Made by a program: the position numbers and the translations under genes | The notes under the pieces: model-generated | The model's database searches: none | What the model saw: the letters and a program-made list of their open reading frames with translations, nothing else | What the model was told of the DNA's origin: nothing | Shown here: in pieces, positions 1 through 64,000 of the stretch | Numbering within the stretch: position 1 is the first letter of the stretch | Layout of the letters: every line of letters begins with the position of its first letter | NCBI GenBank assembly: GCA_002724925.1 | Contig: PBQA01000033.1 | Span: forward strand, 1 to 64,000 | Length of the DNA: 64,000 nucleotides | Origin: Oceanospirillaceae bacterium | GTDB taxonomy: Bacteria > Pseudomonadota > Gammaproteobacteria > Pseudomonadales > Oceanobacteraceae | Reading direction: 5' to 3'

Positions 1-2
1 TC

Positions 3-65
3 AATTCACGACCAAGAAAACGATTAAACTACAAGACACCTGAGGAAATGTACTATGAAATCTAA
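3..65 (+). mobile_element. IS30-family transposase, C-terminal fragment
   Basis: The plus strand reads as a short open frame cut by the window edge, containing NSRPRKRLNYKTPEEMYYE and then TAA. The N-x-RPRK-x-L-x-YKTP-x-E pattern is the characteristic C-terminal end of IS30-family transposases (DDE integrases). Only about 20 residues are visible, so it cannot be said whether the element is complete upstream. The AT-rich sequence after the stop, up to about position 91, probably includes the right end of the element. It lies directly beside the end of the first cassette-like gene and may have removed that cassette's recombination site. Family call from motif only. Confidence 0.55.
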
Positions 66-93
66 TTATTTCTGTCGCACTTCAAACTTGATA

Positions 94-810
94 CTAAGTT
101 TTTGGTAGTTTAAGCCCATGTTCAGCCTCTAGGTATTTAAGAACCTTATGTAGAGCCCTATATATGTTTAACTCATTAGCGCCAAATGGGTAGTACCCAC
201 TGATTAACTGTTCGGCTGGGATGTCTCGGGGTACGGTTTTCCGTTTGAATTCATTTTCACCATCGAAAAATTTGACTGGATAACGAAATGAGCGCCCTTC
301 ACTCTCAAGGTCACCCCAACTTCCATAATTTTGAATATTGCCATTGTAACACTCACTACCTATGATATTCTCGATATCAATTAATATATTTTTCAGAGGA
401 TCTATTTCTGCCCGAGTCCTTTGGATCGACTCATAGCTTGAGACTTTTTCTTGCACGTATTCAAGCTGCCCCCTAAAGTAATTTTCATTCTCTGTTCGAG
501 CTTCAAGTATCCATTGGTTAAATAACTCGTCACCCTGTTTAGCGCTGATAAGTTCTTTTAATTCAGCGATGGCTTCTAGCTCATCTTGAATAGAGGAGAA
601 ACGCTCTTCCCATGTGTCGAAACTTTCCTTGGCTTCTTGAATTAAGGACTCTTTTTCTTCATCAGAAACACATGAATAATCCAGCGCCACGAAATTCCTG
701 TATGCATCAAGTTCTTCCTTGACTGTATAGGTTTGCATTTCCTTGTCGTCAGGCCAGACTTCTTTTGCAGCAGCTCTAATATCATCGATTACTGAGTCAG
801 GAATTGGCAT
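94..810 (-). CDS. Cassette-borne protein of unknown function
   Basis: I do not recognise a family. The product is about 238 residues and acidic. Residues 1-130 are largely helical and Glu/Lys rich, with probable coiled coils, and the C-terminal part contains aromatic residues (YGSWGD, RYPVKFFDGENEF). No signal peptide or membrane segment is seen. An in-frame ATG six codons upstream overlaps the GTTATG end of the attC-like site, but AAGGAG lies seven bases before the ATG chosen here, so this start is preferred. Its position right after a cassette recombination point, in the same orientation as the next gene, suggests an integron gene cassette. No catalytic motif is visible, so no function is proposed. 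Confidence 0.6.
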   Translation of the reverse strand: MPIPDSVIDDIRAAAKEVWPDDKEMQTYTVKEELDAYRNFVALDYSCVSDEEKESLIQEAKESFDTWEERFSSIQDELEAIAELKELISAKQGDELFNQWILEARTENENYFRGQLEYVQEKVSSYESIQRTRAEIDPLKNILIDIENIIGSECYNGNIQNYGSWGDLESEGRSFRYPVKFFDGENEFKRKTVPRDIPAEQLISGYYPFGANELNIYRALHKVLKYLEAEHGLKLPKT

Positions 811-826
811 TTGATCTCCTTGAAAC

Positions 827-912
827 ATAACGCTCCGCTAGAAGGCGAGCGAAGCGAGTCCTAGTGAAGGCCACGCTTTCTGTGGCCGTAGCGAGTTTCA
901 GCGGTTTGTTAT
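827..912 (-). other. attC-like integron recombination site
   Basis: On the minus strand the site begins TAACAAACCGCT and ends AGCGGAGCGTTATG. The ends are inverted repeats with the internal mismatches expected of attC simple sites, and they resemble the ends of Vibrio VCR sites (TAACAAACG.. / ..GGCGTTATG). Inside lie further inverted repeats, including GGCCAC/GTGGCC around a short loop. At 86 bases it is within the normal attC size range. It separates two same-orientation genes of unknown function, as expected in a cassette array, and the upstream gene stops right at its edge. No integron integrase gene is in the window. Confidence 0.55.
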
Positions 913-1361
913 TAGCCTTCTTTAGTAAGCTCATCAATTTTCTTGGTAAAGTAGTGTGTCAATAACTGCTGGCCACCTTCGAATACCGTTTTGAAGGGTG
1001 CATCCCGCAGTTCCGATTTCAACTTACTCAAAACCTCCCGGTTATTGAGCGCTGCAGCGAAATCGTAACCTTTCTGGGTAAGTCTGAGAGGAAAATCATA
1101 ATCAATTTTGTACTCTCCACTAAGATACAAATGAAGGCCTACATCCTCTAGATTATCCATACGCCGGTATGCATTGGAGATCAGCTCATTATCAAGCATT
1201 TGGTGCAAATGAAAGTGAAACTTTTGAAAAGACTGGGATTTATTGTCACTTCCACCGAGGTCTAAACCAGCGTCTTCAACATCTTGCCATGAAGTATGAG
1301 CACTCTCACTTTCAATGAAGACTCGCATCAGCGTAGACATGTAATCAAAATCCATTTTCAT
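912..1361 (-). CDS. DUF2513-like protein, cassette-borne
   Basis: The product is 149 residues. The N-terminal helix (MDFDYMSTLMRVFIE), the middle HLHQMLDNELIS and the segment LRLTQKGYDFAAALN followed by a Lys-rich helix resemble the DUF2513 family, small winged-helix-like proteins often found on phages, plasmids and islands. The function of that family is unknown to me. GGAG lies about 12 bases before the ATG. The stop codon abuts the attC-like site, and a possible cassette boundary sits just upstream of the start, so the gene is nearly all of its putative cassette. Family assignment is by pattern recall. Confidence 0.6.
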   Translation of the reverse strand: MKMDFDYMSTLMRVFIESESAHTSWQDVEDAGLDLGGSDNKSQSFQKFHFHLHQMLDNELISNAYRRMDNLEDVGLHLYLSGEYKIDYDFPLRLTQKGYDFAAALNNREVLSKLKSELRDAPFKTVFEGGQQLLTHYFTKKIDELTKEG

Positions 1362-1387
1362 CTAGCGATTTCTCCAATCACTCATGG

Positions 1388-1406
1388 CTGATAACAGCTT
1401 GTTAGT
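1388..1406 (-). other. Possible upstream cassette boundary (attC/attI remnant)
   Basis: The minus strand reads TAACAAGC directly followed by TGTTATCAGCC. This combines an attC-like 5' end with a GTTAT crossover-like sequence and no long hairpin between them. It lies where the cassette carrying the DUF2513-like gene should begin, so it could be a deleted attC, an attI fragment or a secondary integration site. The evidence is a short sequence match only. Confidence 0.25.
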
Positions 1407-1818
1407 GTGCGTGCGCATTTATCCTGGGACACTCTTTCGAGGTTTCCCAGGTAACTCTTTGAACTGATTGAAAAATCTTCCATAATTCAAATCTCCCTTC
1501 CAGAAAAACGCGCACGCCTGTTATTTCTATAACCGCGGGCACAGAAACTTGTAAACCACATCTACAAGTCTTTGATTCACATACGGTTTACCGTACTACC
1601 CACCGGCAAAACGCGCAAGCGCGAATGTAAAGCGTGCCAGTTTTGCCCGAAAACGCCGAAATATACTGTATGGATGTCCCCCTTCTCTTTACATTCAGAT
1701 TGTCCGCATCGCTTATCGCCGACCTAGCACTTTATTACTAGTTTTTGCCAACTGGTAGGATGCAGCACCTGCCATCTGGCCCTAGACTTATAAAAAGAAT
1801 ACATAACTAAGGTGGCTT
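1407..1818 (+). promoter_or_regulatory. Intergenic region upstream of putA with palindromes
   Basis: No gene is seen in this stretch. It holds a 7-bp-arm hairpin (CCTGGGA / TCCCAGG) near 1422-1452, a 14-base near-palindrome TACGGTTTACCGTA at 1582-1595, and CGCGCAAGCGCG near 1613. The last two could be operators for proline catabolism, but no known regulator motif was matched. An AAGGTGG Shine-Dalgarno precedes the putA start. Confidence 0.3.
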
Positions 1819-4800
1819 ATGGCTGAGAGCTTCAGTGCAGAACGTATGCTGACGGGGAAGATGGCGGCGGTGCCAGCGTCGGGCTGGATGGCGTTGATTC
1901 GCGCAGGGTATTATACGGGCGGTTGTACCGACGAGACTCAGTTGGTCCGCTCTATGGCCGAGCAGATGTCTGAGCCATTGTTGGCCCACGCGTCCCGAGA
2001 GGCGTGTCGCTTAATCACCGAACTGCGCGAGCATACCGGTGAGCTGTCGCTGTTCGATCAGTTTATGCAGGAGTACAGCCTGGATAACGACGAAGGCCTG
2101 ACGCTGATGATTATCGCTGAGGCGCTGTTGCGCATCCCGGATAAGGCGTCACGGTATGCCTTTATCCGCGCTGAGATCTCTCAGGCAGATTGGGAGCAGC
2201 ACCTGAGCCATAGCCCATCCCACTGGGTGAATATGGCAACGCGTGGCTTGTCGGTCAGTGGCCGTATGGCGCGGTTAAAGAACGCACTCGGGCGCTTGAT
2301 TACCCGCCCCGGCGAGCCGGTGATCCGCAATGCGCTGCAATACGCGATGCAGATGCTGGGCAATCAGTTCGTGCTGGGTGAAGACATCGCCACTGCCCGC
2401 GCCAATGCCGAACGCACGCACTCTGAGTTAAATGCCTTCTCATTCGATATGCTGGGTGAGGCGGCGCTCTGTGATGACGACGCAGAGAAGTATCTGGCCA
2501 GCTATCGAGCTGCGTTAAAAGAGATCGCACTTCAGAACAACGCCTCTGATCAAACAGCTAACACTTCTAAACGTCCCTGCTCGCTTTCAATTAAGCTTTC
2601 TGCTCTGCACCCGCGTTATGAAGACACCCAGCGCGAAGACGTTAAGGTCAGGCTCTATGATCGCCTCGCGACACTCGTGCGTGAAGCACGTGAGTTGTCG
2701 GTGCCCGTAACCATTGATGCCGAAGAAGCCGACCGTCTGGTTCTATCGCTGGAGTTATTTGAACAGGTACTGAGTAACGAAGCCGCTGACTGGGGCCAGT
2801 TTGGCCTCGCTGTGCAGGCTTACAGCAAACGCGCCTTGCCCGTGTTGGGCTGGCTTGATGCGTTAGCACGCGAGCACGCGGTGAGAGTTCCAGTGCGCTT
2901 AGTCAAAGGCGCCTACTGGGATAACGAAATCAAACTGGCGCAGCAACGTGGCTTGCCCGGTTACCCCGTTTTTACCCGTAAAGAGCACACCGATCTTTCC
3001 TATCTGGCGTGTGCGGCCTATATGCTGAAAAGCACGGGCATTTATCCGCAATTCGCGACTCATAATGCGCATACCTTAATGGCCGTATCCGCGATGGCCG
3101 ATGCGCTGTCATCAGCAGAATCGAGTGACGCTTGCGAATTCCAACGCCTGCAGGGCATGGGCGAGCCCTTGTATGACGCCTGGCAAAGTAAACGCAAAGA
3201 CTACGTGCGTACTTATGCCCCGGTCGGTGAACACAAAGAGCTATTGCCTTATCTGGTGCGACGCTTGTTAGAAAACGGCGCCAATACGTCGTTTGTGCAT
3301 CATCTATGGAAGTCAGATATCAGCCCTGAAGCGTTGGTACAGTCACCACTGGATCTCGCCCGCGAGCACCATTTTGCACCCGCAGCGGATATCCCGGCAC
3401 CCGCCAATATTCTTGCACCGCGTAAAAATTCAGCCGGGTTAAACCTGAACAACCGTGATGAGCTTGATTCGTTACTCGCAGGCTTAGAGCGCTGGAAGTC
3501 TCACCAATGGCAAGCTCGCCCTCAGGTGAAGATCAGCAGCCTCACTACCTATCAGCCAGATATAGTTGTGGGTTGCCCTTTCTCTGCACACGATAAGGTG
3601 GGCCTCGTGCAATGGGCACACCCTGACGATGTGTACGCCATTATTGATACTGCCCAACGCGCCTTTACTCACTGGAATAGCGAACCGCGCCCCGCGTTTG
3701 CCGCCCAGCGAAAAGCCTGGCTGCTGACCCTGGCTGATTTACTCGAAACCCACCGACATGAGTTGATCATGCTGTGTGTGCGCGAAGCGGGTAAAACCCT
3801 GCGGGACGCCGTGGATGAGATTCGTGAAGCCGTCGATTTCTGTCGCTACTATTCGGGCTTTATTGATGAAGGTTTTGCCGAGCCGATTGCCCTGCCCGGC
3901 CCGACGGGTGAGTTAAACCAACTGCACTATGAAGGTCGCGGTGTGTGGTTTTGCATCAGCCCCTGGAATTTCCCGTTGGCGATATTTATTGGTCAGATCA
4001 GTGCTGCACTCGCCGCTGGCAATGCCGTAATTGCCAAACCCGCAGAAGCCACCAGCCTGATTGCCGCACGTGCTATTGAACTGGCCAATGCAGCAGGCGT
4101 ACCTCAAGAATTACTGCAGTGCGTGCCGGGGTCTGGCCCGATACTGGGCGATGTATTCTGCAACGATGCACGTATTGCTGGCGTAGCCTTTACCGGCTCT
4201 CATAAAACAGCCCATAAAATCGCGATGGACCTTGCCCATCGTCGTGGCCCTATCGCAACATTTATTGCCGAAACCGGCGGTCAGAACGCAATGATCGTTG
4301 ATTCAACCGCCCTGCCTGAGCAAGTCGTTAAAGACGTCTTACGCTCCGCCTTTGGTAGCGCTGGGCAACGTTGTTCGGCATTGCGAGCCTTGTACCTGCA
4401 AGCGGATATTGCCGATGAAATTATCCGTTTATTAAAAGGCGCCATGAATGAGTTGGTGGTGGGAAATCCAGGCGATGTATCCACCGATGTCGGCCCGCTG
4501 ATTTCGATGCAAGCAAAGAACAGTCTGCTTGCTCATATCCGCCATTTAAAAAGCCATGGCAAGCTGTTGGCTCAAGTCGACAACGTGCCCGAAGAAGGTT
4601 TCTTTCTAGCCCCCGTTGCGTACGAGATTGGATCAATTTCAGAACTGGACGACGAGCACTTCGGGCCGATCCTGCATGTGATCCGTTACCAGAACGCTGA
4701 CCTGCCGAAAGTCATTGAAGATATTAATAACACGGGATTCGGCCTGACCTTGTCTGTGCATTCCCGCAATCCTGAAGTATCAGGCTTTATTGCGCGTACC

Positions 4801-5010
4801 GCTCGCGTGGGCAACGTATATATTAATCGCGATCAGATCGGTGCTGTGGTGGGTGTACAGCCGTTTGGCGGCCTGGGGCGGTCAGGCACTGGCCCGAAAG
4901 CCGGAGGCCCTGATTACGTGAAACGTTTTGCCTGCGAGCGCACAGTCAGCGTTAACACCAGTGCGATAGGCGGTAACGCAGAGCTACTACGGCAGAAAAA
5001 TCAAAGTTGA
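1819..5010 (+). CDS. putA: Bifunctional proline dehydrogenase / P5C dehydrogenase
   Basis: Oxidises proline to glutamate in two steps, with FAD and quinone and then NAD+. The proline dehydrogenase barrel spans roughly residues 180-470, with SIKLSALHPRYE (Lys259) and RLVKGAYWDNE. The aldehyde dehydrogenase half (about 580-1040) has SPWNFPLA, ETGGQN with Glu818, and GSAGQRCSALR with catalytic Cys852. The C-terminus GGLGRSGTGPKAGGP is typical of PutA. At 1063 residues it lacks the N-terminal ribbon-helix-helix DNA-binding domain of the roughly 1300-residue trifunctional PutA and starts directly in the linker/PRODH part. It therefore cannot repress its own gene in the E. coli manner. AAGGTGG precedes the ATG. 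Confidence 0.97.
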   Translation: MAESFSAERMLTGKMAAVPASGWMALIRAGYYTGGCTDETQLVRSMAEQMSEPLLAHASREACRLITELREHTGELSLFDQFMQEYSLDNDEGLTLMIIAEALLRIPDKASRYAFIRAEISQADWEQHLSHSPSHWVNMATRGLSVSGRMARLKNALGRLITRPGEPVIRNALQYAMQMLGNQFVLGEDIATARANAERTHSELNAFSFDMLGEAALCDDDAEKYLASYRAALKEIALQNNASDQTANTSKRPCSLSIKLSALHPRYEDTQREDVKVRLYDRLATLVREARELSVPVTIDAEEADRLVLSLELFEQVLSNEAADWGQFGLAVQAYSKRALPVLGWLDALAREHAVRVPVRLVKGAYWDNEIKLAQQRGLPGYPVFTRKEHTDLSYLACAAYMLKSTGIYPQFATHNAHTLMAVSAMADALSSAESSDACEFQRLQGMGEPLYDAWQSKRKDYVRTYAPVGEHKELLPYLVRRLLENGANTSFVHHLWKSDISPEALVQSPLDLAREHHFAPAADIPAPANILAPRKNSAGLNLNNRDELDSLLAGLERWKSHQWQARPQVKISSLTTYQPDIVVGCPFSAHDKVGLVQWAHPDDVYAIIDTAQRAFTHWNSEPRPAFAAQRKAWLLTLADLLETHRHELIMLCVREAGKTLRDAVDEIREAVDFCRYYSGFIDEGFAEPIALPGPTGELNQLHYEGRGVWFCISPWNFPLAIFIGQISAALAAGNAVIAKPAEATSLIAARAIELANAAGVPQELLQCVPGSGPILGDVFCNDARIAGVAFTGSHKTAHKIAMDLAHRRGPIATFIAETGGQNAMIVDSTALPEQVVKDVLRSAFGSAGQRCSALRALYLQADIADEIIRLLKGAMNELVVGNPGDVSTDVGPLISMQAKNSLLAHIRHLKSHGKLLAQVDNVPEEGFFLAPVAYEIGSISELDDEHFGPILHVIRYQNADLPKVIEDINNTGFGLTLSVHSRNPEVSGFIARTARVGNVYINRDQIGAVVGVQPFGGLGRSGTGPKAGGPDYVKRFACERTVSVNTSAIGGNAELLRQKNQS

Positions 5011-5024
5011 ATCAAACGTTATGA

Positions 5025-5774
5025 TTACTGGCGATAAAGTTCTTTGTCGTCAGTAAAGATTTTATCGCCCACGTTTTCAGCCTGCTTAAGCGCTTTCAAC
5101 GAACTGGAGCGGAACTCGCGTGAATACAGCACAGCGGTAATTAATGCTGCGGTGCCCATAAACAGCCACTCAGAGACAAACCAACTGAGTGCTGCCATCG
5201 AGAAGTAAAACGCACGCAGCCCATTGTTGTAACTGTGGCTGGCCTGATCAATGACCTTCGCACTGTAGAGCGCCATGCTACGACGATCACCGGGAGTCAC
5301 CGAATTATCGTCAGGCATAGGCGCAGCGCCCACCAATACCGAGGCAAATCCAAACTGACGCATTGACCAGGTAAAGGTGAAGTAGGCGTAAATAAATATG
5401 ACCACCAGCACGGCGATCTTAAATTCGAGTTCAGTCAGTGAGTCGCCTTCAACGAACGATACGGTGCTCAACATGGCACTGATTTTATCCGTTGCTGTCA
5501 GTGCAGTAAGAAGACCCGCAATAATCAGCACGCAAGAGGATGCAAAGAAGTTTACGTTGCGCTCAATGTTAGCCAGCAGAGCCGCATCGCCTACGCGGAT
5601 TTCACGTTTCAGCATCCGGCGCATCCAGTTGATACGATGCACATGCAGAACAGACGACAAGGACGCAGAACGTTTAGCCCGGTAGTGCGCAAATTTGGCA
5701 TAACCAAACCAGCAAAACACCAGCCAACCGAGGCTGATAAAGTTGAGCATGCCTATTTCTGCAAAACCTGCCAT
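5025..5774 (-). CDS. DUF599 family membrane protein
   Basis: An integral membrane protein of about 249 residues with four to five predicted helices: near residues 12-28, 75-95, 120-142 and a pair around 185-220. The signature HRINWMRRMLKREIRVGDAA followed by NVNFFASSCVLIIAGLL matches the DUF599 family (inner-membrane proteins of unknown role, with plant and bacterial members). It faces putA tail to tail with a gap of only 14 bases and no clear terminator. Function unknown. Confidence 0.8.
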   Translation of the reverse strand: MAGFAEIGMLNFISLGWLVFCWFGYAKFAHYRAKRSASLSSVLHVHRINWMRRMLKREIRVGDAALLANIERNVNFFASSCVLIIAGLLTALTATDKISAMLSTVSFVEGDSLTELEFKIAVLVVIFIYAYFTFTWSMRQFGFASVLVGAAPMPDDNSVTPGDRRSMALYSAKVIDQASHSYNNGLRAFYFSMAALSWFVSEWLFMGTAALITAVLYSREFRSSSLKALKQAENVGDKIFTDDKELYRQ

Positions 5775-5841
5775 ATCGAAATGCCTGCTCCTGTAAGGTG
5801 ATCTGTTACATGACCTATAACGTGGCCTGTAAGGTGAATAG

Positions 5842-6360
5842 TTACCCTTTAAGAAGGGTCACCAGATAACGGATTCGCTCATCCGATAACTGGCGATAAT
5901 CGAAGTACGGAGTCACAACCGAACCTGAGTGATTCGATGCGAACCTACTGTCCAGCCATTTTGCACCATCTGTTTTGAAAAAGCCGCATTCTTCAGCGAA
6001 CTGTTTGCCCATCAGAAGAACTTGATGTGATGGTTTTGATGTCATGGTTGAAGGCCCGCCAAAACACAGCGCTACGCCACTGCCCGGATGGAGCATCCGC
6101 GCATCGCGATAGTCCTGCCAACGACTGAACTCTTCGGTGCCGTTAAATTTCAGTTCGTGCAGAAACTTGGCAAAGACATTAAAAATTTTGCGCCAATGAT
6201 TTCCTTCTTGCGCATTAATCTGAGCAATATCGCCATCGGCTAATGGCATGACGTCACCCGGATACGCAAAGGGTTCAAGAGATGGCCTGTTTGCCAGATA
6301 AACCCGCAGCCTTGCCTGCGGGTCACCTAAGCCAACATCGGCAACAGACGCCGTGGCCAT
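5842..6360 (-). CDS. Conserved hypothetical at the end of the arsenic operon
   Basis: I do not recognise this protein of about 172 residues with certainty. It is soluble, with short motifs such as RVYLANRPSLEPFAYPGDVMP near the start and HPGSGVALCFGGPS in the middle, and it has two cysteines far apart. The ATG used here lies one base after the acr3 stop (TGATATG), suggesting translational coupling. A TTG five codons upstream is an alternative start, and neither has a clear Shine-Dalgarno. Being the fourth gene of arsR-arsC-acr3 it may have an arsenic-related role, but the coupling is the only evidence. Confidence 0.65.
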   Translation of the reverse strand: MATASVADVGLGDPQARLRVYLANRPSLEPFAYPGDVMPLADGDIAQINAQEGNHWRKIFNVFAKFLHELKFNGTEEFSRWQDYRDARMLHPGSGVALCFGGPSTMTSKPSHQVLLMGKQFAEECGFFKTDGAKWLDSRFASNHSGSVVTPYFDYRQLSDERIRYLVTLLKG

Positions 6361-6361
6361 A

Positions 6362-7372
6362 TCAGGACGGTTCAAACCAATGTTTTGTGCGGTTAGCGAA
6401 AGCGACCAGCGAGAGCATCACCGGCACTTCAACAAGCACTCCCACCACGGTCGCCAGTGCCGCACCTGAATGCAAACCAAACAATGAAATAGCAACAGCC
6501 ACGGCCAACTCAAAGAAATTACTGGTGCCGATCATACAGGCAGGTGCAGCAACGTTATGCTTTAGCTTAATGCGTATGGCGATGAAATACGTAATCGCAA
6601 AGATGCCGTAGGTCTGAATCAGCAAAGGAATTGCGATCAGCAACATATCCAGAGGATTCTCTACGATGCGAGGTGCCTGCAAACCGAATAAAATCAGTAC
6701 GGTGGCCAACAACCCCAGAATAGACAACGGCTTTAACGTCTCTGACAAGCGCCCTACGCCCTCTGCCCCGAGTATTTTTCGAGTGAGCACACCTGCCACT
6801 AACGGCAAGACAACGTACAAGGCGACGGATATGAGCAATGTCTCCCACGGGACTTCAATATCCGAGACACCGAGAAGAAACCCTGCAATCGGTGCAAACG
6901 CAAAAATCATAATGACGTCGTTCACCGATACCTGTAGCAAGGTGTAATTCGCATCACCGCGCGTCAGGTGGCTCCAGACAAATACCATGGCAGTGCAAGG
7001 CGCGACGCCCAGCAAAATCATGCCGGCGATGTATTCCTGCGCGGTGGCAGGTGACACCAGGTCCGCAAATATATGATGAAAAAACAGCCAACCTAATGCA
7101 GCCATGGTGAAAGGCTTAATTAACCAGTTAATGATCAGGGTAAGCGCAAGCCCCTGAGGTTGCTTAGTGACATCTTTGATGGACGCAAAATCAACCTGCA
7201 TCATCATTGGATAAATCATCAGCCAAATCAGAACAGCAATCGGCAGATTTACGTTGGCGACTTCGGCATTGGCAACAATCTGAAAGACATCCGGCGTAAT
7301 AAGACCGGCAGCAATGCCTGCAACAATCGCAAGCCCGACCCACACGGATAAATAACGCTCAAAAATACCCAT
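6362..7372 (-). CDS. acr3: Arsenite efflux permease, ACR3 family
   Basis: Exports arsenite across the inner membrane using the proton-motive force. About ten membrane helices are visible over 336 residues, the usual ACR3 length. Family hallmarks are the start [20 protein letters not shown], the YPMMMQVDF segment, and [13 protein letters not shown], whose cysteine is essential in characterised Acr3 proteins. This is the ACR3 type, not the 12-helix ArsB type. Its ATG overlaps the arsC stop (TGATG), so the two are translationally coupled in arsR-arsC-acr3. Confidence 0.93.
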
Positions 7373-7854
7373 CAGGAAACATGCTCCGGTGTGAGAAGCC
7401 GCCCGATAGCGGTTTCGAGTGATTTTTTGTCCGTGAATTTATCCAATGAAGTTGATGCCAACAGAGACAAGCGTTGCTGCATCATACGGCCGACCTCTTT
7501 AAACATGCCTTGCTGCATGTCTTCGGTCGGTAATTTTGATGGATCAGGTAAGCCCCAATGTACACGGGCGGCATTACCGAACCATACCGGGCAGGTTTCT
7601 CCGGCAGCGCTGTCACAAACCGTAATGACGACATCGGGCGCAAAGGCTTCGTGATCATCCCAGCTCTGGCTGACCAGGCCTTCGGTGGAGATATTCTGGC
7701 TTTCGAGATATTTCAGCGTGCCCGGAAATACCACACCAGCAGGCTGGCTACCGGCGCTACGGGCATCAATTCTGCCCTCGGAAATATGACGTGTCAGTGC
7801 TTCAGCGAGGATGCTGCGACAACGGTTGTGTGTACAGATAAAAAGTATTTTCAT
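7372..7854 (-). CDS. arsC: Arsenate reductase, low-molecular-weight phosphatase type
   Basis: Reduces arsenate to arsenite, the substrate of the neighbouring efflux pump. The N-terminal [14 protein letters not shown] carries the CX5R phosphate-type loop (Cys7 to Arg13). Cys80 and Cys88 lie in [16 protein letters not shown] and would be the resolving pair of a thioredoxin-type disulfide relay. HWGLPDPS follows, as is usual in this family. The 160 residues form a single LMW-PTP-like domain. It is separated from arsR by about ten bases and overlaps acr3. No clear oddity. Confidence 0.93.
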
Positions 7855-7864
7855 AAATCAGACG

Positions 7865-8203
7865 TCAGCAGCACGCTGACGATTCTCCCGGATTGATCAT
7901 GTGTTCAGGTACGGACGTAAGAACCATGGGCGCCAGTGTATTGATGACCTCAGCTACCCATGCCGGTAGTTGCGGCGCTAAGGAGTAATACACCCACTGC
8001 CCACGACGTTCAGTCTCGACCAAGCCAGCTTCACGCAATATCGCCAGGTGGCGCGATACTTTTGGCTGGCTGAGTTGCAGTATGTCCATCAGGTCACAAA
8101 CGCAGCGCGGGCCAGACGTCATTGCGACTACCGAGGTCAGCCGCGTGTCGTCGGCAAGCAGTTTCATAAGTTCAACGGGGGTCACTGTTTTTAAGCCCTG
8201 CAT
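7865..8203 (-). CDS. arsR: ArsR-type arsenite-responsive repressor
   Basis: A 112-residue winged-helix repressor of the ArsR/SmtB family. The recognition region is LSQPKVSRHLAILREAGLV, and the wing ends in RRGQWVYYSL. Cys34 and Cys36 in GPRCVCDLM are the CxC pair that binds As(III) in many ArsR proteins, and the C-terminus ends SSACC, possibly a third thiol ligand. First gene of the operon, it presumably represses its own promoter through the AT-rich palindromes just upstream. No strong Shine-Dalgarno precedes the ATG. Confidence 0.92.
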   Translation of the reverse strand: MQGLKTVTPVELMKLLADDTRLTSVVAMTSGPRCVCDLMDILQLSQPKVSRHLAILREAGLVETERRGQWVYYSLAPQLPAWVAEVINTLAPMVLTSVPEHMINPGESSACC

Positions 8204-8243
8204 TTCATGTGCGTTGTGCGCTCTTCAGCTTGCGACCTTGCTA

Positions 8244-8301
8244 ATTATACAAGTCATCATCTGAATATATGAAAAATCATATATATGTTTTTTCGCATAT
8301 G
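8244..8301 (-). promoter_or_regulatory. arsR promoter and operator
   Basis: On the minus strand a perfect TATAAT lies at 8249-8244, with only a weak TCATAT at the -35 position. Covering the -35 and upstream are three ATATG/CATAT half-sites spaced by A/T runs, including CATATG, CATATATATG and CATATATTC around ATTTTT and GAAAAAA. This arrangement is what an ArsR dimer would bind to block polymerase. Inferred from position and symmetry. Confidence 0.6.
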
Positions 8302-8415
8302 CAAGTTTTGCCTCTGGCAAACGGCCGGATTGCCCCTTTTTCAAGTAACTAAAAGGCTGCTAGTGTTATCTCATCTTTCTCAAACCCTCTTTTGACTGAG
8401 CTTAAGGAGCGATAC

Positions 8416-9717
8416 ATGCCACGCGGTAAGTATGACGTCATTATTTTTGGTGCCACTTCGTTTGTCGGCGGGATTCTGACCCGCTACATCGCGGCACAGT
8501 ACGGCTGGAACAAGGATCTGAAATGGGCAATTGCCGGCCGTTCTGAGCGCAAGCTTCAGCAGGTTCGCGGCACGTTGGCGCCGATTCTTGGTGAAGACGC
8601 TGGAGATGTTGAATACATTATCGCCGACGCTGCCGACGAAGCCAGCCTCGCCGAACTGTGCGACTCAACCCGCGTGATTGTGTCTACTGTGGGCCCTTAC
8701 GCTCTGTATGGTGAGCCTCTGGTGAAAGCCTGTGTCGACGCTGGTATCGATTACTGCGATCTGACCGGTGAGCCACAGTGGATTAAACGCATGCTGGATA
8801 AGTACGAATCAAAGGCGATCGATACCGGCGCCCGTATTGTTCATTGCTGTGGGTTTGACTCTATCCCATCTGATCTCGGCGTTCGTCACCTGCAAGAGCT
8901 GGCTAAAGAAAAAGTCGGCCACACCGTCAGTAAAGTTGAGATGCGCGTCAAAGCAGCGAAAGGTGGTATGTCGGGCGGAACAACCGCAAGCATGATCCAG
9001 CTGACGAAAGAGGTGATGGCCAATCCTGCGATTAAGAAAGAATTGGCAAACCCCTATTCGCTGTGCCCCCCTGATCACGGTTTTCGCGTCAGACAACCTG
9101 ATATCAAGCGCGCCTTTTTCGACCGTGCTTCGAACGCCTGGGGTATGCCGTTCATCATGGCGGCCATCAACACGCGCGTAGTTCACCGCACGAACGCACT
9201 GCTTGAAAATGAGTATGGCGATCGCTTCGAGTACAACGAAGCCATGCTCACCGGCAAAGGTTCAAAAGGTCGCCGCATGGCTAAAGGGATGACCTTAGGG
9301 CTTGGCGCTTTTACGGTTGGTGCAGCCTTGAAACCAACCCGCGCATTGCTGGAGAAATTTGTCCTGCCGAAGCCGGGTCAGGGGCCATCGCCGAAAGAGC
9401 AGGAAGAAGGTTACTTTGATATCCGCTTCTACGGCTACGACAAAGACTACAAGCACGGTAAAGAGCCCGTGATCGCCACCAAAGTCACCGGCGACAAAGA
9501 TCCGGGCTACGGCTTTACAGGCAAGATGCTGGGCGAAGCCGCCGTCTGCCTCGCTCTCGATTACCACAACCGTGGCAAGAAACGCTGGGGCAAAGGCGGC
9601 TTCTGGACGCCGGGTGCCTTGTTCAACGAGGTGTTTATGGAGCGCCTGCAGAAGAACGCCAATATGACGTTTGAAGACATCACGCCGGCTGAGAAGCCCG
9701 AAGAGGAAGCGGCGTAA
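8416..9717 (+). CDS. Saccharopine dehydrogenase-like NAD(P)-binding protein
   Basis: About 433 residues. The N-terminal Rossmann fold YDVIIFGATSFVGGILTRYIA, then AIAGRSERKLQQV and VISTVGPYALYGEPLVKAC, define the saccharopine-dehydrogenase-like superfamily that includes mycobacterial trans-acting enoyl reductases and human SCCPDH. HCCGFDSIPSDLG is another conserved segment. The substrate cannot be read from sequence; members have been linked to lipid metabolism, and true lysine-pathway activity is unlikely. AAGGAG lies six bases before this ATG, so the upstream in-frame TTG is rejected. It is divergent from arsR and probably unrelated to arsenic. Confidence 0.8.
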   Translation: MPRGKYDVIIFGATSFVGGILTRYIAAQYGWNKDLKWAIAGRSERKLQQVRGTLAPILGEDAGDVEYIIADAADEASLAELCDSTRVIVSTVGPYALYGEPLVKACVDAGIDYCDLTGEPQWIKRMLDKYESKAIDTGARIVHCCGFDSIPSDLGVRHLQELAKEKVGHTVSKVEMRVKAAKGGMSGGTTASMIQLTKEVMANPAIKKELANPYSLCPPDHGFRVRQPDIKRAFFDRASNAWGMPFIMAAINTRVVHRTNALLENEYGDRFEYNEAMLTGKGSKGRRMAKGMTLGLGAFTVGAALKPTRALLEKFVLPKPGQGPSPKEQEEGYFDIRFYGYDKDYKHGKEPVIATKVTGDKDPGYGFTGKMLGEAAVCLALDYHNRGKKRWGKGGFWTPGALFNEVFMERLQKNANMTFEDITPAEKPEEEAA

Positions 9718-9723
9718 ACTTCG

Positions 9724-9966
9724 TCAATCCGATCCGGAGTCTATCTCCGGGTCGTTTGCCGCCTGCATGGCAAATAATTTGAGAGCAATGTCGTCGCGAT
9801 TACTCTGAAGTCCACGCAGAGCCTCATTTAAGACACTCTGGTCATCGTCGCCCAGTCGCTCTGTAGACTGATGATCAAGCACCATCAGAATATCCTGAAG
9901 TTGCGATTCGATTCGGCGCAGACGTTGTTCGATACGATGTTCCTCACTGTTTCTATGTTTCATCAT
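9724..9966 (-). CDS. Small hypothetical, coiled-coil
   Basis: An 80-residue charged protein. Residues 8-35 (HRIEQRLRRIESQLQDILMVL) form a likely amphipathic coiled coil and the tail is acidic (NDPEIDSGSD). There is no cysteine and no membrane segment. AAAGGT precedes two consecutive ATG codons; the first is annotated. It ends six bases from the stop of the convergent upstream gene. No family recognised. Confidence 0.6.
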   Translation of the reverse strand: MMKHRNSEEHRIEQRLRRIESQLQDILMVLDHQSTERLGDDDQSVLNEALRGLQSNRDDIALKLFAMQAANDPEIDSGSD

Positions 9967-10065
9967 TACGACCTTTCCTTGATGGGAGAATACCCAAACA
10001 GGTACAGCTTATGACTGAGAAGTGAGCAACAGGTTCAGTGCTTTCAGCCTGAAACTATCCAGAAT

Positions 10066-10090
10066 CTAGTTAGAAACTAGTTAGAAACTA
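10066..10090. repeat. 11-bp tandem repeat over a stop codon
   Basis: The unit CTAGTTAGAAA occurs twice in succession and is followed by a further CTA; part of another copy precedes it in degenerate form. The repeat straddles the TAG stop of the HEPN-like gene and gives two TAG triplets 11 bases apart in different frames. Probably a replication-slippage product. Confidence 0.7.
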
Positions 10091-10730
10091 CGGGAAAAGC
10101 CAACGTACCCCAGTCTTCATGCGGGTGCTCAAGCATGATATTCAGTACCACAGGCAACAGTGTCATAAGCAAACTTGAGCCGGTTTCTACCTGCTCACGG
10201 TTCACACGACTGTTGAAGGTCGCGCCGCCGCCTATCACCTGTTCCTGCAGCACACTGAGGCGTTCAAGCGTCAGTGCCAGTAACTCAGGGACCTTCTTTC
10301 GGCTAAGGCAGTTCAATGCTTCGACTGACGAGCGTTCAAAACGCTCTTTCCAGTCGCTTTCTGTCGCTGGATTCACCGCAGCCTGACGCTGAGCCTCCCA
10401 GAAGGGGCCATACACAAACTGGTTTTTGAGTAGTGCTTTCACTGAGCCCGAGTACTGATGCCAAAGCATTTCGTAAATGGCCTGCTCTTCATCAAGCGAC
10501 ACCAGTTGCTCGATCAGCTTCAGGAAACTACTGTTGCCTGGCTGACTTTCGTCGGTCAGGCAACAGGCACTGAGGGAAATCCACGCAGTGATGAATTGCA
10601 GATCTGCATTGCCCTGCTGATCCTGGGCTGCACGCCACCAACTGATTGCGCGGTGAAGGCGTGTCGAGTGCTCTTCATTGAACAGATCACGCTGTTCACG
10701 CAGTCGCTCGTGCAATTCATCAGGTGACAT
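10077..10730 (-). CDS. HEPN-like domain protein
   Basis: About 217 residues, soluble and mostly helical. HRAISWWRAAQDQ followed by LQFITAWISLSACC looks like the paired helices of the large HEPN family of the Apea-like type, and the C-terminal VNREQVETGSSLLMTLLPVV and WGTLAFPVV repeat a pattern I associate with those proteins. The classical HEPN ribonuclease motif R-x4-6-H is not evident, so nuclease activity is not claimed. The neighbouring genes offer no obvious nucleotidyltransferase partner. Medium confidence for the gene, low for the domain. Confidence 0.6.
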   Translation of the reverse strand: MSPDELHERLREQRDLFNEEHSTRLHRAISWWRAAQDQQGNADLQFITAWISLSACCLTDESQPGNSSFLKLIEQLVSLDEEQAIYEMLWHQYSGSVKALLKNQFVYGPFWEAQRQAAVNPATESDWKERFERSSVEALNCLSRKKVPELLALTLERLSVLQEQVIGGGATFNSRVNREQVETGSSLLMTLLPVVLNIMLEHPHEDWGTLAFPVVSN

Positions 10731-10768
10731 AAAGCTTCCTTAAGCGTTTCGATGACTATGGATATCAG

Positions 10769-11125
10769 TTAATGACAGCAGTCTGAGTGATCATCAAAGT
10801 CGATGGCCAGATACAGTTTCGCCTCAGGAAACGCGGTTGGATATGCAACGTAGTAATGCGTTTCTTCGTCGACTGGCCACCAGCAGGAAGCAGCGCGTGG
10901 GACTTCGTTCAAGTCTACGCGCTCAACGCTGTAGGCCAGGTTGTATTGCTCGGCTTCCGGAAAATCTTCGAGGAATTCTTTCGGCAAACCTTCAATGGCC
11001 GTATCGAGTTTGTTTTCTTCATTTAATCCCTGAAGCTTTTTCGTCCACTCAGGATTCTGGCTGCACTCAACCAGAAACTCAGCGAGATAACGGCTGTGGT
11101 GCTTTTTTAAAATACGCGGTTTCAT
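10769..11125 (-). CDS. Conserved hypothetical protein
   Basis: A 118-residue acidic soluble protein of unknown family. Notable are the basic N-terminus MKPRILKKHHSRYLAEFL, the pair CWWPVDEETHYYVAYP and the C-terminal LAIDFDDHSDCCH, whose clustered acids, His and Cys could bind a metal; that is speculation. It sits between the HEPN-like gene and an SDR on the same strand, with short gaps that allow one transcript. Confidence 0.6.
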   Translation of the reverse strand: MKPRILKKHHSRYLAEFLVECSQNPEWTKKLQGLNEENKLDTAIEGLPKEFLEDFPEAEQYNLAYSVERVDLNEVPRAASCWWPVDEETHYYVAYPTAFPEAKLYLAIDFDDHSDCCH

Positions 11126-11157
11126 AGTGAATCCTTATGTGAATCCTTGAACGTGAC

Positions 11158-11829
11158 TTACCAAGGTAACGGCTGGCCATTAGAGTGCCAGAAGCTACCT
11201 GTAGTTTCGAGTGTGAGATCATCGATGCGGGCTGCGATGCCTTCTGCCGCCTGCTCTGGGGAAATGTCTCCATTAAATCCAACCATACGCGTCTGTACGA
11301 AGCCCGGATGAATCTGAGCGACCATAACGCCGTGCTCTTTCAGGTCATTCGCCAGGCTTTTGCCGATGGCATTGACCGCCGCCTTTGAAGCTCGGTAGCC
11401 GTAATAAGCCCCCGAGGTGTTGTCTTCAATCGAACCCATACGGCTGGTGATATTCGCAATCTTAGTACCCTCAGCCATTAATGGCAGAAGCTCACGGGTC
11501 ACCATTAATGGAGCAATGGCATTCACTTCGAACTGTGCGCGAATGCGATCGCTGTCGAGGTCGTGCAGAGTCTCGTTAGTGAATAATCCTGCGTTGTTGA
11601 TCAGTACGTCGATGGGATCATCGAGAATCCGGTCCAGCACCATGGCAATGCCCGGCAGTTGTTCTTCATTCGTAATATCGATGTCTGACAGCACCTGATC
11701 GGCGATCTCTTCGATCTCGTCGTTGGTTTCACGACAGACCGCTGTAACCGAGTCACCGCGCGCTTCATAAAGCTTCGCCAATGCCAGTCCGATTCCCCGG
11801 TTTGCCCCAGTAATTACGATGTTTGCCAT
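11158..11829 (-). CDS. Short-chain dehydrogenase/reductase
   Basis: A classical SDR of about 223 residues. It has the NAD(P)-binding TGANRGIGLALA, the structural NNAGLF, a serine in ANITSRMGS, and the catalytic YRASKAAVNAIGK (Tyr-x3-Lys). Its substrate cannot be predicted. The ATG used is preceded by GGAAGG at good spacing; an in-frame GTG five codons further up lies within that ribosome-binding site and is rejected. Confidence 0.85.
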   Translation of the reverse strand: MANIVITGANRGIGLALAKLYEARGDSVTAVCRETNDEIEEIADQVLSDIDITNEEQLPGIAMVLDRILDDPIDVLINNAGLFTNETLHDLDSDRIRAQFEVNAIAPLMVTRELLPLMAEGTKIANITSRMGSIEDNTSGAYYGYRASKAAVNAIGKSLANDLKEHGVMVAQIHPGFVQTRMVGFNGDISPEQAAEGIAARIDDLTLETTGSFWHSNGQPLPW

Positions 11830-11950
11830 GATCTGCCCTTCCACAATTTGATAGACGCAAGTCTAACGATTCTGGAATCGTACGTCTTCCCCACTGGTAT
11901 ATTGCAAGCGAAATACAGAAACCTGTATCCAGGTACAATTTAAAGACAAT

Positions 11951-11978
11951 AAAAAAGCCGCATCGCGCGGCTTTTTTA
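11951..11978 (-). terminator. Rho-independent terminator after the desaturase gene
   Basis: A stem of AAAAAAGCCGC and CGCGGCTTTTTT around a short loop, with T runs on both strands. It lies just downstream of the minus-strand desaturase gene. Confidence 0.85.
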
Positions 11979-11995
11979 TTCACTCAGAACCCAAT

Positions 11996-13141
11996 TCAGG
12001 CGAGCGATGCTTTGTATTCAGCCATCAGAGACTTGATACGCTGGCTCTGCTCATGCAGCTGCTCTTCAAGCTCGTGGTACTGCTGGCGAATAGCGTTCTT
12101 TTCCCACTTCTCTTTGAGCTGCTTGCGCGTCTCATCAAGTTTGCCGCTCTGGACTTCTGCCCATTCGTTCAGCATTGCGTGGTACTTCTCATACTCTTTC
12201 TCCAGCAGTTCAGTCCACTTTTCAGAGTTTTCCGCCTTCGCAAGTTTCTCCTGAGCGCGTTTGAACTGCATCTTCACCATGGCACGACGGATTTTAAAAT
12301 CCGGAACCGTGCGCAGATTGCTGGTCAGACCCACATATGAACATCCTTTGATGAACCACTTGGTTGGGTCCCAGTGGAACCACCGGATGCCGTTACGGTA
12401 GTCAGTCTGGAAGATGTGGTGGTAGTTGTGATAACCCTCACCGTGCGTCAGGAATGCAAAGAATGCATTGTCACGCGCTGTATTTTCATCCGTGTATGGC
12501 TGAGAGCCCCACTTGTGGGCAATCGAGTTAATGAAAAAGGTCACGTGGTGAGTCGTCACGATACGCAGGAAGCCAGCCAGAAGCAGCATGCCCCATACGT
12601 CACCGAAAATCAGGCCCAGTGCCAGTGGCACACCGATGTTCATCGCAAAAACGATAGGAACATAGTATTTGTACTGCCACATAACGATTGGATCTTTCAT
12701 CAGATTCTTCACGTTAGCGAAATCAACGCGACCGCTTGGGTATTCGCGAATCATCCAGCCCATGTGAGAGAACCACAGACCACGTTTAGCAGAGTATGGG
12801 TCTTTATCTACATCATCACAGTGGCGATGGTGTACACGGTGGCCAGAACACCAGTCAAGGATGGTGTTCTCCAGCGCTGCCGCACCCCACAGCGCGTACC
12901 AGACGCGTAGAATCGGGTGAGCATCGTAAGCATTGTGAGACCACAGACGGTGGTAGCCGCCAGTAATCGCCATGCCGGTAATCCAGGTTAATGCCAGATA
13001 GGCAACCCAGGTTGAAGTTTCGTAGCCATATGTCATGCCATACCAAGGTACGAGTGTGACGGCAACGCCTGTCGTCACGATGAACATGATGGTCGCCGTC
13101 CAGTTTAAGGGGGCTTTTTCTTTTTGTACTGATTTTCTCAT
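11996..13141 (-). CDS. Membrane fatty-acid desaturase (delta-9 type)
   Basis: Introduces a cis double bond into acyl chains in the membrane using O2 and a di-iron centre. The three histidine boxes are present: GGYHRLWSH, GHRVHHRH and GEGYHNYHH, the arrangement of acyl-CoA/acyl-lipid delta-9 desaturases. Membrane helices fall near residues 15-60 and 150-195. After the desaturase core the last 90 residues form a long charged helix (KWTELLEKEYEKYHAMLNEW) likely to be coiled coil. A TTG two codons upstream is an alternative start; the ATG is used. It is monocistronic, with its own terminator. Confidence 0.9.
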   Translation of the reverse strand: MRKSVQKEKAPLNWTATIMFIVTTGVAVTLVPWYGMTYGYETSTWVAYLALTWITGMAITGGYHRLWSHNAYDAHPILRVWYALWGAAALENTILDWCSGHRVHHRHCDDVDKDPYSAKRGLWFSHMGWMIREYPSGRVDFANVKNLMKDPIVMWQYKYYVPIVFAMNIGVPLALGLIFGDVWGMLLLAGFLRIVTTHHVTFFINSIAHKWGSQPYTDENTARDNAFFAFLTHGEGYHNYHHIFQTDYRNGIRWFHWDPTKWFIKGCSYVGLTSNLRTVPDFKIRRAMVKMQFKRAQEKLAKAENSEKWTELLEKEYEKYHAMLNEWAEVQSGKLDETRKQLKEKWEKNAIRQQYHELEEQLHEQSQRIKSLMAEYKASLA

Positions 13142-13176
13142 AGACAACTCAGTTGGTTTACGTCAGTTACTCTACG

Positions 13177-13202
13177 CAGTGTAGCGATGGAGCATTACAC
13201 TG
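13177..13202. promoter_or_regulatory. Inverted repeat upstream of desaturase gene
   Basis: CAGTGTA and TACACTG are perfect 7-base arms separated by 12 bases, 36 bases upstream of the desaturase start. It could be an operator for a fatty-acid-responsive regulator; it does not match any site I know. Confidence 0.3.
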
Positions 13203-13367
13203 TTGCGACATGATACCGGAATTAGTCAGTTATGGATGGCCTGAATGTGGTGTTAAGTCATTGTTTAATGTAAATATGGCGTCAGATTGGCCCACTTCAA
13301 ATAACTCTTTCCATTTAATCAATAGTCCAAGGCCTGAATGCACAACAAGAGTGCCATTTGCGGACAT

Positions 13368-13397
13368 AAAAAACCGCGCCGAAGCGCGGTTCTTTTT
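13368..13397 (-). terminator. Rho-independent terminator of the nqr operon
   Basis: AACCGCGC and GCGCGGTT form an 8-base stem around CGAA, flanked by A and T runs. It lies directly downstream of nqrF on the minus strand. Confidence 0.85.
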
Positions 13398-13411
13398 ACG
13401 GCTACTGCTAA

Positions 13412-14635
13412 TCAGCCACCGAAGTCATCAAGCATGATGTTCTCGGGTTCTACACCCATGTTTTCCAGCATGCTGATCACCGACTGGTTCATGATTGGCG
13501 GCCCACACATGTAGAACTCGCAATCTTCTGGTGCCGGGTGATCCTTCAGGTACTCTTCATACAGTACGTTATGGATGAAGCCGGTCAGACCTTCCCAGTT
13601 ATCTTCTGGCTGAGGGTCAGACATAGCAACGTGCCATTCGAAGTTGTCGTTCTCTTCGGCAAGCTGATCGTATTCATCCTGATAGAAGAGTTCACGCAGT
13701 GAGCGTGCACCATACCAGAAGCTGATCTTACGCTTAGAGTTCAGACGCTTCAGCTGATCGAAGATGTGTGAACGCATCGGCGCCATACCAGCACCACCGC
13801 CAACGAACACCATTTCAGCGTCAGTATCTTTCGCGAAGAATTCACCGAACGGACCGTATACCGTCACTTTGTCGCCTGGCTTCAGGTTGAAGACGTAAGA
13901 CGACATGATGCCCGGGTTAATGCCTTTGCTGCCCGGAGGCGGCGTAGCAATACGGATGTTGAACTTAACAACGCCCTTCTCTTCCGGATAGTTCGCCATC
14001 GAGTAAGCACGGATGGTGTCTTCTTTGTTGACCGCTTTCAGATCGAAGAAGCCGAAACGCTCCCAGTCACCGCGGTACTCTTCTTCGATGTCGAAGTCAG
14101 AGAAGTTAATCTCGTACGGAGGACACTCAAGCTGAACGTAACCGCCGGCACGGAAGTCAACGTTCTCCCCCTCAGGCAGTTCAAGCGTCAGCTCCTTAAT
14201 AAAGGTCGCAACGTTCGGGTTAGATACCACAGTGGTTTCCCACTTCTTAACACCGAAGACCTCTTCAGGAACTTCCACTTCCATATCCTGCTTAACCGGT
14301 GCCTGACAAGACAGACGCCAGCCTTCACGGGCTTCACCCTTGGTGAAGTGCGACGCTTCTGTAGGCAGCATTTCGCCACCACCAGATTTCACGATGCACT
14401 TACACTGCGCACAGGTACCGCCACCGCCACAGGCTGATGACAGGAAGATATTATTGGCTGCCAGTGTGTTCAGCAGCTTGCCACCGGCTTCTGTTTCAAC
14501 GGTACGCTCACCGTTCACCAGAATTTTTACCTTACCGGAGTTAACCAACTTGCTGCGAGCACCCAGGATGATGAACACCAGTGACAATACAATCACGGTG
14601 AACATCACAACGCCGAGTATGATTTCTATATCCAC
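13412..14635 (-). CDS. nqrF: Na+-translocating NADH:quinone reductase subunit F
   Basis: The NADH-oxidising subunit, 407 residues, the usual size. One N-terminal membrane helix ([18 protein letters not shown]) is followed by a 2Fe-2S ferredoxin domain with Cys69, Cys75 and Cys78 in [11 protein letters not shown] and Cys110 in RLSCQ. An FAD domain with [11 protein letters not shown] and the NADH-binding [11 protein letters not shown] come next. The start is GTG, with AAGGAG six bases before it; this matches the known NqrF N-terminus, and an upstream in-frame ATG would add 15 unrelated residues. Last gene of nqrABCDEF. Confidence 0.96.
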
Positions 14636-14645
14636 AACCGACTCC

Positions 14646-15260
14646 TTACAGTGATACGCCAGAGAATGACATGAAGCCAAGAGACATCAGGCCAACCGTC
14701 ATAAAGGTAATACCCAGACCTTCAAGGCCTGCCGGTACGTCGCTGTACTTCAGCTTCTCACGGATACCTGCCAGTGCAGTAATCGCCAGTGCCCAACCGA
14801 CACCTGCGCCTACACCGTAGACCGTTGATTCACCAAAGCTGTAGTCACGCTCAACCATGAACAGAGAGGCACCGAGAATCGCACAGTTCACCGTAATCAG
14901 CGGCAGGAATACACCCAGCGCGTTGTACAGTGATGGGAAGTACTTATCGAGCACCATCTCAAGGATCTGAACCATCGCCGCGATAACGCCGATGTAGGTC
15001 AGCAGACCCAGGAAGCTGAGGTCGACCTGAGCGAACTCTTCACCGGCCCACGCCAGCGCACCTTCTTTCAGAAGGTAGGTATAGATCAGGTTGTTAACCG
15101 GTACAGTAATCGCAAGTACAACAACAACCGCGATACCGAGACCGAGAGACGTCTGAATCTTCTTCGAGATCGCGAGGAAGGTACACATCCCCAGGAAGAA
15201 GGCCAGCGCCATATTTTCAACAAAGACTGCCTTAACCAGCAGGCTGATATAGTGTTCCAT
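14646..15260 (-). CDS. nqrE: Na+-translocating NADH:quinone reductase subunit E
   Basis: An integral membrane subunit of 204 residues with six predicted helices, paralogous to NqrD. The start [20 protein letters not shown] and the segment [20 protein letters not shown] are family signatures. The conserved cysteine in NCAILG corresponds to a ligand of the intramembrane NqrD/E iron centre. Its ATG overlaps the nqrD stop (TGATG). Confidence 0.96.
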
Positions 15261-15922
15261 CAGTGACCTCCGCTGTGTTCAGTGTTTGGCAGGATTTTGA
15301 ATTCAGACTCTTCGATCTGGTCTTTCTTCCAGGTACGCAGTACCCAGATGAAACCACCGATGATGAAGAAGGCTGAAGGTGGCAGCAGCAGCAGACCATT
15401 AGACTGATACCAGCCACCGTCGGTAACCAGAGGCAGAATCTCGAAGCCCAGCAGCTTACCCGCACCAAAGAGTTCACGAATTACCGCAACAGTAATCAGT
15501 ACAACCGAATAACCAAGGCCGTTACCAATACCGTCGAAGAAGCTCAGAACCGGGCCATTTTTCATAGCGAAGGCTTCTGCGCGACCCATTACGATACAGT
15601 TAGTGATGATCAGACCAACGAATACCGACAGCTGCTTACTGATTTCATAAGCGAAGGCTTTCAGTACCTGGTCTACCACGATTACCAGCGAGGCAATGAT
15701 GGTCATCTGCACGATAATACGGATGTTGTTCGGAATGTGATTCCGGATCAGTGCGATACCCGTGTTAGACAGCGCAGTTACCGAAGTCAGTGCCAGACAC
15801 ATTACCAGTGTCACTTGCAGACTTGTGGTTACCGCCAGTGCTGAACAGATACCAAGGATCTGTACGGCAATCGGGTTCTTACTGAAGAGCGGTTCAGTCA
15901 GAACAGTTTTAATCTGTGACAT
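15260..15922 (-). CDS. nqrD: Na+-translocating NADH:quinone reductase subunit D
   Basis: A 220-residue membrane subunit with six predicted helices that forms the intramembrane iron site with NqrE. The motif [18 protein letters not shown] contains the conserved Cys, and [16 protein letters not shown] follows. Its start lies one base after the nqrC stop and its stop overlaps nqrE, consistent with tight translational coupling. Confidence 0.96.
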
Positions 15923-15923
15923 C

Positions 15924-16721
15924 TCAGGCTCCCTGTTCTTTCAGTTTGGTTAGCAGACTGCCGAAAGCACGGTCGCTTACCCAGAAACGCACGAGGCTGC
16001 TTACACCACGGCTTGTCAGAGTAGCACCAGAGAGTCCATCGACCTGATATGGGTTACCTGGCTCCGCCGGCCCCTTAACAACTTTAATGGCAACGTCGCC
16101 GCTGTCGTCGTAAACCTCTTTACCTTCCCAGATCGCTTTCCACGATGGGTTGTCGACTTCACCACCCAGACCCGGTGTTTCTGCGTGCGAGTAGAAACCC
16201 AGGCCAACGATGGTGTCCATGTCGCCTTTCAGTGCGATAAAGCCGTACAGCGTCGACCACAGACCGTAGCCGTGAATCGGAAGAATGATCTTCTCGATTT
16301 CACCGTTGTTTTCGATCATGTAGATCTCAGCGTACTTTTCCATGCGCTTAATGCTGGCTGGATCTTCATCACCAGACAAAGGCTTGGACAGTTCAGGTGT
16401 TTTAGAAGCTTTACGCTGATCGTACTTCTGCGGATCAAGACCGGCGGCCTTGATTTCAGCCAGCTCGGCTTCCGTCGCAAAACGACCTTCTTCAAGATTC
16501 ACGATACGGGTCGTGATTTTCTTGAACTGCTCTTCAACGCTAACGCCTGGCTGTAACATACCTGCAGCTGCCAGAACGTTTTTCTTTTTGTCTTCAACTT
16601 TGTTAGCAACCTGCAGTGGTTTCAGTGAAACCGCCGCACCTGCAACAATGATTGCACACACCAGACACAGCAGAACTGCAACGATGAGTGTCTTCTGGAT
16701 GCTGTCGTTATTAGCTGACAC
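15924..16721 (-). CDS. nqrC: Na+-translocating NADH:quinone reductase subunit C
   Basis: A membrane-anchored flavoprotein subunit, 265 residues. An N-terminal helix ([20 protein letters not shown]) is followed by a periplasmic domain. The ApbE flavinylation motif DGLSGAT is present, with Thr234 the expected covalent FMN site. The GTG start is chosen because GGAGGG precedes it and [12 protein letters not shown] matches the family N-terminus. It begins inside the last codons of nqrB (11-base overlap). Confidence 0.95.
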
Positions 16722-17922
16722 GTGCCACCCTCCGTTTAACGTTTGCCTGAACCACGAAATGGTCAATCAGTGGTGAGAACAGGTTAGCGAACAGAATCGC
16801 CAGCATCATGCCCTCTGGGTACGCCGGGTTAATCACACGGATCATCACTACCATCACACCGATCAGTGCACCGAAGTACCACTTACCTTTGTTGGTCATT
16901 GAGGCAGATACCGGGTCGGTTGCCATAAAGAACATACCAAACGCGAAACCACCAACAACCAGATGCCAGTACCAAGGCATCGCAAACAGTGGGTTAGTGT
17001 CAGAACCAACCGCGTTCAGCAGCAGGGTCATCGCCACCATACCGATCATGACACCGGCAACAATACGCCATGCAGCAATGTTCATTACCAGCAGCACTGC
17101 ACCACCGATCATAATGGCCAGGGTACTTACTTCGCCCATGGAGCCTGGTACGAAACCAAGGAAAGCGTCCATCCAGGTGATGCCAGATTCAACAACGTTC
17201 TGAACGCCGCCTTCAGCTGCCAGACCCAGTGCAGTTGCACCGGTGTAACCATCAGCCGCAGTCCATACTGCGTTACCTGACATCTGAGCCGGATATGCGA
17301 AGAAGAGGAAAGCACGACCAGTCAGTGCTGGGTTCAGGAAGTTTTTACCTGTACCACCGAAGATCTCTTTACCGATCACAACACCGAAGGAAATACCCAG
17401 AGCAACCTGCCAAAGCGGGATCGTTGGCGGTAAGGTCAGAGCAAAGAGCACCGAAGTTACGAAGAAGCCTTCGTTCACTTCGTGTTTGCGGATAGTCGCG
17501 AACAGAACTTCCCAGAAGCCACCGACGATAAAGGTCACAGCATAAACCGGCAGGAAGTAAGCCGCACCGAAGACCATATTATCCCAGAGGCTGGAAGCGT
17601 CATGCGCTCCACCGCCAAGCATAGCGATAAGCATTTCACGCCAGCCTTCAAGCGGCGTTCCAGCACCGGCTGCAATGGCGTCGTTCGCCTGCAGGCCAAT
17701 GTTGTACATACCGAAGAACATCGCCGGGAAGGTACATACCCAAACGGTAATCATGATGCGCTTAAGGTCGATACCATCACGCACATGAGCAGTGTTATTG
17801 GTCACGCTTGGAGGCGAATACAGACCTGTATCAATTGCCTCATAAAGCGGATACATCTTCTCAAGCTTGCCACCTTTCAAAAAGTGAGGCTCGAGGCTGT
17901 CGAGCATACTACGCAGGCCCAT
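16711..17922 (-). CDS. nqrB: Na+-translocating NADH:quinone reductase subunit B
   Basis: The large membrane subunit, 403 residues with about ten helices, implicated in Na+ translocation and quinone reduction. The flavinylation motif DGYTGAT places the covalent FMN on Thr230, and [20 protein letters not shown] is a family signature. It starts two bases after the nqrA stop and overlaps nqrC. All conserved features are intact. Confidence 0.96.
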
Positions 17923-17924
17923 AA

Positions 17925-19259
17925 TTAACCCTCCGCTTCAATTCTGGTGAGGTTCTTACGCAGAATTGGACCGTATTCGTACTTACCTGGGCAGACGAAA
18001 CTGCACAGCGCGAGGTCCTCTTCATCCAGCTCCAGTGCACCCAGAGCAATGGCACTTTCCATGTCCTCAACGATCAGCGCACGCAGCAGCTGAGTCGGCA
18101 GAACATCAAGTGGCATAATGCGTTCGTACGTACCGATCGGCACCATAGCCCGCTCAGAGCCATTGGTGGTCGTGGTGAAGTCGAACATCTTCTTCATCAG
18201 CTTGGTAACGTAGATCGGCATCGCAGAGAAGCGATCAAAACCTGGACGCAGGTAGTGCAGCATTGGGCGATCACGGCCCTCTTCCAGCACGGATACCTGG
18301 GTGTGGTAACGACCAAGGAAGGCAAGATCACCGGCAGCGTTGCGGCCACCAAATACAGAACCAGAAATAATACGGTTCTCGCCGTCTTTCAGCTCACCTT
18401 TGGTCAGTTCAGCCAGAGATGCACCGGTCAGAGTGCGAACCAGGCGCGGGTTCTTCACCTGAGGACCAGCCAGAGCAACGACACAATCAGTGCTCAGCTT
18501 ACCCGTAGTGAACAACTTACCGATCGCGATAACGTCCTGATAGCCGATGCTCCAGACGTTACGGCTTTCACTGACAGGATGCAGGAAGTGAACGTGCGTT
18601 CCTGTCAGACCTGCAGGGTGAGGACCACCAAATTCTTCAGTCTGTTCAACACCTGCGCTTGGTACAGACGCGCCCGGCGCTTTACACACATAGGTCTTAC
18701 CATCAGTGAGGCGACTGATGATCGTAACACCTTGTTTGTAGGCTTCGGCATCGGCACTGATCACAACCTGAGGATCAGCAGCCAGGGGATTCGTATCCAT
18801 CGCATTGATGAATATAGCTTCCGGACGGCTACCCAGTTCAGGCACTCTTGAGAAAGGACGCGTGCGCAACGTGGTCCACAGACCAGATGCTACAAGGTTC
18901 TTCTCAATGTCGCCTGCACTCAGAGTTGCAAGCTTGTCAGCTGGATAACTGTCGAAGGTTTCTTCGTCGTTGCCATCAATCTCGATAACGACGGAGAGGA
19001 GAACACGGCGTTCGCCGCGGTTGATAGCTTTTACCACACCAGAAGCCGGAGCGACGTACTGAACGCCATCGGTCTTCTTGTCAGTAAATACCACCTGGCC
19101 TTTCTTGACTCGATCACCTTCCTGAACAGTCATTGTTGGCTTCATGCCAACAAAGTCCGGACCGACTACAGCTACCTGAGTAACCTTAGGACCGTCCGAA
19201 ATTTTCTGTTCAGGGCTACCGGTGATTGGTAAGTCGAGACCTTTTTTAATGTTGATCAT
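17925..19259 (-). CDS. nqrA: Na+-translocating NADH:quinone reductase subunit A
   Basis: First gene of the operon. A soluble cytoplasmic subunit of 444 residues that docks on NqrB and is implicated in quinone binding. The N-terminal [20 protein letters not shown] and the lipoyl-like [18 protein letters not shown] are typical, as are [19 protein letters not shown] and the C-terminal [14 protein letters not shown]. The full order A-B-C-D-E-F is conserved. Neither apbE (flavin transferase) nor nqrM (iron maturation) follows nqrF here. Confidence 0.97.
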
Positions 19260-19310
19260 ATGCCTCGCCTAATCACGTTTGGATTCTGTCTTCCTCAGGC
19301 GTACAGAAAC

Positions 19311-19341
19311 ACGCTTTGAGGTATCGGGTACCACAAAGCGT
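19311..19341. promoter_or_regulatory. Inverted repeat upstream of nqrA
   Basis: ACGCTTTG and CAAAGCGT form perfect 8-base arms about 15 bases apart in the roughly 240-base leader between nqrA and the gap terminator. It may be an operator or a leader hairpin. Nothing else recognisable is seen in this gap. Confidence 0.3.
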
Positions 19342-19502
19342 AGATTCACGCACGGACCTATGCGGAGACTACCCATTTCCCAAGTAAAAAATCGCGCTAA
19401 GTATAATGACGCAACTGACTTTTATCCACTGACGTTACGGTCAATCTCACACTAATGGATAATGCCGGAGGCGTCTGTACCGCTTTTGTATAAATTCTAG
19501 AC

Positions 19503-19538
19503 AAAAAAAAGCCGTTGTCAGACGACAACGGCTTTTTT
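19503..19538 (-). terminator. Rho-independent terminator of gap
   Basis: GCCGTTGTC and GACAACGGC make a 9-base GC-rich stem around AGAC, with eight A on one side and six T on the other. It lies immediately after the gap stop. Confidence 0.9.
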
Positions 19539-19548
19539 CTGTTCCGGC

Positions 19549-20994
19549 TTAACCGCGAGACGGGTAAGTCGGGTACTCAACACCGCATACCTGCTGCGCG
19601 ATACGAACCACCTGACGGCTGTAGCCGTACTCGTTATCGTACCAAACGTAGAGGTTTACACGGTTGCCGTTAACAATGGTCGCTTTGGCATCAACGATAC
19701 CTGCGTGGCTGTTGCCAACGAAGTCAGTTGATACAACTTCTGGAGAGTTAACCCAGTCGATCTGCTTCTGCACAGATGAGTGCAGCGCCTGATCACGCAG
19801 GAAGTCGTTCACTTCTTCTGCGCTGGTTTCTTTCTTCAGGTTCAGAGACAGAATCGCCATAGAAACGTTTGGCGTTGGTACACGGATCGCGTTACCGCTC
19901 AGCAGACCTTTCAGTTCAGGCAGCGCTTTCGCTACTGCGCTCGCTGCGCCTGTTTCAGTGATTACCATGTTCAGCGGAGCAGAACGGCCACGACGGTCAC
20001 CTTTGTGGTAGTTGTCGATCAGGTTCTGGTCGTTGGTGTAAGAGTGAACAGTTTCAACGTGACCGTTCTCGATACCGTACTGGTCGTTCATCACTTTCAG
20101 TACTGGCGTAATCGCGTTGGTAGTACATGATGCTGCAGACAGGATCTTGTCAGATGCATCGATGTCTTTGTTGTTGATACCGTAAACGATGTTCTTCAGG
20201 TCGCCTTTGCCCGGAGCAGTCAGCAGTACGCGTGCGGTGCCTTTTGCTTCAAGGTGCTGAGCAAGGCCAGCTTCGTCACGCCATACACCTGTGTTATCGA
20301 TAACCAGAGCGTTCTCGATACCGAATTCGGTGTAATCAATCTCAGCCGGGTTGTTGGCGTAGATGATTTTGATGTATGTGCCGTTCGCGATGATGGCTTC
20401 GTTTTCGTGGTCAATGCTGATAGAACCACGGAAAGTACCGTGTACAGAGTCACGACGCAGCAGTGACGCACGCTTAACCAGGTCATCACCTTTACCACGA
20501 CGAACAACGATAGCGCGCAGACGCAGACCGTTACCGCCACCTTCTTTCTCAATCAGGATACGAGCCAGCAGACGACCGATACGACCGAAACCGTACAGAA
20601 CAACATCACGGTTCTCGCTGTCACCCGCTTCGCCGTTCAGGCTAGCCAGCTCGTCAGCCAGAAATTCTTTAACGTCTTTGCCGTTACCTTCGGTGCGATA
20701 TTTAACCGCCAGCTTACCGAGGTCGATGTGTGCCTGAGCAACGTCCATCTCAGTCAGAGCCTGCAGTAAAGGATAGGTATCCTGAACTGACAGTTCTTCG
20801 TTTTCCATGTGACGGACAAAACGGTGCGCTTTCAGAAGCTCAATGACTGAGCGATTAATGACCGGACGGCCGTAGATAGAAGAAACGATGCTTTTCTGGC
20901 GGTACAGGGTACCAATCAGAGGAATCATTGACTCGGCGATGGCTTCACGGTCCATCCAGTCCTGTAAACAGGCGTCGCGCTGGTCTTTGCTCAC
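19549..20994 (-). CDS. gap: Glyceraldehyde-3-phosphate dehydrogenase with N-terminal extension
   Basis: Interconverts glyceraldehyde-3-phosphate and 1,3-bisphosphoglycerate. The NAD(P)-binding YGFGRIGR begins only near residue 134, the catalytic Cys290 is in SAASCTTNAI, and WYDNEYGYS is near the C-terminus. The product is 481 residues, about 145 longer than housekeeping GAPDH, because of a helical N-terminal extension. As far as I recall this long type also lies beside mfd in Pseudomonas. GTG start with TAAGGTGA upstream. It is divergent from mfd. Whether it works in glycolysis or gluconeogenesis cannot be read from sequence. Confidence 0.92.
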   Translation of the reverse strand: MSKDQRDACLQDWMDREAIAESMIPLIGTLYRQKSIVSSIYGRPVINRSVIELLKAHRFVRHMENEELSVQDTYPLLQALTEMDVAQAHIDLGKLAVKYRTEGNGKDVKEFLADELASLNGEAGDSENRDVVLYGFGRIGRLLARILIEKEGGGNGLRLRAIVVRRGKGDDLVKRASLLRRDSVHGTFRGSISIDHENEAIIANGTYIKIIYANNPAEIDYTEFGIENALVIDNTGVWRDEAGLAQHLEAKGTARVLLTAPGKGDLKNIVYGINNKDIDASDKILSAASCTTNAITPVLKVMNDQYGIENGHVETVHSYTNDQNLIDNYHKGDRRGRSAPLNMVITETGAASAVAKALPELKGLLSGNAIRVPTPNVSMAILSLNLKKETSAEEVNDFLRDQALHSSVQKQIDWVNSPEVVSTDFVGNSHAGIVDAKATIVNGNRVNLYVWYDNEYGYSRQVVRIAQQVCGVEYPTYPSRG

Positions 20995-21180
20995 GGGGTC
21001 ACCTTACAAAGAAGTTAATTTAAGAGGAAAAATCGGGGCCGTATTATGCCGATTTTCGAGGCTGCCGACAAATCTTTCGCAGGTGCCGTGCTGCCGCGAT
21101 TTCATTCGGTTAACAGTGCCCTGTGCTTTGGGTAAACTAGCCGGCCTAATTTGCATCGATCACACCGCTCAGGAGCGCGA

Positions 21181-24100
21181 ATGTCCAGCCCTTTACACCC
21201 TGACCTCCCCTCACGTGCCGGTGAACGCCGCTTCTGGGGCCAGCTGACAGGGTCTACCCAGGCCATGGCTCTGGCCAGTGCTGCGACAGAACACGCAGGG
21301 CTGACATTGGTTGTCACCACGGATACCAGCTCGGCGCTGCGACTCGAAGAAGAGATCCGCTACTTCGCCCCTGATCTGGAAGTTATGCACTTCCCGGACT
21401 GGGAAATTCTGGCGTACGACATATTTTCTCCCCATCAGGATATTATCTCCCAGCGTATTGCGACTCTGAGTCAGCTGCATGATGTCCGCAAGGGTGTGCT
21501 GATCATTCCGGTTTCAACCCTGCAGCAGCGACTTCCGCCTGCAAGTTTTTATCAGGGCCAAACTTTTGTGCTCGATATCGGCAGTACCTTTGACGTCGAC
21601 AACACCCGACGTCAACTTGAGAACGCCGGCTATCATTGCGTTGATACCGTGTACGAACACGGTGAATACGCAGTGCGCGGCTCAATCGTCGACATTTTTC
21701 CTATGGGTCAGCCACTGCCGTTCCGCATAGAGCTGTTCGACGACGAAATTGAATCACTACGTACCTTCGACCCAGACAACCAGCGCACTCTGGATAAAAT
21801 AGAGCAGGTCAGGATTTTACCCGCGCGCGAGTTTCCGCTGGACACCACGGCGATACGCACCTTTAAGGCCCGCTGGTTTGATTTCTTCGAGCAGGACCCG
21901 AAAGCCTGCAGCGTCTATACCGACGTTGCCCAAGGTATTGCCCCCGCAGGTGTTGAGTACTACCTGCCGCTTTTCTTCAGTGATGATCTCGGCAATCTGT
22001 TTGATCATTTACCGGCAAATACACTGGTTATTCATGATGCGGGCATTGAAGACGCCGCCAAGTACTTTCGCGACGACGTAGAAACACGGTATGAAAGTCG
22101 TCGCTATGATATTCAGCGCCCTATCGTGCCGCCGGCGCAGTTATTTCTGGCGCATAACGAATTGTTCAGCGCACTGAATAACTACCCTCGCATTCAGTTG
22201 CACAATAAGGACCTTCCAGAACGCGCGGGAGCAGTATCATTCGACACCCGCGCTCTGCCGGACCTCACTGTGGATTCACGACTGGACCAACCGCTGCAGC
22301 GTCTACAGAACTGGCTCGCCGATGCAGAAGGCCAGATATTCTTCTGCGCTGAATCCGCCGGACGCCGCGAAGCACTGAAAGAACTGTTGCAGCGCATTAA
22401 AGTACTGCCAGATGAATTTGAACGCTGGCCTGATGCGCTGGTGTCTGAGAAACGTATTCTGATGTTGACCGGCCCGCTGGAAGCCGGGGCATCGCTTAAC
22501 GATGACAAGCGTCTGATTCATCTGATCACGGAGAATGAGCTGTTTGGTCAGCGCATTCGTCAGACTCGCCGTCGCCAGAAACAAAAGACCGACAGCGACA
22601 TGGTAATCCGTGACCTGTCGGAACTGAAAGAAGGCTCGCCGGTTGTTCATCTGGATCATGGCGTGGGTCGCTATATCGGGCTGCAGACGCTGGACGCCGG
22701 TGGTCAGGTAAACGAATTCGTGGTGCTGGAATATTCAGGGAAAGACAAATTGTACGTCCCCGTTTCCAGCCTCCACCTGATCTCACGTTACGGCGGTGGC
22801 GCCGAGGAAACTGCGCCAATCAATAAACTGGGCACAGACAAGTGGTCGGCGGCAAAACGTAAAGCCGCCGAGAAAATCCGTGACACCGCCGCAGAGCTGC
22901 TTGATATCTACGCCCGCCGCCAGGCCCGCAAAGGCTTTGCGTTTGATGAGCCTGATACCGATTACGAGCGCTTTGCAGCAGGCTTCCCTTACGAAGAAAC
23001 CCCAGACCAGCAATCAGCTATTGAAGCCGTCATTGGCGACATGTGCTCACCGCGCCCGATGGATCGTCTGGTCTGCGGTGATGTTGGTTTTGGTAAAACT
23101 GAAGTCGCCATGCGCGCCGCTTTTATGGCGGTTCAGAGTGGCAAACAAGTCGCGGTTCTGGTGCCCACCACCCTGCTTGCTCAGCAGCATTATCAGAACT
23201 TTGCCGACCGCTTTGCCGAATGGCCGGTCAAAGTCGATGTGCTGTCGCGTTTTAAATCCGCGAAAGAAACTCAAGCCGCCCTCGACCGTATGCTTGAGGG
23301 TAAAACCGACATTGTCGTGGGTACGCACAAGCTGCTGCAGAAAGATGTGAAATTTGATCATCTGGGCTTGTTGATCATTGATGAAGAACACCGCTTTGGT
23401 GTCGCCCAGAAAGAGAAAATCAAAGCTCTCAGAGCTGAAGTCGATATTCTCACCTTAACCGCCACGCCGATTCCGCGCACCTTGAACATGGCGATGGCGA
23501 GTATCCGGGATCTGTCGATCATCGCCACACCTCCGGCCAAACGTCTGAGCGTGAAGACCTTTATTCGCCAGCAGGATGACACCGTTACCAAAGAAGCGGT
23601 TCTGCGTGAAATTCTGCGTGGTGGTCAGGTGTATTACCTGCATAACGAAGTAAAGAGCATCGAAAAAACCGCACGCGAGCTCAGCGAAGCCATCCCTGAG
23701 GCACGTATTGGTGTCGCCCATGGTCAGATGTCAGAGCGCGAACTCGAAAGCGTGATGAGCGATTTCTACCACAAGCGTTTCAATATGCTGGTATGTACCA
23801 CCATCATCGAAACCGGTATCGACATCCCGTCAGCAAACACCATCATTATTGAGCGTGCGGATAAGTTCGGTCTGGCGCAGCTTCACCAGCTACGAGGCCG
23901 TGTTGGTCGCTCGCATCACCAAGCGTATGCGTATCTGCTGACGCCACCACCGAAGCAGCTCACCAAAGATGCTGAAAAACGTCTGGATGCCATTGGCGCA
24001 TCACAAGACCTGGGCGCAGGCTTTATGCTTGCGACACACGACCTTGAAATCCGTGGCGCCGGTGAACTATTAGGCGATGAGCAGTCAGGCCAGATTGAGA

Positions 24101-24642
24101 CCATTGGTTTCACGCTTTATATGGAAATGCTTGAGCAGGCGGTCAATGCCATTCGCGCGGGTAAAGAGCCGTCCGTTGACCTGGCAGCGACCCACGGCGC
24201 CGATGTAAATCTGCACATTCCGGCCTTGATTCCGGATGACTACCTGCCGGACGTGAACAGCCGCCTGACCTTATATAAACGCATTGCCAGTGCGAAAGAC
24301 GATCATCAACTGAAAGAGCTTCAGGTCGAAATGATCGACCGCTTCGGCCTGCTGCCGGATCAGGTGAAGAACCTTTTCCGGATTGCATCACTCAAATTCA
24401 AATTGCAGCCGCTCGGCGTTGCCCGACTGGATGCCAACGACAGTACTGGCAAAATTGAATTCAGCCGTGATACCGAGATAAACCCATTCACTCTGATCAA
24501 GCTGGTGCAGACGCGCCCGGATGCCTATAAACTGGATGACGGTAATTCGCTACGTTTCTACGCTAATATGGAAACGCTCGACCAGCGTTTCCGCACCATT
24601 GATCAACTTCTGACTGATTTACAGAAGGACCCGAATTCGTGA
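21181..24642 (+). CDS. mfd: Transcription-repair coupling factor
   Basis: Removes RNA polymerase stalled at lesions and recruits UvrA. About 1153 residues, the normal length. The N-terminal UvrB-like domains include FPDWEILAYDIFSPHQDI. The RNA-polymerase-interacting domain follows near residues 480-550 (VVHLDHGVGRYIGL). The SF2 translocase has Walker A GDVGFGKTEVAMR and DEEH in LLIIDEEHRFGV. QLRGRVGRSHHQAYAYL is motif VI. AGGAG precedes the ATG used; a TTG ten codons upstream is rejected. The stop overlaps the GTG start of the next gene. Confidence 0.97.
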   Translation: MSSPLHPDLPSRAGERRFWGQLTGSTQAMALASAATEHAGLTLVVTTDTSSALRLEEEIRYFAPDLEVMHFPDWEILAYDIFSPHQDIISQRIATLSQLHDVRKGVLIIPVSTLQQRLPPASFYQGQTFVLDIGSTFDVDNTRRQLENAGYHCVDTVYEHGEYAVRGSIVDIFPMGQPLPFRIELFDDEIESLRTFDPDNQRTLDKIEQVRILPAREFPLDTTAIRTFKARWFDFFEQDPKACSVYTDVAQGIAPAGVEYYLPLFFSDDLGNLFDHLPANTLVIHDAGIEDAAKYFRDDVETRYESRRYDIQRPIVPPAQLFLAHNELFSALNNYPRIQLHNKDLPERAGAVSFDTRALPDLTVDSRLDQPLQRLQNWLADAEGQIFFCAESAGRREALKELLQRIKVLPDEFERWPDALVSEKRILMLTGPLEAGASLNDDKRLIHLITENELFGQRIRQTRRRQKQKTDSDMVIRDLSELKEGSPVVHLDHGVGRYIGLQTLDAGGQVNEFVVLEYSGKDKLYVPVSSLHLISRYGGGAEETAPINKLGTDKWSAAKRKAAEKIRDTAAELLDIYARRQARKGFAFDEPDTDYERFAAGFPYEETPDQQSAIEAVIGDMCSPRPMDRLVCGDVGFGKTEVAMRAAFMAVQSGKQVAVLVPTTLLAQQHYQNFADRFAEWPVKVDVLSRFKSAKETQAALDRMLEGKTDIVVGTHKLLQKDVKFDHLGLLIIDEEHRFGVAQKEKIKALRAEVDILTLTATPIPRTLNMAMASIRDLSIIATPPAKRLSVKTFIRQQDDTVTKEAVLREILRGGQVYYLHNEVKSIEKTARELSEAIPEARIGVAHGQMSERELESVMSDFYHKRFNMLVCTTIIETGIDIPSANTIIIERADKFGLAQLHQLRGRVGRSHHQAYAYLLTPPPKQLTKDAEKRLDAIGASQDLGAGFMLATHDLEIRGAGELLGDEQSGQIETIGFTLYMEMLEQAVNAIRAGKEPSVDLAATHGADVNLHIPALIPDDYLPDVNSRLTLYKRIASAKDDHQLKELQVEMIDRFGLLPDQVKNLFRIASLKFKLQPLGVARLDANDSTGKIEFSRDTEINPFTLIKLVQTRPDAYKLDDGNSLRFYANMETLDQRFRTIDQLLTDLQKDPNS

Positions 24643-25613
24643 AAACCCTCTCTGCCCTGCTTTCTGCGGGCCTGACACTGAGCATGCTGCCCAGCGTTGT
24701 AAACGCGACAGAATACTATCGTGTCGAAGTTATGCTGTTCACTTATCTCGACGAAAACAGTGCTCGTGAGGAGCACTGGCCTCTGCTGAAGGAGCGCGCA
24801 CTCGCGGAAGAAGCAGCCATCCAGGCAGCACTGGAAGAGGAAGCATCACCGGACGCCGAAACAGAGACGGCTGGCGGCGCCACTAATGATGCACTTCAGA
24901 TTTCTGAAGACCAATCGTCAGATCTCACAAGCGATACGGCAGAGGAGATGAACACTGAGGAAGAAGGCACTGAGAACGCCTCACCTGTGACGCTTCTCGA
25001 CGATCTCGAATTCGAAAACGCAGCCAATCGTTTTGGCTATCGTAGCGACATGAAAATAGTCTGGCACCAGGCCTGGGTTGAAGAGCTTCAGGACTCAGCC
25101 AACGCCTATGATCACGAAGTCGCTGGCAGTTACGAGGAAGAAAACTTCCGTATCGAAGTCAGCGGCAGCCTGAACCTGTATCGCAGTCGCTACATCCATA
25201 TCCGCCCTGACCTTGAAGTTGACCAGCTGATATTCACCATCCCCGATGAAGCACCGCTCTCTGACGAACCTGCCGACGCTACCGAAGATGGTGTCATGAC
25301 CATGGCTGTCACCCCTGAGACCATGAATAATTCAGACGCCCTGCCCGGCACCGAAGGTCAGATGATGATTGTTCCATCGAATGAAGGGCTGACCAATGAA
25401 CCAGTTACCGAGCCAGAGCCTGAATGGATTCCTTTACGCGCAGCGAAAATTGAACGCAGTCGTCGTATGCGCAGTGGTGAAGTGCATTATCTGGATCATC
25501 CCCTGCTGGGCATGGTAGTGAAGGTAACGCCTTGGGAAGAGCCGGAAGAATCACAAGAAGAAGCCCCAGAGAATGGGGCCTCGGAAGAAAATACAGTCAA
25601 TTCAGATCAGTGA
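24639..25613 (+). CDS. csiV: CsiV-like envelope protein
   Basis: About 324 residues. The N-terminus is a signal peptide (LSALLSAGLTLSMLPSVVNA) followed by TEYYRVEVMLFTY. The C-terminal RMRSGEVHYLDHPLLGMVVKV is the conserved end of the CsiV family, periplasmic proteins shown in Vibrio to bind peptidoglycan. Between them are Glu- and Asp-rich, low-complexity stretches at about 50-115 and 200-260. The GTG start overlaps the mfd stop (GTGA). The last 12 bases overlap the end of the convergent phosphorylase gene. Confidence 0.8.
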   Translation: MKTLSALLSAGLTLSMLPSVVNATEYYRVEVMLFTYLDENSAREEHWPLLKERALAEEAAIQAALEEEASPDAETETAGGATNDALQISEDQSSDLTSDTAEEMNTEEEGTENASPVTLLDDLEFENAANRFGYRSDMKIVWHQAWVEELQDSANAYDHEVAGSYEEENFRIEVSGSLNLYRSRYIHIRPDLEVDQLIFTIPDEAPLSDEPADATEDGVMTMAVTPETMNNSDALPGTEGQMMIVPSNEGLTNEPVTEPEPEWIPLRAAKIERSRRMRSGEVHYLDHPLLGMVVKVTPWEEPEESQEEAPENGASEENTVNSDQ

Positions 25614-26354
25614 TAACGAGGCAGCGATAATATCGCGAACTTCACTCATACCTGAGTCGATCACCGCACGGATCTCATCCATGGTAATCAGGTCGTCGCT
25701 CTTACCGGCGGCCGGATTAACCACCAGGCAGATACTCGCATACGGTATGCCTAACTCCCGGGCCAGTGCAGCCTCAGGCATCCCAGTCATACCGACCAGA
25801 TCACATCCGTCTTTTTCGAGGCGGTTAATCTCAGCAATGGTTTCTAACCTTGGCCCCTGCGTCGCTGCGTACACACCGAAATCAAGCGCATCGATTGAAC
25901 ACTTAGCGGACGCTTTAACCAGCGCCTGGCGTAGCGGCTCATCGTAGGGATGGGTCAGATCAATATGTTCAAGCGGACGGTATTCACCATCAAAAAAAGT
26001 ACTTTCCCGTCCCCAGGTGTAATCAACGACCTGATGAGGAATGACTATTTTGCCAGAGCCCATGTCCGGATGAATACCGCCCACAGCGTTGACCGCAATA
26101 ATGTGCGTGACGCCCTGTGCCTGCAACGCCAGGAGATTCGCCCGATAATTGATTTTATGCGGTGGAACTTTGTGAGGGTGTCCATGACGCGCAAGAAATA
26201 CGACCTCCTGTTCACGCCAGCGCCCGATTGAGATCGGTGAAGATGGATGCCCAAGCTCCGTGGTAACAGACAATGTCTGCCTGATATCAGGCCCATCAAG
26301 CTCAGTTAAACCAGTGCCGCCAATAACAGCAATTTTAACAGTCGTTGTGCTCAC
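25602..26354 (-). CDS. S-methyl-5'-thioinosine / methylthioadenosine phosphorylase family
   Basis: A purine nucleoside phosphorylase-like enzyme of 250 residues for methylthio-nucleoside salvage. The N-terminal IAVIGGTGL, RHGHPHKVPPHKINYRANL, and VGMTGMPEAALARELGIPYA are shared with MTAP. VVNPAAG near the C-terminus is the variant seen in the Pseudomonas methylthioinosine phosphorylase, which sits in the same mfd-nagZ neighbourhood. It would cleave methylthioinosine to hypoxanthine and methylthioribose-1-phosphate. Its start overlaps the nagZ stop by four bases. Confidence 0.85.
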   Translation of the reverse strand: MSTTTVKIAVIGGTGLTELDGPDIRQTLSVTTELGHPSSPISIGRWREQEVVFLARHGHPHKVPPHKINYRANLLALQAQGVTHIIAVNAVGGIHPDMGSGKIVIPHQVVDYTWGRESTFFDGEYRPLEHIDLTHPYDEPLRQALVKASAKCSIDALDFGVYAATQGPRLETIAEINRLEKDGCDLVGMTGMPEAALARELGIPYASICLVVNPAAGKSDDLITMDEIRAVIDSGMSEVRDIIAASLSLI

Positions 26355-27442
26355 AGATTATCGTCTCTGATAAGTTGATAAGAACCCAGCAGCCTGCGTA
26401 CTGCGGAAATATCGTCTTCCCCAAGAACGACGCCGTTGCTGTCAGGTTTTAAATATTCGAGTGTTAGAGCGCCAGTCCCGGCTCGGTATAAGTCAGATAC
26501 CGCACTGACGACATCTTTGGCTGCGTCCCGGTTATTACAGACCACCAATGCGTTGGCTCCGGCCTGAGCGGCGGCAATAGACCGCTGGTAAAAATCCCCT
26601 CCACTGGCAGCACCTTCCATCGACAGGTCATCACTGAAAATGATGCCTTTGAAGCCGAGCTGCCCGCGCAGAATGCTCTGTAACCAGGTCGGAGAAAAAC
26701 CCGCAGTGTTGTCAGCATCGACGGCAGGATACACCACATGGGCTGGCATGATGCCCTGAATTACGTCTTCGCTGATCAGGGTTTTAAACGGCGCGATGTC
26801 CGCTTCCAATGCTTCAGAAGGGCGCGGGTCAACGGGTAACTCCAGGTGAGAGTCTGCCTCAACGGCTCCGTGTCCCGGGAAGTGCTTTCCGACCGCAGTC
26901 ATGCCCACAGTTGCAAGCCCCTCACTCCAGGCTCGGGCCAACGCAGTAACCGCATCCACTGTGTGTCCAAAAGCCCGATCACCAATAACTTGTGAAAGAT
27001 CCCGTTCAACATCCAGAACCGGGGCAAAGGTCAGATCAACGCCATGAGCGATTAATTCTGAGGCCAGGAGTTGACCGCCCTTGCGAGCGAGTTCGAGCGC
27101 CTTTTCTGGCGATTCCGCAAAGATCGCTTCATAACGAATCATGGGTTCAAACAAGGTAAACCCGGCGCGAAAACGCTGCACACGGCCCCCTTCCTGATCC
27201 ACCGTAAGCAGAAGATCAGGCCTGAGCGCCTTTATCTCAGCGGTCAAGGCTTTCAATTGTTCTGGCGATTCGTAATTTCGAGCAAAGAATATCAGCCCGG
27301 CAATTTCAGGCTGTTTTAGAAAATTTCGATCTTCAGCAGACAGTGCAGTACCTTCAATGTCGGTAATAACACCGACATCCTGCGATAAGGCACTCGGAAC
27401 TGCATCACAATCAGGTAAAGAAACGGAAGTCTCAGGCATCAT
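26351..27442 (-). CDS. nagZ: Beta-N-acetylhexosaminidase, cytoplasmic
   Basis: A family 3 glycosidase that removes N-acetylglucosamine from anhydromuropeptides during cell-wall recycling. TVDQEGGRVQRFR, KHFPGHGAVEADSHL and the nucleophile region IIFSDDLSMEGA are diagnostic. The length of 363 is slightly above the usual 330-340 because of about 20 extra N-terminal residues. No signal peptide, consistent with a cytoplasmic enzyme. GAGAG lies just before two adjacent ATG codons. It is followed with overlap by the methylthioinosine phosphorylase. Confidence 0.95.
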   Translation of the reverse strand: MMPETSVSLPDCDAVPSALSQDVGVITDIEGTALSAEDRNFLKQPEIAGLIFFARNYESPEQLKALTAEIKALRPDLLLTVDQEGGRVQRFRAGFTLFEPMIRYEAIFAESPEKALELARKGGQLLASELIAHGVDLTFAPVLDVERDLSQVIGDRAFGHTVDAVTALARAWSEGLATVGMTAVGKHFPGHGAVEADSHLELPVDPRPSEALEADIAPFKTLISEDVIQGIMPAHVVYPAVDADNTAGFSPTWLQSILRGQLGFKGIIFSDDLSMEGAASGGDFYQRSIAAAQAGANALVVCNNRDAAKDVVSAVSDLYRAGTGALTLEYLKPDSNGVVLGEDDISAVRRLLGSYQLIRDDNL

Positions 27443-27446
27443 ACTC

Positions 27447-27965
27447 TCACAAATTTATGCACGAAATACGCTGAAAACTGGCGGCCTGAATCCACACCCG
27501 TGTCCCCGCTTGAATGCGCTCCGCCATATCCACTACATCTCTGTTCCGCATACGGATGCAGCCATGAGACAAGGGTTTGCCCATAGGTTCAGTATCCGGC
27601 GTACCGTGGATATAGATAAAACGACGCTGGGAATCGACGTTACCAAAGCGATTCAGCCCACTTTCCAACCCCTGAAGCCAGAGAATACGCGAAAGAATCC
27701 AGTCCCGTTCTGGGTGTTCTGCTGCCAGCGCTGAAGAATAGATTTCGCCAGTTGGACGCCGACCACGAAAGACAGCATTGATCGGTTGATCACGGCCGAT
27801 GACAGCACAAATCCGGTGCCAACCTCTTGGTGTACAGCCACTGCCCTCTTGCTCACCTATGCCATTCAGCGCAGTGGATATCGGGTATTCAGTGATGCCA
27901 TCGCGCTCAGTCAGGCGAAGAATCTGATCTTCGACGGAAATTTCGATAAATGGAAGGTCGGACAT
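27447..27965 (-). CDS. L,D-transpeptidase (YkuD) domain protein without signal peptide
   Basis: The YkuD catalytic motif is complete: IHGTPDTEPMGKPLSHGCIRM, with the catalytic Cys in SHGCIR. The domain occupies nearly the whole product of about 172 residues. Such enzymes usually form 3-3 cross-links or attach lipoproteins in the periplasm, but no signal peptide or LysM domain is visible here. The ATG chosen lies after a duplicated AAGGAACGCGC repeat; a GTG 13 codons upstream overlapping the psrA stop is the alternative. It ends four bases before nagZ, so a joint role in peptidoglycan turnover is plausible. Confidence 0.85.
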   Translation of the reverse strand: MSDLPFIEISVEDQILRLTERDGITEYPISTALNGIGEQEGSGCTPRGWHRICAVIGRDQPINAVFRGRRPTGEIYSSALAAEHPERDWILSRILWLQGLESGLNRFGNVDSQRRFIYIHGTPDTEPMGKPLSHGCIRMRNRDVVDMAERIQAGTRVWIQAASFQRISCINL

Positions 27966-27969
27966 CTTC

Positions 27970-27997
27970 TTAGCGCGTTCCTTTTGGCGCGTTCCTT
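27970..27997. repeat. 14-bp tandem repeat at the L,D-transpeptidase start
   Basis: Two copies of AAGGAACGCGCYAA lie head to tail on the minus strand, with one mismatch. Both carry AAGGA, so the duplication creates a second Shine-Dalgarno-like element between the psrA stop and the next ATG. The nearer AAGGA is about 13 bases from the ATG, longer than optimal. Confidence 0.7.
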
Positions 27998-28638
27998 CAG
28001 GCACCCGCCGGTGACTTCAAACCACTGGCCAGAAACGGCAGCAGCTGTTCAATAACATCCGGCGTGGCGGTGGGTTTACCGAAATCATGCTCCGCCATCG
28101 CGGTAAGAGAATCAACCCCGTTCAGAGTAAACATGGTCGCACCCAGCATAAAATGAACACGCCAGAAGCGATCTTCATCGGACAGTTCAGGGGTTGCACG
28201 GGTAAGAAGGTCAGAGTAACGGCGAAACACATGGCCATACTCTACGCGCAGAAAACGACGCACGTGACCCTGCCCCTGGCTGTAAGCCAGTCCCAGCAAA
28301 CGCATAAAGATACGCAGACGTTCCGGGCGGTCTGCACCGGAGCGCAGGGCGGTATCCGACAACAGTCTCAGCAAAGACATCAGGTCAGCTGGTTGTTCAC
28401 CCTGCTCTGCATCACAAGTATTGAGCGCCTTATCAAGCTCAGCTACGAAAGGGCTAAGAAAGCGGGCAAAGACGGCCTGAATAAGAGACTTCTTAGAACC
28501 GAAGTGATAATTCACAGCAGCCAGATTAACATCGGCTTTGGTCGTGATGTTACGTAACGAGGTTTCTGCGAAACCACGTTCTGAAAACAACTCTTCTGCA
28601 GCATCCAGAATGCTGCGCGCGGTATCTTTCTGCGCCAT
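27997..28638 (-). CDS. psrA: TetR-family regulator PsrA
   Basis: A 213-residue TetR-type regulator. The N-terminal domain ARSILDAAEELFSERGFAET and VNLAAVNYHFGSKKSLIQAV closely match PsrA of Pseudomonas, a fatty-acid-sensing repressor/activator linked to rpoS and fatty-acid metabolism. It sits beside lexA as in Pseudomonas. A palindrome with the PsrA consensus lies directly upstream, so autoregulation is likely. The C-terminal ligand domain is less conserved and slightly shorter than usual. Confidence 0.9.
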   Translation of the reverse strand: MAQKDTARSILDAAEELFSERGFAETSLRNITTKADVNLAAVNYHFGSKKSLIQAVFARFLSPFVAELDKALNTCDAEQGEQPADLMSLLRLLSDTALRSGADRPERLRIFMRLLGLAYSQGQGHVRRFLRVEYGHVFRRYSDLLTRATPELSDEDRFWRVHFMLGATMFTLNGVDSLTAMAEHDFGKPTATPDVIEQLLPFLASGLKSPAGA

Positions 28639-28657
28639 AGTGCCTTATCCAACTAAC

Positions 28658-28687
28658 AAGTGTTTCAAACATACGTTTAAAACACTT
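28658..28687. promoter_or_regulatory. PsrA operator
   Basis: A 30-base near-perfect palindrome with outer arms AAGTGTTT and AAACACTT and centre CAAACATACGTTTA. The centre fits the published PsrA pattern of AAAC and GTTT separated by two to four bases. It lies 20 bases upstream of psrA, where it would autoregulate the gene. Confidence 0.75.
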
Positions 28688-28746
28688 AACACGCAACAAT
28701 TGCAGCAATTCAGTAAAAATCCACACAGATCGTAAATTAGGTGACA

Positions 28747-28762
28747 CTGGGTATTTACACAG
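28747..28762. promoter_or_regulatory. LexA box 1
   Basis: CTGGGTATTTACACAG fits the CTG-N10-CAG LexA operator of gammaproteobacteria, although the core is less A/T alternating than the consensus. The most distal of three boxes before lexA. Confidence 0.6.
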
Positions 28763-28771
28763 TAGAAAGTA

Positions 28772-28787
28772 CTGTATATATTTACAC
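28772..28787. promoter_or_regulatory. LexA box 2 (one mismatch)
   Basis: CTGTATATATTTACAC differs from CTG-N10-CAG by one base in the last triplet but has the best TATATAT core of the three sites. Confidence 0.65.
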
Positions 28788-28790
28788 ACA

Positions 28791-28806
28791 CTGTATAAAT
28801 CAACAG
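28791..28806. promoter_or_regulatory. LexA box 3
   Basis: CTGTATAAATCAACAG fits CTG-N10-CAG exactly. It lies 14 bases before the lexA ATG, so binding here would block transcription initiation or early elongation. Confidence 0.8.
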
Positions 28807-28820
28807 ACTGGATAAATGTC

Positions 28821-29420
28821 ATGGAAAAGCTCACGGCTCGCCAGCAGGAAGTTCTTGATCTGATTCGCTCAGCCATTGACGAAACAGGCTACCCGCCGAC
28901 GAGAGCAGAAATCGCCGCAGAACTTGGCTTCCGCTCACCGAACGCTGCCGAAGAACACCTGAAAGCTCTGGCACGTAAAGGTGCCATTGAGATGATGCCA
29001 GGCGCCAGCCGTGGCATTCGTATCGTAGGTGAAGATTCTCCGGGGCTGCCAGTGATCGGTCGCGTTGCAGCCGGTGAACCTATTCTGGCTCAGGAGCACA
29101 TTGAAGATTACTGCGAAATTCCGCCGTCGTTCTTTAAGCCGGAAGCGAACTTTCTGCTCGAGGTGCATGGCGACAGTATGATTGACATCGGCATTATGGA
29201 TGGCGATTACATCGCAGTGCACAAAGCCGAGACCGCACGCAATGGCGACATCGTGGTTGCCCGCGTCGGTGATGAAGTAACCGTTAAGCGATACCACAAG
29301 AGCCGCAATCAGGTAACTCTGTTTGCTGAGAACGAGAATTACGCCCCTATTGAGGTCAACCTGAAAGAGCAGGAATTTGCGATTGAAGGTAAATATGTGG
29401 GTGTTATCCGCCGCCAGTAA
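28821..29420 (+). CDS. lexA: SOS repressor LexA
   Basis: Represses DNA-damage genes and self-cleaves when RecA filaments form. It is 199 residues, typical. The N-terminal winged helix has the recognition helix [15 protein letters not shown]. The cleavage site is Ala84-Gly85 in VAAGEP, and the serine-lysine dyad is Ser119 (GDSMIDIG) and Lys156 (VTVKRY). Three LexA boxes precede it, so it is autoregulated. sulA follows after 50 bases, probably on the same SOS transcript. Confidence 0.97.
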
Positions 29421-29470
29421 TAAGGCCAACGAGAGTATCAGGTAAACGGTACCCGACAGGAGAGATTGTT

Positions 29471-29896
29471 ATGCGTCAGTTATCTTTCGAAGTATGTCCA
29501 GAAGCAGCTCCGCTCAGCTCTGCGGCACCCGTCAGAAGCGTGCCCAAAGGCAGTATGACGGAAGTCATTGTGTCTGAAGGCAGTGCATTACAACCTTTCC
29601 AGCTGTTACCTGTATTAGCGCTGTGCAGTGATCAGCAGCGCTGGCTGATGTGGCTTAGCCCCAGCCAGAACCTGAATAAAGAATGGCTGGCCAAAGCCGG
29701 TATGAGTGATTCGCCGGTGCTTCACCTTAATACTCAGCCCTCGACTCAAGTTGATCTGTGTATCAAGGCACTGAGTTCAGGTAAAAGCCACCTGATTATT
29801 GAATGGTCAGGCGAACTTGCTCCCGATACCCGCCAGCTGTTGCGTCGTGTTGCTGAAGAAAACGGGTCTCATCTGTTTATCGTACGTGGTGAATAA
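29471..29896 (+). CDS. sulA: SOS cell-division inhibitor SulA
   Basis: Blocks FtsZ polymerisation during the SOS response. The 141-residue product has the SulA/RecA-like core: LQPFQLLPVLALCSDQQRWLMWLSP, then WLAKAGMSDSPVLHLN and a C-terminal HLFIVRGE. The N-terminus is divergent, as usual. AGGAG precedes the ATG. It has no LexA box of its own, so SOS control probably comes from the lexA promoter, the arrangement known in Pseudomonas. A terminator follows. Confidence 0.88.
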   Translation: MRQLSFEVCPEAAPLSSAAPVRSVPKGSMTEVIVSEGSALQPFQLLPVLALCSDQQRWLMWLSPSQNLNKEWLAKAGMSDSPVLHLNTQPSTQVDLCIKALSSGKSHLIIEWSGELAPDTRQLLRRVAEENGSHLFIVRGE

Positions 29897-29899
29897 GAC

Positions 29900-29926
29900 A
29901 CTACCAGCCGTGGGCTGGTAGTTTCT
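29900..29926 (+). terminator. Rho-independent terminator after sulA
   Basis: ACTACCAGCC and GGCTGGTAGT pair around GTG and are followed by TTTCT. It ends the lexA-sulA transcript. Confidence 0.75.
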
Positions 29927-29936
29927 CTGCCCTAAA

Positions 29937-30209
29937 TTACTGAGCAGTTGTGGTGGCAGGCACGCTCACTACAACATTTTCTTCGTGCAGTTCGGCGACA
30001 CGATCCAGACGTTCAAGCGCTTTTTCAAGTGCGTCCTGGTTGTTCTCCATCGCTTTAATCGCATCTTTTGTTTCTTCAAGCGCTGTGCGGGTTTGCTCGC
30101 GGGCTTCGGTGTAAGCCTGAATCAGTTCAGAGCTTTCAGGCTCATCGCTACACGCAGTGATCAGTGAAGCAGAAAGTACAACAGTCGAGAGTGCTACAAG
30201 CTTTTTCAT
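29937..30209 (-). CDS. Small coiled-coil lipoprotein
   Basis: About 90 residues. A lipoprotein signal (KKLVALSTVVLSASLITAC) is followed directly by an acidic, helical mature part (EAREQTRTALEETKDAIKAM and ALEKALERLDRVAELHEE) predicted to be a coiled coil. GAGG lies six bases before the ATG used; the ATG two codons upstream is too close to it. Function unknown; a structural envelope role is possible. It converges on sulA. Confidence 0.7.
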   Translation of the reverse strand: MKKLVALSTVVLSASLITACSDEPESSELIQAYTEAREQTRTALEETKDAIKAMENNQDALEKALERLDRVAELHEENVVVSVPATTTAQ

Positions 30210-30279
30210 TCTCATCCTCAGAAGTCATTTTTCACAAGTACACCCGTTACCGGGGCTCTCATTAGGATACTGAATTTCC

Positions 30280-30321
30280 AAAAAAAATCCGGTATCAGTC
30301 TCCCGATACCGGATTTTTTTA
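30280..30321 (-). terminator. Rho-independent terminator
   Basis: AAAAAATCCGGTATC and GATACCGGATTTTTT form a long stem around an 8-base loop. It lies between two minus-strand genes and ends the transcript that contains the 95-codon hypothetical frame just upstream. Confidence 0.9.
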
Positions 30322-30344
30322 TAAATCTATCGTTTTAGGACACA

Positions 30345-30596
30345 TCAGTGCAGCTGCTGACTGCTCTGCGGCACCTCAAAGTCGTCACTCTCGACTTCCA
30401 TCCCAGAGAGGTCACCTACGAGGCGTACACCCACCTCAAGCATGACTCTGGCCACATCCATATGGTGCTCCTGAAGACTTGCTTTCGCATCTTCCGAGAA
30501 ACAGATACGAACCAGCGCATCGCTTTCCTGTTCGTCGGCACGACGCAGGGCAATGTCACCATTGGATAACTCTACAATTTCGAAAAAACCAGCCAT
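30345..30596 (-). CDS. Conserved small hypothetical protein
   Basis: About 83 residues, acidic and soluble: MAGFFEIVELSNGDIALRRA, then a helix rich in His and Val (HHMDVARVMLEVGVRLVGD) and a polar tail. I believe similar short proteins lie near sulA and topA in Pseudomonas, but I know no function. AGAGG precedes the ATG chosen; the longer frame upstream has no ribosome-binding site. It is followed by a strong terminator. Confidence 0.7.
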   Translation of the reverse strand: MAGFFEIVELSNGDIALRRADEQESDALVRICFSEDAKASLQEHHMDVARVMLEVGVRLVGDLSGMEVESDDFEVPQSSQQLH

Positions 30597-30669
30597 AAGT
30601 GCCTCTTCGTTTCTGAGCGCGGATGATAACACAGGGGGGTAACGCTTTATACGCGTGTCGCTGGGAGAA

Positions 30670-31134
30670 TCAGCTTTCCTGCCGATTCTCTCGCTGACTA
30701 TCGATCAGGTCAGACAGTTGCTGCCACCAGGACTGTGGCTGTATGTCATCGCTCTGTGCAACGGCAATTACGTTGACAGCGCTGGATGCCTGAGGGCTCC
30801 CACTGGGACCCGGACGCCAGCGTGTTTCTGCCTCAAGCAGAAACGCACTCAACCATGAGTAAGGGTCTTCGGCGAGAATGCGAATCTCGGTCATCTCGCC
30901 GGTAACCAGAGGTGTCTTGTTCAGAAGATCTGAAAATGAACTGACTTCCCCGCGGTAAGTTGCGAGCGTCGCCAGCTCATTCAGGTAGGAAATAAACGCA
31001 TCCTGCATAAGGTAGAGGCCGGAGGTCTCCAGGCCTTCAGCTAACGCGGGATTACCCGTTTCACGACGTGATTGCTCCAGTAGCAGCCGCGCCTGATAGA
31101 GTTTCTGGTTGGTAAAGCTGAGCCACTGACTCAT
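30670..31134 (-). CDS. Conserved hypothetical (DUF6586-like)
   Basis: A 154-residue soluble helical protein. The N-terminus WLSFTNQKLYQARLLLEQ and the middle YLMQDAFISYLNELAT resemble a small family found beside topA/sulA in Pseudomonas (my recollection is DUF6586). The function is unknown. Its ATG overlaps the stop of the YfaZ-like gene (TGATG), so the two are cotranslated. Confidence 0.65.
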   Translation of the reverse strand: MSQWLSFTNQKLYQARLLLEQSRRETGNPALAEGLETSGLYLMQDAFISYLNELATLATYRGEVSSFSDLLNKTPLVTGEMTEIRILAEDPYSWLSAFLLEAETRWRPGPSGSPQASSAVNVIAVAQSDDIQPQSWWQQLSDLIDSQRENRQES

Positions 31135-31712
31135 CAGAAGTTAAGCTTCAGGCCGAGATGCAGGCCATCACCAATCTTATGACGACCGCTCTGATCATCA
31201 AAAGATACGGATGTCATGCGGAAGCCTGTGTAGAGATGTGCCGTTGGTAAGATATTGAAGACTAAACGGACGTCGGCATCGACGAAGTTATTCACATCAC
31301 TGAACGACACTACCGGCGGTGCATAGTATGCATGACCACTCACACCAAAGTTACGGTTAAACGGAAAGTTGTAGCGAGCAAAGCCGCCGACACCAATTGC
31401 CGCGCCGTCATTATCATCGGTAAAAATTCCGTATGCGTTTGCGCCCACACCAATATAAAGGTCAGAGTTCGGATTGCGTACGTCAACAACATGAACGCCA
31501 CCCGAGATGACGTCGCCCTGGTCACTCTCGTGCAGCGCTGCCAGATTCAGGTGCATGCCTGTATCCATGCGTGTTGCGTCCCAGCCAACCCGAGCTGTGG
31601 TGTCAGCCAGACTGATATCCAGAGATCCACCAGCCATCGCCGGAGAAGTGATTGCAGCGATTGAAGCCATAGCGGCCAGAGAAATGCGACGGGCCAACGT
31701 AAGTGTGTTCAT
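31134..31712 (-). CDS. YfaZ-family outer-membrane protein
   Basis: A 192-residue outer-membrane beta-barrel candidate. A signal peptide (AAMASIAAITSPAMAGG) is followed by alternating amphipathic strands and a terminal aromatic (LKLNF). VGVGANAYGIFTDDNDGAAIGVG and the overall layout match the YfaZ family of predicted porin-like proteins. The cargo is unknown. It begins the small operon with the downstream DUF6586-like gene. Confidence 0.75.
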   Translation of the reverse strand: MNTLTLARRISLAAMASIAAITSPAMAGGSLDISLADTTARVGWDATRMDTGMHLNLAALHESDQGDVISGGVHVVDVRNPNSDLYIGVGANAYGIFTDDNDGAAIGVGGFARYNFPFNRNFGVSGHAYYAPPVVSFSDVNNFVDADVRLVFNILPTAHLYTGFRMTSVSFDDQSGRHKIGDGLHLGLKLNF

Positions 31713-31859
31713 CGTGGTACGGCGTCCTGTATTTAGTGATCGACGTTAATCTGAAGAAGTATTTTGTCCCCATGATACCAGCGAGTTTGTCTTTGGGAAA
31801 AGTGCGCCAGTGGCGACAGCAGGAACTCGGGCGTCGAGGAGTGTACGGGAGTGTCAGTA

Positions 31860-31903
31860 AAATGCTCACACACCATGGGTGCAGGCCAGGTGTATGAGCA
31901 TTT
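31860..31903 (-). terminator. Hairpin terminator after htpG
   Basis: AAATGCTCACACACC and GGTGTATGAGCATTT pair with one mismatch around a 14-base loop. On the minus strand it is followed by only TTTTA, so it is a modest terminator. It ends the htpG transcript. Confidence 0.6.
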
Positions 31904-31913
31904 TGAGGCAGGC

Positions 31914-33815
31914 TTACTTCATCAGATCAAGCAGCAACTTGTTGAGACGGGTAACGTACTGAGCGGGTTGCTTCAGTTGGCTCCCCTCTGCAAGCAGGGC
32001 CTGGGCATGAATGACCTGAGCAAGCTCCGTGAAGCGATCTTCGTCGGCTTCCTGATCTAGGCGTTCGATCAAAGGATGCGAAGGGTTCACCTCAAGTGCC
32101 ACCTCGGGTTCTGGAACCTTCTGGCCGGCAGCTTCCATCAGGCGGCGCATATGACCGCCCATGTCGTACTGACCGACAACCAGACATGCTGGAGAGTCTG
32201 ACAGACGAGAGCTGACACGAACTTCTTTGACGTCGTCTTTCAGCGCCGCTTCCAGACGCTCAATCAGTGCTTTATGCGACTCTTCAAGTTGCTTCTGCTC
32301 TTCTTTTTCTGACTCGTCAGCCAGCTCATCCAGATCCAGTTCGCCTTTGGTTACATCCTGGAATGCCTTGCCATCAAAGTCACTCAGGTGGCCAACCATC
32401 CACTCATCAACGCGATCCGTCAGCAGCAGTACCTCGATACCTTTTTTACGGAAGTATTCCAGGTGTGGGCTTGCCGCCACTGCATCGTGGCTTTCACCAG
32501 TAATGTAGTAAATTTTCTTCTGACCTTCGCGCATGCGGGCGATGTAATCTGCCAGAGAAACGTTCTGCTCTGTGCCTTCGCTCTGAGTCGTGGAAAAACG
32601 GAAAAGACCCGCAACTTTTTCACGGTTGGCAAAATCTTCTGCTGGCCCTTCTTTCAGAACTTCACCGAACTGGTTCCAGAATGTTTGATATTTCTCGGCG
32701 TCTTTCTTCGACATTTTTTCCAACGTATCAAGCACACGCTTCACCAGTGCTGAGCGAAGGCTATCTACTTGCTTATCCTGCTGCAGGATTTCGCGGGATA
32801 CGTTCAGAGACAGGTCGTTAGAATCCAGCACACCTTTAACGAAACGCAGGTACGCAGGCAGGAACTGTTCAGCGTCATCCATGATAAACACGCGCTGAAC
32901 GTAGAGCTTAACGCCTCGGCTCGCTTCACGATTCCACATATCAAACGGGGCCTGAGTCGGGATATACAGCAGGCTGGTGTAGTTCAGCTTGCCTTCGACC
33001 GTGTTGTGCATCCACGTCAGTGGTTCGTTCCAGTCGTGAGAGACGTGCTTGTAAAATTCTTTGTAGTCCTCGTCGCTTATGTCGCTCTTAGCGCGAGTCC
33101 ACATCGCCTGTGCCTGGTTAACAGCTTCTGGAGTAGAACTGTCGCCGTCTTCGCCTTCTTCATCGTTGCTGTCCTGCTGAACGAACACTGGAATAGCAAT
33201 ATGATCTGAATATTTTTTAATCAGATTCTGCAGACGGAAGCTGTCAGCGAATTCTTCTTCACCCTCTTTCAGGTGAAGAGTGATGATGGTTCCGCGGCCT
33301 GCCTTGTCGATGGATTCGAGGCTGAACTCGCCCTCACCTTCAGATTCCCAACGTGTGCCCTGGTCGGCACTTTCGCCGGCACGGCGTGTCTCAACAATCA
33401 CTTTATCGGCAACGATAAATGCCGAGTAGAAACCCACACCGAACTGACCAATCAATTGCGAGTCTTTCTGCTGATCGCCGCTCAGTTGACTCAGAAATTC
33501 CGCAGTACCCGATTTAGCGATGGTGCCCAGATGATTCACCACGTCTTCACGGGTCATACCAATGCCGTTATCGGCAATGGTTAAGGTTTTCGCGTCTTTG
33601 TCGAATGTGATATCGACCTTAAGGTCTGACTCTGATTCGTACAGATCGTTGTTCGTTAACGCCTGAAAACGCAACTTGTCACAGGCGTCCGATGCATTGG
33701 ATACCAGCTCACGCAGGAAAATTTCTTTGTTGGAATACAAAGAGTGAATCATCAGGTGCAAAAGCTGTTTAACTTCTGTCTTAAACCCCAGTGTTTCTTT
33801 ACTTGCGGCAGTCAT
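31914..33815 (-). CDS. htpG: Molecular chaperone HtpG (Hsp90)
   Basis: A cytoplasmic ATP-dependent chaperone, 633 residues, the normal bacterial length. The N-terminal GHKL ATPase has [20 protein letters not shown], the ADNGIGM loop and [13 protein letters not shown]. The middle domain contains [12 protein letters not shown]. The C-terminal dimerisation domain is intact. A Glu-rich stretch near residues 215-235 corresponds to the charged linker. The start is preceded by AGGAGAG. Confidence 0.97.
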
Positions 33816-33909
33816 TCATCTCTCCTTTCAGACGTATCAGCCCTTTTACTGTGTTCGCCCTGTCGTCCAGCTCGCAGGTGCAGGCTCGACATGGGCTATG
33901 TACTGAGCT

Positions 33910-35457
33910 CTATTTTGGGGCTGAGGAAAACATTTCAAGGGCTGCACGCAGTTCAGCAATATTACGTCGAATCAGAGGCTCGTCATTCCGCTCGCCGGCG
34001 ATGCATGTCACCACGGCCAGAGAGCCAACGCCGGTTGAGGCTACCCTAGCTGCATTCTCCGGAACGATGCCACCAATGCAGGTTTGCGGCCACGCCCGGT
34101 ACTTTTTGCTCCAAGAGTCCAGACAATCCACGCCAAGTGGTTGGTATCGCAGGCGCTTAGACAGTGGAGTAAATACTGGCCCGAAAGCGATGTAGCTGGG
34201 CTTCTGCGCACGCGCGCGGGCTATTTCCCACTCGGTGTGCGTACTGACTCCAAGCCCCACCCCCGCGGCACAGAGAGCGTCGATATCAGCGCAGACCAGA
34301 TCCTCCTGCCCCAGATGAACGCCATCAGTCTTCAGCTCAAGCGCCAGTGGCCAATCATCATTGAGCCAGAAACTGACACCATGTCTGCGACACATCGCCA
34401 TTGCCTGACGTGTCTCACTTCTATATTCAGGCCCTGGTGATTTGATACGCCACTGGACAGTATCAACCCCGATGCTGAGTATCATTTCCAGATGTTCGAG
34501 TGACTCAGAGAGTGCGTAAAGACCCGGACTATAAGGCTCAAAAGCATCGGTATGCGGATACGTTCCGATATCGCTGATCAATGGCCAATCCTCACCGTTG
34601 CTCGGCAATGGAGTGGCGAGGCAGTTTCTGTAGGCCATACCAGCCACACCAGAGTCTTGAGCCCCCGTGCTCGCGATCAATGCCTGACGCGCAGCGGCCG
34701 CAGCAAGAACAATCGCATCATAGAGGCGTGTGCCCCTGGCGATCTGAACCGCCAAAGCCGCTGAAAACTGGCTACCTGTCCCGTGTGCCTGAATCGCCTC
34801 TCTCTGCTGATGAAGTGCAAACGACGGTCTTGCAACACTCTCCGGATAGTCATTATCAGCACAGCTGAATATCAGATCAGTTACCCAAGCGGAGTGTTGC
34901 TGCTGCTCGTTATCTCCGCCAGTAATAATGACCGTTTTCACACCTGTTTCCTGTAGAGCCGCCGCGGCTTCATTGGCGCTCAGAGAATAATCCGCCACCA
35001 GCCAGCGCGCCTCGTTAAGGGAGGGAGTCACCACCGATACATGGCGAAGTAAATCAGCGAGGCCAGAGTTGGCGGCAGGCAGATTACCGAGAGTCGCAGA
35101 AACAACAGGGTCCCATACGACCGGGATTGCTTCTCCGGAAGCATCGCTGTCAATGTGGCCAAGCACCTCGCACAGATAACGCAACAACACCGGCTCGGGC
35201 GGCAGCCAGCCAATCAGAATCGCTCCGGGCCGACCGTCCCGTAACGCTGCATCAACTTGTGCCTTAACCGTTTCCGCATCCACAGTACTGACAAACTCAA
35301 CACCCTGATGACTCTGCGCGGTAACGCCAACAACGACACTGCGACATTCGCACCCTGCGATCGCTGCCTGCGCCAGGGCAGCCTGCAAGCCTGCGCCACC
35401 GCGGCTATCAGACGCGCAGATAACTAATAAGTAACCCGCTGACGAGTAATCAGTCAT
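33910..35457 (-). CDS. thiDE: ThiD-ThiE fusion: HMP-phosphate kinase / thiamine-phosphate synthase
   Basis: Catalyses two thiamine steps: phosphorylation of the pyrimidine moiety and its joining to the thiazole. Residues 1-285 form the ThiD-like ribokinase fold (SDSRGGAGLQAAL, TAQSHQGV, AHGTGSQFSAALAV). Residues 300-515 form ThiE (VQWRIKSPGPE, FWLNDDWPLALELKTDGVHL, STHTEW, GPVFTPLSK, GGIVPENAARV). In the ThiD half the usual GTGC is GTGS and the N-terminal motif lacks its normal Pro, so activity of that half is less certain. Last gene of the thi operon; its start overlaps the thiG stop (ATGA). Confidence 0.92.
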   Translation of the reverse strand: MTDYSSAGYLLVICASDSRGGAGLQAALAQAAIAGCECRSVVVGVTAQSHQGVEFVSTVDAETVKAQVDAALRDGRPGAILIGWLPPEPVLLRYLCEVLGHIDSDASGEAIPVVWDPVVSATLGNLPAANSGLADLLRHVSVVTPSLNEARWLVADYSLSANEAAAALQETGVKTVIITGGDNEQQQHSAWVTDLIFSCADNDYPESVARPSFALHQQREAIQAHGTGSQFSAALAVQIARGTRLYDAIVLAAAAARQALIASTGAQDSGVAGMAYRNCLATPLPSNGEDWPLISDIGTYPHTDAFEPYSPGLYALSESLEHLEMILSIGVDTVQWRIKSPGPEYRSETRQAMAMCRRHGVSFWLNDDWPLALELKTDGVHLGQEDLVCADIDALCAAGVGLGVSTHTEWEIARARAQKPSYIAFGPVFTPLSKRLRYQPLGVDCLDSWSKKYRAWPQTCIGGIVPENAARVASTGVGSLAVVTCIAGERNDEPLIRRNIAELRAALEMFSSAPK

Positions 35458-36323
35458 TGTGATTTACCTTTTCTGTCAACGTCCTGCCGTCCCGTACTCT
35501 GACATCCAGCTCTCTGTCGCCCAGAACGGTGCCAGAACGGCAGACCTGCGACAGGCGTGCTCGGCGAGGCCATATCCCGCTCGGCCATAAAACCAGCCTG
35601 ATACGCTGTGCGACCTGCCTTAACCGAAGCAGCAAAAGCGCCTGCCATCGCTACCGGGTCTGCGGCCTTTGCCACGGCCGTATTAAGAAGAACACCATCG
35701 GCACCCATTTCCATCGCTTGCATGGCCTGAGAAGGACGACCGATGCCTGCATCTATGATTATTTTTGCTTCGGGTAAGCGTGCCCTGAGTGTTCGCAGCT
35801 GATACGGGTTAACAATCCCCTTACCGGTACCAATCGGTGCGCCCCACGGCATAACGGCCGGACAACCGGCATGCAACAAGGCCTCGCACACCACCAGGTC
35901 ATCGGTGCAATAAGGTAAGACTTTAAAATCCTGCGCAGATAGCTCCCGCGCTGCACTCACCAGTTCGAATACATTGGGTTGCAGGCTGTATTCGTCGCCG
36001 ATGACTTCAAGCTTTACCCATGAAGTTTTGAATAACTCACGGGCCAGAACAGCCAGCTGAATGGCCTCTTTCGCAGACTGACAGCCAGCGGTATTGGGCA
36101 GTAAGCGAGCCTGACTGGCTCCCAGCCAGTGACTAACACGTTCGTGATAATCATTGTTAGCAACATCCCCAGCGGTCTGTCGCCGCAGAGACATGGTGAC
36201 AAAGCCCGGCTGCGCGTGGGCAAATGCTGAGACCATCAGGTCAGGTGATGGGTACATTGAGCTGCCCAGCCATAAGCGACTGGAAATTTCTTCGCCCGCA
36301 ATGGTAAGTCCGTCTGAATCAGC
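35454..36323 (-). CDS. thiG: Thiazole synthase
   Basis: Builds the thiazole phosphate of thiamine from deoxyxylulose-5-phosphate, dehydroglycine and ThiS-thiocarboxylate. LPNTAGCQSAKEA, the Schiff-base lysine region WVKLEVIGD and the phosphate-binding IIDAGIGRPSQAMQAMEMG are intact. GTG is chosen as start: it overlaps the thiS stop and has GGAG upstream. A TTG ten codons further up lies inside thiS. The C-terminus has a non-conserved tail of about 25 polar residues after the usual end (GLPFWH). Dehydroglycine supply by ThiO in the same operon fits. Confidence 0.93.
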   Translation of the reverse strand, partial: ADSDGLTIAGEEISSRLWLGSSMYPSPDLMVSAFAHAQPGFVTMSLRRQTAGDVANNDYHERVSHWLGASQARLLPNTAGCQSAKEAIQLAVLARELFKTSWVKLEVIGDEYSLQPNVFELVSAARELSAQDFKVLPYCTDDLVVCEALLHAGCPAVMPWGAPIGTGKGIVNPYQLRTLRARLPEAKIIIDAGIGRPSQAMQAMEMGADGVLLNTAVAKAADPVAMAGAFAASVKAGRTAYQAGFMAERDMASPSTPVAGLPFWHRSGRQRAGCQSTGRQDVDRKGKSQ

Positions 36324-36531
36324 CACCGGTAATAGCTCCCAATACGTCAACAATATCGCCGTCGTTCAAGATCGTAGATGGCCATTTTTCTATGGGTAAC
36401 AGCTCGCCATTAAGTGCCACAACAAAACGACCACCGTCGCTTGGATAATTCAGCGTACCAATAATCAGAGTCTTCACGTCTTTATCGCTCCCCCACGGCA
36501 TCGGTTGGCCGTTGACTACAATATCGATCAT
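36319..36531 (-). CDS. thiS: Thiamine biosynthesis sulfur-carrier protein
   Basis: A ubiquitin-like sulfur carrier of 70 residues whose C-terminal Gly-Gly becomes a thiocarboxylate that donates sulfur to ThiG. MIDIVVNGQPMPW, VVALNGELLPIEKW and the ending VLGAITGG are typical. Its ATG overlaps the thiO stop (ATGA) and its end overlaps the thiG start, so the proteins are translationally coupled. Confidence 0.95.
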   Translation of the reverse strand: MIDIVVNGQPMPWGSDKDVKTLIIGTLNYPSDGGRFVVALNGELLPIEKWPSTILNDGDIVDVLGAITGG

Positions 36532-37655
36532 GCACCCTCTCCTTGCTCGGATAATTTAAATACCGACTTCATCCATCCTTCACCAGCCAGTAAGTTTTCG
36601 ATTTTTTTTAGTAGTGCAGGCGCAACTAGAAACCCGTGTCTGAACAAACCATTCACGAACAGTGTTTTTGGCTCGTTAGGATGACTGGATAGCGTTACAC
36701 AAGGCCTGTGATCTTGTGTTGCTGGACGAAGGTTAGTCTCCATAGACAAAATCCGTGCCTCTGAAAAACCCGGTGATAACACCCAAAAAGCACTCAACAT
36801 TTCCATCGCCGAACGGACACTGACCGGCGAACAATCATCGCTTTCCAGTTCGGTTGCACCCAGCTGGTAACAATCATTACCGCGGGGGACCATATACAAG
36901 TGATATCTCGGATGCAGTAAACGCACCGGGCGATGAAATTCGGTTCCCGGGCTGGAAACCCAAAGTGTTTCACCGCGCACTCCACGAATCACACGATCAG
37001 CATCTTTTCTCGCGCCCGCACCGCGGCAATCAATTACGATATCGGCCTGCTGCAGTTCTGAACTTTCACGGCGTGCGACATCCAAAGAATAACCACCGTC
37101 CGTCCTGGTAATATTACAGTCGTAATAAAAGGCTGCACCATGACTGACGGCTGCCAGCTGGAGCGCACTGAGCAGGGTTCTGTTGTCCACCTGAGCTTCA
37201 TCAGGCAGCCAGAAGCCTTGCTTAAACTCATCAGAAAGCGCGGGTTCTTTCTGACGAAGCCCAGCATCATGAAGAGCTACGGCGTAAGAGTTTCCCGGAA
37301 GTTGCGGCGCCGCCATATCACGCTTAAACAGATCCATTTCGGCCTGGTCTGACGGGTGCGCAACGACAAGGGTGCCCCGACGCCTGTATGGCACACGAAT
37401 TCCGACGTCCTGGTACAATTCTTCCAGCAGGACTGGCCACAGAGTCAATGATTCCATACCAAGCTCAAAGACTTCAGGATGACACAAAGGCTTTTCGGCA
37501 ACAGGAGCAACCATCGCAGCGGCCGTCCAGGCCGCACTTTCGGGCTTGTCTTCACTCGAGCGTTCGAAAACAGACACTTCCATCCCGCTCCGACTTAGCT
37601 GCCAGGCGAGGAGTTTACCTATTAAACCAGCGCCGATTATTGCAATTGAAGGCAT
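36528..37655 (-). CDS. thiO: Glycine oxidase
   Basis: An FAD-dependent enzyme that oxidises glycine to iminoglycine for ThiG. The N-terminal Rossmann motif IAIIGAGLIGKLLAWQL, the FAD-binding WTAAAMVAPVAE region and the C-terminal FVNGLFRHGFLVAPAL match the ThiO/DAO family. It is 375 residues. Oxygen-dependent glycine oxidation rather than ThiH indicates an aerobic thiamine route. It starts three bases after the thiC stop. Confidence 0.93.
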   Translation of the reverse strand: MPSIAIIGAGLIGKLLAWQLSRSGMEVSVFERSSEDKPESAAWTAAAMVAPVAEKPLCHPEVFELGMESLTLWPVLLEELYQDVGIRVPYRRRGTLVVAHPSDQAEMDLFKRDMAAPQLPGNSYAVALHDAGLRQKEPALSDEFKQGFWLPDEAQVDNRTLLSALQLAAVSHGAAFYYDCNITRTDGGYSLDVARRESSELQQADIVIDCRGAGARKDADRVIRGVRGETLWVSSPGTEFHRPVRLLHPRYHLYMVPRGNDCYQLGATELESDDCSPVSVRSAMEMLSAFWVLSPGFSEARILSMETNLRPATQDHRPCVTLSSHPNEPKTLFVNGLFRHGFLVAPALLKKIENLLAGEGWMKSVFKLSEQGEGA

Positions 37656-37658
37656 CGC

Positions 37659-39488
<1,830 letters not shown>

Positions 39489-39605
39489 TTAAAGGATCAG
39501 GCAGGCAGCGACGAGAATAGATGACACGAGAAATTCTTTCAGCGCATTAAGCAACCGTCAGAATTTACGTGTTACAGACCACGGGGAGCCCCGGCAGTTC
39601 ATCTC

Positions 39606-39707
39606 TGTTCCCTACGCTGGCACTAACCAGATCAGGTTCAACGGGACCCGCATTCGCGATCTCAGCCTGTGTGGTTATCATTGATAACCGGTCAGGCACC
39701 CCGACAG
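39606..39707 (-). promoter_or_regulatory. TPP riboswitch (THI element) upstream of thiC
   Basis: On the minus strand the leader contains TCGGGGTGCC, then CTGAGA, GGGTCCCGTTGAACCTGATC and TGGTTAGTGCCAGCGTAGGG, the conserved parts of the thiamine-pyrophosphate aptamer in order. It lies about 130 bases before thiC. A short GC hairpin (CCGGGGCTCCCC) follows and may belong to the expression platform. High TPP would reduce expression of thiC-thiO-thiS-thiG-thiDE. The rest of the roughly 330-base gap holds no gene. Confidence 0.95.
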
Positions 39708-39804
39708 ATAATTCGCCATCAGTGTATGGCGATTCGCCCCGCGATGACAAGGCGCTTCATAGAATTAATTTACATGGGTTGTCTTTTCAAACGAGAGCAC
39801 GACA

Positions 39805-40248
39805 CTACTCTTGTACAAGCAGAAAATGCGCTCGTGCGGTTGCAATGGGTTCGCCGGGATCCGTTTGCCACGCATTAATAGCAACGTTGGCTACCCGGCT
39901 TCCCTGACGCCATACCTGACAGCTGACGAAGGTATCCTGGAGTCTTCCGGCTCGAAGGTAATCAATAGAAAAGTCGATGATTTTTGGCAACGCAATACTT
40001 TCCATGGTCATCAGAAGATGCAAAGCAGCGGAAGTTTCCATACAACCTGCAATCACACCACCATGAATAGCTGGCAGTATGGGGTTACCAATATTGTCTT
40101 TATTCGCTGGCAAAATAAATGTCGGCTGCAGGTCCATCGAGTGCAGTTTTATTCCTAGCAATCCGGCATAAGGGACGGCATCGATTACAGCATCGAAATC
40201 ACCGTTGTCACGGCATTGTTGCAGAATTTTGCGCATGGCTTCTGTCAT
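39805..40248 (-). CDS. PaaI-type hotdog thioesterase
   Basis: A 147-residue hotdog-fold protein. AIHGGVIAGCMETSAALHLL is the helix of PaaI-family acyl-CoA thioesterases, and DFSIDYLRAGRLQDTFVSCQVWR is the following strand pair. The substrate is not predictable. It lies 12 bases after a second thioesterase gene on the same strand, so the two are likely cotranscribed and may form a heteromer. Confidence 0.85.
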   Translation of the reverse strand: MTEAMRKILQQCRDNGDFDAVIDAVPYAGLLGIKLHSMDLQPTFILPANKDNIGNPILPAIHGGVIAGCMETSAALHLLMTMESIALPKIIDFSIDYLRAGRLQDTFVSCQVWRQGSRVANVAINAWQTDPGEPIATARAHFLLVQE

Positions 40249-40260
40249 TGTTTTGTCCTC

Positions 40261-40698
40261 TTACTTACTACCAAGACGCAAACCAATGCGCATAAAGTTA
40301 GCGGTACATGTAGCAACAACAACGTTATCGCTTTCCTGTCGCACTTCACCTTGCGTGAATACCAGGCTGTTGGCTCGCTTAATGACTCGCGCTTCACCAA
40401 TCAGGTTCTCACCCGGCTTCGCTGCGCGATGGTAGTCCATGCGCAAATCCAGCGTTGGACAGACTTCTCCATCCTCAAAACAATTGAAGGCTGCAGTACC
40501 GCACGCGGTATCCATCAGGGTCGTCAGGCTGCCACCGGCGACGATGCCATTATCAGGGTTGCCTATAATGGCTTCACTGTATGGCAACTTGAGAATCACT
40601 TTTTCACCGTCGGCGTATTCCACCGTCATGTTGAGTAAGCGACAATGCGGCAAAACCGATACAAACCGGGTAGCTCTCTGCGTCAGTTGATCTGACAT
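40261..40698 (-). CDS. PaaI-type hotdog thioesterase
   Basis: About 145 residues. NGIVAGGSLTTLMDTACGTAAF and LDLRMDYHRAAKPGENLIGEARV are characteristic of PaaI/YdiI-like thioesterases, including the conserved Asp in the helix. AAGGAG precedes the ATG chosen; the frame extends 16 codons further upstream without a ribosome-binding site. Paralogue of the next gene downstream. Confidence 0.87.
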   Translation of the reverse strand: MSDQLTQRATRFVSVLPHCRLLNMTVEYADGEKVILKLPYSEAIIGNPDNGIVAGGSLTTLMDTACGTAAFNCFEDGEVCPTLDLRMDYHRAAKPGENLIGEARVIKRANSLVFTQGEVRQESDNVVVATCTANFMRIGLRLGSK

Positions 40699-40839
40699 AA
40701 TGAGGGGCTCCTTAAAAGCAGAATGGTTAAGGTACTTGTCACTCAATTGATGAGCAATGCTGTATCCGAGCTATTAAATTGACATATATGATCACCAAGT
40801 CTCAATCACGGTGATCTTTATAGTAAAACAGGACTCGTA

Positions 40840-41649
40840 ATGACCTCTTTCGATCACTACTATCAAGCCCTTCTCAATGGTGAGATGCCCGCTGTCGATG
40901 CCTCATGGGGCCAGGGAAAGACCACGTTTGGCGGAATGTCGGCAGCGCTGGCCCTGACAGCTCTGGAGCGCGATTACCCCCAGTCTGCGCCGCTACGGTC
41001 TCTTAGCATCCACTTCTGCGGGGCACTGACGACAGAACAACCTTACGAAATCGCCACGCGAGCCCTCAGAGCTGGTCGCTCGGTCTCACACCTGCAGGCA
41101 GAAGTCCTCCAGAACGAAGATTGCGCGACCGTGGTCAGCGCCTGCTACGGCAAAGCTCGGGAGTCTGATGTCGTTGTCGCTGCAGACAAAAGCGACCCCG
41201 GAGAGCCCGGCAGCGGCACCCGTCTCGGATACATTCAGGGTGTTACCCCCGAATTTGTTCGTCATATCGACTTCAGCTACGTCAGTGGTGGACTCCCCTT
41301 CTCGAACAGTAAAGACAATCACATCCACGGCTGGATGCGTTTCAACGACTGCAGCGGGCCCCTCACCGAAGCGCATCTGGTTGCATTGATTGATTCCTGG
41401 CCTCCAGCCACGCTACAGAAACTGAAATCGGTAGCTCCGTGTGCGAGTATCACCTGGAGTCTGGAACTTCTTGATTCACCGTCTGCAGGCGACGCCCCTC
41501 TTCAGGCGAATGACTGGCTTTACTACGAAGTAGACATTGCTGAAGCACATGGTGGCTATGCCCACACGACTGCCCGCATCTACCGTGCTGACGGCTCTCT
41601 TCTTGCGCTGTCACGCCAGCTGGTTGTGGTTTACGACAAACGCAGCTGA
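40840..41649 (+). CDS. Double-hotdog acyl-CoA thioesterase family protein
   Basis: About 269 residues with two hotdog halves (roughly 15-110 and 150-265). SWGQGKTTFGGMSAALALTALE resembles the start of the TesB-like family, and RALRAGRSVSHLQAEVLQ its second strand. WPPATLQKLKSVAPCASITWS fits the C-terminal half. It is divergent from the PaaI pair across a short intergenic region, giving three thioesterase genes at one site. Substrate unknown. Confidence 0.82.
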   Translation: MTSFDHYYQALLNGEMPAVDASWGQGKTTFGGMSAALALTALERDYPQSAPLRSLSIHFCGALTTEQPYEIATRALRAGRSVSHLQAEVLQNEDCATVVSACYGKARESDVVVAADKSDPGEPGSGTRLGYIQGVTPEFVRHIDFSYVSGGLPFSNSKDNHIHGWMRFNDCSGPLTEAHLVALIDSWPPATLQKLKSVAPCASITWSLELLDSPSAGDAPLQANDWLYYEVDIAEAHGGYAHTTARIYRADGSLLALSRQLVVVYDKRS

Positions 41650-41779
41650 TCTTTACAGAGTTCTTCCTTGCTGTAGTCAGTGAGAGCAACTATTACTTAA
41701 GGCATAAGCGATGCACTCAGTGACATCAGCAGTGTCTGCAGCTGCCTCTCACCAGACTTACAGGAAGTGAAGAACCGGA

Positions 41780-42154
41780 ATGAGCCTTAATGTACTGATT
41801 TGTGACGACTCCAGCTTTGCCCGCAAGCAGATGGCCCGAGCCCTGCCCAAAGAATGGCAGGTGGAAGTCCACTTTGCCGGCGATGGTGTTGAGGGCGTCA
41901 ATGCAATCCGGGAAGGTAAAGGCGACGTCGTATTCCTCGACCTGACCATGCCTAATATGGACGGCTACGGCGTGCTCGAAACTATTCGACGTGACGATCT
42001 CCCCGCTATGGTCATTGTTGTATCTGGTGACATCCAGCCCGATGCCCAGGACAGAGTAAAAAAGCTGGGTGCCATGGCGTTCATCAAGAAGCCGATTGAT
42101 GCCGACAAAGCACGTTCTGTGCTGACCGAATACGGCATTATGACGGGGGCCTGA
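41780..42154 (+). CDS. CheY-like single-domain response regulator
   Basis: A stand-alone receiver of 124 residues. The phosphorylation site is intact: acidic pair Asp9-Asp10, phosphoacceptor Asp54 (FLDLTMPNMDG), Ser82 and Lys104 (IKKP). No output domain, so it acts by protein contact. It is followed one base later by a CheC-like phosphatase gene, the expected dephosphorylating partner. It may receive phosphate from the hybrid kinase encoded three kilobases downstream. Confidence 0.9.
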   Translation: MSLNVLICDDSSFARKQMARALPKEWQVEVHFAGDGVEGVNAIREGKGDVVFLDLTMPNMDGYGVLETIRRDDLPAMVIVVSGDIQPDAQDRVKKLGAMAFIKKPIDADKARSVLTEYGIMTGA

Positions 42155-42155
42155 G

Positions 42156-42767
42156 ATGTCAGTAGCAGCGATTATTAATGAAGATCAGCGCGACTGTTAT
42201 CAGGAGCTTACCAACGTAGCTATGGGTCAGGCGGCAGATCGGCTGGCGCGTTTGCTGAATGCCTATGTGGTGCTCCCTATTCCCAAAATCAGCGTGATCG
42301 AGAACAGCGATCTGAATATGGCGCTTCAGGGCGCCACCAGCGACAGCAGTGTATCCGCAGTATGCCAGGGCTTTATTGGCGCGGGTATCTCTGGCGAGGC
42401 AATGTTGATGTTCAATGATGCTTCATTCGCCAGCCTCGCGTCTCTGATGAAGTACTCAGGGCCGCTGACTCAGTCTGCAGAGCTGGAACTCCTTATGGAT
42501 ACTGCGTCGGTATTGATCGGTGCTTGCATCCATGGCATCGGCGATCAGCTGGAAATTGTATTTAACCAGGGGCACCCCGTCGTGCTGGGGCAACATTGCG
42601 ATATGGCTGATTTGGTTGCATACGGCAATAACGGCTGGGACAAAGCCCTGGCGATAGAAATCCACTACACCATTGAGCATGTAAATATAGAGTGCGAGCT
42701 CCTCTTGTTGTTCACCGAGGAATCTGTGCGAGCACTGAACAAGAAGATTGACTACCTTCTTGATTAA
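42156..42767 (+). CDS. CheC/CheX-type CheY-P phosphatase-like protein
   Basis: About 203 residues. Residues 13-43 match the CheC phosphatase pattern D-x3-E-x2-N-x22-P exactly (Asp13, Glu17, Asn20, Pro43). In the second half the equivalent helix SAELELLM keeps Glu111 but has Met114 where Asn is expected, so only one active site looks competent, unlike classical CheC with two. It is coupled to the CheY-like gene before it, which would be its substrate. No other chemotaxis gene is present nearby. Confidence 0.82.
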   Translation: MSVAAIINEDQRDCYQELTNVAMGQAADRLARLLNAYVVLPIPKISVIENSDLNMALQGATSDSSVSAVCQGFIGAGISGEAMLMFNDASFASLASLMKYSGPLTQSAELELLMDTASVLIGACIHGIGDQLEIVFNQGHPVVLGQHCDMADLVAYGNNGWDKALAIEIHYTIEHVNIECELLLLFTEESVRALNKKIDYLLD

Positions 42768-42800
42768 TACCGGTATCCGACAGAGAGAGACGCTAACCAC

Positions 42801-43742
42801 ATGAGTGATAAGGGCCAGGTAGACACGATTAAAGACATTCACTGGTTGATGGATATTCTCCAGAATATCGACGTCGGCCTGGTGGTGCTTGATCGTAATT
42901 ACGAGGTTCAGCTCTGGAACGCCTTTATGGAAGGACACAGTGGTGTCAGCCCGCAACTGGCCAAAGGGAAAAACCTGTTCTCGTTGTTCCCGGATCTGGA
43001 CGAAACCTGGTTTAAACAAAAAGCAGAACCGGTATTCCAGCTCAAAACGCGGACCTTCACCATTTGGGAGCAGCGTCCTTACTTATTTCACTTCAGAAAC
43101 TCGCGCCCGATCACGGGCCGTAGCAAGTTCATGTATCAGAACACCAGTATCATCCCGCTGGAGTCGGTTACCCGACAGGCTGACCATCTGTGCGTCATTA
43201 TTTACGATGTGACAGATACTGCCGTCGGTAAAATTGATATTTCCCGTGCAAACCAGACACTCAGTGAAATTCAGGTTCGCGATACCCTCACCGGCTTAAC
43301 GAATAAATCCGCGTGGCTCAATGTTCTGGAGAACTACTACGCCAGTCAGCAGCAAGGCTGCTTGCTGTTACTCGATATGGATCACTTCCGCGACCTGAAC
43401 CATGCGCTCAGCCACCAGCAGTGTGATGAAATCCTCCGCCGGATTGGGACAGGCCTCAAAACTCTCGGAGATGAACAGCACGCAGCACGTTTTGGCGGTG
43501 AAATTTTCTCTGTCATTCTCGCCGGTAAAGGTGCCGACGAGGCGATGCAGATCGCCGAAAAACTGCGCCGCTCGGTTTTAAGTCTCGGGAAAAACTCGCA
43601 ATATACCATCAGCGCGAGTATCGGCGTAGCAGAACGTCTTGACGATACACCTAGCGCCAGCGAATGGCTGAGTAACGCGGACAAAGCGCTGTATCACGCC
43701 AAAGAAAGCGGTCGCAACCGCACATCCCTGTTTAAACGCTGA
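42801..43742 (+). CDS. PAS-GGDEF protein with degenerate active site
   Basis: A 313-residue soluble signalling protein. Residues 10-145 form a PAS-like domain (MDILQNIDVGLVVLDRNYEV) and 155-313 a GGDEF domain starting RDTLTGLTNKSAWL. The signature reads GGEIF at 232-236, so the fourth residue, normally the Glu of GG(D/E)EF, is Ile. The usual ND..GH..GD segment is NHALSHQQCDE, and no RxxD inhibitory site is seen. Diguanylate cyclase activity is therefore doubtful; a receptor or scaffold role is more likely. It follows the CheC-like gene by 33 bases, probably in the same operon. Confidence 0.85.
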   Translation: MSDKGQVDTIKDIHWLMDILQNIDVGLVVLDRNYEVQLWNAFMEGHSGVSPQLAKGKNLFSLFPDLDETWFKQKAEPVFQLKTRTFTIWEQRPYLFHFRNSRPITGRSKFMYQNTSIIPLESVTRQADHLCVIIYDVTDTAVGKIDISRANQTLSEIQVRDTLTGLTNKSAWLNVLENYYASQQQGCLLLLDMDHFRDLNHALSHQQCDEILRRIGTGLKTLGDEQHAARFGGEIFSVILAGKGADEAMQIAEKLRRSVLSLGKNSQYTISASIGVAERLDDTPSASEWLSNADKALYHAKESGRNRTSLFKR

Positions 43743-43785
43743 CCTGCTATCATAGGCCCCTGACACTTCACATCAGCTTGCTGTT

Positions 43786-44790
43786 ATGGCCTCCTTTTCA
43801 GTTCCAGCTCCGTTTATTGATGCACCTTTAAAAGGGGTTGAGCGTCATGGCTATGCCCGCGATGCAATCTTGAGAGAAGCCGGAATCGGGCCCGATTCGT
43901 TTAACAGGGATGGATCGCTTGCACCCGAGTCATACGCAAGATTGATGCTCACTATCTGGCGCCAGACTAACGATGAAGCGATGGGCCTGAACCCTGAGCC
44001 CGTTGTGTTCCGCACCTTTGCCATGATGGGGCGTTCGATTATTACCTGCGCCACGCTTGAGCATGCGATACGCAGAGCCAGTTCCTTCTACCGGCTGCAG
44101 CCTCACTCTCCCCAGATTACTATCGAGAAAGGCGAACACAGAGCCAGGCTGATTATTACCCACGAGACAGACTTCGATCCTGATCATTTTCTTAGCGAGT
44201 CTCTGCTGGTTATCTGGCACCGCTTCTGTAGCTGGCTTATAGGCCGGGGCATCCCTTTGTTAAAAGTTGAGTGCCCATACACTGCGCCACGCCATGCCGA
44301 CCTGTACGATGATCTGTTCGCAACACCGGTAAACTTCAATTGCGATAGCTTGTCTCTGACGATTCCTCTACAGGCGATTCACGCCCCGGTAGTGCAGTCA
44401 GCAACCAGCCTTGAGGAATTTCTGGGGCACTCCCCGGCTGATATTCTCGCCCGCCCGAATCCGCATGAAAGCATCAGTGCTAAAGTCCGACACCGCTTGA
44501 TGAGTATGGCCGGCAGTGACATGCCAGACCTTGCAGGCATGGCTGACGCATTATCATTGTCTGGAGCAACACTGCGACGCAGGCTCCGTCAGGAAGGCAC
44601 AACGTATCAGACCATTAAAGACAGCGTGCGGCTGATGGAGGCCAAACGCTTACTGACCGGTTCAGAGTTAAGTGTTGCGGACATCGCAGTCACGACAGGG
44701 TTCTCGGAGACCAGCGCCTTCACCCGGGCTTTCTCACGCTGGACCGGTGACTCGCCCGCTCATTTCCGGCGCAGGAACGGCAGCCGTTAA
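43786..44790 (+). CDS. AraC-family transcriptional regulator
   Basis: About 334 residues. The N-terminal half resembles the arabinose-binding-like domain common in Pseudomonas-type AraC regulators (REAGIGPDSFNRDGSLAPESYA and FRTFAMMGRSIITCATLEHA). The C-terminal pair of helix-turn-helix motifs is at about 235-330, with SLSGATLRRRLRQEGTTYQ and SVADIAVTTGFSETSAFTRA. Its target may be a neighbouring gene or a remote catabolic locus; the sequence does not say. It lies between the GGDEF gene and the hybrid kinase on the same strand. Confidence 0.9.
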   Translation: MASFSVPAPFIDAPLKGVERHGYARDAILREAGIGPDSFNRDGSLAPESYARLMLTIWRQTNDEAMGLNPEPVVFRTFAMMGRSIITCATLEHAIRRASSFYRLQPHSPQITIEKGEHRARLIITHETDFDPDHFLSESLLVIWHRFCSWLIGRGIPLLKVECPYTAPRHADLYDDLFATPVNFNCDSLSLTIPLQAIHAPVVQSATSLEEFLGHSPADILARPNPHESISAKVRHRLMSMAGSDMPDLAGMADALSLSGATLRRRLRQEGTTYQTIKDSVRLMEAKRLLTGSELSVADIAVTTGFSETSAFTRAFSRWTGDSPAHFRRRNGSR

Positions 44791-44863
44791 GGCCAAAGCA
44801 ATCAGTGACAATGACAGTACTGCAACTAAACTTTAAACTCAGAACATTTGCGAGAGACTTATC

Positions 44864-47545
44864 GTGGCGGTAAGGATACTTCTGCTTCTGCTTTTACTCC
44901 CCTCTTACGCCGCCCAGGCTCTCACGCTGACGGACGATATTGAGGGTCGCCTGCTGGGAAATTCGCTCCAGGAATGGTCTGAGTCAGAGCAAATAAACCC
45001 AGACGACATACACTCGCATGCATTGCCATGGACTCAAGTCAGGGCCATGGTCCCGAATCCCGGAGTATCAAGCCCACCTCACTGGTATCGCCTGCCAATT
45101 AATATCAATGAAATCGGAGATCGCTGGTTCGCAGATGTGGACTACCCAAGAATTGAACGTGTTGATATGAAGTTGTTCCGCGGTGATGAACTCATAGCCT
45201 CCTCAGAAGATGGCAACCCTGTTCATTCAAAAGCGACAGAAAAAGCAAAACTCTCGTTCAGTTTCGAACTACCATTTGATCAACCCGGTGACTACGTTCT
45301 TTATCTGCGCGTTGAAAACAACGTATTGCTGAACCTCCCCTTGCGCCTTTACAGAGATGCCGGGCTGCGTAGCGCACATCAGCAGAAACAACTTTATTTC
45401 GGCCTGTACTCCGGGTTTCTGTTCGCACTTCTGCTTTACAACCTGGCGGTCTACCTGGTCATACGCGAACGCTATATGCTCTTGTTCTGTGGCTTTATTT
45501 CGACCTACCTGCTGTTCTTCTGGGCCCATACCGGCTTAGGTTATCGGTACTTATGGCCGGGTTGGCCGGGGTTTGAAGAGCAGTCCAGTTTTCTGACTTC
45601 CTGCTTTGCCATGCTGTTAATCATATTATTCAGCATGAGTTTTCTGAAAGTCGCAGGGCCAAACAGGCGCGCCCTGACGCTGGTTTATAAAATCGCGGTA
45701 CTGCTCACCGGTGCTGGTGCAGTATCGGCTCTGTTCACCGATGTACACACCACCGCGCTGATTATGCGGGTTGTTACAATAATGACGCCCATATTTCTGA
45801 TCATCTCAGCGAGTCTGTCTCAGCCGCTGCTATCCGCATCACGAGCCGTGTATACCCTTGGCGTCTATGCGCTCGCTATCGCGATCGTTATACACAGTCT
45901 TGCGCGCCAGAGCGTTATTCCTACGAACGACATTATCGCTCATGCGGCGCATATTGGTGCAGTGAGCCTGATCGCTATACATAGCCTTGCCATTGTCCTG
46001 CGACTGTACGAGCAACGCCTCGAACAGATTCGAGCACGCAAAGATATTATTGCAGCACGCAAACGCTCGATTCAAAGTGAAGAGAAGTTACGCAAGTCAG
46101 AGGCATCGTTAGCGGAAAAAGATGCCGAAGCGAATGCTAAGTCTGCATTTCTGGCGATGATGAGCCACGAAATCCGGACCCCTCTCAATGGCGTGCTGGG
46201 GATGGTAGAACTGCTACAACACACCCGTCTCGACAACCAGCAAAAACGCTACATCAGTACCATCGCCAGTTCGGGCGAAAACCTTTTGTCACTTCTCAAC
46301 GATGTACTCGATCTTTCAAAAATTGAATCGGGTAAAATGATTATCGAACGGCGACAGGTTGAGCTGGCTCCTCTAATCAACGAGTGTTTGATGCTGCACA
46401 GCCAGAAAGCCCTTGATAAGCAACTGACCTTAACGGCCGATTTGGGGACACCGCTGTACACCACCATCAATACGGACGAAATGCGTCTCCGACAAGTACT
46501 GAATAACCTGATCAATAATGCTGTGAAATTTACCGAGCACGGTCAGGTTGAAGTACGGTTGGAATGGCGGGAACCTGAGCTGCAGATTCATGTTATCGAT
46601 ACTGGCATCGGCATATCAGAAGAGCAACGCAGTCGCTTATTCCATAGTTTTACCCAAGCGACGCCGAACACAAGCAAGCAATACGGTGGAACAGGCCTGG
46701 GGCTCACTATCAGCCAAAGGCTTGCGCATTTATTAGGAGGCGAGATCTCGCTCAACAGCGCTCCGGGCATGGGGTCCACCTTCACCATAAGACTGCCTGA
46801 TGTTGCACCGGGGGCCCCTCAGGCACTACCAGACTTGTCTGGGCGCACCTGTTTTATCGAGTTATCAAATCCTGTCGAACGACGCTTTGTTAAGATGATT
46901 GCAAACCGGCTTGGCCTCGAAGAGATGACGAGTCGCTTCCACACACCGCTGGACTGTATGATCGTCGATACGCTGCCAGTGGATAAAACGATTCCAGAAA
47001 ACCTGATATGTGTTGTTGACGACTACTGGCCTCGCATCGGTATTGAACGCCAGAGCGAACGTCCTCTGCGCTCTCATGTTCTGTTGCATCAGATATCAAA
47101 CCTGATACAGGTTCAAGCAGAATCCACCGATGTGACGAAGGGCTATCGCAAAGGCACAATCTGGGTCGCTGAAGACAACATCGTCAATCAAAAGGTAATT
47201 TCAGGAATGCTGCGCCACCTGAATATGGAGTGCGAGGTATTTTCAAACGGCGCTCAGATTCTCGCGGCCTATGGAAAGCGTCCGGAGCAAGTCGATCTTA
47301 TTCTGATGGATTGCGAAATGCCGGTGATGGATGGCTACGACGCCTGTCGCGAAATCCGCCGCTTACAGGACAGCGACTCAAACAGCATCACCCGCCGCAC
47401 GCCTATTATTGCTCTGACTGCCCATTTGGGCGGAGAGTTCGAACAAATGGCGCGTCACGCGGGGATGGATGACCTGGTGACGAAACCCATTCGCAAGAAC
47501 ACGCTCAGCAACCTGTTCAGCATCTGGCTGCCTGAGACGGAGTGA
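44864..47545 (+). CDS. 7TMR-DISM hybrid sensor histidine kinase
   Basis: An 893-residue membrane kinase. A signal peptide (ILLLLLLLPSYAAQA) precedes an extracellular 7TMR-DISM sensor (about 25-165) and seven helices (185-390). A coiled coil leads to the HisKA domain with His435 (MMSHEIRTPLNG) and an ATPase domain (NNLINNAVKF, DTGIGIS, GGTGLGLT). The stretch at about 660-750 looks like a receiver that lost its phosphorylation site. A complete receiver with Asp816 (LMDCEMPVMDG) and KPIRKN ends the protein. GTG start. It converges on pheA with a two-base gap. The ligand is unknown; DISM domains are often linked to carbohydrate sensing. Confidence 0.92.
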   Translation: MAVRILLLLLLLPSYAAQALTLTDDIEGRLLGNSLQEWSESEQINPDDIHSHALPWTQVRAMVPNPGVSSPPHWYRLPININEIGDRWFADVDYPRIERVDMKLFRGDELIASSEDGNPVHSKATEKAKLSFSFELPFDQPGDYVLYLRVENNVLLNLPLRLYRDAGLRSAHQQKQLYFGLYSGFLFALLLYNLAVYLVIRERYMLLFCGFISTYLLFFWAHTGLGYRYLWPGWPGFEEQSSFLTSCFAMLLIILFSMSFLKVAGPNRRALTLVYKIAVLLTGAGAVSALFTDVHTTALIMRVVTIMTPIFLIISASLSQPLLSASRAVYTLGVYALAIAIVIHSLARQSVIPTNDIIAHAAHIGAVSLIAIHSLAIVLRLYEQRLEQIRARKDIIAARKRSIQSEEKLRKSEASLAEKDAEANAKSAFLAMMSHEIRTPLNGVLGMVELLQHTRLDNQQKRYISTIASSGENLLSLLNDVLDLSKIESGKMIIERRQVELAPLINECLMLHSQKALDKQLTLTADLGTPLYTTINTDEMRLRQVLNNLINNAVKFTEHGQVEVRLEWREPELQIHVIDTGIGISEEQRSRLFHSFTQATPNTSKQYGGTGLGLTISQRLAHLLGGEISLNSAPGMGSTFTIRLPDVAPGAPQALPDLSGRTCFIELSNPVERRFVKMIANRLGLEEMTSRFHTPLDCMIVDTLPVDKTIPENLICVVDDYWPRIGIERQSERPLRSHVLLHQISNLIQVQAESTDVTKGYRKGTIWVAEDNIVNQKVISGMLRHLNMECEVFSNGAQILAAYGKRPEQVDLILMDCEMPVMDGYDACREIRRLQDSDSNSITRRTPIIALTAHLGGEFEQMARHAGMDDLVTKPIRKNTLSNLFSIWLPETE

Positions 47546-47547
47546 GT

Positions 47548-48396
47548 TCAGACAAACGCCGCTGACTTACGGTAGGAGTGCATCGGGTAGCTGCCCAGTA
47601 TACGCACCTCCCGCGCAAAATAACGCAAGTCCTCCATGGCATTAGCAACAGCAGGTTGATCTGGGTGACCGTAGATATCCAGATGAAAATGACTCGCCTC
47701 CATCGTACCGCCATCCATATAACTCTCGAGCTTCACCATGTTCACGCCATTGGTGGCAAAACCGCCCAATGCTTTGTACAGCGCCGCCGGAATATTCCGC
47801 ACAGAGAAAAGCACACTCGTAAGGTAGCGCTTCCCGGGCTCATACTTCTGATGTTCTGCCTCTTTCGAAAACACCAGAAAGCGTGTGGTATTGCCCATCA
47901 CATCCTGAAAATTTTCATGAAGAACATCCAACCCGTACAGTTCGGCGGCGAGCGATGACGCAATAGCACCAACGGTAAGATCGCCCTGGTCTGCGAGCCC
48001 TTGGGCCGACATCGCGGTATCCACTGCCGCTTCCTGCTTCAGACCCAGATTGATCATCCGCTGATGACACTGAGCCAGTGCCTGAGGGTGCGAGCGGACC
48101 CGCTTAAGCTGGTCAAGTGATGCTCCGGGAAGCGCCAGTAAACAGTGATTTACGGGTTCAAAATGTTCTGCAATAACAAACAACTGCGTTCTGGGGATCA
48201 GACGATAAATCTCTTCCACGCGCCCTGCGGTCGAATTCTCGAGTGGAATCATTGCCCGTTCTGCAAAGCCATTACTTACCAGGTCGAGAGCACCGATAAA
48301 ATCGTCGCAGGCAAGGTGCTCCCAATCCGGAAAGACCTTGGTACAAGCAAGATGAGAATAAGCCCCTGCTGTCCCTTGATATGCCACTCTACTCAT
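47548..48396 (-). CDS. pheA: Prephenate dehydratase, monofunctional
   Basis: Converts prephenate to phenylpyruvate in phenylalanine synthesis. The catalytic domain is at 1-180 (VAYQGTAGAYSHLA, IPLENSTAGRV, FQDVMGNTTRFLVF with the essential TRF). The ACT regulatory domain at 195-280 has NIPAALYKALGGFATNGVN and KLESYMDGG. The 282-residue product has no fused chorismate mutase, unlike the bifunctional PheA usual in enteric bacteria and Pseudomonas. Monocistronic. Confidence 0.93.
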   Translation of the reverse strand: MSRVAYQGTAGAYSHLACTKVFPDWEHLACDDFIGALDLVSNGFAERAMIPLENSTAGRVEEIYRLIPRTQLFVIAEHFEPVNHCLLALPGASLDQLKRVRSHPQALAQCHQRMINLGLKQEAAVDTAMSAQGLADQGDLTVGAIASSLAAELYGLDVLHENFQDVMGNTTRFLVFSKEAEHQKYEPGKRYLTSVLFSVRNIPAALYKALGGFATNGVNMVKLESYMDGGTMEASHFHLDIYGHPDQPAVANAMEDLRYFAREVRILGSYPMHSYRKSAAFV

Positions 48397-48585
48397 AACT
48401 ACGCCCCAAAACTGTGCGCTCTGAAATCAAAATTACTGAACGCACCAAAATAACGCACTGCAATCCCGTTTTTATCCACAAACCGCGCGCTGTGCCTGAT
48501 TGCGTCAGTGTATCTCAGCGCCCTCGTAAGTGGCATAGTGCGTGCAAACAATTCAGACAATGAAAAATAACCTCGGAGTCTCGCT

Positions 48586-49521
48586 ATGCCCGGATGGCCT
48601 ACCTCGCTGCAACCCGATAGCGACACGCTGAAGAAAATACAGCAACATCCCCCGCGCGATGAACGCATACCGCCCGGCTGGCACAGCCAGTGGGACGAAA
48701 TATGGGCACCGCTGGCCACTTGCCTCGCAGAAAAGATAACAGCGTCTGATACGCCTTTGATCATTGGTATTCATGGCGGTCAGGGCTCGGGCAAAAGTAC
48801 CTTATCTCTGGCACTGAAAGATATCTACCAACAAGTCTTTGGCTGGAACGTGGTCGTTGTCTCTATTGATGATCTTTACCTGAGTCACGCCGACCGTACT
48901 CACCTGAGCCAGACAGTCCATCCGCTCTTACAGACGCGTGGCGTTCCCGGTACCCATGAAGTACAGCGAGGCATCGAACTTTTCAACACTCTGCGTTCTC
49001 TGGCGCCAGAGGCCAGATGCCAGATTCCGGCATTCGATAAAGCCAGTGACGACCGCCTTGCTGAAGCTGACTGGCATAGTATCACTGGTCCCGTTGATGC
49101 CATTCTGTTTGAAGGATGGTGCGTTGGTTGCCAGGCAGTGGATGATACTCTTCTGACCGCACCGGTGAATGAACTGGAAGCGCAGGAAGACCCGGATGGC
49201 ACCTGGCGTGGTTGGGTTAATCAACAGCTTGCCGGTGACTACAAAGCCTGGTTCGATATGATCGATTTCCTGCTGATGCTGAAAGTACCGGATATGAGTG
49301 CTGTACAGCGCTGGCGTACAGAACAGGAAATCGGCAATAAAAAAATGGCAAAAGGTGGCACCGACCGCAGTCTGGATAACGCTGGCATCAGACGTTTCAT
49401 TCAACATTATGAACGACTGACTCAACAAGCGTTGACCCGGCTCCCGGATATTGCCAATCTGGTACTCGTGATTAACGACGCGCACAAAGTTGCGGATGTC
49501 CAACCGGGAACCCCATCGTAA
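48586..49521 (+). CDS. D-glycerate 3-kinase-like P-loop kinase
   Basis: About 311 residues. Walker A at 64-72 (GGQGSGKST), DDLYLSHADR, HPLLQTRGVPGTHE and FEGWCVG match the plant-type D-glycerate 3-kinase family, which makes 3-phosphoglycerate from D-glycerate. In this operon 3-phosphoglycerate is the acceptor of the GpgS reaction. The kinase could also rescue glycerate released by the convergent phosphorylase. Its TAA overlaps the ATG of the HAD gene (TAATG). The substrate is inferred from family and neighbours. Confidence 0.85.
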   Translation: MPGWPTSLQPDSDTLKKIQQHPPRDERIPPGWHSQWDEIWAPLATCLAEKITASDTPLIIGIHGGQGSGKSTLSLALKDIYQQVFGWNVVVVSIDDLYLSHADRTHLSQTVHPLLQTRGVPGTHEVQRGIELFNTLRSLAPEARCQIPAFDKASDDRLAEADWHSITGPVDAILFEGWCVGCQAVDDTLLTAPVNELEAQEDPDGTWRGWVNQQLAGDYKAWFDMIDFLLMLKVPDMSAVQRWRTEQEIGNKKMAKGGTDRSLDNAGIRRFIQHYERLTQQALTRLPDIANLVLVINDAHKVADVQPGTPS

Positions 49522-50336
49522 TGAGCTCTACTCCTACATTACCTGTGATCGTCCTGACCGACCTGGACGGGACTCTCCTCGACCATAATGACTACAGTAC
49601 TTCTGCCGCACGGGATGCTCTGAGTTTTCTGCAGCAACATAATATTCCGCTGATATTCAATACCAGTAAAACGCAGCCAGAAGTGACTCAATTACGGCGT
49701 CAACTGGCTAATACATCGCCCTACGTCTGCGAGAACGGTGGCGCCATCTACTACTTCGATAACGAAGACGCGTGGCATTGTGAGCTTCCGGGCGCGGGGT
49801 ATACGGATATTCTGAAAGTACTCAACCAGTTGCGTAAAGACGGCTTCAATTTCCGTGGTTTTAACGACATGACAGACACCGAAGTCGCTGCCATTACCGG
49901 ATTGTCTATCGATGATGCTCATCACGCGCGTCAACGAGCAGCCACGGAGCCACTTCTGTGGCGTGATGAAGAGGATAAGATTCCTGCGTTTCGCGAAGCA
50001 CTAATGGCGCATGGCCTCAGACTGCTCAAAGGCGGACGTTTTTATCACGTGATGGGAGACGCCGATAAAGCCTCTGCGGTGACTTTTTTCAAAGAATTCT
50101 ATCAACAACACTGGGGGCTCGATGAGGCCCCACTCGTGATTTCATTGGGCGATGGAGAGAACGACCGGGCCATGCTTGAGGCCTCCGACTACCCAGTTGT
50201 GATACCGGGCGAATCCGGTACCCTTGAACTGACGAACCCAAGGGCTCAGACAGCCGACTTTAAAGGCCCCAAGGGCTGGAACCACACCTTATTACCATTA
50301 TTAGAAAAACTGCTTAAGGAGAATTGCGGTGGCTGA
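49521..50336 (+). CDS. Mannosyl/glucosyl-3-phosphoglycerate phosphatase-like HAD hydrolase
   Basis: About 271 residues. HAD motif I is LTDLDGTLLDH and motif IV GDGENDRAMLEAS; NTSKTQPEV and CENGGAIYYF are typical of the mannosyl-3-phosphoglycerate phosphatase (MpgP) subgroup of Cof-type HADs. With GpgS next door it should dephosphorylate glucosyl-3-phosphoglycerate to glucosylglycerate. Whether it prefers the mannosyl or glucosyl substrate cannot be read; context argues for glucosyl. It overlaps both neighbouring genes, an unusually tight three-gene operon. Confidence 0.87.
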   Translation: MSSTPTLPVIVLTDLDGTLLDHNDYSTSAARDALSFLQQHNIPLIFNTSKTQPEVTQLRRQLANTSPYVCENGGAIYYFDNEDAWHCELPGAGYTDILKVLNQLRKDGFNFRGFNDMTDTEVAAITGLSIDDAHHARQRAATEPLLWRDEEDKIPAFREALMAHGLRLLKGGRFYHVMGDADKASAVTFFKEFYQQHWGLDEAPLVISLGDGENDRAMLEASDYPVVIPGESGTLELTNPRAQTADFKGPKGWNHTLLPLLEKLLKENCGG

Positions 50337-51555
50337 TTTTTATCAGAACGGCATTGTAACCACGCTACACAACCTGACTGACCGTCCGGTGGAAGATCTT
50401 GAACGTGAATTAATGAGCTTTTCACGCCTGCGGCCCATGTCACTGGTTCTGCCATCTCTGTTCTCTGAACTGGAAGGCCCCGCACTGTCAAACATCATTG
50501 ACGAAGTTGCTCAGGTTCCATATCTGAACGAGATCGTTATCGGCCTTGATCGCGCCGACCAATCTCAGTACGAGTTCGCTCAAAAGTTTTTTTCGAAACT
50601 GCCACAACATCATCGGATCCTCTGGAACGACGGCCCACGCCTTCGCAAACTTGATGAAATGCTTGCGGAGAAAGGCCTCTCCCCTACTGAAATGGGTAAA
50701 GGTCGCAATGTCTGGTACTGCTATGGCTATGTGCTCGCCAGTGGTCGCGCCGAATCCGTTGCACTTCACGACTGTGACATCGTCACGTACGACCGTAGTC
50801 TGCTGGCACGCCTGATTTATCCAGTTGCGCATCCAGGCTTCAATTACGTTTTCGGTAAAGGCTACTACACACGAATAGCAGAACAGAAAATGAACGGTCG
50901 CGTCAGCCGTCTGCTCGTGACACCTTTGCTTCGTGCCCTTAAAAAAGTCTACGGTTCACTCGACTTTCTCGAGTACCTGGACAGCTTCCGCTATCCGCTC
51001 TCTGGTGAGTTTTCGATGCGTGCCGATGCACTCAACGATATTCGTATTCCTAGCGATTGGGGCCTGGAGATTGGTGTTCTGTCAGAGATGAAGCGTAACT
51101 ACGCAACCAACCGCATCTGTCAGGTTGATATTGCCGATGTGTACGACCACAAACACCAGCCGCTGTCAGAAGCGGATGCAAGCGCGGGTCTCTCGAAAAT
51201 GAGCACGGATATCTGTAAAGCCATCTTCCGTAAGCTAGCAACGCAGGGGGAAGTTTTCACAACCGAAACCTTCCGCACCATTAAAGCGACTTATTTCCGC
51301 GTGGCTCTCGACTTCATTGAGACCTACCACAATGATGCACGGATGAACGGTCTGGAACTTGATCGTCACTCCGAAGAAAAAGCCGTTGAGCTCTTTGCCG
51401 AAAATATCATGAACGCGGGTGAGCACTTCCTGGCGAACCCAATGGAAACGCCGTTTATCCCAAGTTGGAACCGCGTAATTTCTGCCGTGCCTGATATTCT
51501 TGATCGCCTGTATGAAGCGGTAGAAGCAGATAATAGTGAGTTTGGTGATATCTGA
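50329..51555 (+). CDS. gpgS: Glucosyl-3-phosphoglycerate synthase
   Basis: A GT-A glycosyltransferase (GT81 type) that transfers glucose from a nucleotide sugar to 3-phosphoglycerate. The metal-binding DxD is Asp148-Cys-Asp150 in ALHDCDIVTYD. VIGLDRADQSQYEFA, GKGRNVWYCYGY, SGEFSMRADAL and SDWGLEIGVLSEM are family features. The GTG start has AAGGAG six to seven bases before it and overlaps the HAD gene. Product with the phosphatase: glucosylglycerate, a compatible solute used under salt stress or nitrogen limitation. Confidence 0.9.
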   Translation: MADFYQNGIVTTLHNLTDRPVEDLERELMSFSRLRPMSLVLPSLFSELEGPALSNIIDEVAQVPYLNEIVIGLDRADQSQYEFAQKFFSKLPQHHRILWNDGPRLRKLDEMLAEKGLSPTEMGKGRNVWYCYGYVLASGRAESVALHDCDIVTYDRSLLARLIYPVAHPGFNYVFGKGYYTRIAEQKMNGRVSRLLVTPLLRALKKVYGSLDFLEYLDSFRYPLSGEFSMRADALNDIRIPSDWGLEIGVLSEMKRNYATNRICQVDIADVYDHKHQPLSEADASAGLSKMSTDICKAIFRKLATQGEVFTTETFRTIKATYFRVALDFIETYHNDARMNGLELDRHSEEKAVELFAENIMNAGEHFLANPMETPFIPSWNRVISAVPDILDRLYEAVEADNSEFGDI

Positions 51556-51579
51556 TTAGTCAGGCACACCTATACTGTA

Positions 51580-51606
51580 AAAACGCCCCGCAATGCGGGG
51601 CGTTTT
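51580..51606. terminator. Bidirectional terminator between two converging operons
   Basis: AAAACGCCCCGC and GCGGGGCGTTTT form a perfect 12-base stem around AAT, with T runs readable from both strands. It ends both the gpgS operon and the zwf-pgl-edd-eda-phosphorylase operon. Confidence 0.92.
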
Positions 51607-51633
51607 CAGTTAAACACGTCAACAAGCATCATC

Positions 51634-53376
51634 TCAGGTGTTTGATAGCCACACGGTCTGATACGGATACAGAACCAGCTCATCCTCGACAATGCGTTTC
51701 TCATGCGCCAGTAAATCAGACAAACCATTCTCCAGAAAGCCGAGTGTGGCCAGCGGCAACTTCAGTATGCGCTCCGTCACGTTGGAAATCGCGAAGATTC
51801 GCTGACTATTGTCTTCGCTCGTTCGTTTCAGAATAAACAGGTCGGTATTAATTTTGACTACGTCCTGGCGAGCATCAGGGCTGAAGGCTGGCTGAGCTCG
51901 CCGAATTCTCAGCATTCTGGTCAGCTCAGTAAAGACTTCTGCCTGAGGTGTCACCGGATTCGAGAGCAGATATTCCAGCTCATGTTCCTCCCAGATACGA
52001 CGATTAATCGACCGCGTACGCCCTGTTTGTTCGACGTGCTCAAGATCGTTAGGAGAGGCCGTTAAGCTGTGAATATACACGGCAGGAATACCCTGCATGG
52101 CCAACATGATTGCCTGAGAACACAAGAATCTCTGAACCTGATGATGATCTGGCCCACGGCGGGTTCCCATGCAGGCATCGAACAAAGTGATATTGATTTC
52201 ATACGGGCTTTCGGAGCCGTCGCTGTTGGCTTTCATACTGACAAACCCACCGAAACGGTGCATGGAATCAATCAGGTCCTGAACTTCTCGCTCAGGCAGC
52301 AAACCTTCTACCGGTCGCACGCCAATACCGTCATGCGACGCGGTAAAATTAAGATAAGTACAACCCTCGGGCAGAGGTGGAATCGCATCCGCCCAATCAC
52401 TCAGAAAAGATGCATTCCCCCGGTTCAGCGCATGCAACACCAGAGGCGGCAGCCCAAACTGATAAACCATATGGGCTTCGTCTGAATGTCCGAAGTAGCT
52501 CAGATTCTCTTTAACCGGTACATTGGTTTCAGTAATCACAACGACTTCAGGCGCTACATAATTCACAATGTCACGCAGAAGTTTTACCGCGGCATGGGTC
52601 TGACTCAGATGCAGACAGTTAGTACCCAACTGTTTCCAAAGAAACGCCACCGCATCCAGGCGAATAAAACGCGCGCCCTGCTCTATGTAAAAAAGATAGA
52701 TTTTTACAAACTCGAACAGAACATCCGGGTTGGCAAAATTGAGATCAATCTGATCCTCAGAGAATGTCGCCCAGACATGACGGACCCCGCGATGCGTGTG
52801 TACAGGCGTCAGTAGCGGAGTGTTCCTTGGCCGGGTAACCAGCGACACATCGGTGCTGGGATCGACTTCAATAAAATAATCGGTGTAAGGCTCACGATTG
52901 CCGATATAGTCGATAAACCAAAGGTTCTCACGCGAGCAATGGTTAATCACCAGGTCGATCATCAGATCGAAATTATCAGCGATCGAGGCAACGTCTTCCC
53001 ATGTTCCCCAATCCGGGTGTACCTGCCGGTAATCAATCACTGAGAAGCCATCGTCCGAGCTGTATGGAAAGAACGGCAGTATATGGACCGAGTTGATAAC
53101 ATCCGCCAGACGCTCTTTAAGAAAGTCCGACAACGTTTTTAATGGCATCTCATCGGCAGTCTGAACACTGTTGCCGTAGGTAATAAGAATGACATCTTCT
53201 TCCGACCAGCGCTTGTGATCAGTCGCGGTCGGAACATCGAGTACGCTGCGGGAAGTTTTATCTGCGAAACACTGACAAATGGTCAGAATTTCCCGCGCAA
53301 TCTGTTGGTTATTCTGCGCGTCACCATAAATTTCTGTAACACGTTGGGTAAATTGATCCAGTGCCGCCTGAGCCAT
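51634..53376 (-). CDS. GH13_18 sugar phosphorylase, probably glucosylglycerate phosphorylase
   Basis: About 580 residues of the sucrose-phosphorylase subfamily. The nucleophile is Asp241 (FIRLDAVAFLWK), the acid/base Glu283 (ITETNVP), and His348-Asp349 (TASHDGIGVRP) the transition-state stabiliser. Subfamily GH13_18 includes sucrose, glucosylglycerol and glucosylglycerate phosphorylases. With gpgS, the phosphatase and glycerate kinase facing it, glucosylglycerate is the most likely substrate, giving glucose-1-phosphate and glycerate. It lies nine bases after eda, so it is expressed with the Entner-Doudoroff genes. The specificity is inference. Confidence 0.83.
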   Translation of the reverse strand: MAQAALDQFTQRVTEIYGDAQNNQQIAREILTICQCFADKTSRSVLDVPTATDHKRWSEEDVILITYGNSVQTADEMPLKTLSDFLKERLADVINSVHILPFFPYSSDDGFSVIDYRQVHPDWGTWEDVASIADNFDLMIDLVINHCSRENLWFIDYIGNREPYTDYFIEVDPSTDVSLVTRPRNTPLLTPVHTHRGVRHVWATFSEDQIDLNFANPDVLFEFVKIYLFYIEQGARFIRLDAVAFLWKQLGTNCLHLSQTHAAVKLLRDIVNYVAPEVVVITETNVPVKENLSYFGHSDEAHMVYQFGLPPLVLHALNRGNASFLSDWADAIPPLPEGCTYLNFTASHDGIGVRPVEGLLPEREVQDLIDSMHRFGGFVSMKANSDGSESPYEINITLFDACMGTRRGPDHHQVQRFLCSQAIMLAMQGIPAVYIHSLTASPNDLEHVEQTGRTRSINRRIWEEHELEYLLSNPVTPQAEVFTELTRMLRIRRAQPAFSPDARQDVVKINTDLFILKRTSEDNSQRIFAISNVTERILKLPLATLGFLENGLSDLLAHEKRIVEDELVLYPYQTVWLSNT

Positions 53377-53385
53377 GCGTTTCCC

Positions 53386-53994
53386 TTAAATTTCTGAAGC
53401 CAGATCTTTTATGGCTTGCCAGTTCCGTGCCGACATCAGATTCGACGGTGTCAGCCAGCTACCTCCGACAGCAAATACATTGTCGAGGGCGAGAAAATCA
53501 CGGTAGGTTTCGGCGCTGATCCCCCCCGTCGGACAGAAGCTCACCTCTGGCATCGGAGCTCCCAGCGCTTTCAGCATGGAGCGCCCACCGCTGGGTACCG
53601 CTGGAAAGAACTTCATTCTGCTGAAGCCCGCTTCCCGAGCTTGCATGACCTCACTCGGAGTCGCGACACCGGGGAGAAACGGCCCCCCCCACTCAGCGGC
53701 AGCCGCCAGCAGGTTGGGCGTAAAGCCTGGGCTGACAGCAAACTGAGCGCCCCGATTCAGTGCAGCGTGCAGCTGATCAGGTGATGTTACAGTGCCTACA
53801 CCAATAATCGCCTCTGGTACATTGCGACTTATTTCACTGATGGCAGCCAACGCGGCCGGAGTTCGCAGTGTGACTTCAAGAAGTTTCACACCGCCGGCGA
53901 CAAGCGCCTGAGCCATAGGCACTGCAGTATCAATGTCATCAATTACGATCACCGGCATCACAGGCTTTGATTGTGTTAGCCACTCATCCCACAT
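53386..53994 (-). CDS. eda: KDPG aldolase
   Basis: Cleaves 2-keto-3-deoxy-6-phosphogluconate to pyruvate and glyceraldehyde-3-phosphate. The Schiff-base lysine is Lys128 (FSRMKFFPAVPSGG), with Glu40 and Arg44 in LLEVTLRTPAAL, and CPTGGI binds phosphate. It is 202 residues. It lies 18 bases after edd. Operon order zwf-pgl-edd-eda-phosphorylase. Confidence 0.95.
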   Translation of the reverse strand: MWDEWLTQSKPVMPVIVIDDIDTAVPMAQALVAGGVKLLEVTLRTPAALAAISEISRNVPEAIIGVGTVTSPDQLHAALNRGAQFAVSPGFTPNLLAAAAEWGGPFLPGVATPSEVMQAREAGFSRMKFFPAVPSGGRSMLKALGAPMPEVSFCPTGGISAETYRDFLALDNVFAVGGSWLTPSNLMSARNWQAIKDLASEI

Positions 53995-54012
53995 AGTTAT
54001 AACTCCACATAG

Positions 54013-55839
54013 TTACACGCCTCCGAGGCTGATCGCACCTTCATCCGCTGGCCCTGCCAACGTTCTGAATCCGGCAAATAATTCACGCCCGACACCCTGT
54101 GACGACGCACTGACATCAAGCGCCTCACGCGTTTCTTTTAAGCGTTCGTTAAATCCTTCCGTAACGACTTCAAGTGTTCCTGCATGACCATCCAGACTGA
54201 TAAGGTCACCGTCTTCGATATAGTGCAGTGGGCCATCGGCCAGGGCTTCTGGGCTGAGATGTATTGCCGCTGGTACTTTGCCTGATGCACCCGAGAGTCG
54301 CCCATCAGTGACCAGTGCGACACGATATCCGGCCTCCTGCAGGTTAGTCAGTGCGGGAGTAAGCTGATGAAGCTCCGGCATGCCATTCGCACGCGGCCCT
54401 TGCCCTTTGACGACCACAATAACGTCCTGATTAAGCTCACCGGCCTGATAGGCCGCGAGCACCTGTTGCTGATCAAGGAAAACACGCGCAGGCGCTTCAA
54501 TCACCCAGCGATCATCAGGCACCGCAGATACTTTCATCATCGCCCGACCGAGGTTGCCGCTGACCAGCTTCATACCACCTTCGCGCAAAAAAGGCGCGTT
54601 CGCAGGAGCAAGCACCGATAAGTCTGCAGATTCGCTGGCGACATTCTCCCAAATAAGCTCTCCCGCCGGATCAAGCGCAGGCCTCTTGCACCATTGGCGC
54701 AATCCTTCGCCGAGAACCGTATTCACATTCTCGTGCAAAAGCCCGGCGTCGAGCAGTTCCCGAATCAGGAACGGCATACCACCTGCCACCTCAAACGCAT
54801 TCACATCGGCACTTCCGTTCGGGTACATCCGCGTCAACAAGGGAACAACGTCTGACAGTTCGGCCAGATCCTGCCAATCAATAATGATGCCGGCCATTCG
54901 CGCTATAGCGACCAGGTGAATACTGTGATTGGTTGAACCTCCTGTTGCCAGCAGACCGACCATGGCATTGACCATGACCTTTTCATCAACGATTCTGGCG
55001 ATCGGCATATAGCCGGGTTCAAGCGCGGTAATCTCAGCCAGCTGATGCGCTGCGGCTCGGGTTAAGGCATCTCTTAACGCACCATTCGGGCTAACGAACG
55101 ACGACCCCGGCAGTTGCAGGCCCATGATCTCCATAAGCATCTGATTGGAGTTAGCTGTTCCGTAAAAGGTGCAGGTACCCTCACTGTGGTAAGAGCCCAT
55201 TTCACTCTTTAGCAGCTCAGCTTCACCGACATCGCCCTTCGCATACGCCTGACGGGTTTTGGCCTTATCTGAATTACTGATGCCACTGTGCATGGGGCCA
55301 GAAGGTACAAAGACAGCAGGCAGATGACCAAATCGCAATGCAGCCATCAGCAGACCTGGGACAATTTTGTCGCAGATGCCGAGCATCAAACTGCCGTCGA
55401 ATACCTGGTGGGATAATGCCACCGCCGTACTCATGGCGATCACGTCACGGCTGAACAGCGACATTTCCATCCCTGTCTGTCCCTGAGTCACGCCATCACA
55501 CATCGCAGGCACACCACCTGCAACCTGTGCAACATGATGTTTTTCTGCCAGAAAGGTTTTCAGTTTTTCTGGGTAATGACGATACGGTGCGTGCGCAGAG
55601 AGTACATCGTTATACGCATTAATGATGGCGATATTGGCGCCGCGGCTACTACTCGTAAGAATCATTTTCTCGTCATCACTGGCCGAGGCGTAGTCGTGTG
55701 CCAGATTTGTACAGCTGAGTGCAGTTCTTACTGGCCCCTGCTGTGCTGCGGCCTCCATTTGAGAGAGGTACGCAGCTCTCGTTGCGAGACTTCTTTGGCG
55801 AATTTTTTCAGTAACGTCTTCAATAATGCGATGCGTCAT
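54013..55839 (-). CDS. edd: 6-phosphogluconate dehydratase
   Basis: An iron-sulfur dehydratase making KDPG, 608 residues, the standard length. Conserved segments include [68 protein letters not shown] and [18 protein letters not shown]. Its start overlaps the pgl stop (TAATG). Confidence 0.97.
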
Positions 55840-56540
55840 TACTCGCTCCGGAAAATACTTAATGGCACCTGTGACTGATACAGCACAGTTCGGACAGGCA
55901 TGGCACTGATATTTTGTCGCTCATCTTCTTTCTGCGCCTTGGCATAAACGCTATTTTTTTCATCCCCCTCAAAGTGCAGGTAGAGGTGACGGCAATTAGA
56001 AAGAAGCCCCCAGGTCAACGTCATCCGAGGTAAATCCACAGGCTCATCGGTGACAGGGCAGCACCATGCAGCGTTGCCCTCATCCAGGCATTTTGGCAAT
56101 GCCTCGGAACCCGGAAACCAGGATGCTGTGTGTCCGTCATTTCCCATTCCCAACACCGCAAAATCGAGCCTGACCATCAGTTCGTGCAGACTATTTTCAC
56201 ACTCCATAAAACCGTCAACCGGATTTGGTGCTGAGTTTTTTAATGGTAAGAAATACGCTTGCTCAGCTTCATTCTGTAACAGGTGCCTGCGTACAAGCGC
56301 AGCGTTGCTTGCCGCATCATCGAGAGGTACCCAACGCTCATCAACCAAAGTGATGCGCACTTTGCTCCAGTCGAGCTTACGTTTGGAAAGTTCTTCCATA
56401 AACCGAACTGGTGTTGAACCACCGCTCACTGCAATGCAGACACGACCACGAGCTTCGATTGCTTCGCGCATTTTTCCTGCGAGATCATCCGCTAATTGAC
56501 GGGCAAGTGAATCTGATGATTTAAATCTGTTGTCTGTCAT
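55839..56540 (-). CDS. pgl: 6-phosphogluconolactonase
   Basis: Hydrolyses 6-phosphogluconolactone. 233 residues with the sugar-phosphate isomerase-like fold: CIAVSGGSTPVRFMEELSK, VRITLVDERWVPLDD, and the catalytic loop FAVLGMGNDGHTASWFPGS. It begins 32 bases after zwf and overlaps edd. Confidence 0.95.
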   Translation of the reverse strand: MTDNRFKSSDSLARQLADDLAGKMREAIEARGRVCIAVSGGSTPVRFMEELSKRKLDWSKVRITLVDERWVPLDDAASNAALVRRHLLQNEAEQAYFLPLKNSAPNPVDGFMECENSLHELMVRLDFAVLGMGNDGHTASWFPGSEALPKCLDEGNAAWCCPVTDEPVDLPRMTLTWGLLSNCRHLYLHFEGDEKNSVYAKAQKEDERQNISAMPVRTVLYQSQVPLSIFRSE

Positions 56541-56572
56541 TTATCGCTTCTCCATTTTTATTATCGACGTGC

Positions 56573-58030
56573 TCAACTGTTCTCATCCCACAGGCGGCCA
56601 TCGCGCGCAAGTAACAAGGTGGCCGCAGCCGGCCCCCAGCTACCTGCAGTATAAGGTTCTGGTCGTTGTTCCTGCTCTTCCCAGTGCTTAATAATTGGGT
56701 CAACCCAGCGCCAGGCCTCCAACAATTCATCGTCCCTTAAGAACAATGTAGCGTTTCCGCTGAGCGCATCAAACAGGAGTCGTTCATAAGCTTCCGGGAC
56801 ACGGGTCTGCCGTTGATTAGACGGATTCAGACTCAGGTTCATTGGCCGAACATTCATGCCAGGGCCTACGCGTTTTTCACACAACATCAAGCGTACACCT
56901 TCATCCGGCTGAAGCCTGAAGATCAACTTATTTGCCATGGTATTTTTATGCTGAAGCGGAAAAATAGAATGTGGAATTTCTTTGAACTGCACCACTATTT
57001 CACAAGCCCGCTCCGCAAGGCGCTTGCCCGTACGAAGATAAAATGGCACACCCGCCCAGCGCCAGTTATCAATTTCTACTTTGGCTGATATAAAGGTTTC
57101 GGTCAGAGATTTATGGTGCACACCCGGCTCATCACGGTAGCGCGGAACGGGCTTACCTTCGGCAACACCGGAGTCGTATTGACCACGTACTACATTCTCA
57201 TTAATTGCAGTACCGGTAATCGGCTTCAGCGCCTTGAGAACTTTTACTTTTTCGTCGCGTACGGCATCCGGCTCCAGCTTGGCCGGTGGTTCCATCGCCG
57301 TAATACACAGCAATTGCAGTAAATGATTCTGAAACATGTCTCGCATGGCACCGACATGCTCATAGAAACCCGCCCGCTGCTCGACACCCAGCTGCTCAGA
57401 GATCGTGATCTGTATATGGTCGATGTAGTTCTGATTCCACTGCGATTCAAACAGTGAGTTGGCAAATCGCAGCACCATCAGGTTCTGAACTGTCTCTTTA
57501 CCCAGGTAGTGATCAATGCGGTAAATCTGCTGTTCTTTAAAGTACTCTGCCACGGTCTCATTGATGGCCTGAGCCGTATCCAGGTCGTGACCGATCGGTT
57601 TCTCAAGAACAATCTTGCTGTGACTCTTAATCAGCCCCGCATCATGCAGCCCCTTGCAAACGGGCGTGTACAGGTCAGACCCCGTGGCCATGTAGTAAAG
57701 CCGGTTGATGTCTTCCGACGACAGCGTCTTACTCAGGTTTTTATAGCCCTCATGATCATTTACGTCGTGAGTAAGGCAGTGCACCTTGTTCAGGAAGCGA
57801 TCGAGAGGCTCTTTTTCAAGGTAATTGGAGGGAACATGTGACTTCACCGAGCTCTCGATTTTACTGACAAACTCGTTCCGTTCCATATCACGACGGGTGA
57901 CTGCGTAGATGGCGCCATCCGGGAGACGTCCATCTCTCTCCAGTAAGAACAGTGCGGGCATCAGCTTACGCAGAGCCAGATCTCCCAGCCCACCGAACAG
58001 AACCAGTTCAAACGGTGCATCTATGTGCAT
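56573..58030 (-). CDS. zwf: Glucose-6-phosphate 1-dehydrogenase
   Basis: First enzyme of the Entner-Doudoroff branch, oxidising glucose-6-phosphate with NADP+. FGGLGDLALRKLMPALF binds the coenzyme, and the substrate and catalytic motif YRIDHYLGKETVQNLM is complete. 485 residues. It heads the operon that also carries the GH13_18 phosphorylase, so glucose-1-phosphate from the phosphorylase would feed this step after a phosphoglucomutase reaction not encoded here. Confidence 0.97.
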   Translation of the reverse strand: MHIDAPFELVLFGGLGDLALRKLMPALFLLERDGRLPDGAIYAVTRRDMERNEFVSKIESSVKSHVPSNYLEKEPLDRFLNKVHCLTHDVNDHEGYKNLSKTLSSEDINRLYYMATGSDLYTPVCKGLHDAGLIKSHSKIVLEKPIGHDLDTAQAINETVAEYFKEQQIYRIDHYLGKETVQNLMVLRFANSLFESQWNQNYIDHIQITISEQLGVEQRAGFYEHVGAMRDMFQNHLLQLLCITAMEPPAKLEPDAVRDEKVKVLKALKPITGTAINENVVRGQYDSGVAEGKPVPRYRDEPGVHHKSLTETFISAKVEIDNWRWAGVPFYLRTGKRLAERACEIVVQFKEIPHSIFPLQHKNTMANKLIFRLQPDEGVRLMLCEKRVGPGMNVRPMNLSLNPSNQRQTRVPEAYERLLFDALSGNATLFLRDDELLEAWRWVDPIIKHWEEQEQRPEPYTAGSWGPAAATLLLARDGRLWDENS

Positions 58031-58357
58031 TCATTACCTCCGGTGATTCATTTTGGGGCGCAGCTTCATCCTCTCACGGCTTCCACTTACCTTCCAATTA
58101 ATAGTTGAAGCGTGCCTGCTTCGCTTTAGCCCCCACACAGAATGCTTCATGGGCTCAGGCTAACTTCTCTTTAATAACAAGCACGTTCCATACCGTCGGC
58201 ATCATACTTGCACCATTGTGACTCAGGGCGAGCGTTTTTGTGCTCGATAAAAAATCAGGGCGATACCGCAGGGTGACGCAAAACGGTAACAAATCTGCCA
58301 TAATCTGCCCCCTAATCTGAGGTTACAAACTACATGTCTGAACAAGGAAAGATGCCA
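58031..58357. other. Intergenic region between zwf and galU
   Basis: This divergent intergenic stretch must hold the promoters of the zwf operon and of galU. I see no clear repressor palindrome (no HexR-like site) and no gene. AAGGAAA at about 58344 is the ribosome-binding site for the galU start used here. Confidence 0.5.
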
Positions 58358-59194
58358 ATGATTCGCAAATGCCTATTCCCGGTAGCCGGCTACGGAACCC
58401 GCTTCCTTCCAGCCACCAAAGCAATGCCCAAAGAGATGCTCCCAATCGTTAACAAGCCTCTCGTACAGTATGGCGTAGAAGAAGCAACTGAGGCTGGTAT
58501 TGATCGCATAGGTTTCATCACCGGCCGTGGTAAACGTGCCATTGCTGACCATTTCGATATCTCTTACGAGCTCGAAAAAGAAATTGAGGGGTCAGGCAAA
58601 GAAAGCCTGCTGACCTCTATCCGTACCCTCATTGACGAGAATGAGTTCGCCTTCAAGCGCCAGAACCACATGAAAGGTCTGGGCCACGCTATTCTCTCTG
58701 GCAAATACCTGATGGGTGATGAGCCATTCGCTGTTGTGCTGGCCGATGACCTCTGTGTTGCCGGTGACGACGGTGAAGGTGTACTGGCTCAGATGGTGAA
58801 AGTCTTCTCACAGTTCCGCTGCTCTATCGTTGCAGTTCAGGAAGTACCGGAAGACGAAGTCCATAAGTACGGCGTTATTGCTGGCGAAGAAATGAAAGAT
58901 GGCCTCTTCCGCGTCACTGACATGGTCGAAAAACCAGCGAAAGAAGATGCACCAAGCAACCTGGCGATTATCGGTCGTTACATTCTGACGCCGGATATCT
59001 TTGATAAGATCGAAGATACCCCTCCAGGCAAGAACGGTGAGGTACAGATCACTGATGCTCTGCTCAAGCAGGCTCAGGAAGGCTGTGTGCTGGCGTATAA
59101 GTTCCGTGGTACCCGTTTCGACTGCGGTAGCATTGATGGCTTCGTTGAAGCCACTAACTACGTCTATGAGAACATCTTTAAACAGGGTAAATAA
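58358..59194 (+). CDS. galU: UTP-glucose-1-phosphate uridylyltransferase
   Basis: Makes UDP-glucose from UTP and glucose-1-phosphate. FPVAGYGTRFLPATKAMPKE binds the nucleotide, with VVLADDLCV and the conserved TGRGKRAI. It is 278 residues from this start, matching the Pseudomonas-type protein; the ATG eight codons upstream is less well placed for AAGGAAA. It can draw on the same glucose-1-phosphate that the GH13_18 enzyme releases, connecting osmolyte breakdown to polysaccharide precursors. Confidence 0.95.
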   Translation: MIRKCLFPVAGYGTRFLPATKAMPKEMLPIVNKPLVQYGVEEATEAGIDRIGFITGRGKRAIADHFDISYELEKEIEGSGKESLLTSIRTLIDENEFAFKRQNHMKGLGHAILSGKYLMGDEPFAVVLADDLCVAGDDGEGVLAQMVKVFSQFRCSIVAVQEVPEDEVHKYGVIAGEEMKDGLFRVTDMVEKPAKEDAPSNLAIIGRYILTPDIFDKIEDTPPGKNGEVQITDALLKQAQEGCVLAYKFRGTRFDCGSIDGFVEATNYVYENIFKQGK

Positions 59195-59212
59195 GCCCTC
59201 GCTTGAAGTTCA

Positions 59213-59256
59213 GCGTCGGGGCTGCTCTGCAGCTCCGACGTTCCCTCTATCTTTTT
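59213..59256 (+). terminator. Rho-independent terminator after galU
   Basis: CGTCGGGGCTGC and GCAGCTCCGACG form a stem with one G-T type mismatch around TCT, followed some bases later by CTTTTT. Confidence 0.7.
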
Positions 59257-59285
59257 GTTTTCTATGATTTTTTGAAACAAAGGTG

Positions 59286-59314
59286 TTGACGGCATCCGGC
59301 GAAATCCGTAATAT
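59286..59314 (+). promoter_or_regulatory. Promoter of the tRNA pair
   Basis: TTGACG and TAATAT are separated by 17 bases, a near-consensus sigma-70 promoter. A GC-containing discriminator (CGTCCCGC) follows, typical of stable RNA genes. Confidence 0.75.
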
Positions 59315-59334
59315 TCGTCCCGCTGTTGAGATGT

Positions 59335-59410
59335 TCCCCGATAGCTCAGTCGGTAGAGCAGTAGACTGTTAATCTATTGGTCGCTGGTTCAAGTCCAGCT
59401 CGGGGAGCCA
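59335..59410 (+). tRNA. tRNA-Asn (GTT)
   Basis: A complete cloverleaf: TCCCCGA pairs with TCGGGGA in the acceptor stem, the anticodon loop reads CTGTTAA with anticodon GTT, the T-loop is GTTCAAG, and CCA is encoded. It is the first of a two-tRNA transcript. Confidence 0.97.
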
Positions 59411-59420
59411 ACACAGCATT

Positions 59421-59497
59421 CGGGGTATAGCGCAGTCTGGTAGCGCGCCTGGTTTGGGACCAGGATGTCGGGAGTTCGAATCTCTCTACCCCGACCA
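59421..59497 (+). tRNA. tRNA-Pro (TGG)
   Basis: The acceptor stem CGGGGTA pairs with TACCCCG, the anticodon loop TTTGGGA gives anticodon TGG, the T-loop is GTTCGAA, and CCA is encoded. It lies ten bases after tRNA-Asn. Confidence 0.97.
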
Positions 59498-59587
59498 TTC
59501 TTACACTTCGCACGCAATGCCCTTCAAACAATACCTTTAATGCTGTATAAATCAGCTTCAACACTTGTTATTGTTTATTTATTGCTT

Positions 59588-59842
59588 ATGTCTTCTGTTG
59601 CTTCTGTTGTTCAGTACCCGCTGCCTTGCCCTGAGTGTAAAAACTACACATCACAGCCTGCTGAGAAATTACGGATAGATCGCAAATCCACATGCCGCGT
59701 TTGTGGCAACATCATCCGCTTAACCGACCAACAACTGGAAAGTCTGGAGAGAACCCTTTCTCACATGTCTGGTTGTGGACTGCGTGGCGGCCAAGCCGAA
59801 GAAATACCGGAAGAAACCGAAGAAGAAGCCTTTGCCCCATAG
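59588..59842 (+). CDS. Small zinc-ribbon-like protein
   Basis: About 84 residues from the likely ATG. Two CxxC pairs, CPEC and CRVC, 26 residues apart, suggest a zinc ribbon. The rest is polar, with an acidic tail (EEIPEETEEEAFAP). The frame continues upstream into the tRNA-Pro gene, so the start is uncertain: another ATG lies 16 codons upstream, and neither has a good ribosome-binding site. No family recognised. Gene status is moderate, supported by the cysteine pattern. Confidence 0.5.
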   Translation: MSSVASVVQYPLPCPECKNYTSQPAEKLRIDRKSTCRVCGNIIRLTDQQLESLERTLSHMSGCGLRGGQAEEIPEETEEEAFAP

Positions 59843-59899
59843 CATGGCACAAGATGCCGCCAGGCGAAGGTAACTAACAGGCACAAAAAAGCAGACACA

Positions 59900-59926
59900 A
59901 AAAAGCCCTCCGAAGAGGGCTTTTTC
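59900..59926 (-). terminator. Rho-independent terminator of the FKBP gene
   Basis: AAAAGCCCTC and GAGGGCTTTT pair around CGAA, with A and T runs. It lies just downstream of the FKBP isomerase gene on the minus strand, and it may also serve the converging small gene. Confidence 0.88.
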
Positions 59927-59938
59927 TGAAAGGCTGCC

Positions 59939-60628
59939 TTACTTAACAACTTCCAGAAGTTCTACCTCAAAGACCAGCGCTGAATTCGCTGGAATTTTCG
60001 GGCTTGGGCTACGAGCGCCGTAGGCCAGGTCTGCCGGGATGAAGAGTTTCCACTTCTCACCTGGCTTCATCATCTGGAGTGCTTCAACCCAACCACGAAT
60101 AACGCCGTTAACTGGGAACTCAGCTGGCTGACCGCGCTGAACAGAACTGTCGAACACTTCTCCGCTGATCAGAGTACCGTGGTAGTGAACACGGACAGTA
60201 TCCGTTGCCGCCGGTGATTCACCCTCTTCTACAGAGGTGATAACTTCGTACTGCAGGCCCGAATCAGTCACTTTAACTTCTTCACGCTCAGCGTTCTTAG
60301 TCAGGAATTCTTCGCTGGCTTGAGCAGCTTCATCATCCAGAGCTTTCTGCTTACGCTCTGCGTCTTCACGCAGTGACATAAATGCTGCCTGAATATCTTC
60401 ATCGCTGACTTGCTGCTCAGCTTTAGATACAGAGTCACGGATGCCCGCTACCAATGCATCAAGATCAATATCTGCGCCTTCACGTTCGATCTGACGACCG
60501 ATGTTCAGACCCGCACCGTAGCTCGCCTTTTGAGCGGTGGTCTCAAGTTTCACTTTTTCCTCCTGGCCGCAACCAGCCAATAGCAGTGTTCCCAACGCAA
60601 TCGCTGGAACCAGTTTATTCATTTTCAT
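59939..60628 (-). CDS. FKBP-type peptidyl-prolyl isomerase, lipoprotein
   Basis: About 229 residues. A lipobox (ALGTLLLAGC) gives a membrane-anchored protein. A helical dimerisation domain (35-115) resembles FkpA/Mip (ASYGAGLNIGRQIEREG). The C-terminal FKBP domain (125-229) has VRVHYHGTLISGEVFDSS, FPVNGVIRGWVEALQMM and IPADLAYGARSPSPKIPANS. It assists folding in the periplasm. AGGA lies six bases before the ATG. Confidence 0.92.
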   Translation of the reverse strand: MKMNKLVPAIALGTLLLAGCGQEEKVKLETTAQKASYGAGLNIGRQIEREGADIDLDALVAGIRDSVSKAEQQVSDEDIQAAFMSLREDAERKQKALDDEAAQASEEFLTKNAEREEVKVTDSGLQYEVITSVEEGESPAATDTVRVHYHGTLISGEVFDSSVQRGQPAEFPVNGVIRGWVEALQMMKPGEKWKLFIPADLAYGARSPSPKIPANSALVFEVELLEVVK

Positions 60629-60672
60629 AGTATTTCCTGATGGCAGTTAAAATCTAAGTACCTATGTGCAGA

Positions 60673-60882
60673 TCAGCACACGAAATTCCCTTTCTCGGCA
60701 CGCGCATCACATTCCCTTCGAATATTTTTGCACACCTGGATTTCCGGTGCCGATAACGAACTGGCCATCTGACATCTGTAGTTACGCTCTCTCAGCTCTT
60801 TGTCGGGAGTATCCGCAAAAGGGCTTTCAACCAGGCCACACCCGGAAATAAAGGTAACCATAACTATCAGTAGAGTTCGCAA
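60673..60882 (-). CDS. Small cysteine-containing lipoprotein
   Basis: About 70 residues from a putative TTG start. A hydrophobic segment ends in the lipobox FISGC, and the mature part has four further cysteines (YRCQ, VCKN, ECDA and C-terminal NFVC). GGGGA precedes the TTG. The open frame goes further upstream without a better start. Function unknown. Medium-low confidence. Confidence 0.5.
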   Translation of the reverse strand: MRTLLIVMVTFISGCGLVESPFADTPDKELRERNYRCQMASSLSAPEIQVCKNIRRECDARAEKGNFVC

Positions 60883-61069
60883 TTCGCACGTCCCCAAAGC
60901 ATTGAAAACAGGCTGAAGAGTGTCATAGTCACCATTCTTTGTCCACAGCACGCGGATTCAGTTCAACGAGTCCCCTTTTTCGTTCGTCGACGGTATACTG
61001 TGAGCGCTTTTTACCCAGCTGAGGTCAGCATTGCTCCGGGTGGGTCAGTATAATAAGTAAGGAATTAAC

Positions 61070-61897
61070 ATGCTCCGTCTAGCTGTATTGGTGCTTTGCG
61101 CTATCGTCATTTCTGCCTGTGGTCCATCAAAAGAAGAATTACGCCGTCAGCAACTGCTGGAAGCCCAACGACTCGAAGAAGCCCGCCTTGAAGCCGAAAG
61201 ACTCGCCGCCGAGCGGGATGCCCGGGTTCAGGAACGCCTGAACGATGCCCGCGAGGCATGGTCCGGCGCTGAGTACCTCTCTGTATCCGACATCGATACG
61301 TTATTCAGCGGCGACATTACTTCTGATCTCCGTGCCGGTAAAATTTACTATATCGAACTTGAACTTCAGGCAGCCAAATACAACTACGGCGAACGCAAGC
61401 AAAGCTTTGTTATTGTAGGCATGCGGAACCTCCCGAACAGCACTGTATACAGCCCGCTCTTTCCGGATAAAGACGCCGCTTATCAACCGGGTCAGAAAGC
61501 GAAATCGGTTCTGGAATTTACGCTTAAAAATCAGCAAACCGAGAACCGTCTTGGTCAGATGGTTGAACGTGAAGATGGCCAGCGCTGGGTTGCTGCGACG
61601 CTGAATTTCAAAGACTACGACGTGCTCGCCACCATGCAGAGCAGCTGGCGCTGGGAGCCGGGTTTGTTTGAAGATCTGAGCTGGTACATCAGCCCGGAAA
61701 AAGCATACGAGCACACCAGTGAGCGAGCGCTGACGATGCAGATTGGATTCCGCTTTTGCCCGCTACAGCGCTGCCGCCTGGAACATGAGTATCGTAAACA
61801 TCCGATCAGTGCGATCCGCACCGATGTGATGAGCATTCTGGTTGGTAGCCGGGCATCTGACCGGGTTCTTTCTGAATTCGTCCGCGAGGACAAATAA
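61070..61897 (+). CDS. Lipoprotein with coiled-coil stalk, function unknown
   Basis: About 275 residues. The signal ends with the lipobox VISACG; residues 20-60 are a charged Glu/Arg-rich coiled coil (ELRRQQLLEAQRLEEARLEA). A C-terminal globular domain of about 200 residues (WSGAEYLSVSDIDTLFSG, LEFTLKNQQTENRLGQM) matches no family I know. AAGGA precedes the ATG. Probably a periplasmic-facing envelope protein. Confidence 0.75.
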   Translation: MLRLAVLVLCAIVISACGPSKEELRRQQLLEAQRLEEARLEAERLAAERDARVQERLNDAREAWSGAEYLSVSDIDTLFSGDITSDLRAGKIYYIELELQAAKYNYGERKQSFVIVGMRNLPNSTVYSPLFPDKDAAYQPGQKAKSVLEFTLKNQQTENRLGQMVEREDGQRWVAATLNFKDYDVLATMQSSWRWEPGLFEDLSWYISPEKAYEHTSERALTMQIGFRFCPLQRCRLEHEYRKHPISAIRTDVMSILVGSRASDRVLSEFVREDK

Positions 61898-61985
61898 ACA
61901 GACAACTGGCATGTAGACCGAAGTGAAAGTCACGCACAGAGCGTAGCGAAAGCGGTTCGGATTAATCGCCACCGGCAAGGCGAAC

Positions 61986-62015
61986 AAAAAAGCCGGGCTG
62001 AGCCCGGCTTTTTTT
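61986..62015. terminator. Bidirectional terminator
   Basis: AAAAAAGCCGGG and CCCGGCTTTTTT pair around CTGAG. It separates the plus-strand lipoprotein gene from the minus-strand outer-membrane protein gene and can serve both. Confidence 0.9.
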
Positions 62016-62037
62016 CAAATCAGCATGAGTTATGCGA

Positions 62038-62796
62038 TCAGAAACCTACAGCAAATGACGCACCGTAGAAGATACCTGAAACATCAAAATCAGTTTCAAT
62101 ATCGGTGGTGTCTTTGTTGGTCTTCATGCTCAATGCGCGGTGACCGACTTCCAGCCCCAGATCAACCACTGGCACAGGAAGATCATATCCCAGCGTCAGA
62201 ACGGTATCTGTCAGTGAATTACCGTCATAACCGATGGCATTGATTTCTGCTGCAGCGTAGATGCCGAACGGCGTTCCTACCTGTGCTTCAACAAAACCCA
62301 TAGGCAGAGTGAAATCGAGTTCGACTTCTTCACGACGACCAGTTTTCTGGCCTTCAACGATGACGTCACCACCGAACATACGCGCTGTCAGACCCAGGTT
62401 AATATCAACGTAAGGTACTGGCAGCGGCAGCCCCCAGTAAAGAGTCGCATCTGTGTGGCTGAGATCCAGATCACTTTCAACCTGTTCAGCATAACCGATG
62501 CCATTGAAGTCTGCAGTCAGAAAGCCGGAACCGTCCATTTCGAGACTGGTCTGACGCAGTCGCACATTAGGAACAACCGGTACAGGGTGCTCAAAGAACA
62601 AAGTAATGTTAGTGCCTGAGTTTGAATCCAGCCCAAGGCCGTTATTCTCACCATCCGCAGATACTCCCTCGTCCAGCTCACCACTAGGTTCCGCAGTCCA
62701 GGAGTTTGCCTTAGCACCTACTGTGAAAAGCAGGTCAGCCTGAGCGGCGACCGGAGTCATCGCGACCAGAAAAGCCGCAAGTGCTGTCTTTTTCAT
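62038..62796 (-). CDS. TIGR04219-type outer-membrane beta-barrel protein
   Basis: About 252 residues. A signal peptide (KKTALAAFLVAMTPVAAQA) is followed by alternating beta strands with repeated (V/L)PVPxVxLGL segments (GLPLPVPYVDINLGLTARM, YDLPVPVVDLGLEVGHR) and a terminal Phe. This pattern is that of the TIGR04219 outer-membrane barrel family. Role unknown. Confidence 0.8.
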   Translation of the reverse strand: MKKTALAAFLVAMTPVAAQADLLFTVGAKANSWTAEPSGELDEGVSADGENNGLGLDSNSGTNITLFFEHPVPVVPNVRLRQTSLEMDGSGFLTADFNGIGYAEQVESDLDLSHTDATLYWGLPLPVPYVDINLGLTARMFGGDVIVEGQKTGRREEVELDFTLPMGFVEAQVGTPFGIYAAAEINAIGYDGNSLTDTVLTLGYDLPVPVVDLGLEVGHRALSMKTNKDTTDIETDFDVSGIFYGASFAVGF

Positions 62797-62893
62797 GAAT
62801 TATTCCCGTAATTTATTGTGTTCCAGAGCACCGGCCTATCGCCAGCGCCCTTAGTGTGCACAGAGAATCATGAAAAGCCAATAGTTATGGAAA

Positions 62894-62921
62894 TATCCGA
62901 CAAGGTTAGCCTTGTCGGATA
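62894..62921 (-). terminator. Hairpin downstream of purC
   Basis: TATCCGACAAGG and CCTTGTCGGATA form a perfect 12-base stem around TTAG. There is no strong T run, so it could be a terminator or an RNA-stabilising hairpin at the purC 3' end. Confidence 0.5.
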
Positions 62922-62943
62922 CATAAGAAGATAGATTCGGAAT

Positions 62944-63654
62944 TCAGAATTCCATACCGAGACGACGACCAACTTCTTCGTAGGCTTCGACAACGCCACC
63001 CAAGCCCTGACGGAAACGGTCTTTGTCGAGTTTTTCGCGTGTATCTTTGTCCCAGAGGCGGCAGCCGTCAGGTGAGAATTCGTCACCCAGTACAACCTCG
63101 CCATTGAAGACACCAAACTCAAGTTTGTAGTCGACCAGCAACATATTGCCGTTCAGGAACAACTCCTTCAGAACGCCATTGACCTTAAACGTCAGCTCTT
63201 TCATTTTGTTGATTGTTGCTTCGTCTGACCAACCGAACGACTGAGCGTGATACTCGTTAACCATAGGATCACCGAGCTCGTCGTTTTTCAGGAAGAGCTC
63301 AAACGTCGGTGGGTTCAGATCCATGCCCTCTTCCACGCCCAGGCGACGTACCAGGCTGCCTGCAGCAACGTTACGAACGACACACTCCAGAGGAATCATA
63401 TCGAGGCGCTTTACCAACGACTCATTGTCTGACAACAGTTTTTCGAAGTGTGTCGGTACACCTGCTTCGGCAAGCTTGTTCATGATGAACGCATTGAACT
63501 TGTTGTTCACCATGCCCTTGCGGTCGAGCTGTTCTACTTTCTTACCATCAAACGCGGAAGTGTCATTACGGAATTCAAGCACCATGTAATCCGGATCATC
63601 TGTTGTGAAAACAGACTTGGCTTTGCCTGAGTAAAGAAGTTCGCGTTTTTCCAT
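62944..63654 (-). CDS. purC: SAICAR synthetase
   Basis: Phosphoribosylaminoimidazole-succinocarboxamide synthase of purine biosynthesis. 236 residues, standard. [20 protein letters not shown] binds [20 protein letters not shown] and LVDYKLEFG are conserved, and [17 protein letters not shown] contains the metal-binding acids. Single gene, preceded closely by an MBL-fold gene on the same strand. Confidence 0.97.
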
Positions 63655-63681
63655 GGGTTTCTCCGGGAATGAGGGTCGGTT

Positions 63682-64000
63682 TTAATCGTTCAGTGCTACC
63701 CAGTCGGACATCTCATCCTGCGACAGCAGGGGAACATCCTGAGGGGGGCACCCAATTGCTTCAGCCAGAACCTGGGCTACCAGATTCCGGTCATTGTTCT
63801 TTTCGCTGATGTGTCCTGCAGACACATGCTTCAATCCAGGCCATTTTACCCGGCGAATAAAGTCAGCGCACTGTTCATTGCTGAGATGACCGTAGGCACC
63901 CGCTACACGCGCTCGTAAGCTCGGTGGGTATGGGCCGTTCGCCAGCATCAAAGGATCATGATTGGCTTCGACCTGAAGCGCATGGCACTCACGATAACTG
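63682..64000 (-). CDS. MBL-fold metallohydrolase, C-terminal part
   Basis: An open frame running off the right edge. The visible segment contains ANHDPLMLANGPYPPSLRAR, then HLSNEQ and KHVSAGHISEKNND, which fit the C-terminal half of the YycJ/WalJ-like metallo-beta-lactamase fold. NHD and the HLS and HIS histidines are the distal metal and active-site region. The N-terminal HxHxDH motif is beyond the window. It precedes purC, 28 bases apart. Confidence 0.82.
   Translation of the reverse strand, partial: SYRECHALQVEANHDPLMLANGPYPPSLRARVAGAYGHLSNEQCADFIRRVKWPGLKHVSAGHISEKNNDRNLVAQVLAEAIGCPPQDVPLLSQDEMSDWVALND

Follow-up and report, generated by a model that had tools for sequence, protein, structure and literature searches.

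The closest described counterpart of the genes studied here is the pdcABC operon of Burkholderia thailandensis (BTH_II2363-2365; Wang et al. 2022, doi 10.1128/aem.02529-21, as presented in the review PMC9899790), in which a receiver, a phosphatase and a PAS-GGDEF protein are encoded together. In that review's account, PdcA is a cyclase, phosphorylated PdcC inhibits it by binding to the PAS domain, and PdcB is the phosphatase of PdcC. A second point of comparison is CC3396 of Caulobacter crescentus, whose degenerate GGDEF domain is described in PMC7288161 as binding GTP and activating the adjoining EAL domain.

As in pdcABC, genes for these three kinds of protein, the phosphatase being of CheC/CheX type, stand side by side in the window (the whole 64,000-nucleotide stretch of DNA analysed here, which lies on contig C27 of a genome of 3.97 Mb). 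Because they match the described pdcABC, neither the arrangement nor the switch is new, a precedent missed by the preliminary description of these genes, which was made from the sequence alone. Homology with Burkholderiaceae was assessed in B. multivorans and Caballeronia, where the receiver, CheX and PAS profiles scored 161, 118 and 131 bits and 155, 150 and 131 bits respectively, in the same order and with a GGEEF motif. Unlike PdcA, a reported cyclase, and these GGEEF-bearing relatives, the window protein reads GGEIF and its I-site is gone. Among the papers listed by the literature searches, none dealt with an inactive or absent GGDEF domain of a PdcABC-type module, which does not prove that no such paper exists.

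Organization of the locus in the window

Three plus-strand open reading frames of 124, 203 and 313 amino acids follow one another at 41780-43742 (Table 1), with gaps of 1 nt between the receiver and CheX-like genes and 33 nt between the CheX-like and PAS-GGDEF genes. Reading frames and Pfam/NCBIfam assignments agree with the three adjacent genes first proposed (receiver, CheC-like phosphatase, PAS-GGDEF protein), and for the most part that initial observation held. A scan of 41500-44900 was uninformative, with 3 promoter-like and 5 terminator-like sites versus shuffle means of 2.5 and 3.0. Among named genomes, the closest PAS relatives were found in metagenome-assembled genomes (MAGs) of Oleibacter marinus (97%) and Thalassolituus (91%). 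The reported lack of MCP genes near the module was borne out, since none of the 22 MCP-signal matches of the genome lies inside the window; none of its 15 CheW matches does either.

Table 1. Coordinates of the module features in the window.
Feature	Coordinates	Strand	Evidence
PdcC-like stand-alone receiver (CheY-like)	41780..42154	+	Pfam Response_reg 2.3e-23; D9, D10, D54, S82, K104
PdcB-like CheC/CheX-type phosphatase	42156..42767	+	NCBIfam CheC_Thtogales 6.4e-9 (below cut-off); PDB profile matches; motif
PdcA-like PAS-GGDEF protein, non-canonical GGEIF	42801..43742	+	Pfam PAS_4 7.2e-6, GGDEF 1.4e-27; AlphaFold model
PAS domain, about residues 11-145	42831..43235	+	Alignment A1; profile match to 3mxq
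GGDEF domain, residues 159-311 approximately, predicted to be catalytically inactive	43275..43733	+	Pfam, motif, ligand positions, selection tests
GGEIF signature (canonical: GGEEF), residues 232-236	43494..43508	+	Motif reading

Three acyl-CoA thioesterase (hotdog) genes, two on the minus and one on the plus strand, lie directly upstream (39808-41649); on the other side of the module come genes for an AraC-type regulator and a 7TMR-DISM hybrid histidine kinase (43786-47545). The plus-strand thioesterase was found at 19, the AraC regulator at 20 and the 7TMR hybrid kinase at 11 of the 41 loci of the bacterial family, counts that are lower bounds because the flanks were short (1.5 kb for the majority of family loci and no more than 5 kb at the others). 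Loci outside the family gave no thioesterase or AraC match and only partial kinase matches at L260 and L261, and none of the three was taken as a core part of the module. The 7TMR-DISM kinase is a possible kinase partner limited to the family.

Conservation of the module across genomes

A match covering the PAS domain was present in 40 of the 44 family genomes (none in G019, G020, G023 and G024). At all 41 family loci a CheX-like gene stands immediately upstream of the PAS gene, and at 37 it is preceded by a receiver; the four exceptions comprise two loci truncated by contig ends and two that lack an adjacent receiver. Beyond the family, matches to the PAS domain at E <= 1e-20 occurred in 115 of 293 genomes from the order and in 45 of 369 from the class, so the domain is common yet far from universal.

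The 240 scored loci comprised the 41 family loci, 67 loci of named genomes (the 80 best out of 576, minus 13 repeating family loci), 29 from the class (of 47 places), 100 from the order (of 112 places outside the family) and 3 plasmid-collection records; five pairs of rows had the same CheX and PAS sequences. One locus, L160, lies on record NZ_AP026896.1, a 4.94 Mb Aeromonas caviae replicon labelled as a plasmid and perhaps a chromosome.

A CheX-like domain was encoded immediately upstream of the PAS gene, on the same strand, at 239 of the 240 loci (L260 was the exception by score), and a receiver was adjacent or fused at 217. The linkage between CheX and PAS is tighter than the linkage to the receiver, and these figures express linkage given the PAS domain, because the loci were picked by that domain. 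When neighbours within at most 5 kb were clustered at 68 loci (the window and the 67 named records), the PAS cluster reached 68 loci, the receiver/CheX cluster 67 and the third most frequent cluster 27. By score, CheX-like and PAS genes occurred without an adjacent receiver at L048, L049, L067, L086, L091, L120, L168-L170 and L189; the further loci without one were L236-L239, L249, L255, L256 and L259.

Psyr_0886 of Pseudomonas syringae (REC and CheC), listed as a predicted partner of the BphP1 bacteriophytochrome with a probability of 0.181 (PMC5654926, table 1), is perhaps the receiver-CheX protein of Pseudomonas. The V. cholerae polar motility proteins MotV and MotW, considered as possible counterparts, turned out to be different proteins (PMC8789113); the same paper terms VC0377 a CheX family member and, where it does so, states no tie to a PdcABC-type module.

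The receiver and the CheC/CheX-like phosphatase

The receiver is intact, as first described: all five active-site residues (D9, D10, D54, S82 and K104) are in place, the phospho-acceptor D54 being encoded at 41939-41941, and they were identical in 216 of the 216 receivers examined.

The phosphatase scored below the Pfam CheX cut-off (6.2e-5, 23.4 bits vs. 27), and its NCBIfam match (Table 1) was likewise far under the cut-off of that model; in the PDB its profile matched CheC (1xkr, 1.5e-6) and a CheC/FliN fusion (4hyn, 3.9e-7). The perfect D-x3-E-x2-N-x22-P site noted earlier was found at residues 13-43 (D13, E17, N20 and P43; 42192-42284), an arrangement that arose in 79 of 100,000 shuffles of the protein. 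Among 237 CheX rows, E17 was conserved in 235 (2 gaps), N20 in 236 (1 gap) and P43 in 234, with D13 looser (D in 206, E in 23). Receiver and CheX residue counts leave out the two PAS-kinase loci (L260 and L261), the second of which encodes a CheX-like protein without ExxN, as judged by eye.

The window protein shares the ExxN site with the CheC/CheX/FliY phosphatases (1xkr, 2f9z, 4hyn and 3hm4) and, unlike them, is of a type linked to a PAS protein. A CheC fold is predicted from the model of a fused homologue, the receiver-CheX protein of Shewanella glacialipiscicola (pLDDT 80.3), which matched the Thermotoga CheC fold (Foldseek: 2f9z and 1xkr, TMt 0.72-0.75). Pfam CheX fell below its cut-off in 2 of the 4 fused homologues tested; Shewanella L068 was just above it (27.5 vs. 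27), and the search of fused homologue L118 gave no match.

CheX residues 115-118 (D115-S118 in the window, 42498-42509) stand where CheC proteins carry a second site. Position 118 was N at 114 of the 180 canonical-cyclase loci, S at 26 of the 28 non-canonical loci, and divided 14 S vs. 14 N at PAS-only loci, a pattern confounded by ancestry.

The PAS-GGDEF protein and its altered motif

The PAS domain is the best-conserved part of the third protein (mean column identity 74% in the 25-row alignment A1), and the A1 profile matched PDB chain 3mxq at 2.6e-27. The AlphaFold model of the window protein (mean pLDDT 80.7) resembled PAS-GGDEF and GGDEF structures, among them 3ign (TMt 0.86); the placement of domains was unreliable in this model and in that of the Shewanella fusion (pTM 0.53 and 0.56). 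Structure 3ign, the GGDEF domain of a Marinobacter aquaeolei protein with c-di-GMP, shares 76-84% identity with its counterparts in nine members of the module and has the canonical GGEEF, unlike the GGEIF of the window.

The GGEIF reading was confirmed at residues 232-236. The accompanying claim that the ND..GH..GD segment had been lost was too strong for the segment as a whole, which reads NHALSHQQCD and retains N200, H205 and D209, with substitutions at both glycines and at the D that follows N. Residues D194, N200, D209, E234, K301 and R305 are kept in the window and align with GTP and metal ligands of PleD (ligand roles as given in PMC7288161; the mapping onto window residues was made in this analysis). 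Judged by sequence, the ligand positions are those expected of a GTP-binding degenerate GGDEF domain of the CC3396 type; like CC3396, the window domain combines an altered motif with kept GTP-ligand positions, and unlike it, the chain has no EAL or other effector domain (Pfam) and its GTP binding is putative. The protein has neither the GG(D/E)EF of an active diguanylate cyclase nor the RxxD of an I-site c-di-GMP receptor, GDEQ standing where RxxD is expected; in the window and its nearest relatives RxxD is replaced by GDEQ, SADN, GGET, AQEN or VGLR. The fourth residue of the GGDEF motif is generally needed for catalysis. Three changes underlie the prediction that the cyclase of the window is dead: Ile in the fourth place of GGEEF, loss of the I-site and a different residue behind N200.

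Across the 208 loci with an alignable GGDEF domain, 180 domains were canonical (174 GGEEF, 2 GGDEF and 4 GGEEY) and 28 had other motifs, 26 of these in the bacterial family of the window. All 176 GGEEF/GGDEF members keep RxxD and the positions aligned to PleD D327, N335 and D344. GGEIF was found at 4 of the 41 family loci, the other relatives having GGEEF, GGEVF, GGELF, GGDMF, etc., or no GGDEF domain; its conservation with the three-gene order, as implied by the preliminary description, is thus not supported. Canonical GGEEF in the same gene context, named beforehand as an observation that would count against a non-cyclase role, is in fact the common state (174 of 208), yet the clade of the window has none.

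A clade without GGEEF and selection on its GGDEF domain

The family tree of receiver, CheX and PAS placed the window in a 27-row clade (support 100/99) with no GGEEF, and its sister group contained GGEEF in L024, L026 and L028 and one member with QHNHF. The chosen outgroup did not form a single split, because L163 and L164 grouped weakly with three GGEEF family members; the 27-row clade was unaffected, and in a larger tree its 26 distinct rows again formed one split (support 96). Motifs vary within the clade: GGEIF, GGELF, GGEVF, SGEMF, TGETF and others, scrambled motifs (L031, L033, L034, L035, L037, L038 and L039) and two PAS-only members (L040 and L041).

Pocket residues were counted in the 18 of the 27 rows that keep register, the other 9 being left out. 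D194, D209 and H205 were present in all 18 and N200 in 17. E234 was kept in 15 rows, 2 others having D; K301 was also kept in 15, the remaining 3 having R; R305 was kept in 10. At the fourth place of the motif, E never occurred and every row had V, I, L, T or M; the D after N200 was kept in none, and the K197 position had R in 16, K in 1 and E in 1.

Between the window and its closest relative (L009-L010), dN/dS was 0.026 for GGDEF, 0.013 for PAS, 0.006 for CheX and 0.011 for the receiver. The GGDEF part gave 0.047-0.054 in three GGEVF pairs and 0.10 for the farther relative L012, with synonymous sites near saturation, and the scrambled pair L031-L033 had too few changes to judge (3 nonsynonymous, 1 synonymous). 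GGDEF outpaced PAS in 13 of 13 pairs, three canonical pairs among them. A reciprocal-best comparison of the GGDEF domains of these same genomes, for which 29 out of 35 domains in one and 30 out of 36 in the other were entered, gave 28 pairs, with nonsynonymous differences from 0 to 0.221, in which the GGEIF domain was 21st from slowest (0.039), faster than 20 of the 27 other pairs, themselves putative cyclases. The GGEIF domain is constrained, somewhat less than most GGDEF domains of the genome pair. Since its rate lies within the GGDEF range of the genome and most ligand positions are kept, the altered domain is probably a selected pseudo-enzyme; the scrambled motifs and PAS-only members of the same clade fit progressive decay.

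Loci without a GGDEF domain

The GGDEF domain was absent at 29 of 239 loci, PAS-only records coming from Alteromonas, Lacimicrobium, Pseudomonas, Vibrio and Aeromonas among others, and two loci (L260 and L261) had a histidine kinase behind the PAS domain. GGDEF presence changed at least 13 times, in one direction or the other, on the gene tree. L153, initially scored as PAS-only, is truncated where the locus ends; its removal lowered PAS-only loci from 30 to 29 and presence changes from 14 to 13. A search for GGDEF remnants up to 1,500 bases downstream of the PAS-only genes at 30 loci (322 bases at L043) matched only the cut L153 (2e-8) and L144 (E 0.2). At least four genomes carry both a GGDEF-bearing and a PAS-only copy (G008: L032 and L048; G044: L167 and L262; G103: L180 and L195; G256: L191 and L232); old paralogy, and not loss, may therefore explain some of the PAS-only proteins. 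Another GGDEF domain in the genome of the window (G000:C7:45053-45538) has an in-frame TAG.

The switch residues were kept irrespective of the cyclase: receiver D9, D10, D54, S82 and K104 and CheX E17 and N20 were all conserved at the GGDEF-absent loci (27 receivers, 29 CheX) and at the non-canonical GGDEF loci (28 receivers, 28 CheX).

A cluster on p319 of Vibrio coralliilyticus encodes, in order, HDOD, receiver, CheC, PAS-kinase, EAL, HD domain and Hpt proteins. As in the window, a receiver and a CheC-annotated gene are followed by a protein with the same kind of PAS; unlike in the window, this PAS is fused to a histidine kinase. The PAS of 3mxq, which we take to be V. cholerae VC1084, is 62% identical to that of the p319 protein and 59% to that of the PAS-kinase L260. 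The p319 cluster may correspond to the VC1080-VC1087 operon of V. cholerae, for which PMC4441509 gives VC1086 (EAL), VC1087 (HD-GYP) and the response regulators VC1081 and VC1082.

Interpretation and alternatives

The reading we favour, with a probability of about 60%, is that the locus encodes a PdcABC-type phospho-switch with a c-di-GMP-independent output, in which the GGDEF domain would be a selected regulatory pseudo-enzyme that may bind GTP. A kinase would phosphorylate the PdcC-like receiver, the phosphorylated receiver would bind the PAS domain of the third protein, as the review gives for PdcABC, and the CheC/CheX-like protein would reset the switch by stripping the phosphate from the receiver. 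Both the binding of phosphorylated PdcC to PAS and the phosphatase role of PdcB are carried over by analogy from the account in PMC9899790. With its cyclase predicted to be dead, the third protein would act through PAS-mediated dimerisation or partner binding, the GGDEF domain serving as a regulatory part, perhaps reading GTP. A c-di-GMP-independent output appears most likely because the cyclase is predicted to be dead and the domain is still selected with most of its ligand positions; an output of c-di-GMP is unlikely here. The earlier suggestion that the receiver/phosphatase pair is the switch of the PAS protein is backed by the mechanism reviewed for the homologous pdcABC and by the conserved linkage and key residues. 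The proposal of a GGDEF domain turned non-cyclase was right in spirit and is partly supported for the lineage of the window, where cyclase activity was probably lost and the domain is under purifying selection; it does not extend to the whole module, in which GGEIF is not general.

Of the alternatives, decay is the most probable: the GGDEF domain may be a relic on its way out, leaving the receiver, phosphatase and PAS as the working parts. It would account for scrambled motifs and PAS-only members inside one clade, for the 29 loci without the domain and the repeated presence changes, and for a GGDEF rate above that of PAS in every pair tested and above most other GGDEF pairs. We nevertheless regard it as unlikely, because the domain has a dN/dS near 0.03 in the GGEIF lineage, a value that falls within what the remaining GGDEF domains of the genome pair show, and the ligand positions are retained while other residues go. 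The same retained counterparts of the PleD GTP and metal ligands (PMC7288161), together with selection on the domain, could also be expected if GGEIF marked a non-canonical yet active diguanylate cyclase; this is improbable given the fourth motif residue in all 18 register-keeping rows, the changed K197 and D after N200, and the missing I-site.

A role outside catalysis is known for I-site c-di-GMP receptors of the PopA/PelD/CdgG type. Such a conversion would suit the many clade members outside the subgroup of the window that have RQTD or a similar RxxD, and it is the least credible of the readings weighed here, RxxD being gone in the window and its nearest relatives. Scarcely more probable is that the operon supplies a second CheY/CheC pair to flagellar chemotaxis: the phosphatase motif and fold are of the CheC type, but the genome encodes a separate CheZ (contig C23) and a further CheX that passes the Pfam cut-off (C21), MCP and CheW matches are absent from the window, and the conserved neighbour is the PAS protein.

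A wider form of the favoured phospho-switch reading can be offered tentatively, as a possibility that we hold to be somewhat doubtful. PdcC, PdcB and PAS would form a self-contained phospho-switch whose core job is not c-di-GMP synthesis; its PAS would carry a cyclase, a histidine kinase or nothing, the switch would work without c-di-GMP in many lineages, and the dead GGDEF domain of the window clade would be a GTP-reading regulatory part.

On the phospho-switch reading, a widespread two-component switch is uncoupled from its familiar second messenger. The loci form a natural series that runs from a canonical cyclase through one altered yet under selection to PAS alone and PAS-kinase. As the first three share the same receiver chemistry, a hidden output of PAS and the fate of the pseudo-GGDEF domain can be tested in marine bacteria that pose no hazard. 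The switch may have a second output beyond c-di-GMP, since the domain that it normally controls is here without the standard catalytic motif and yet is kept by selection.
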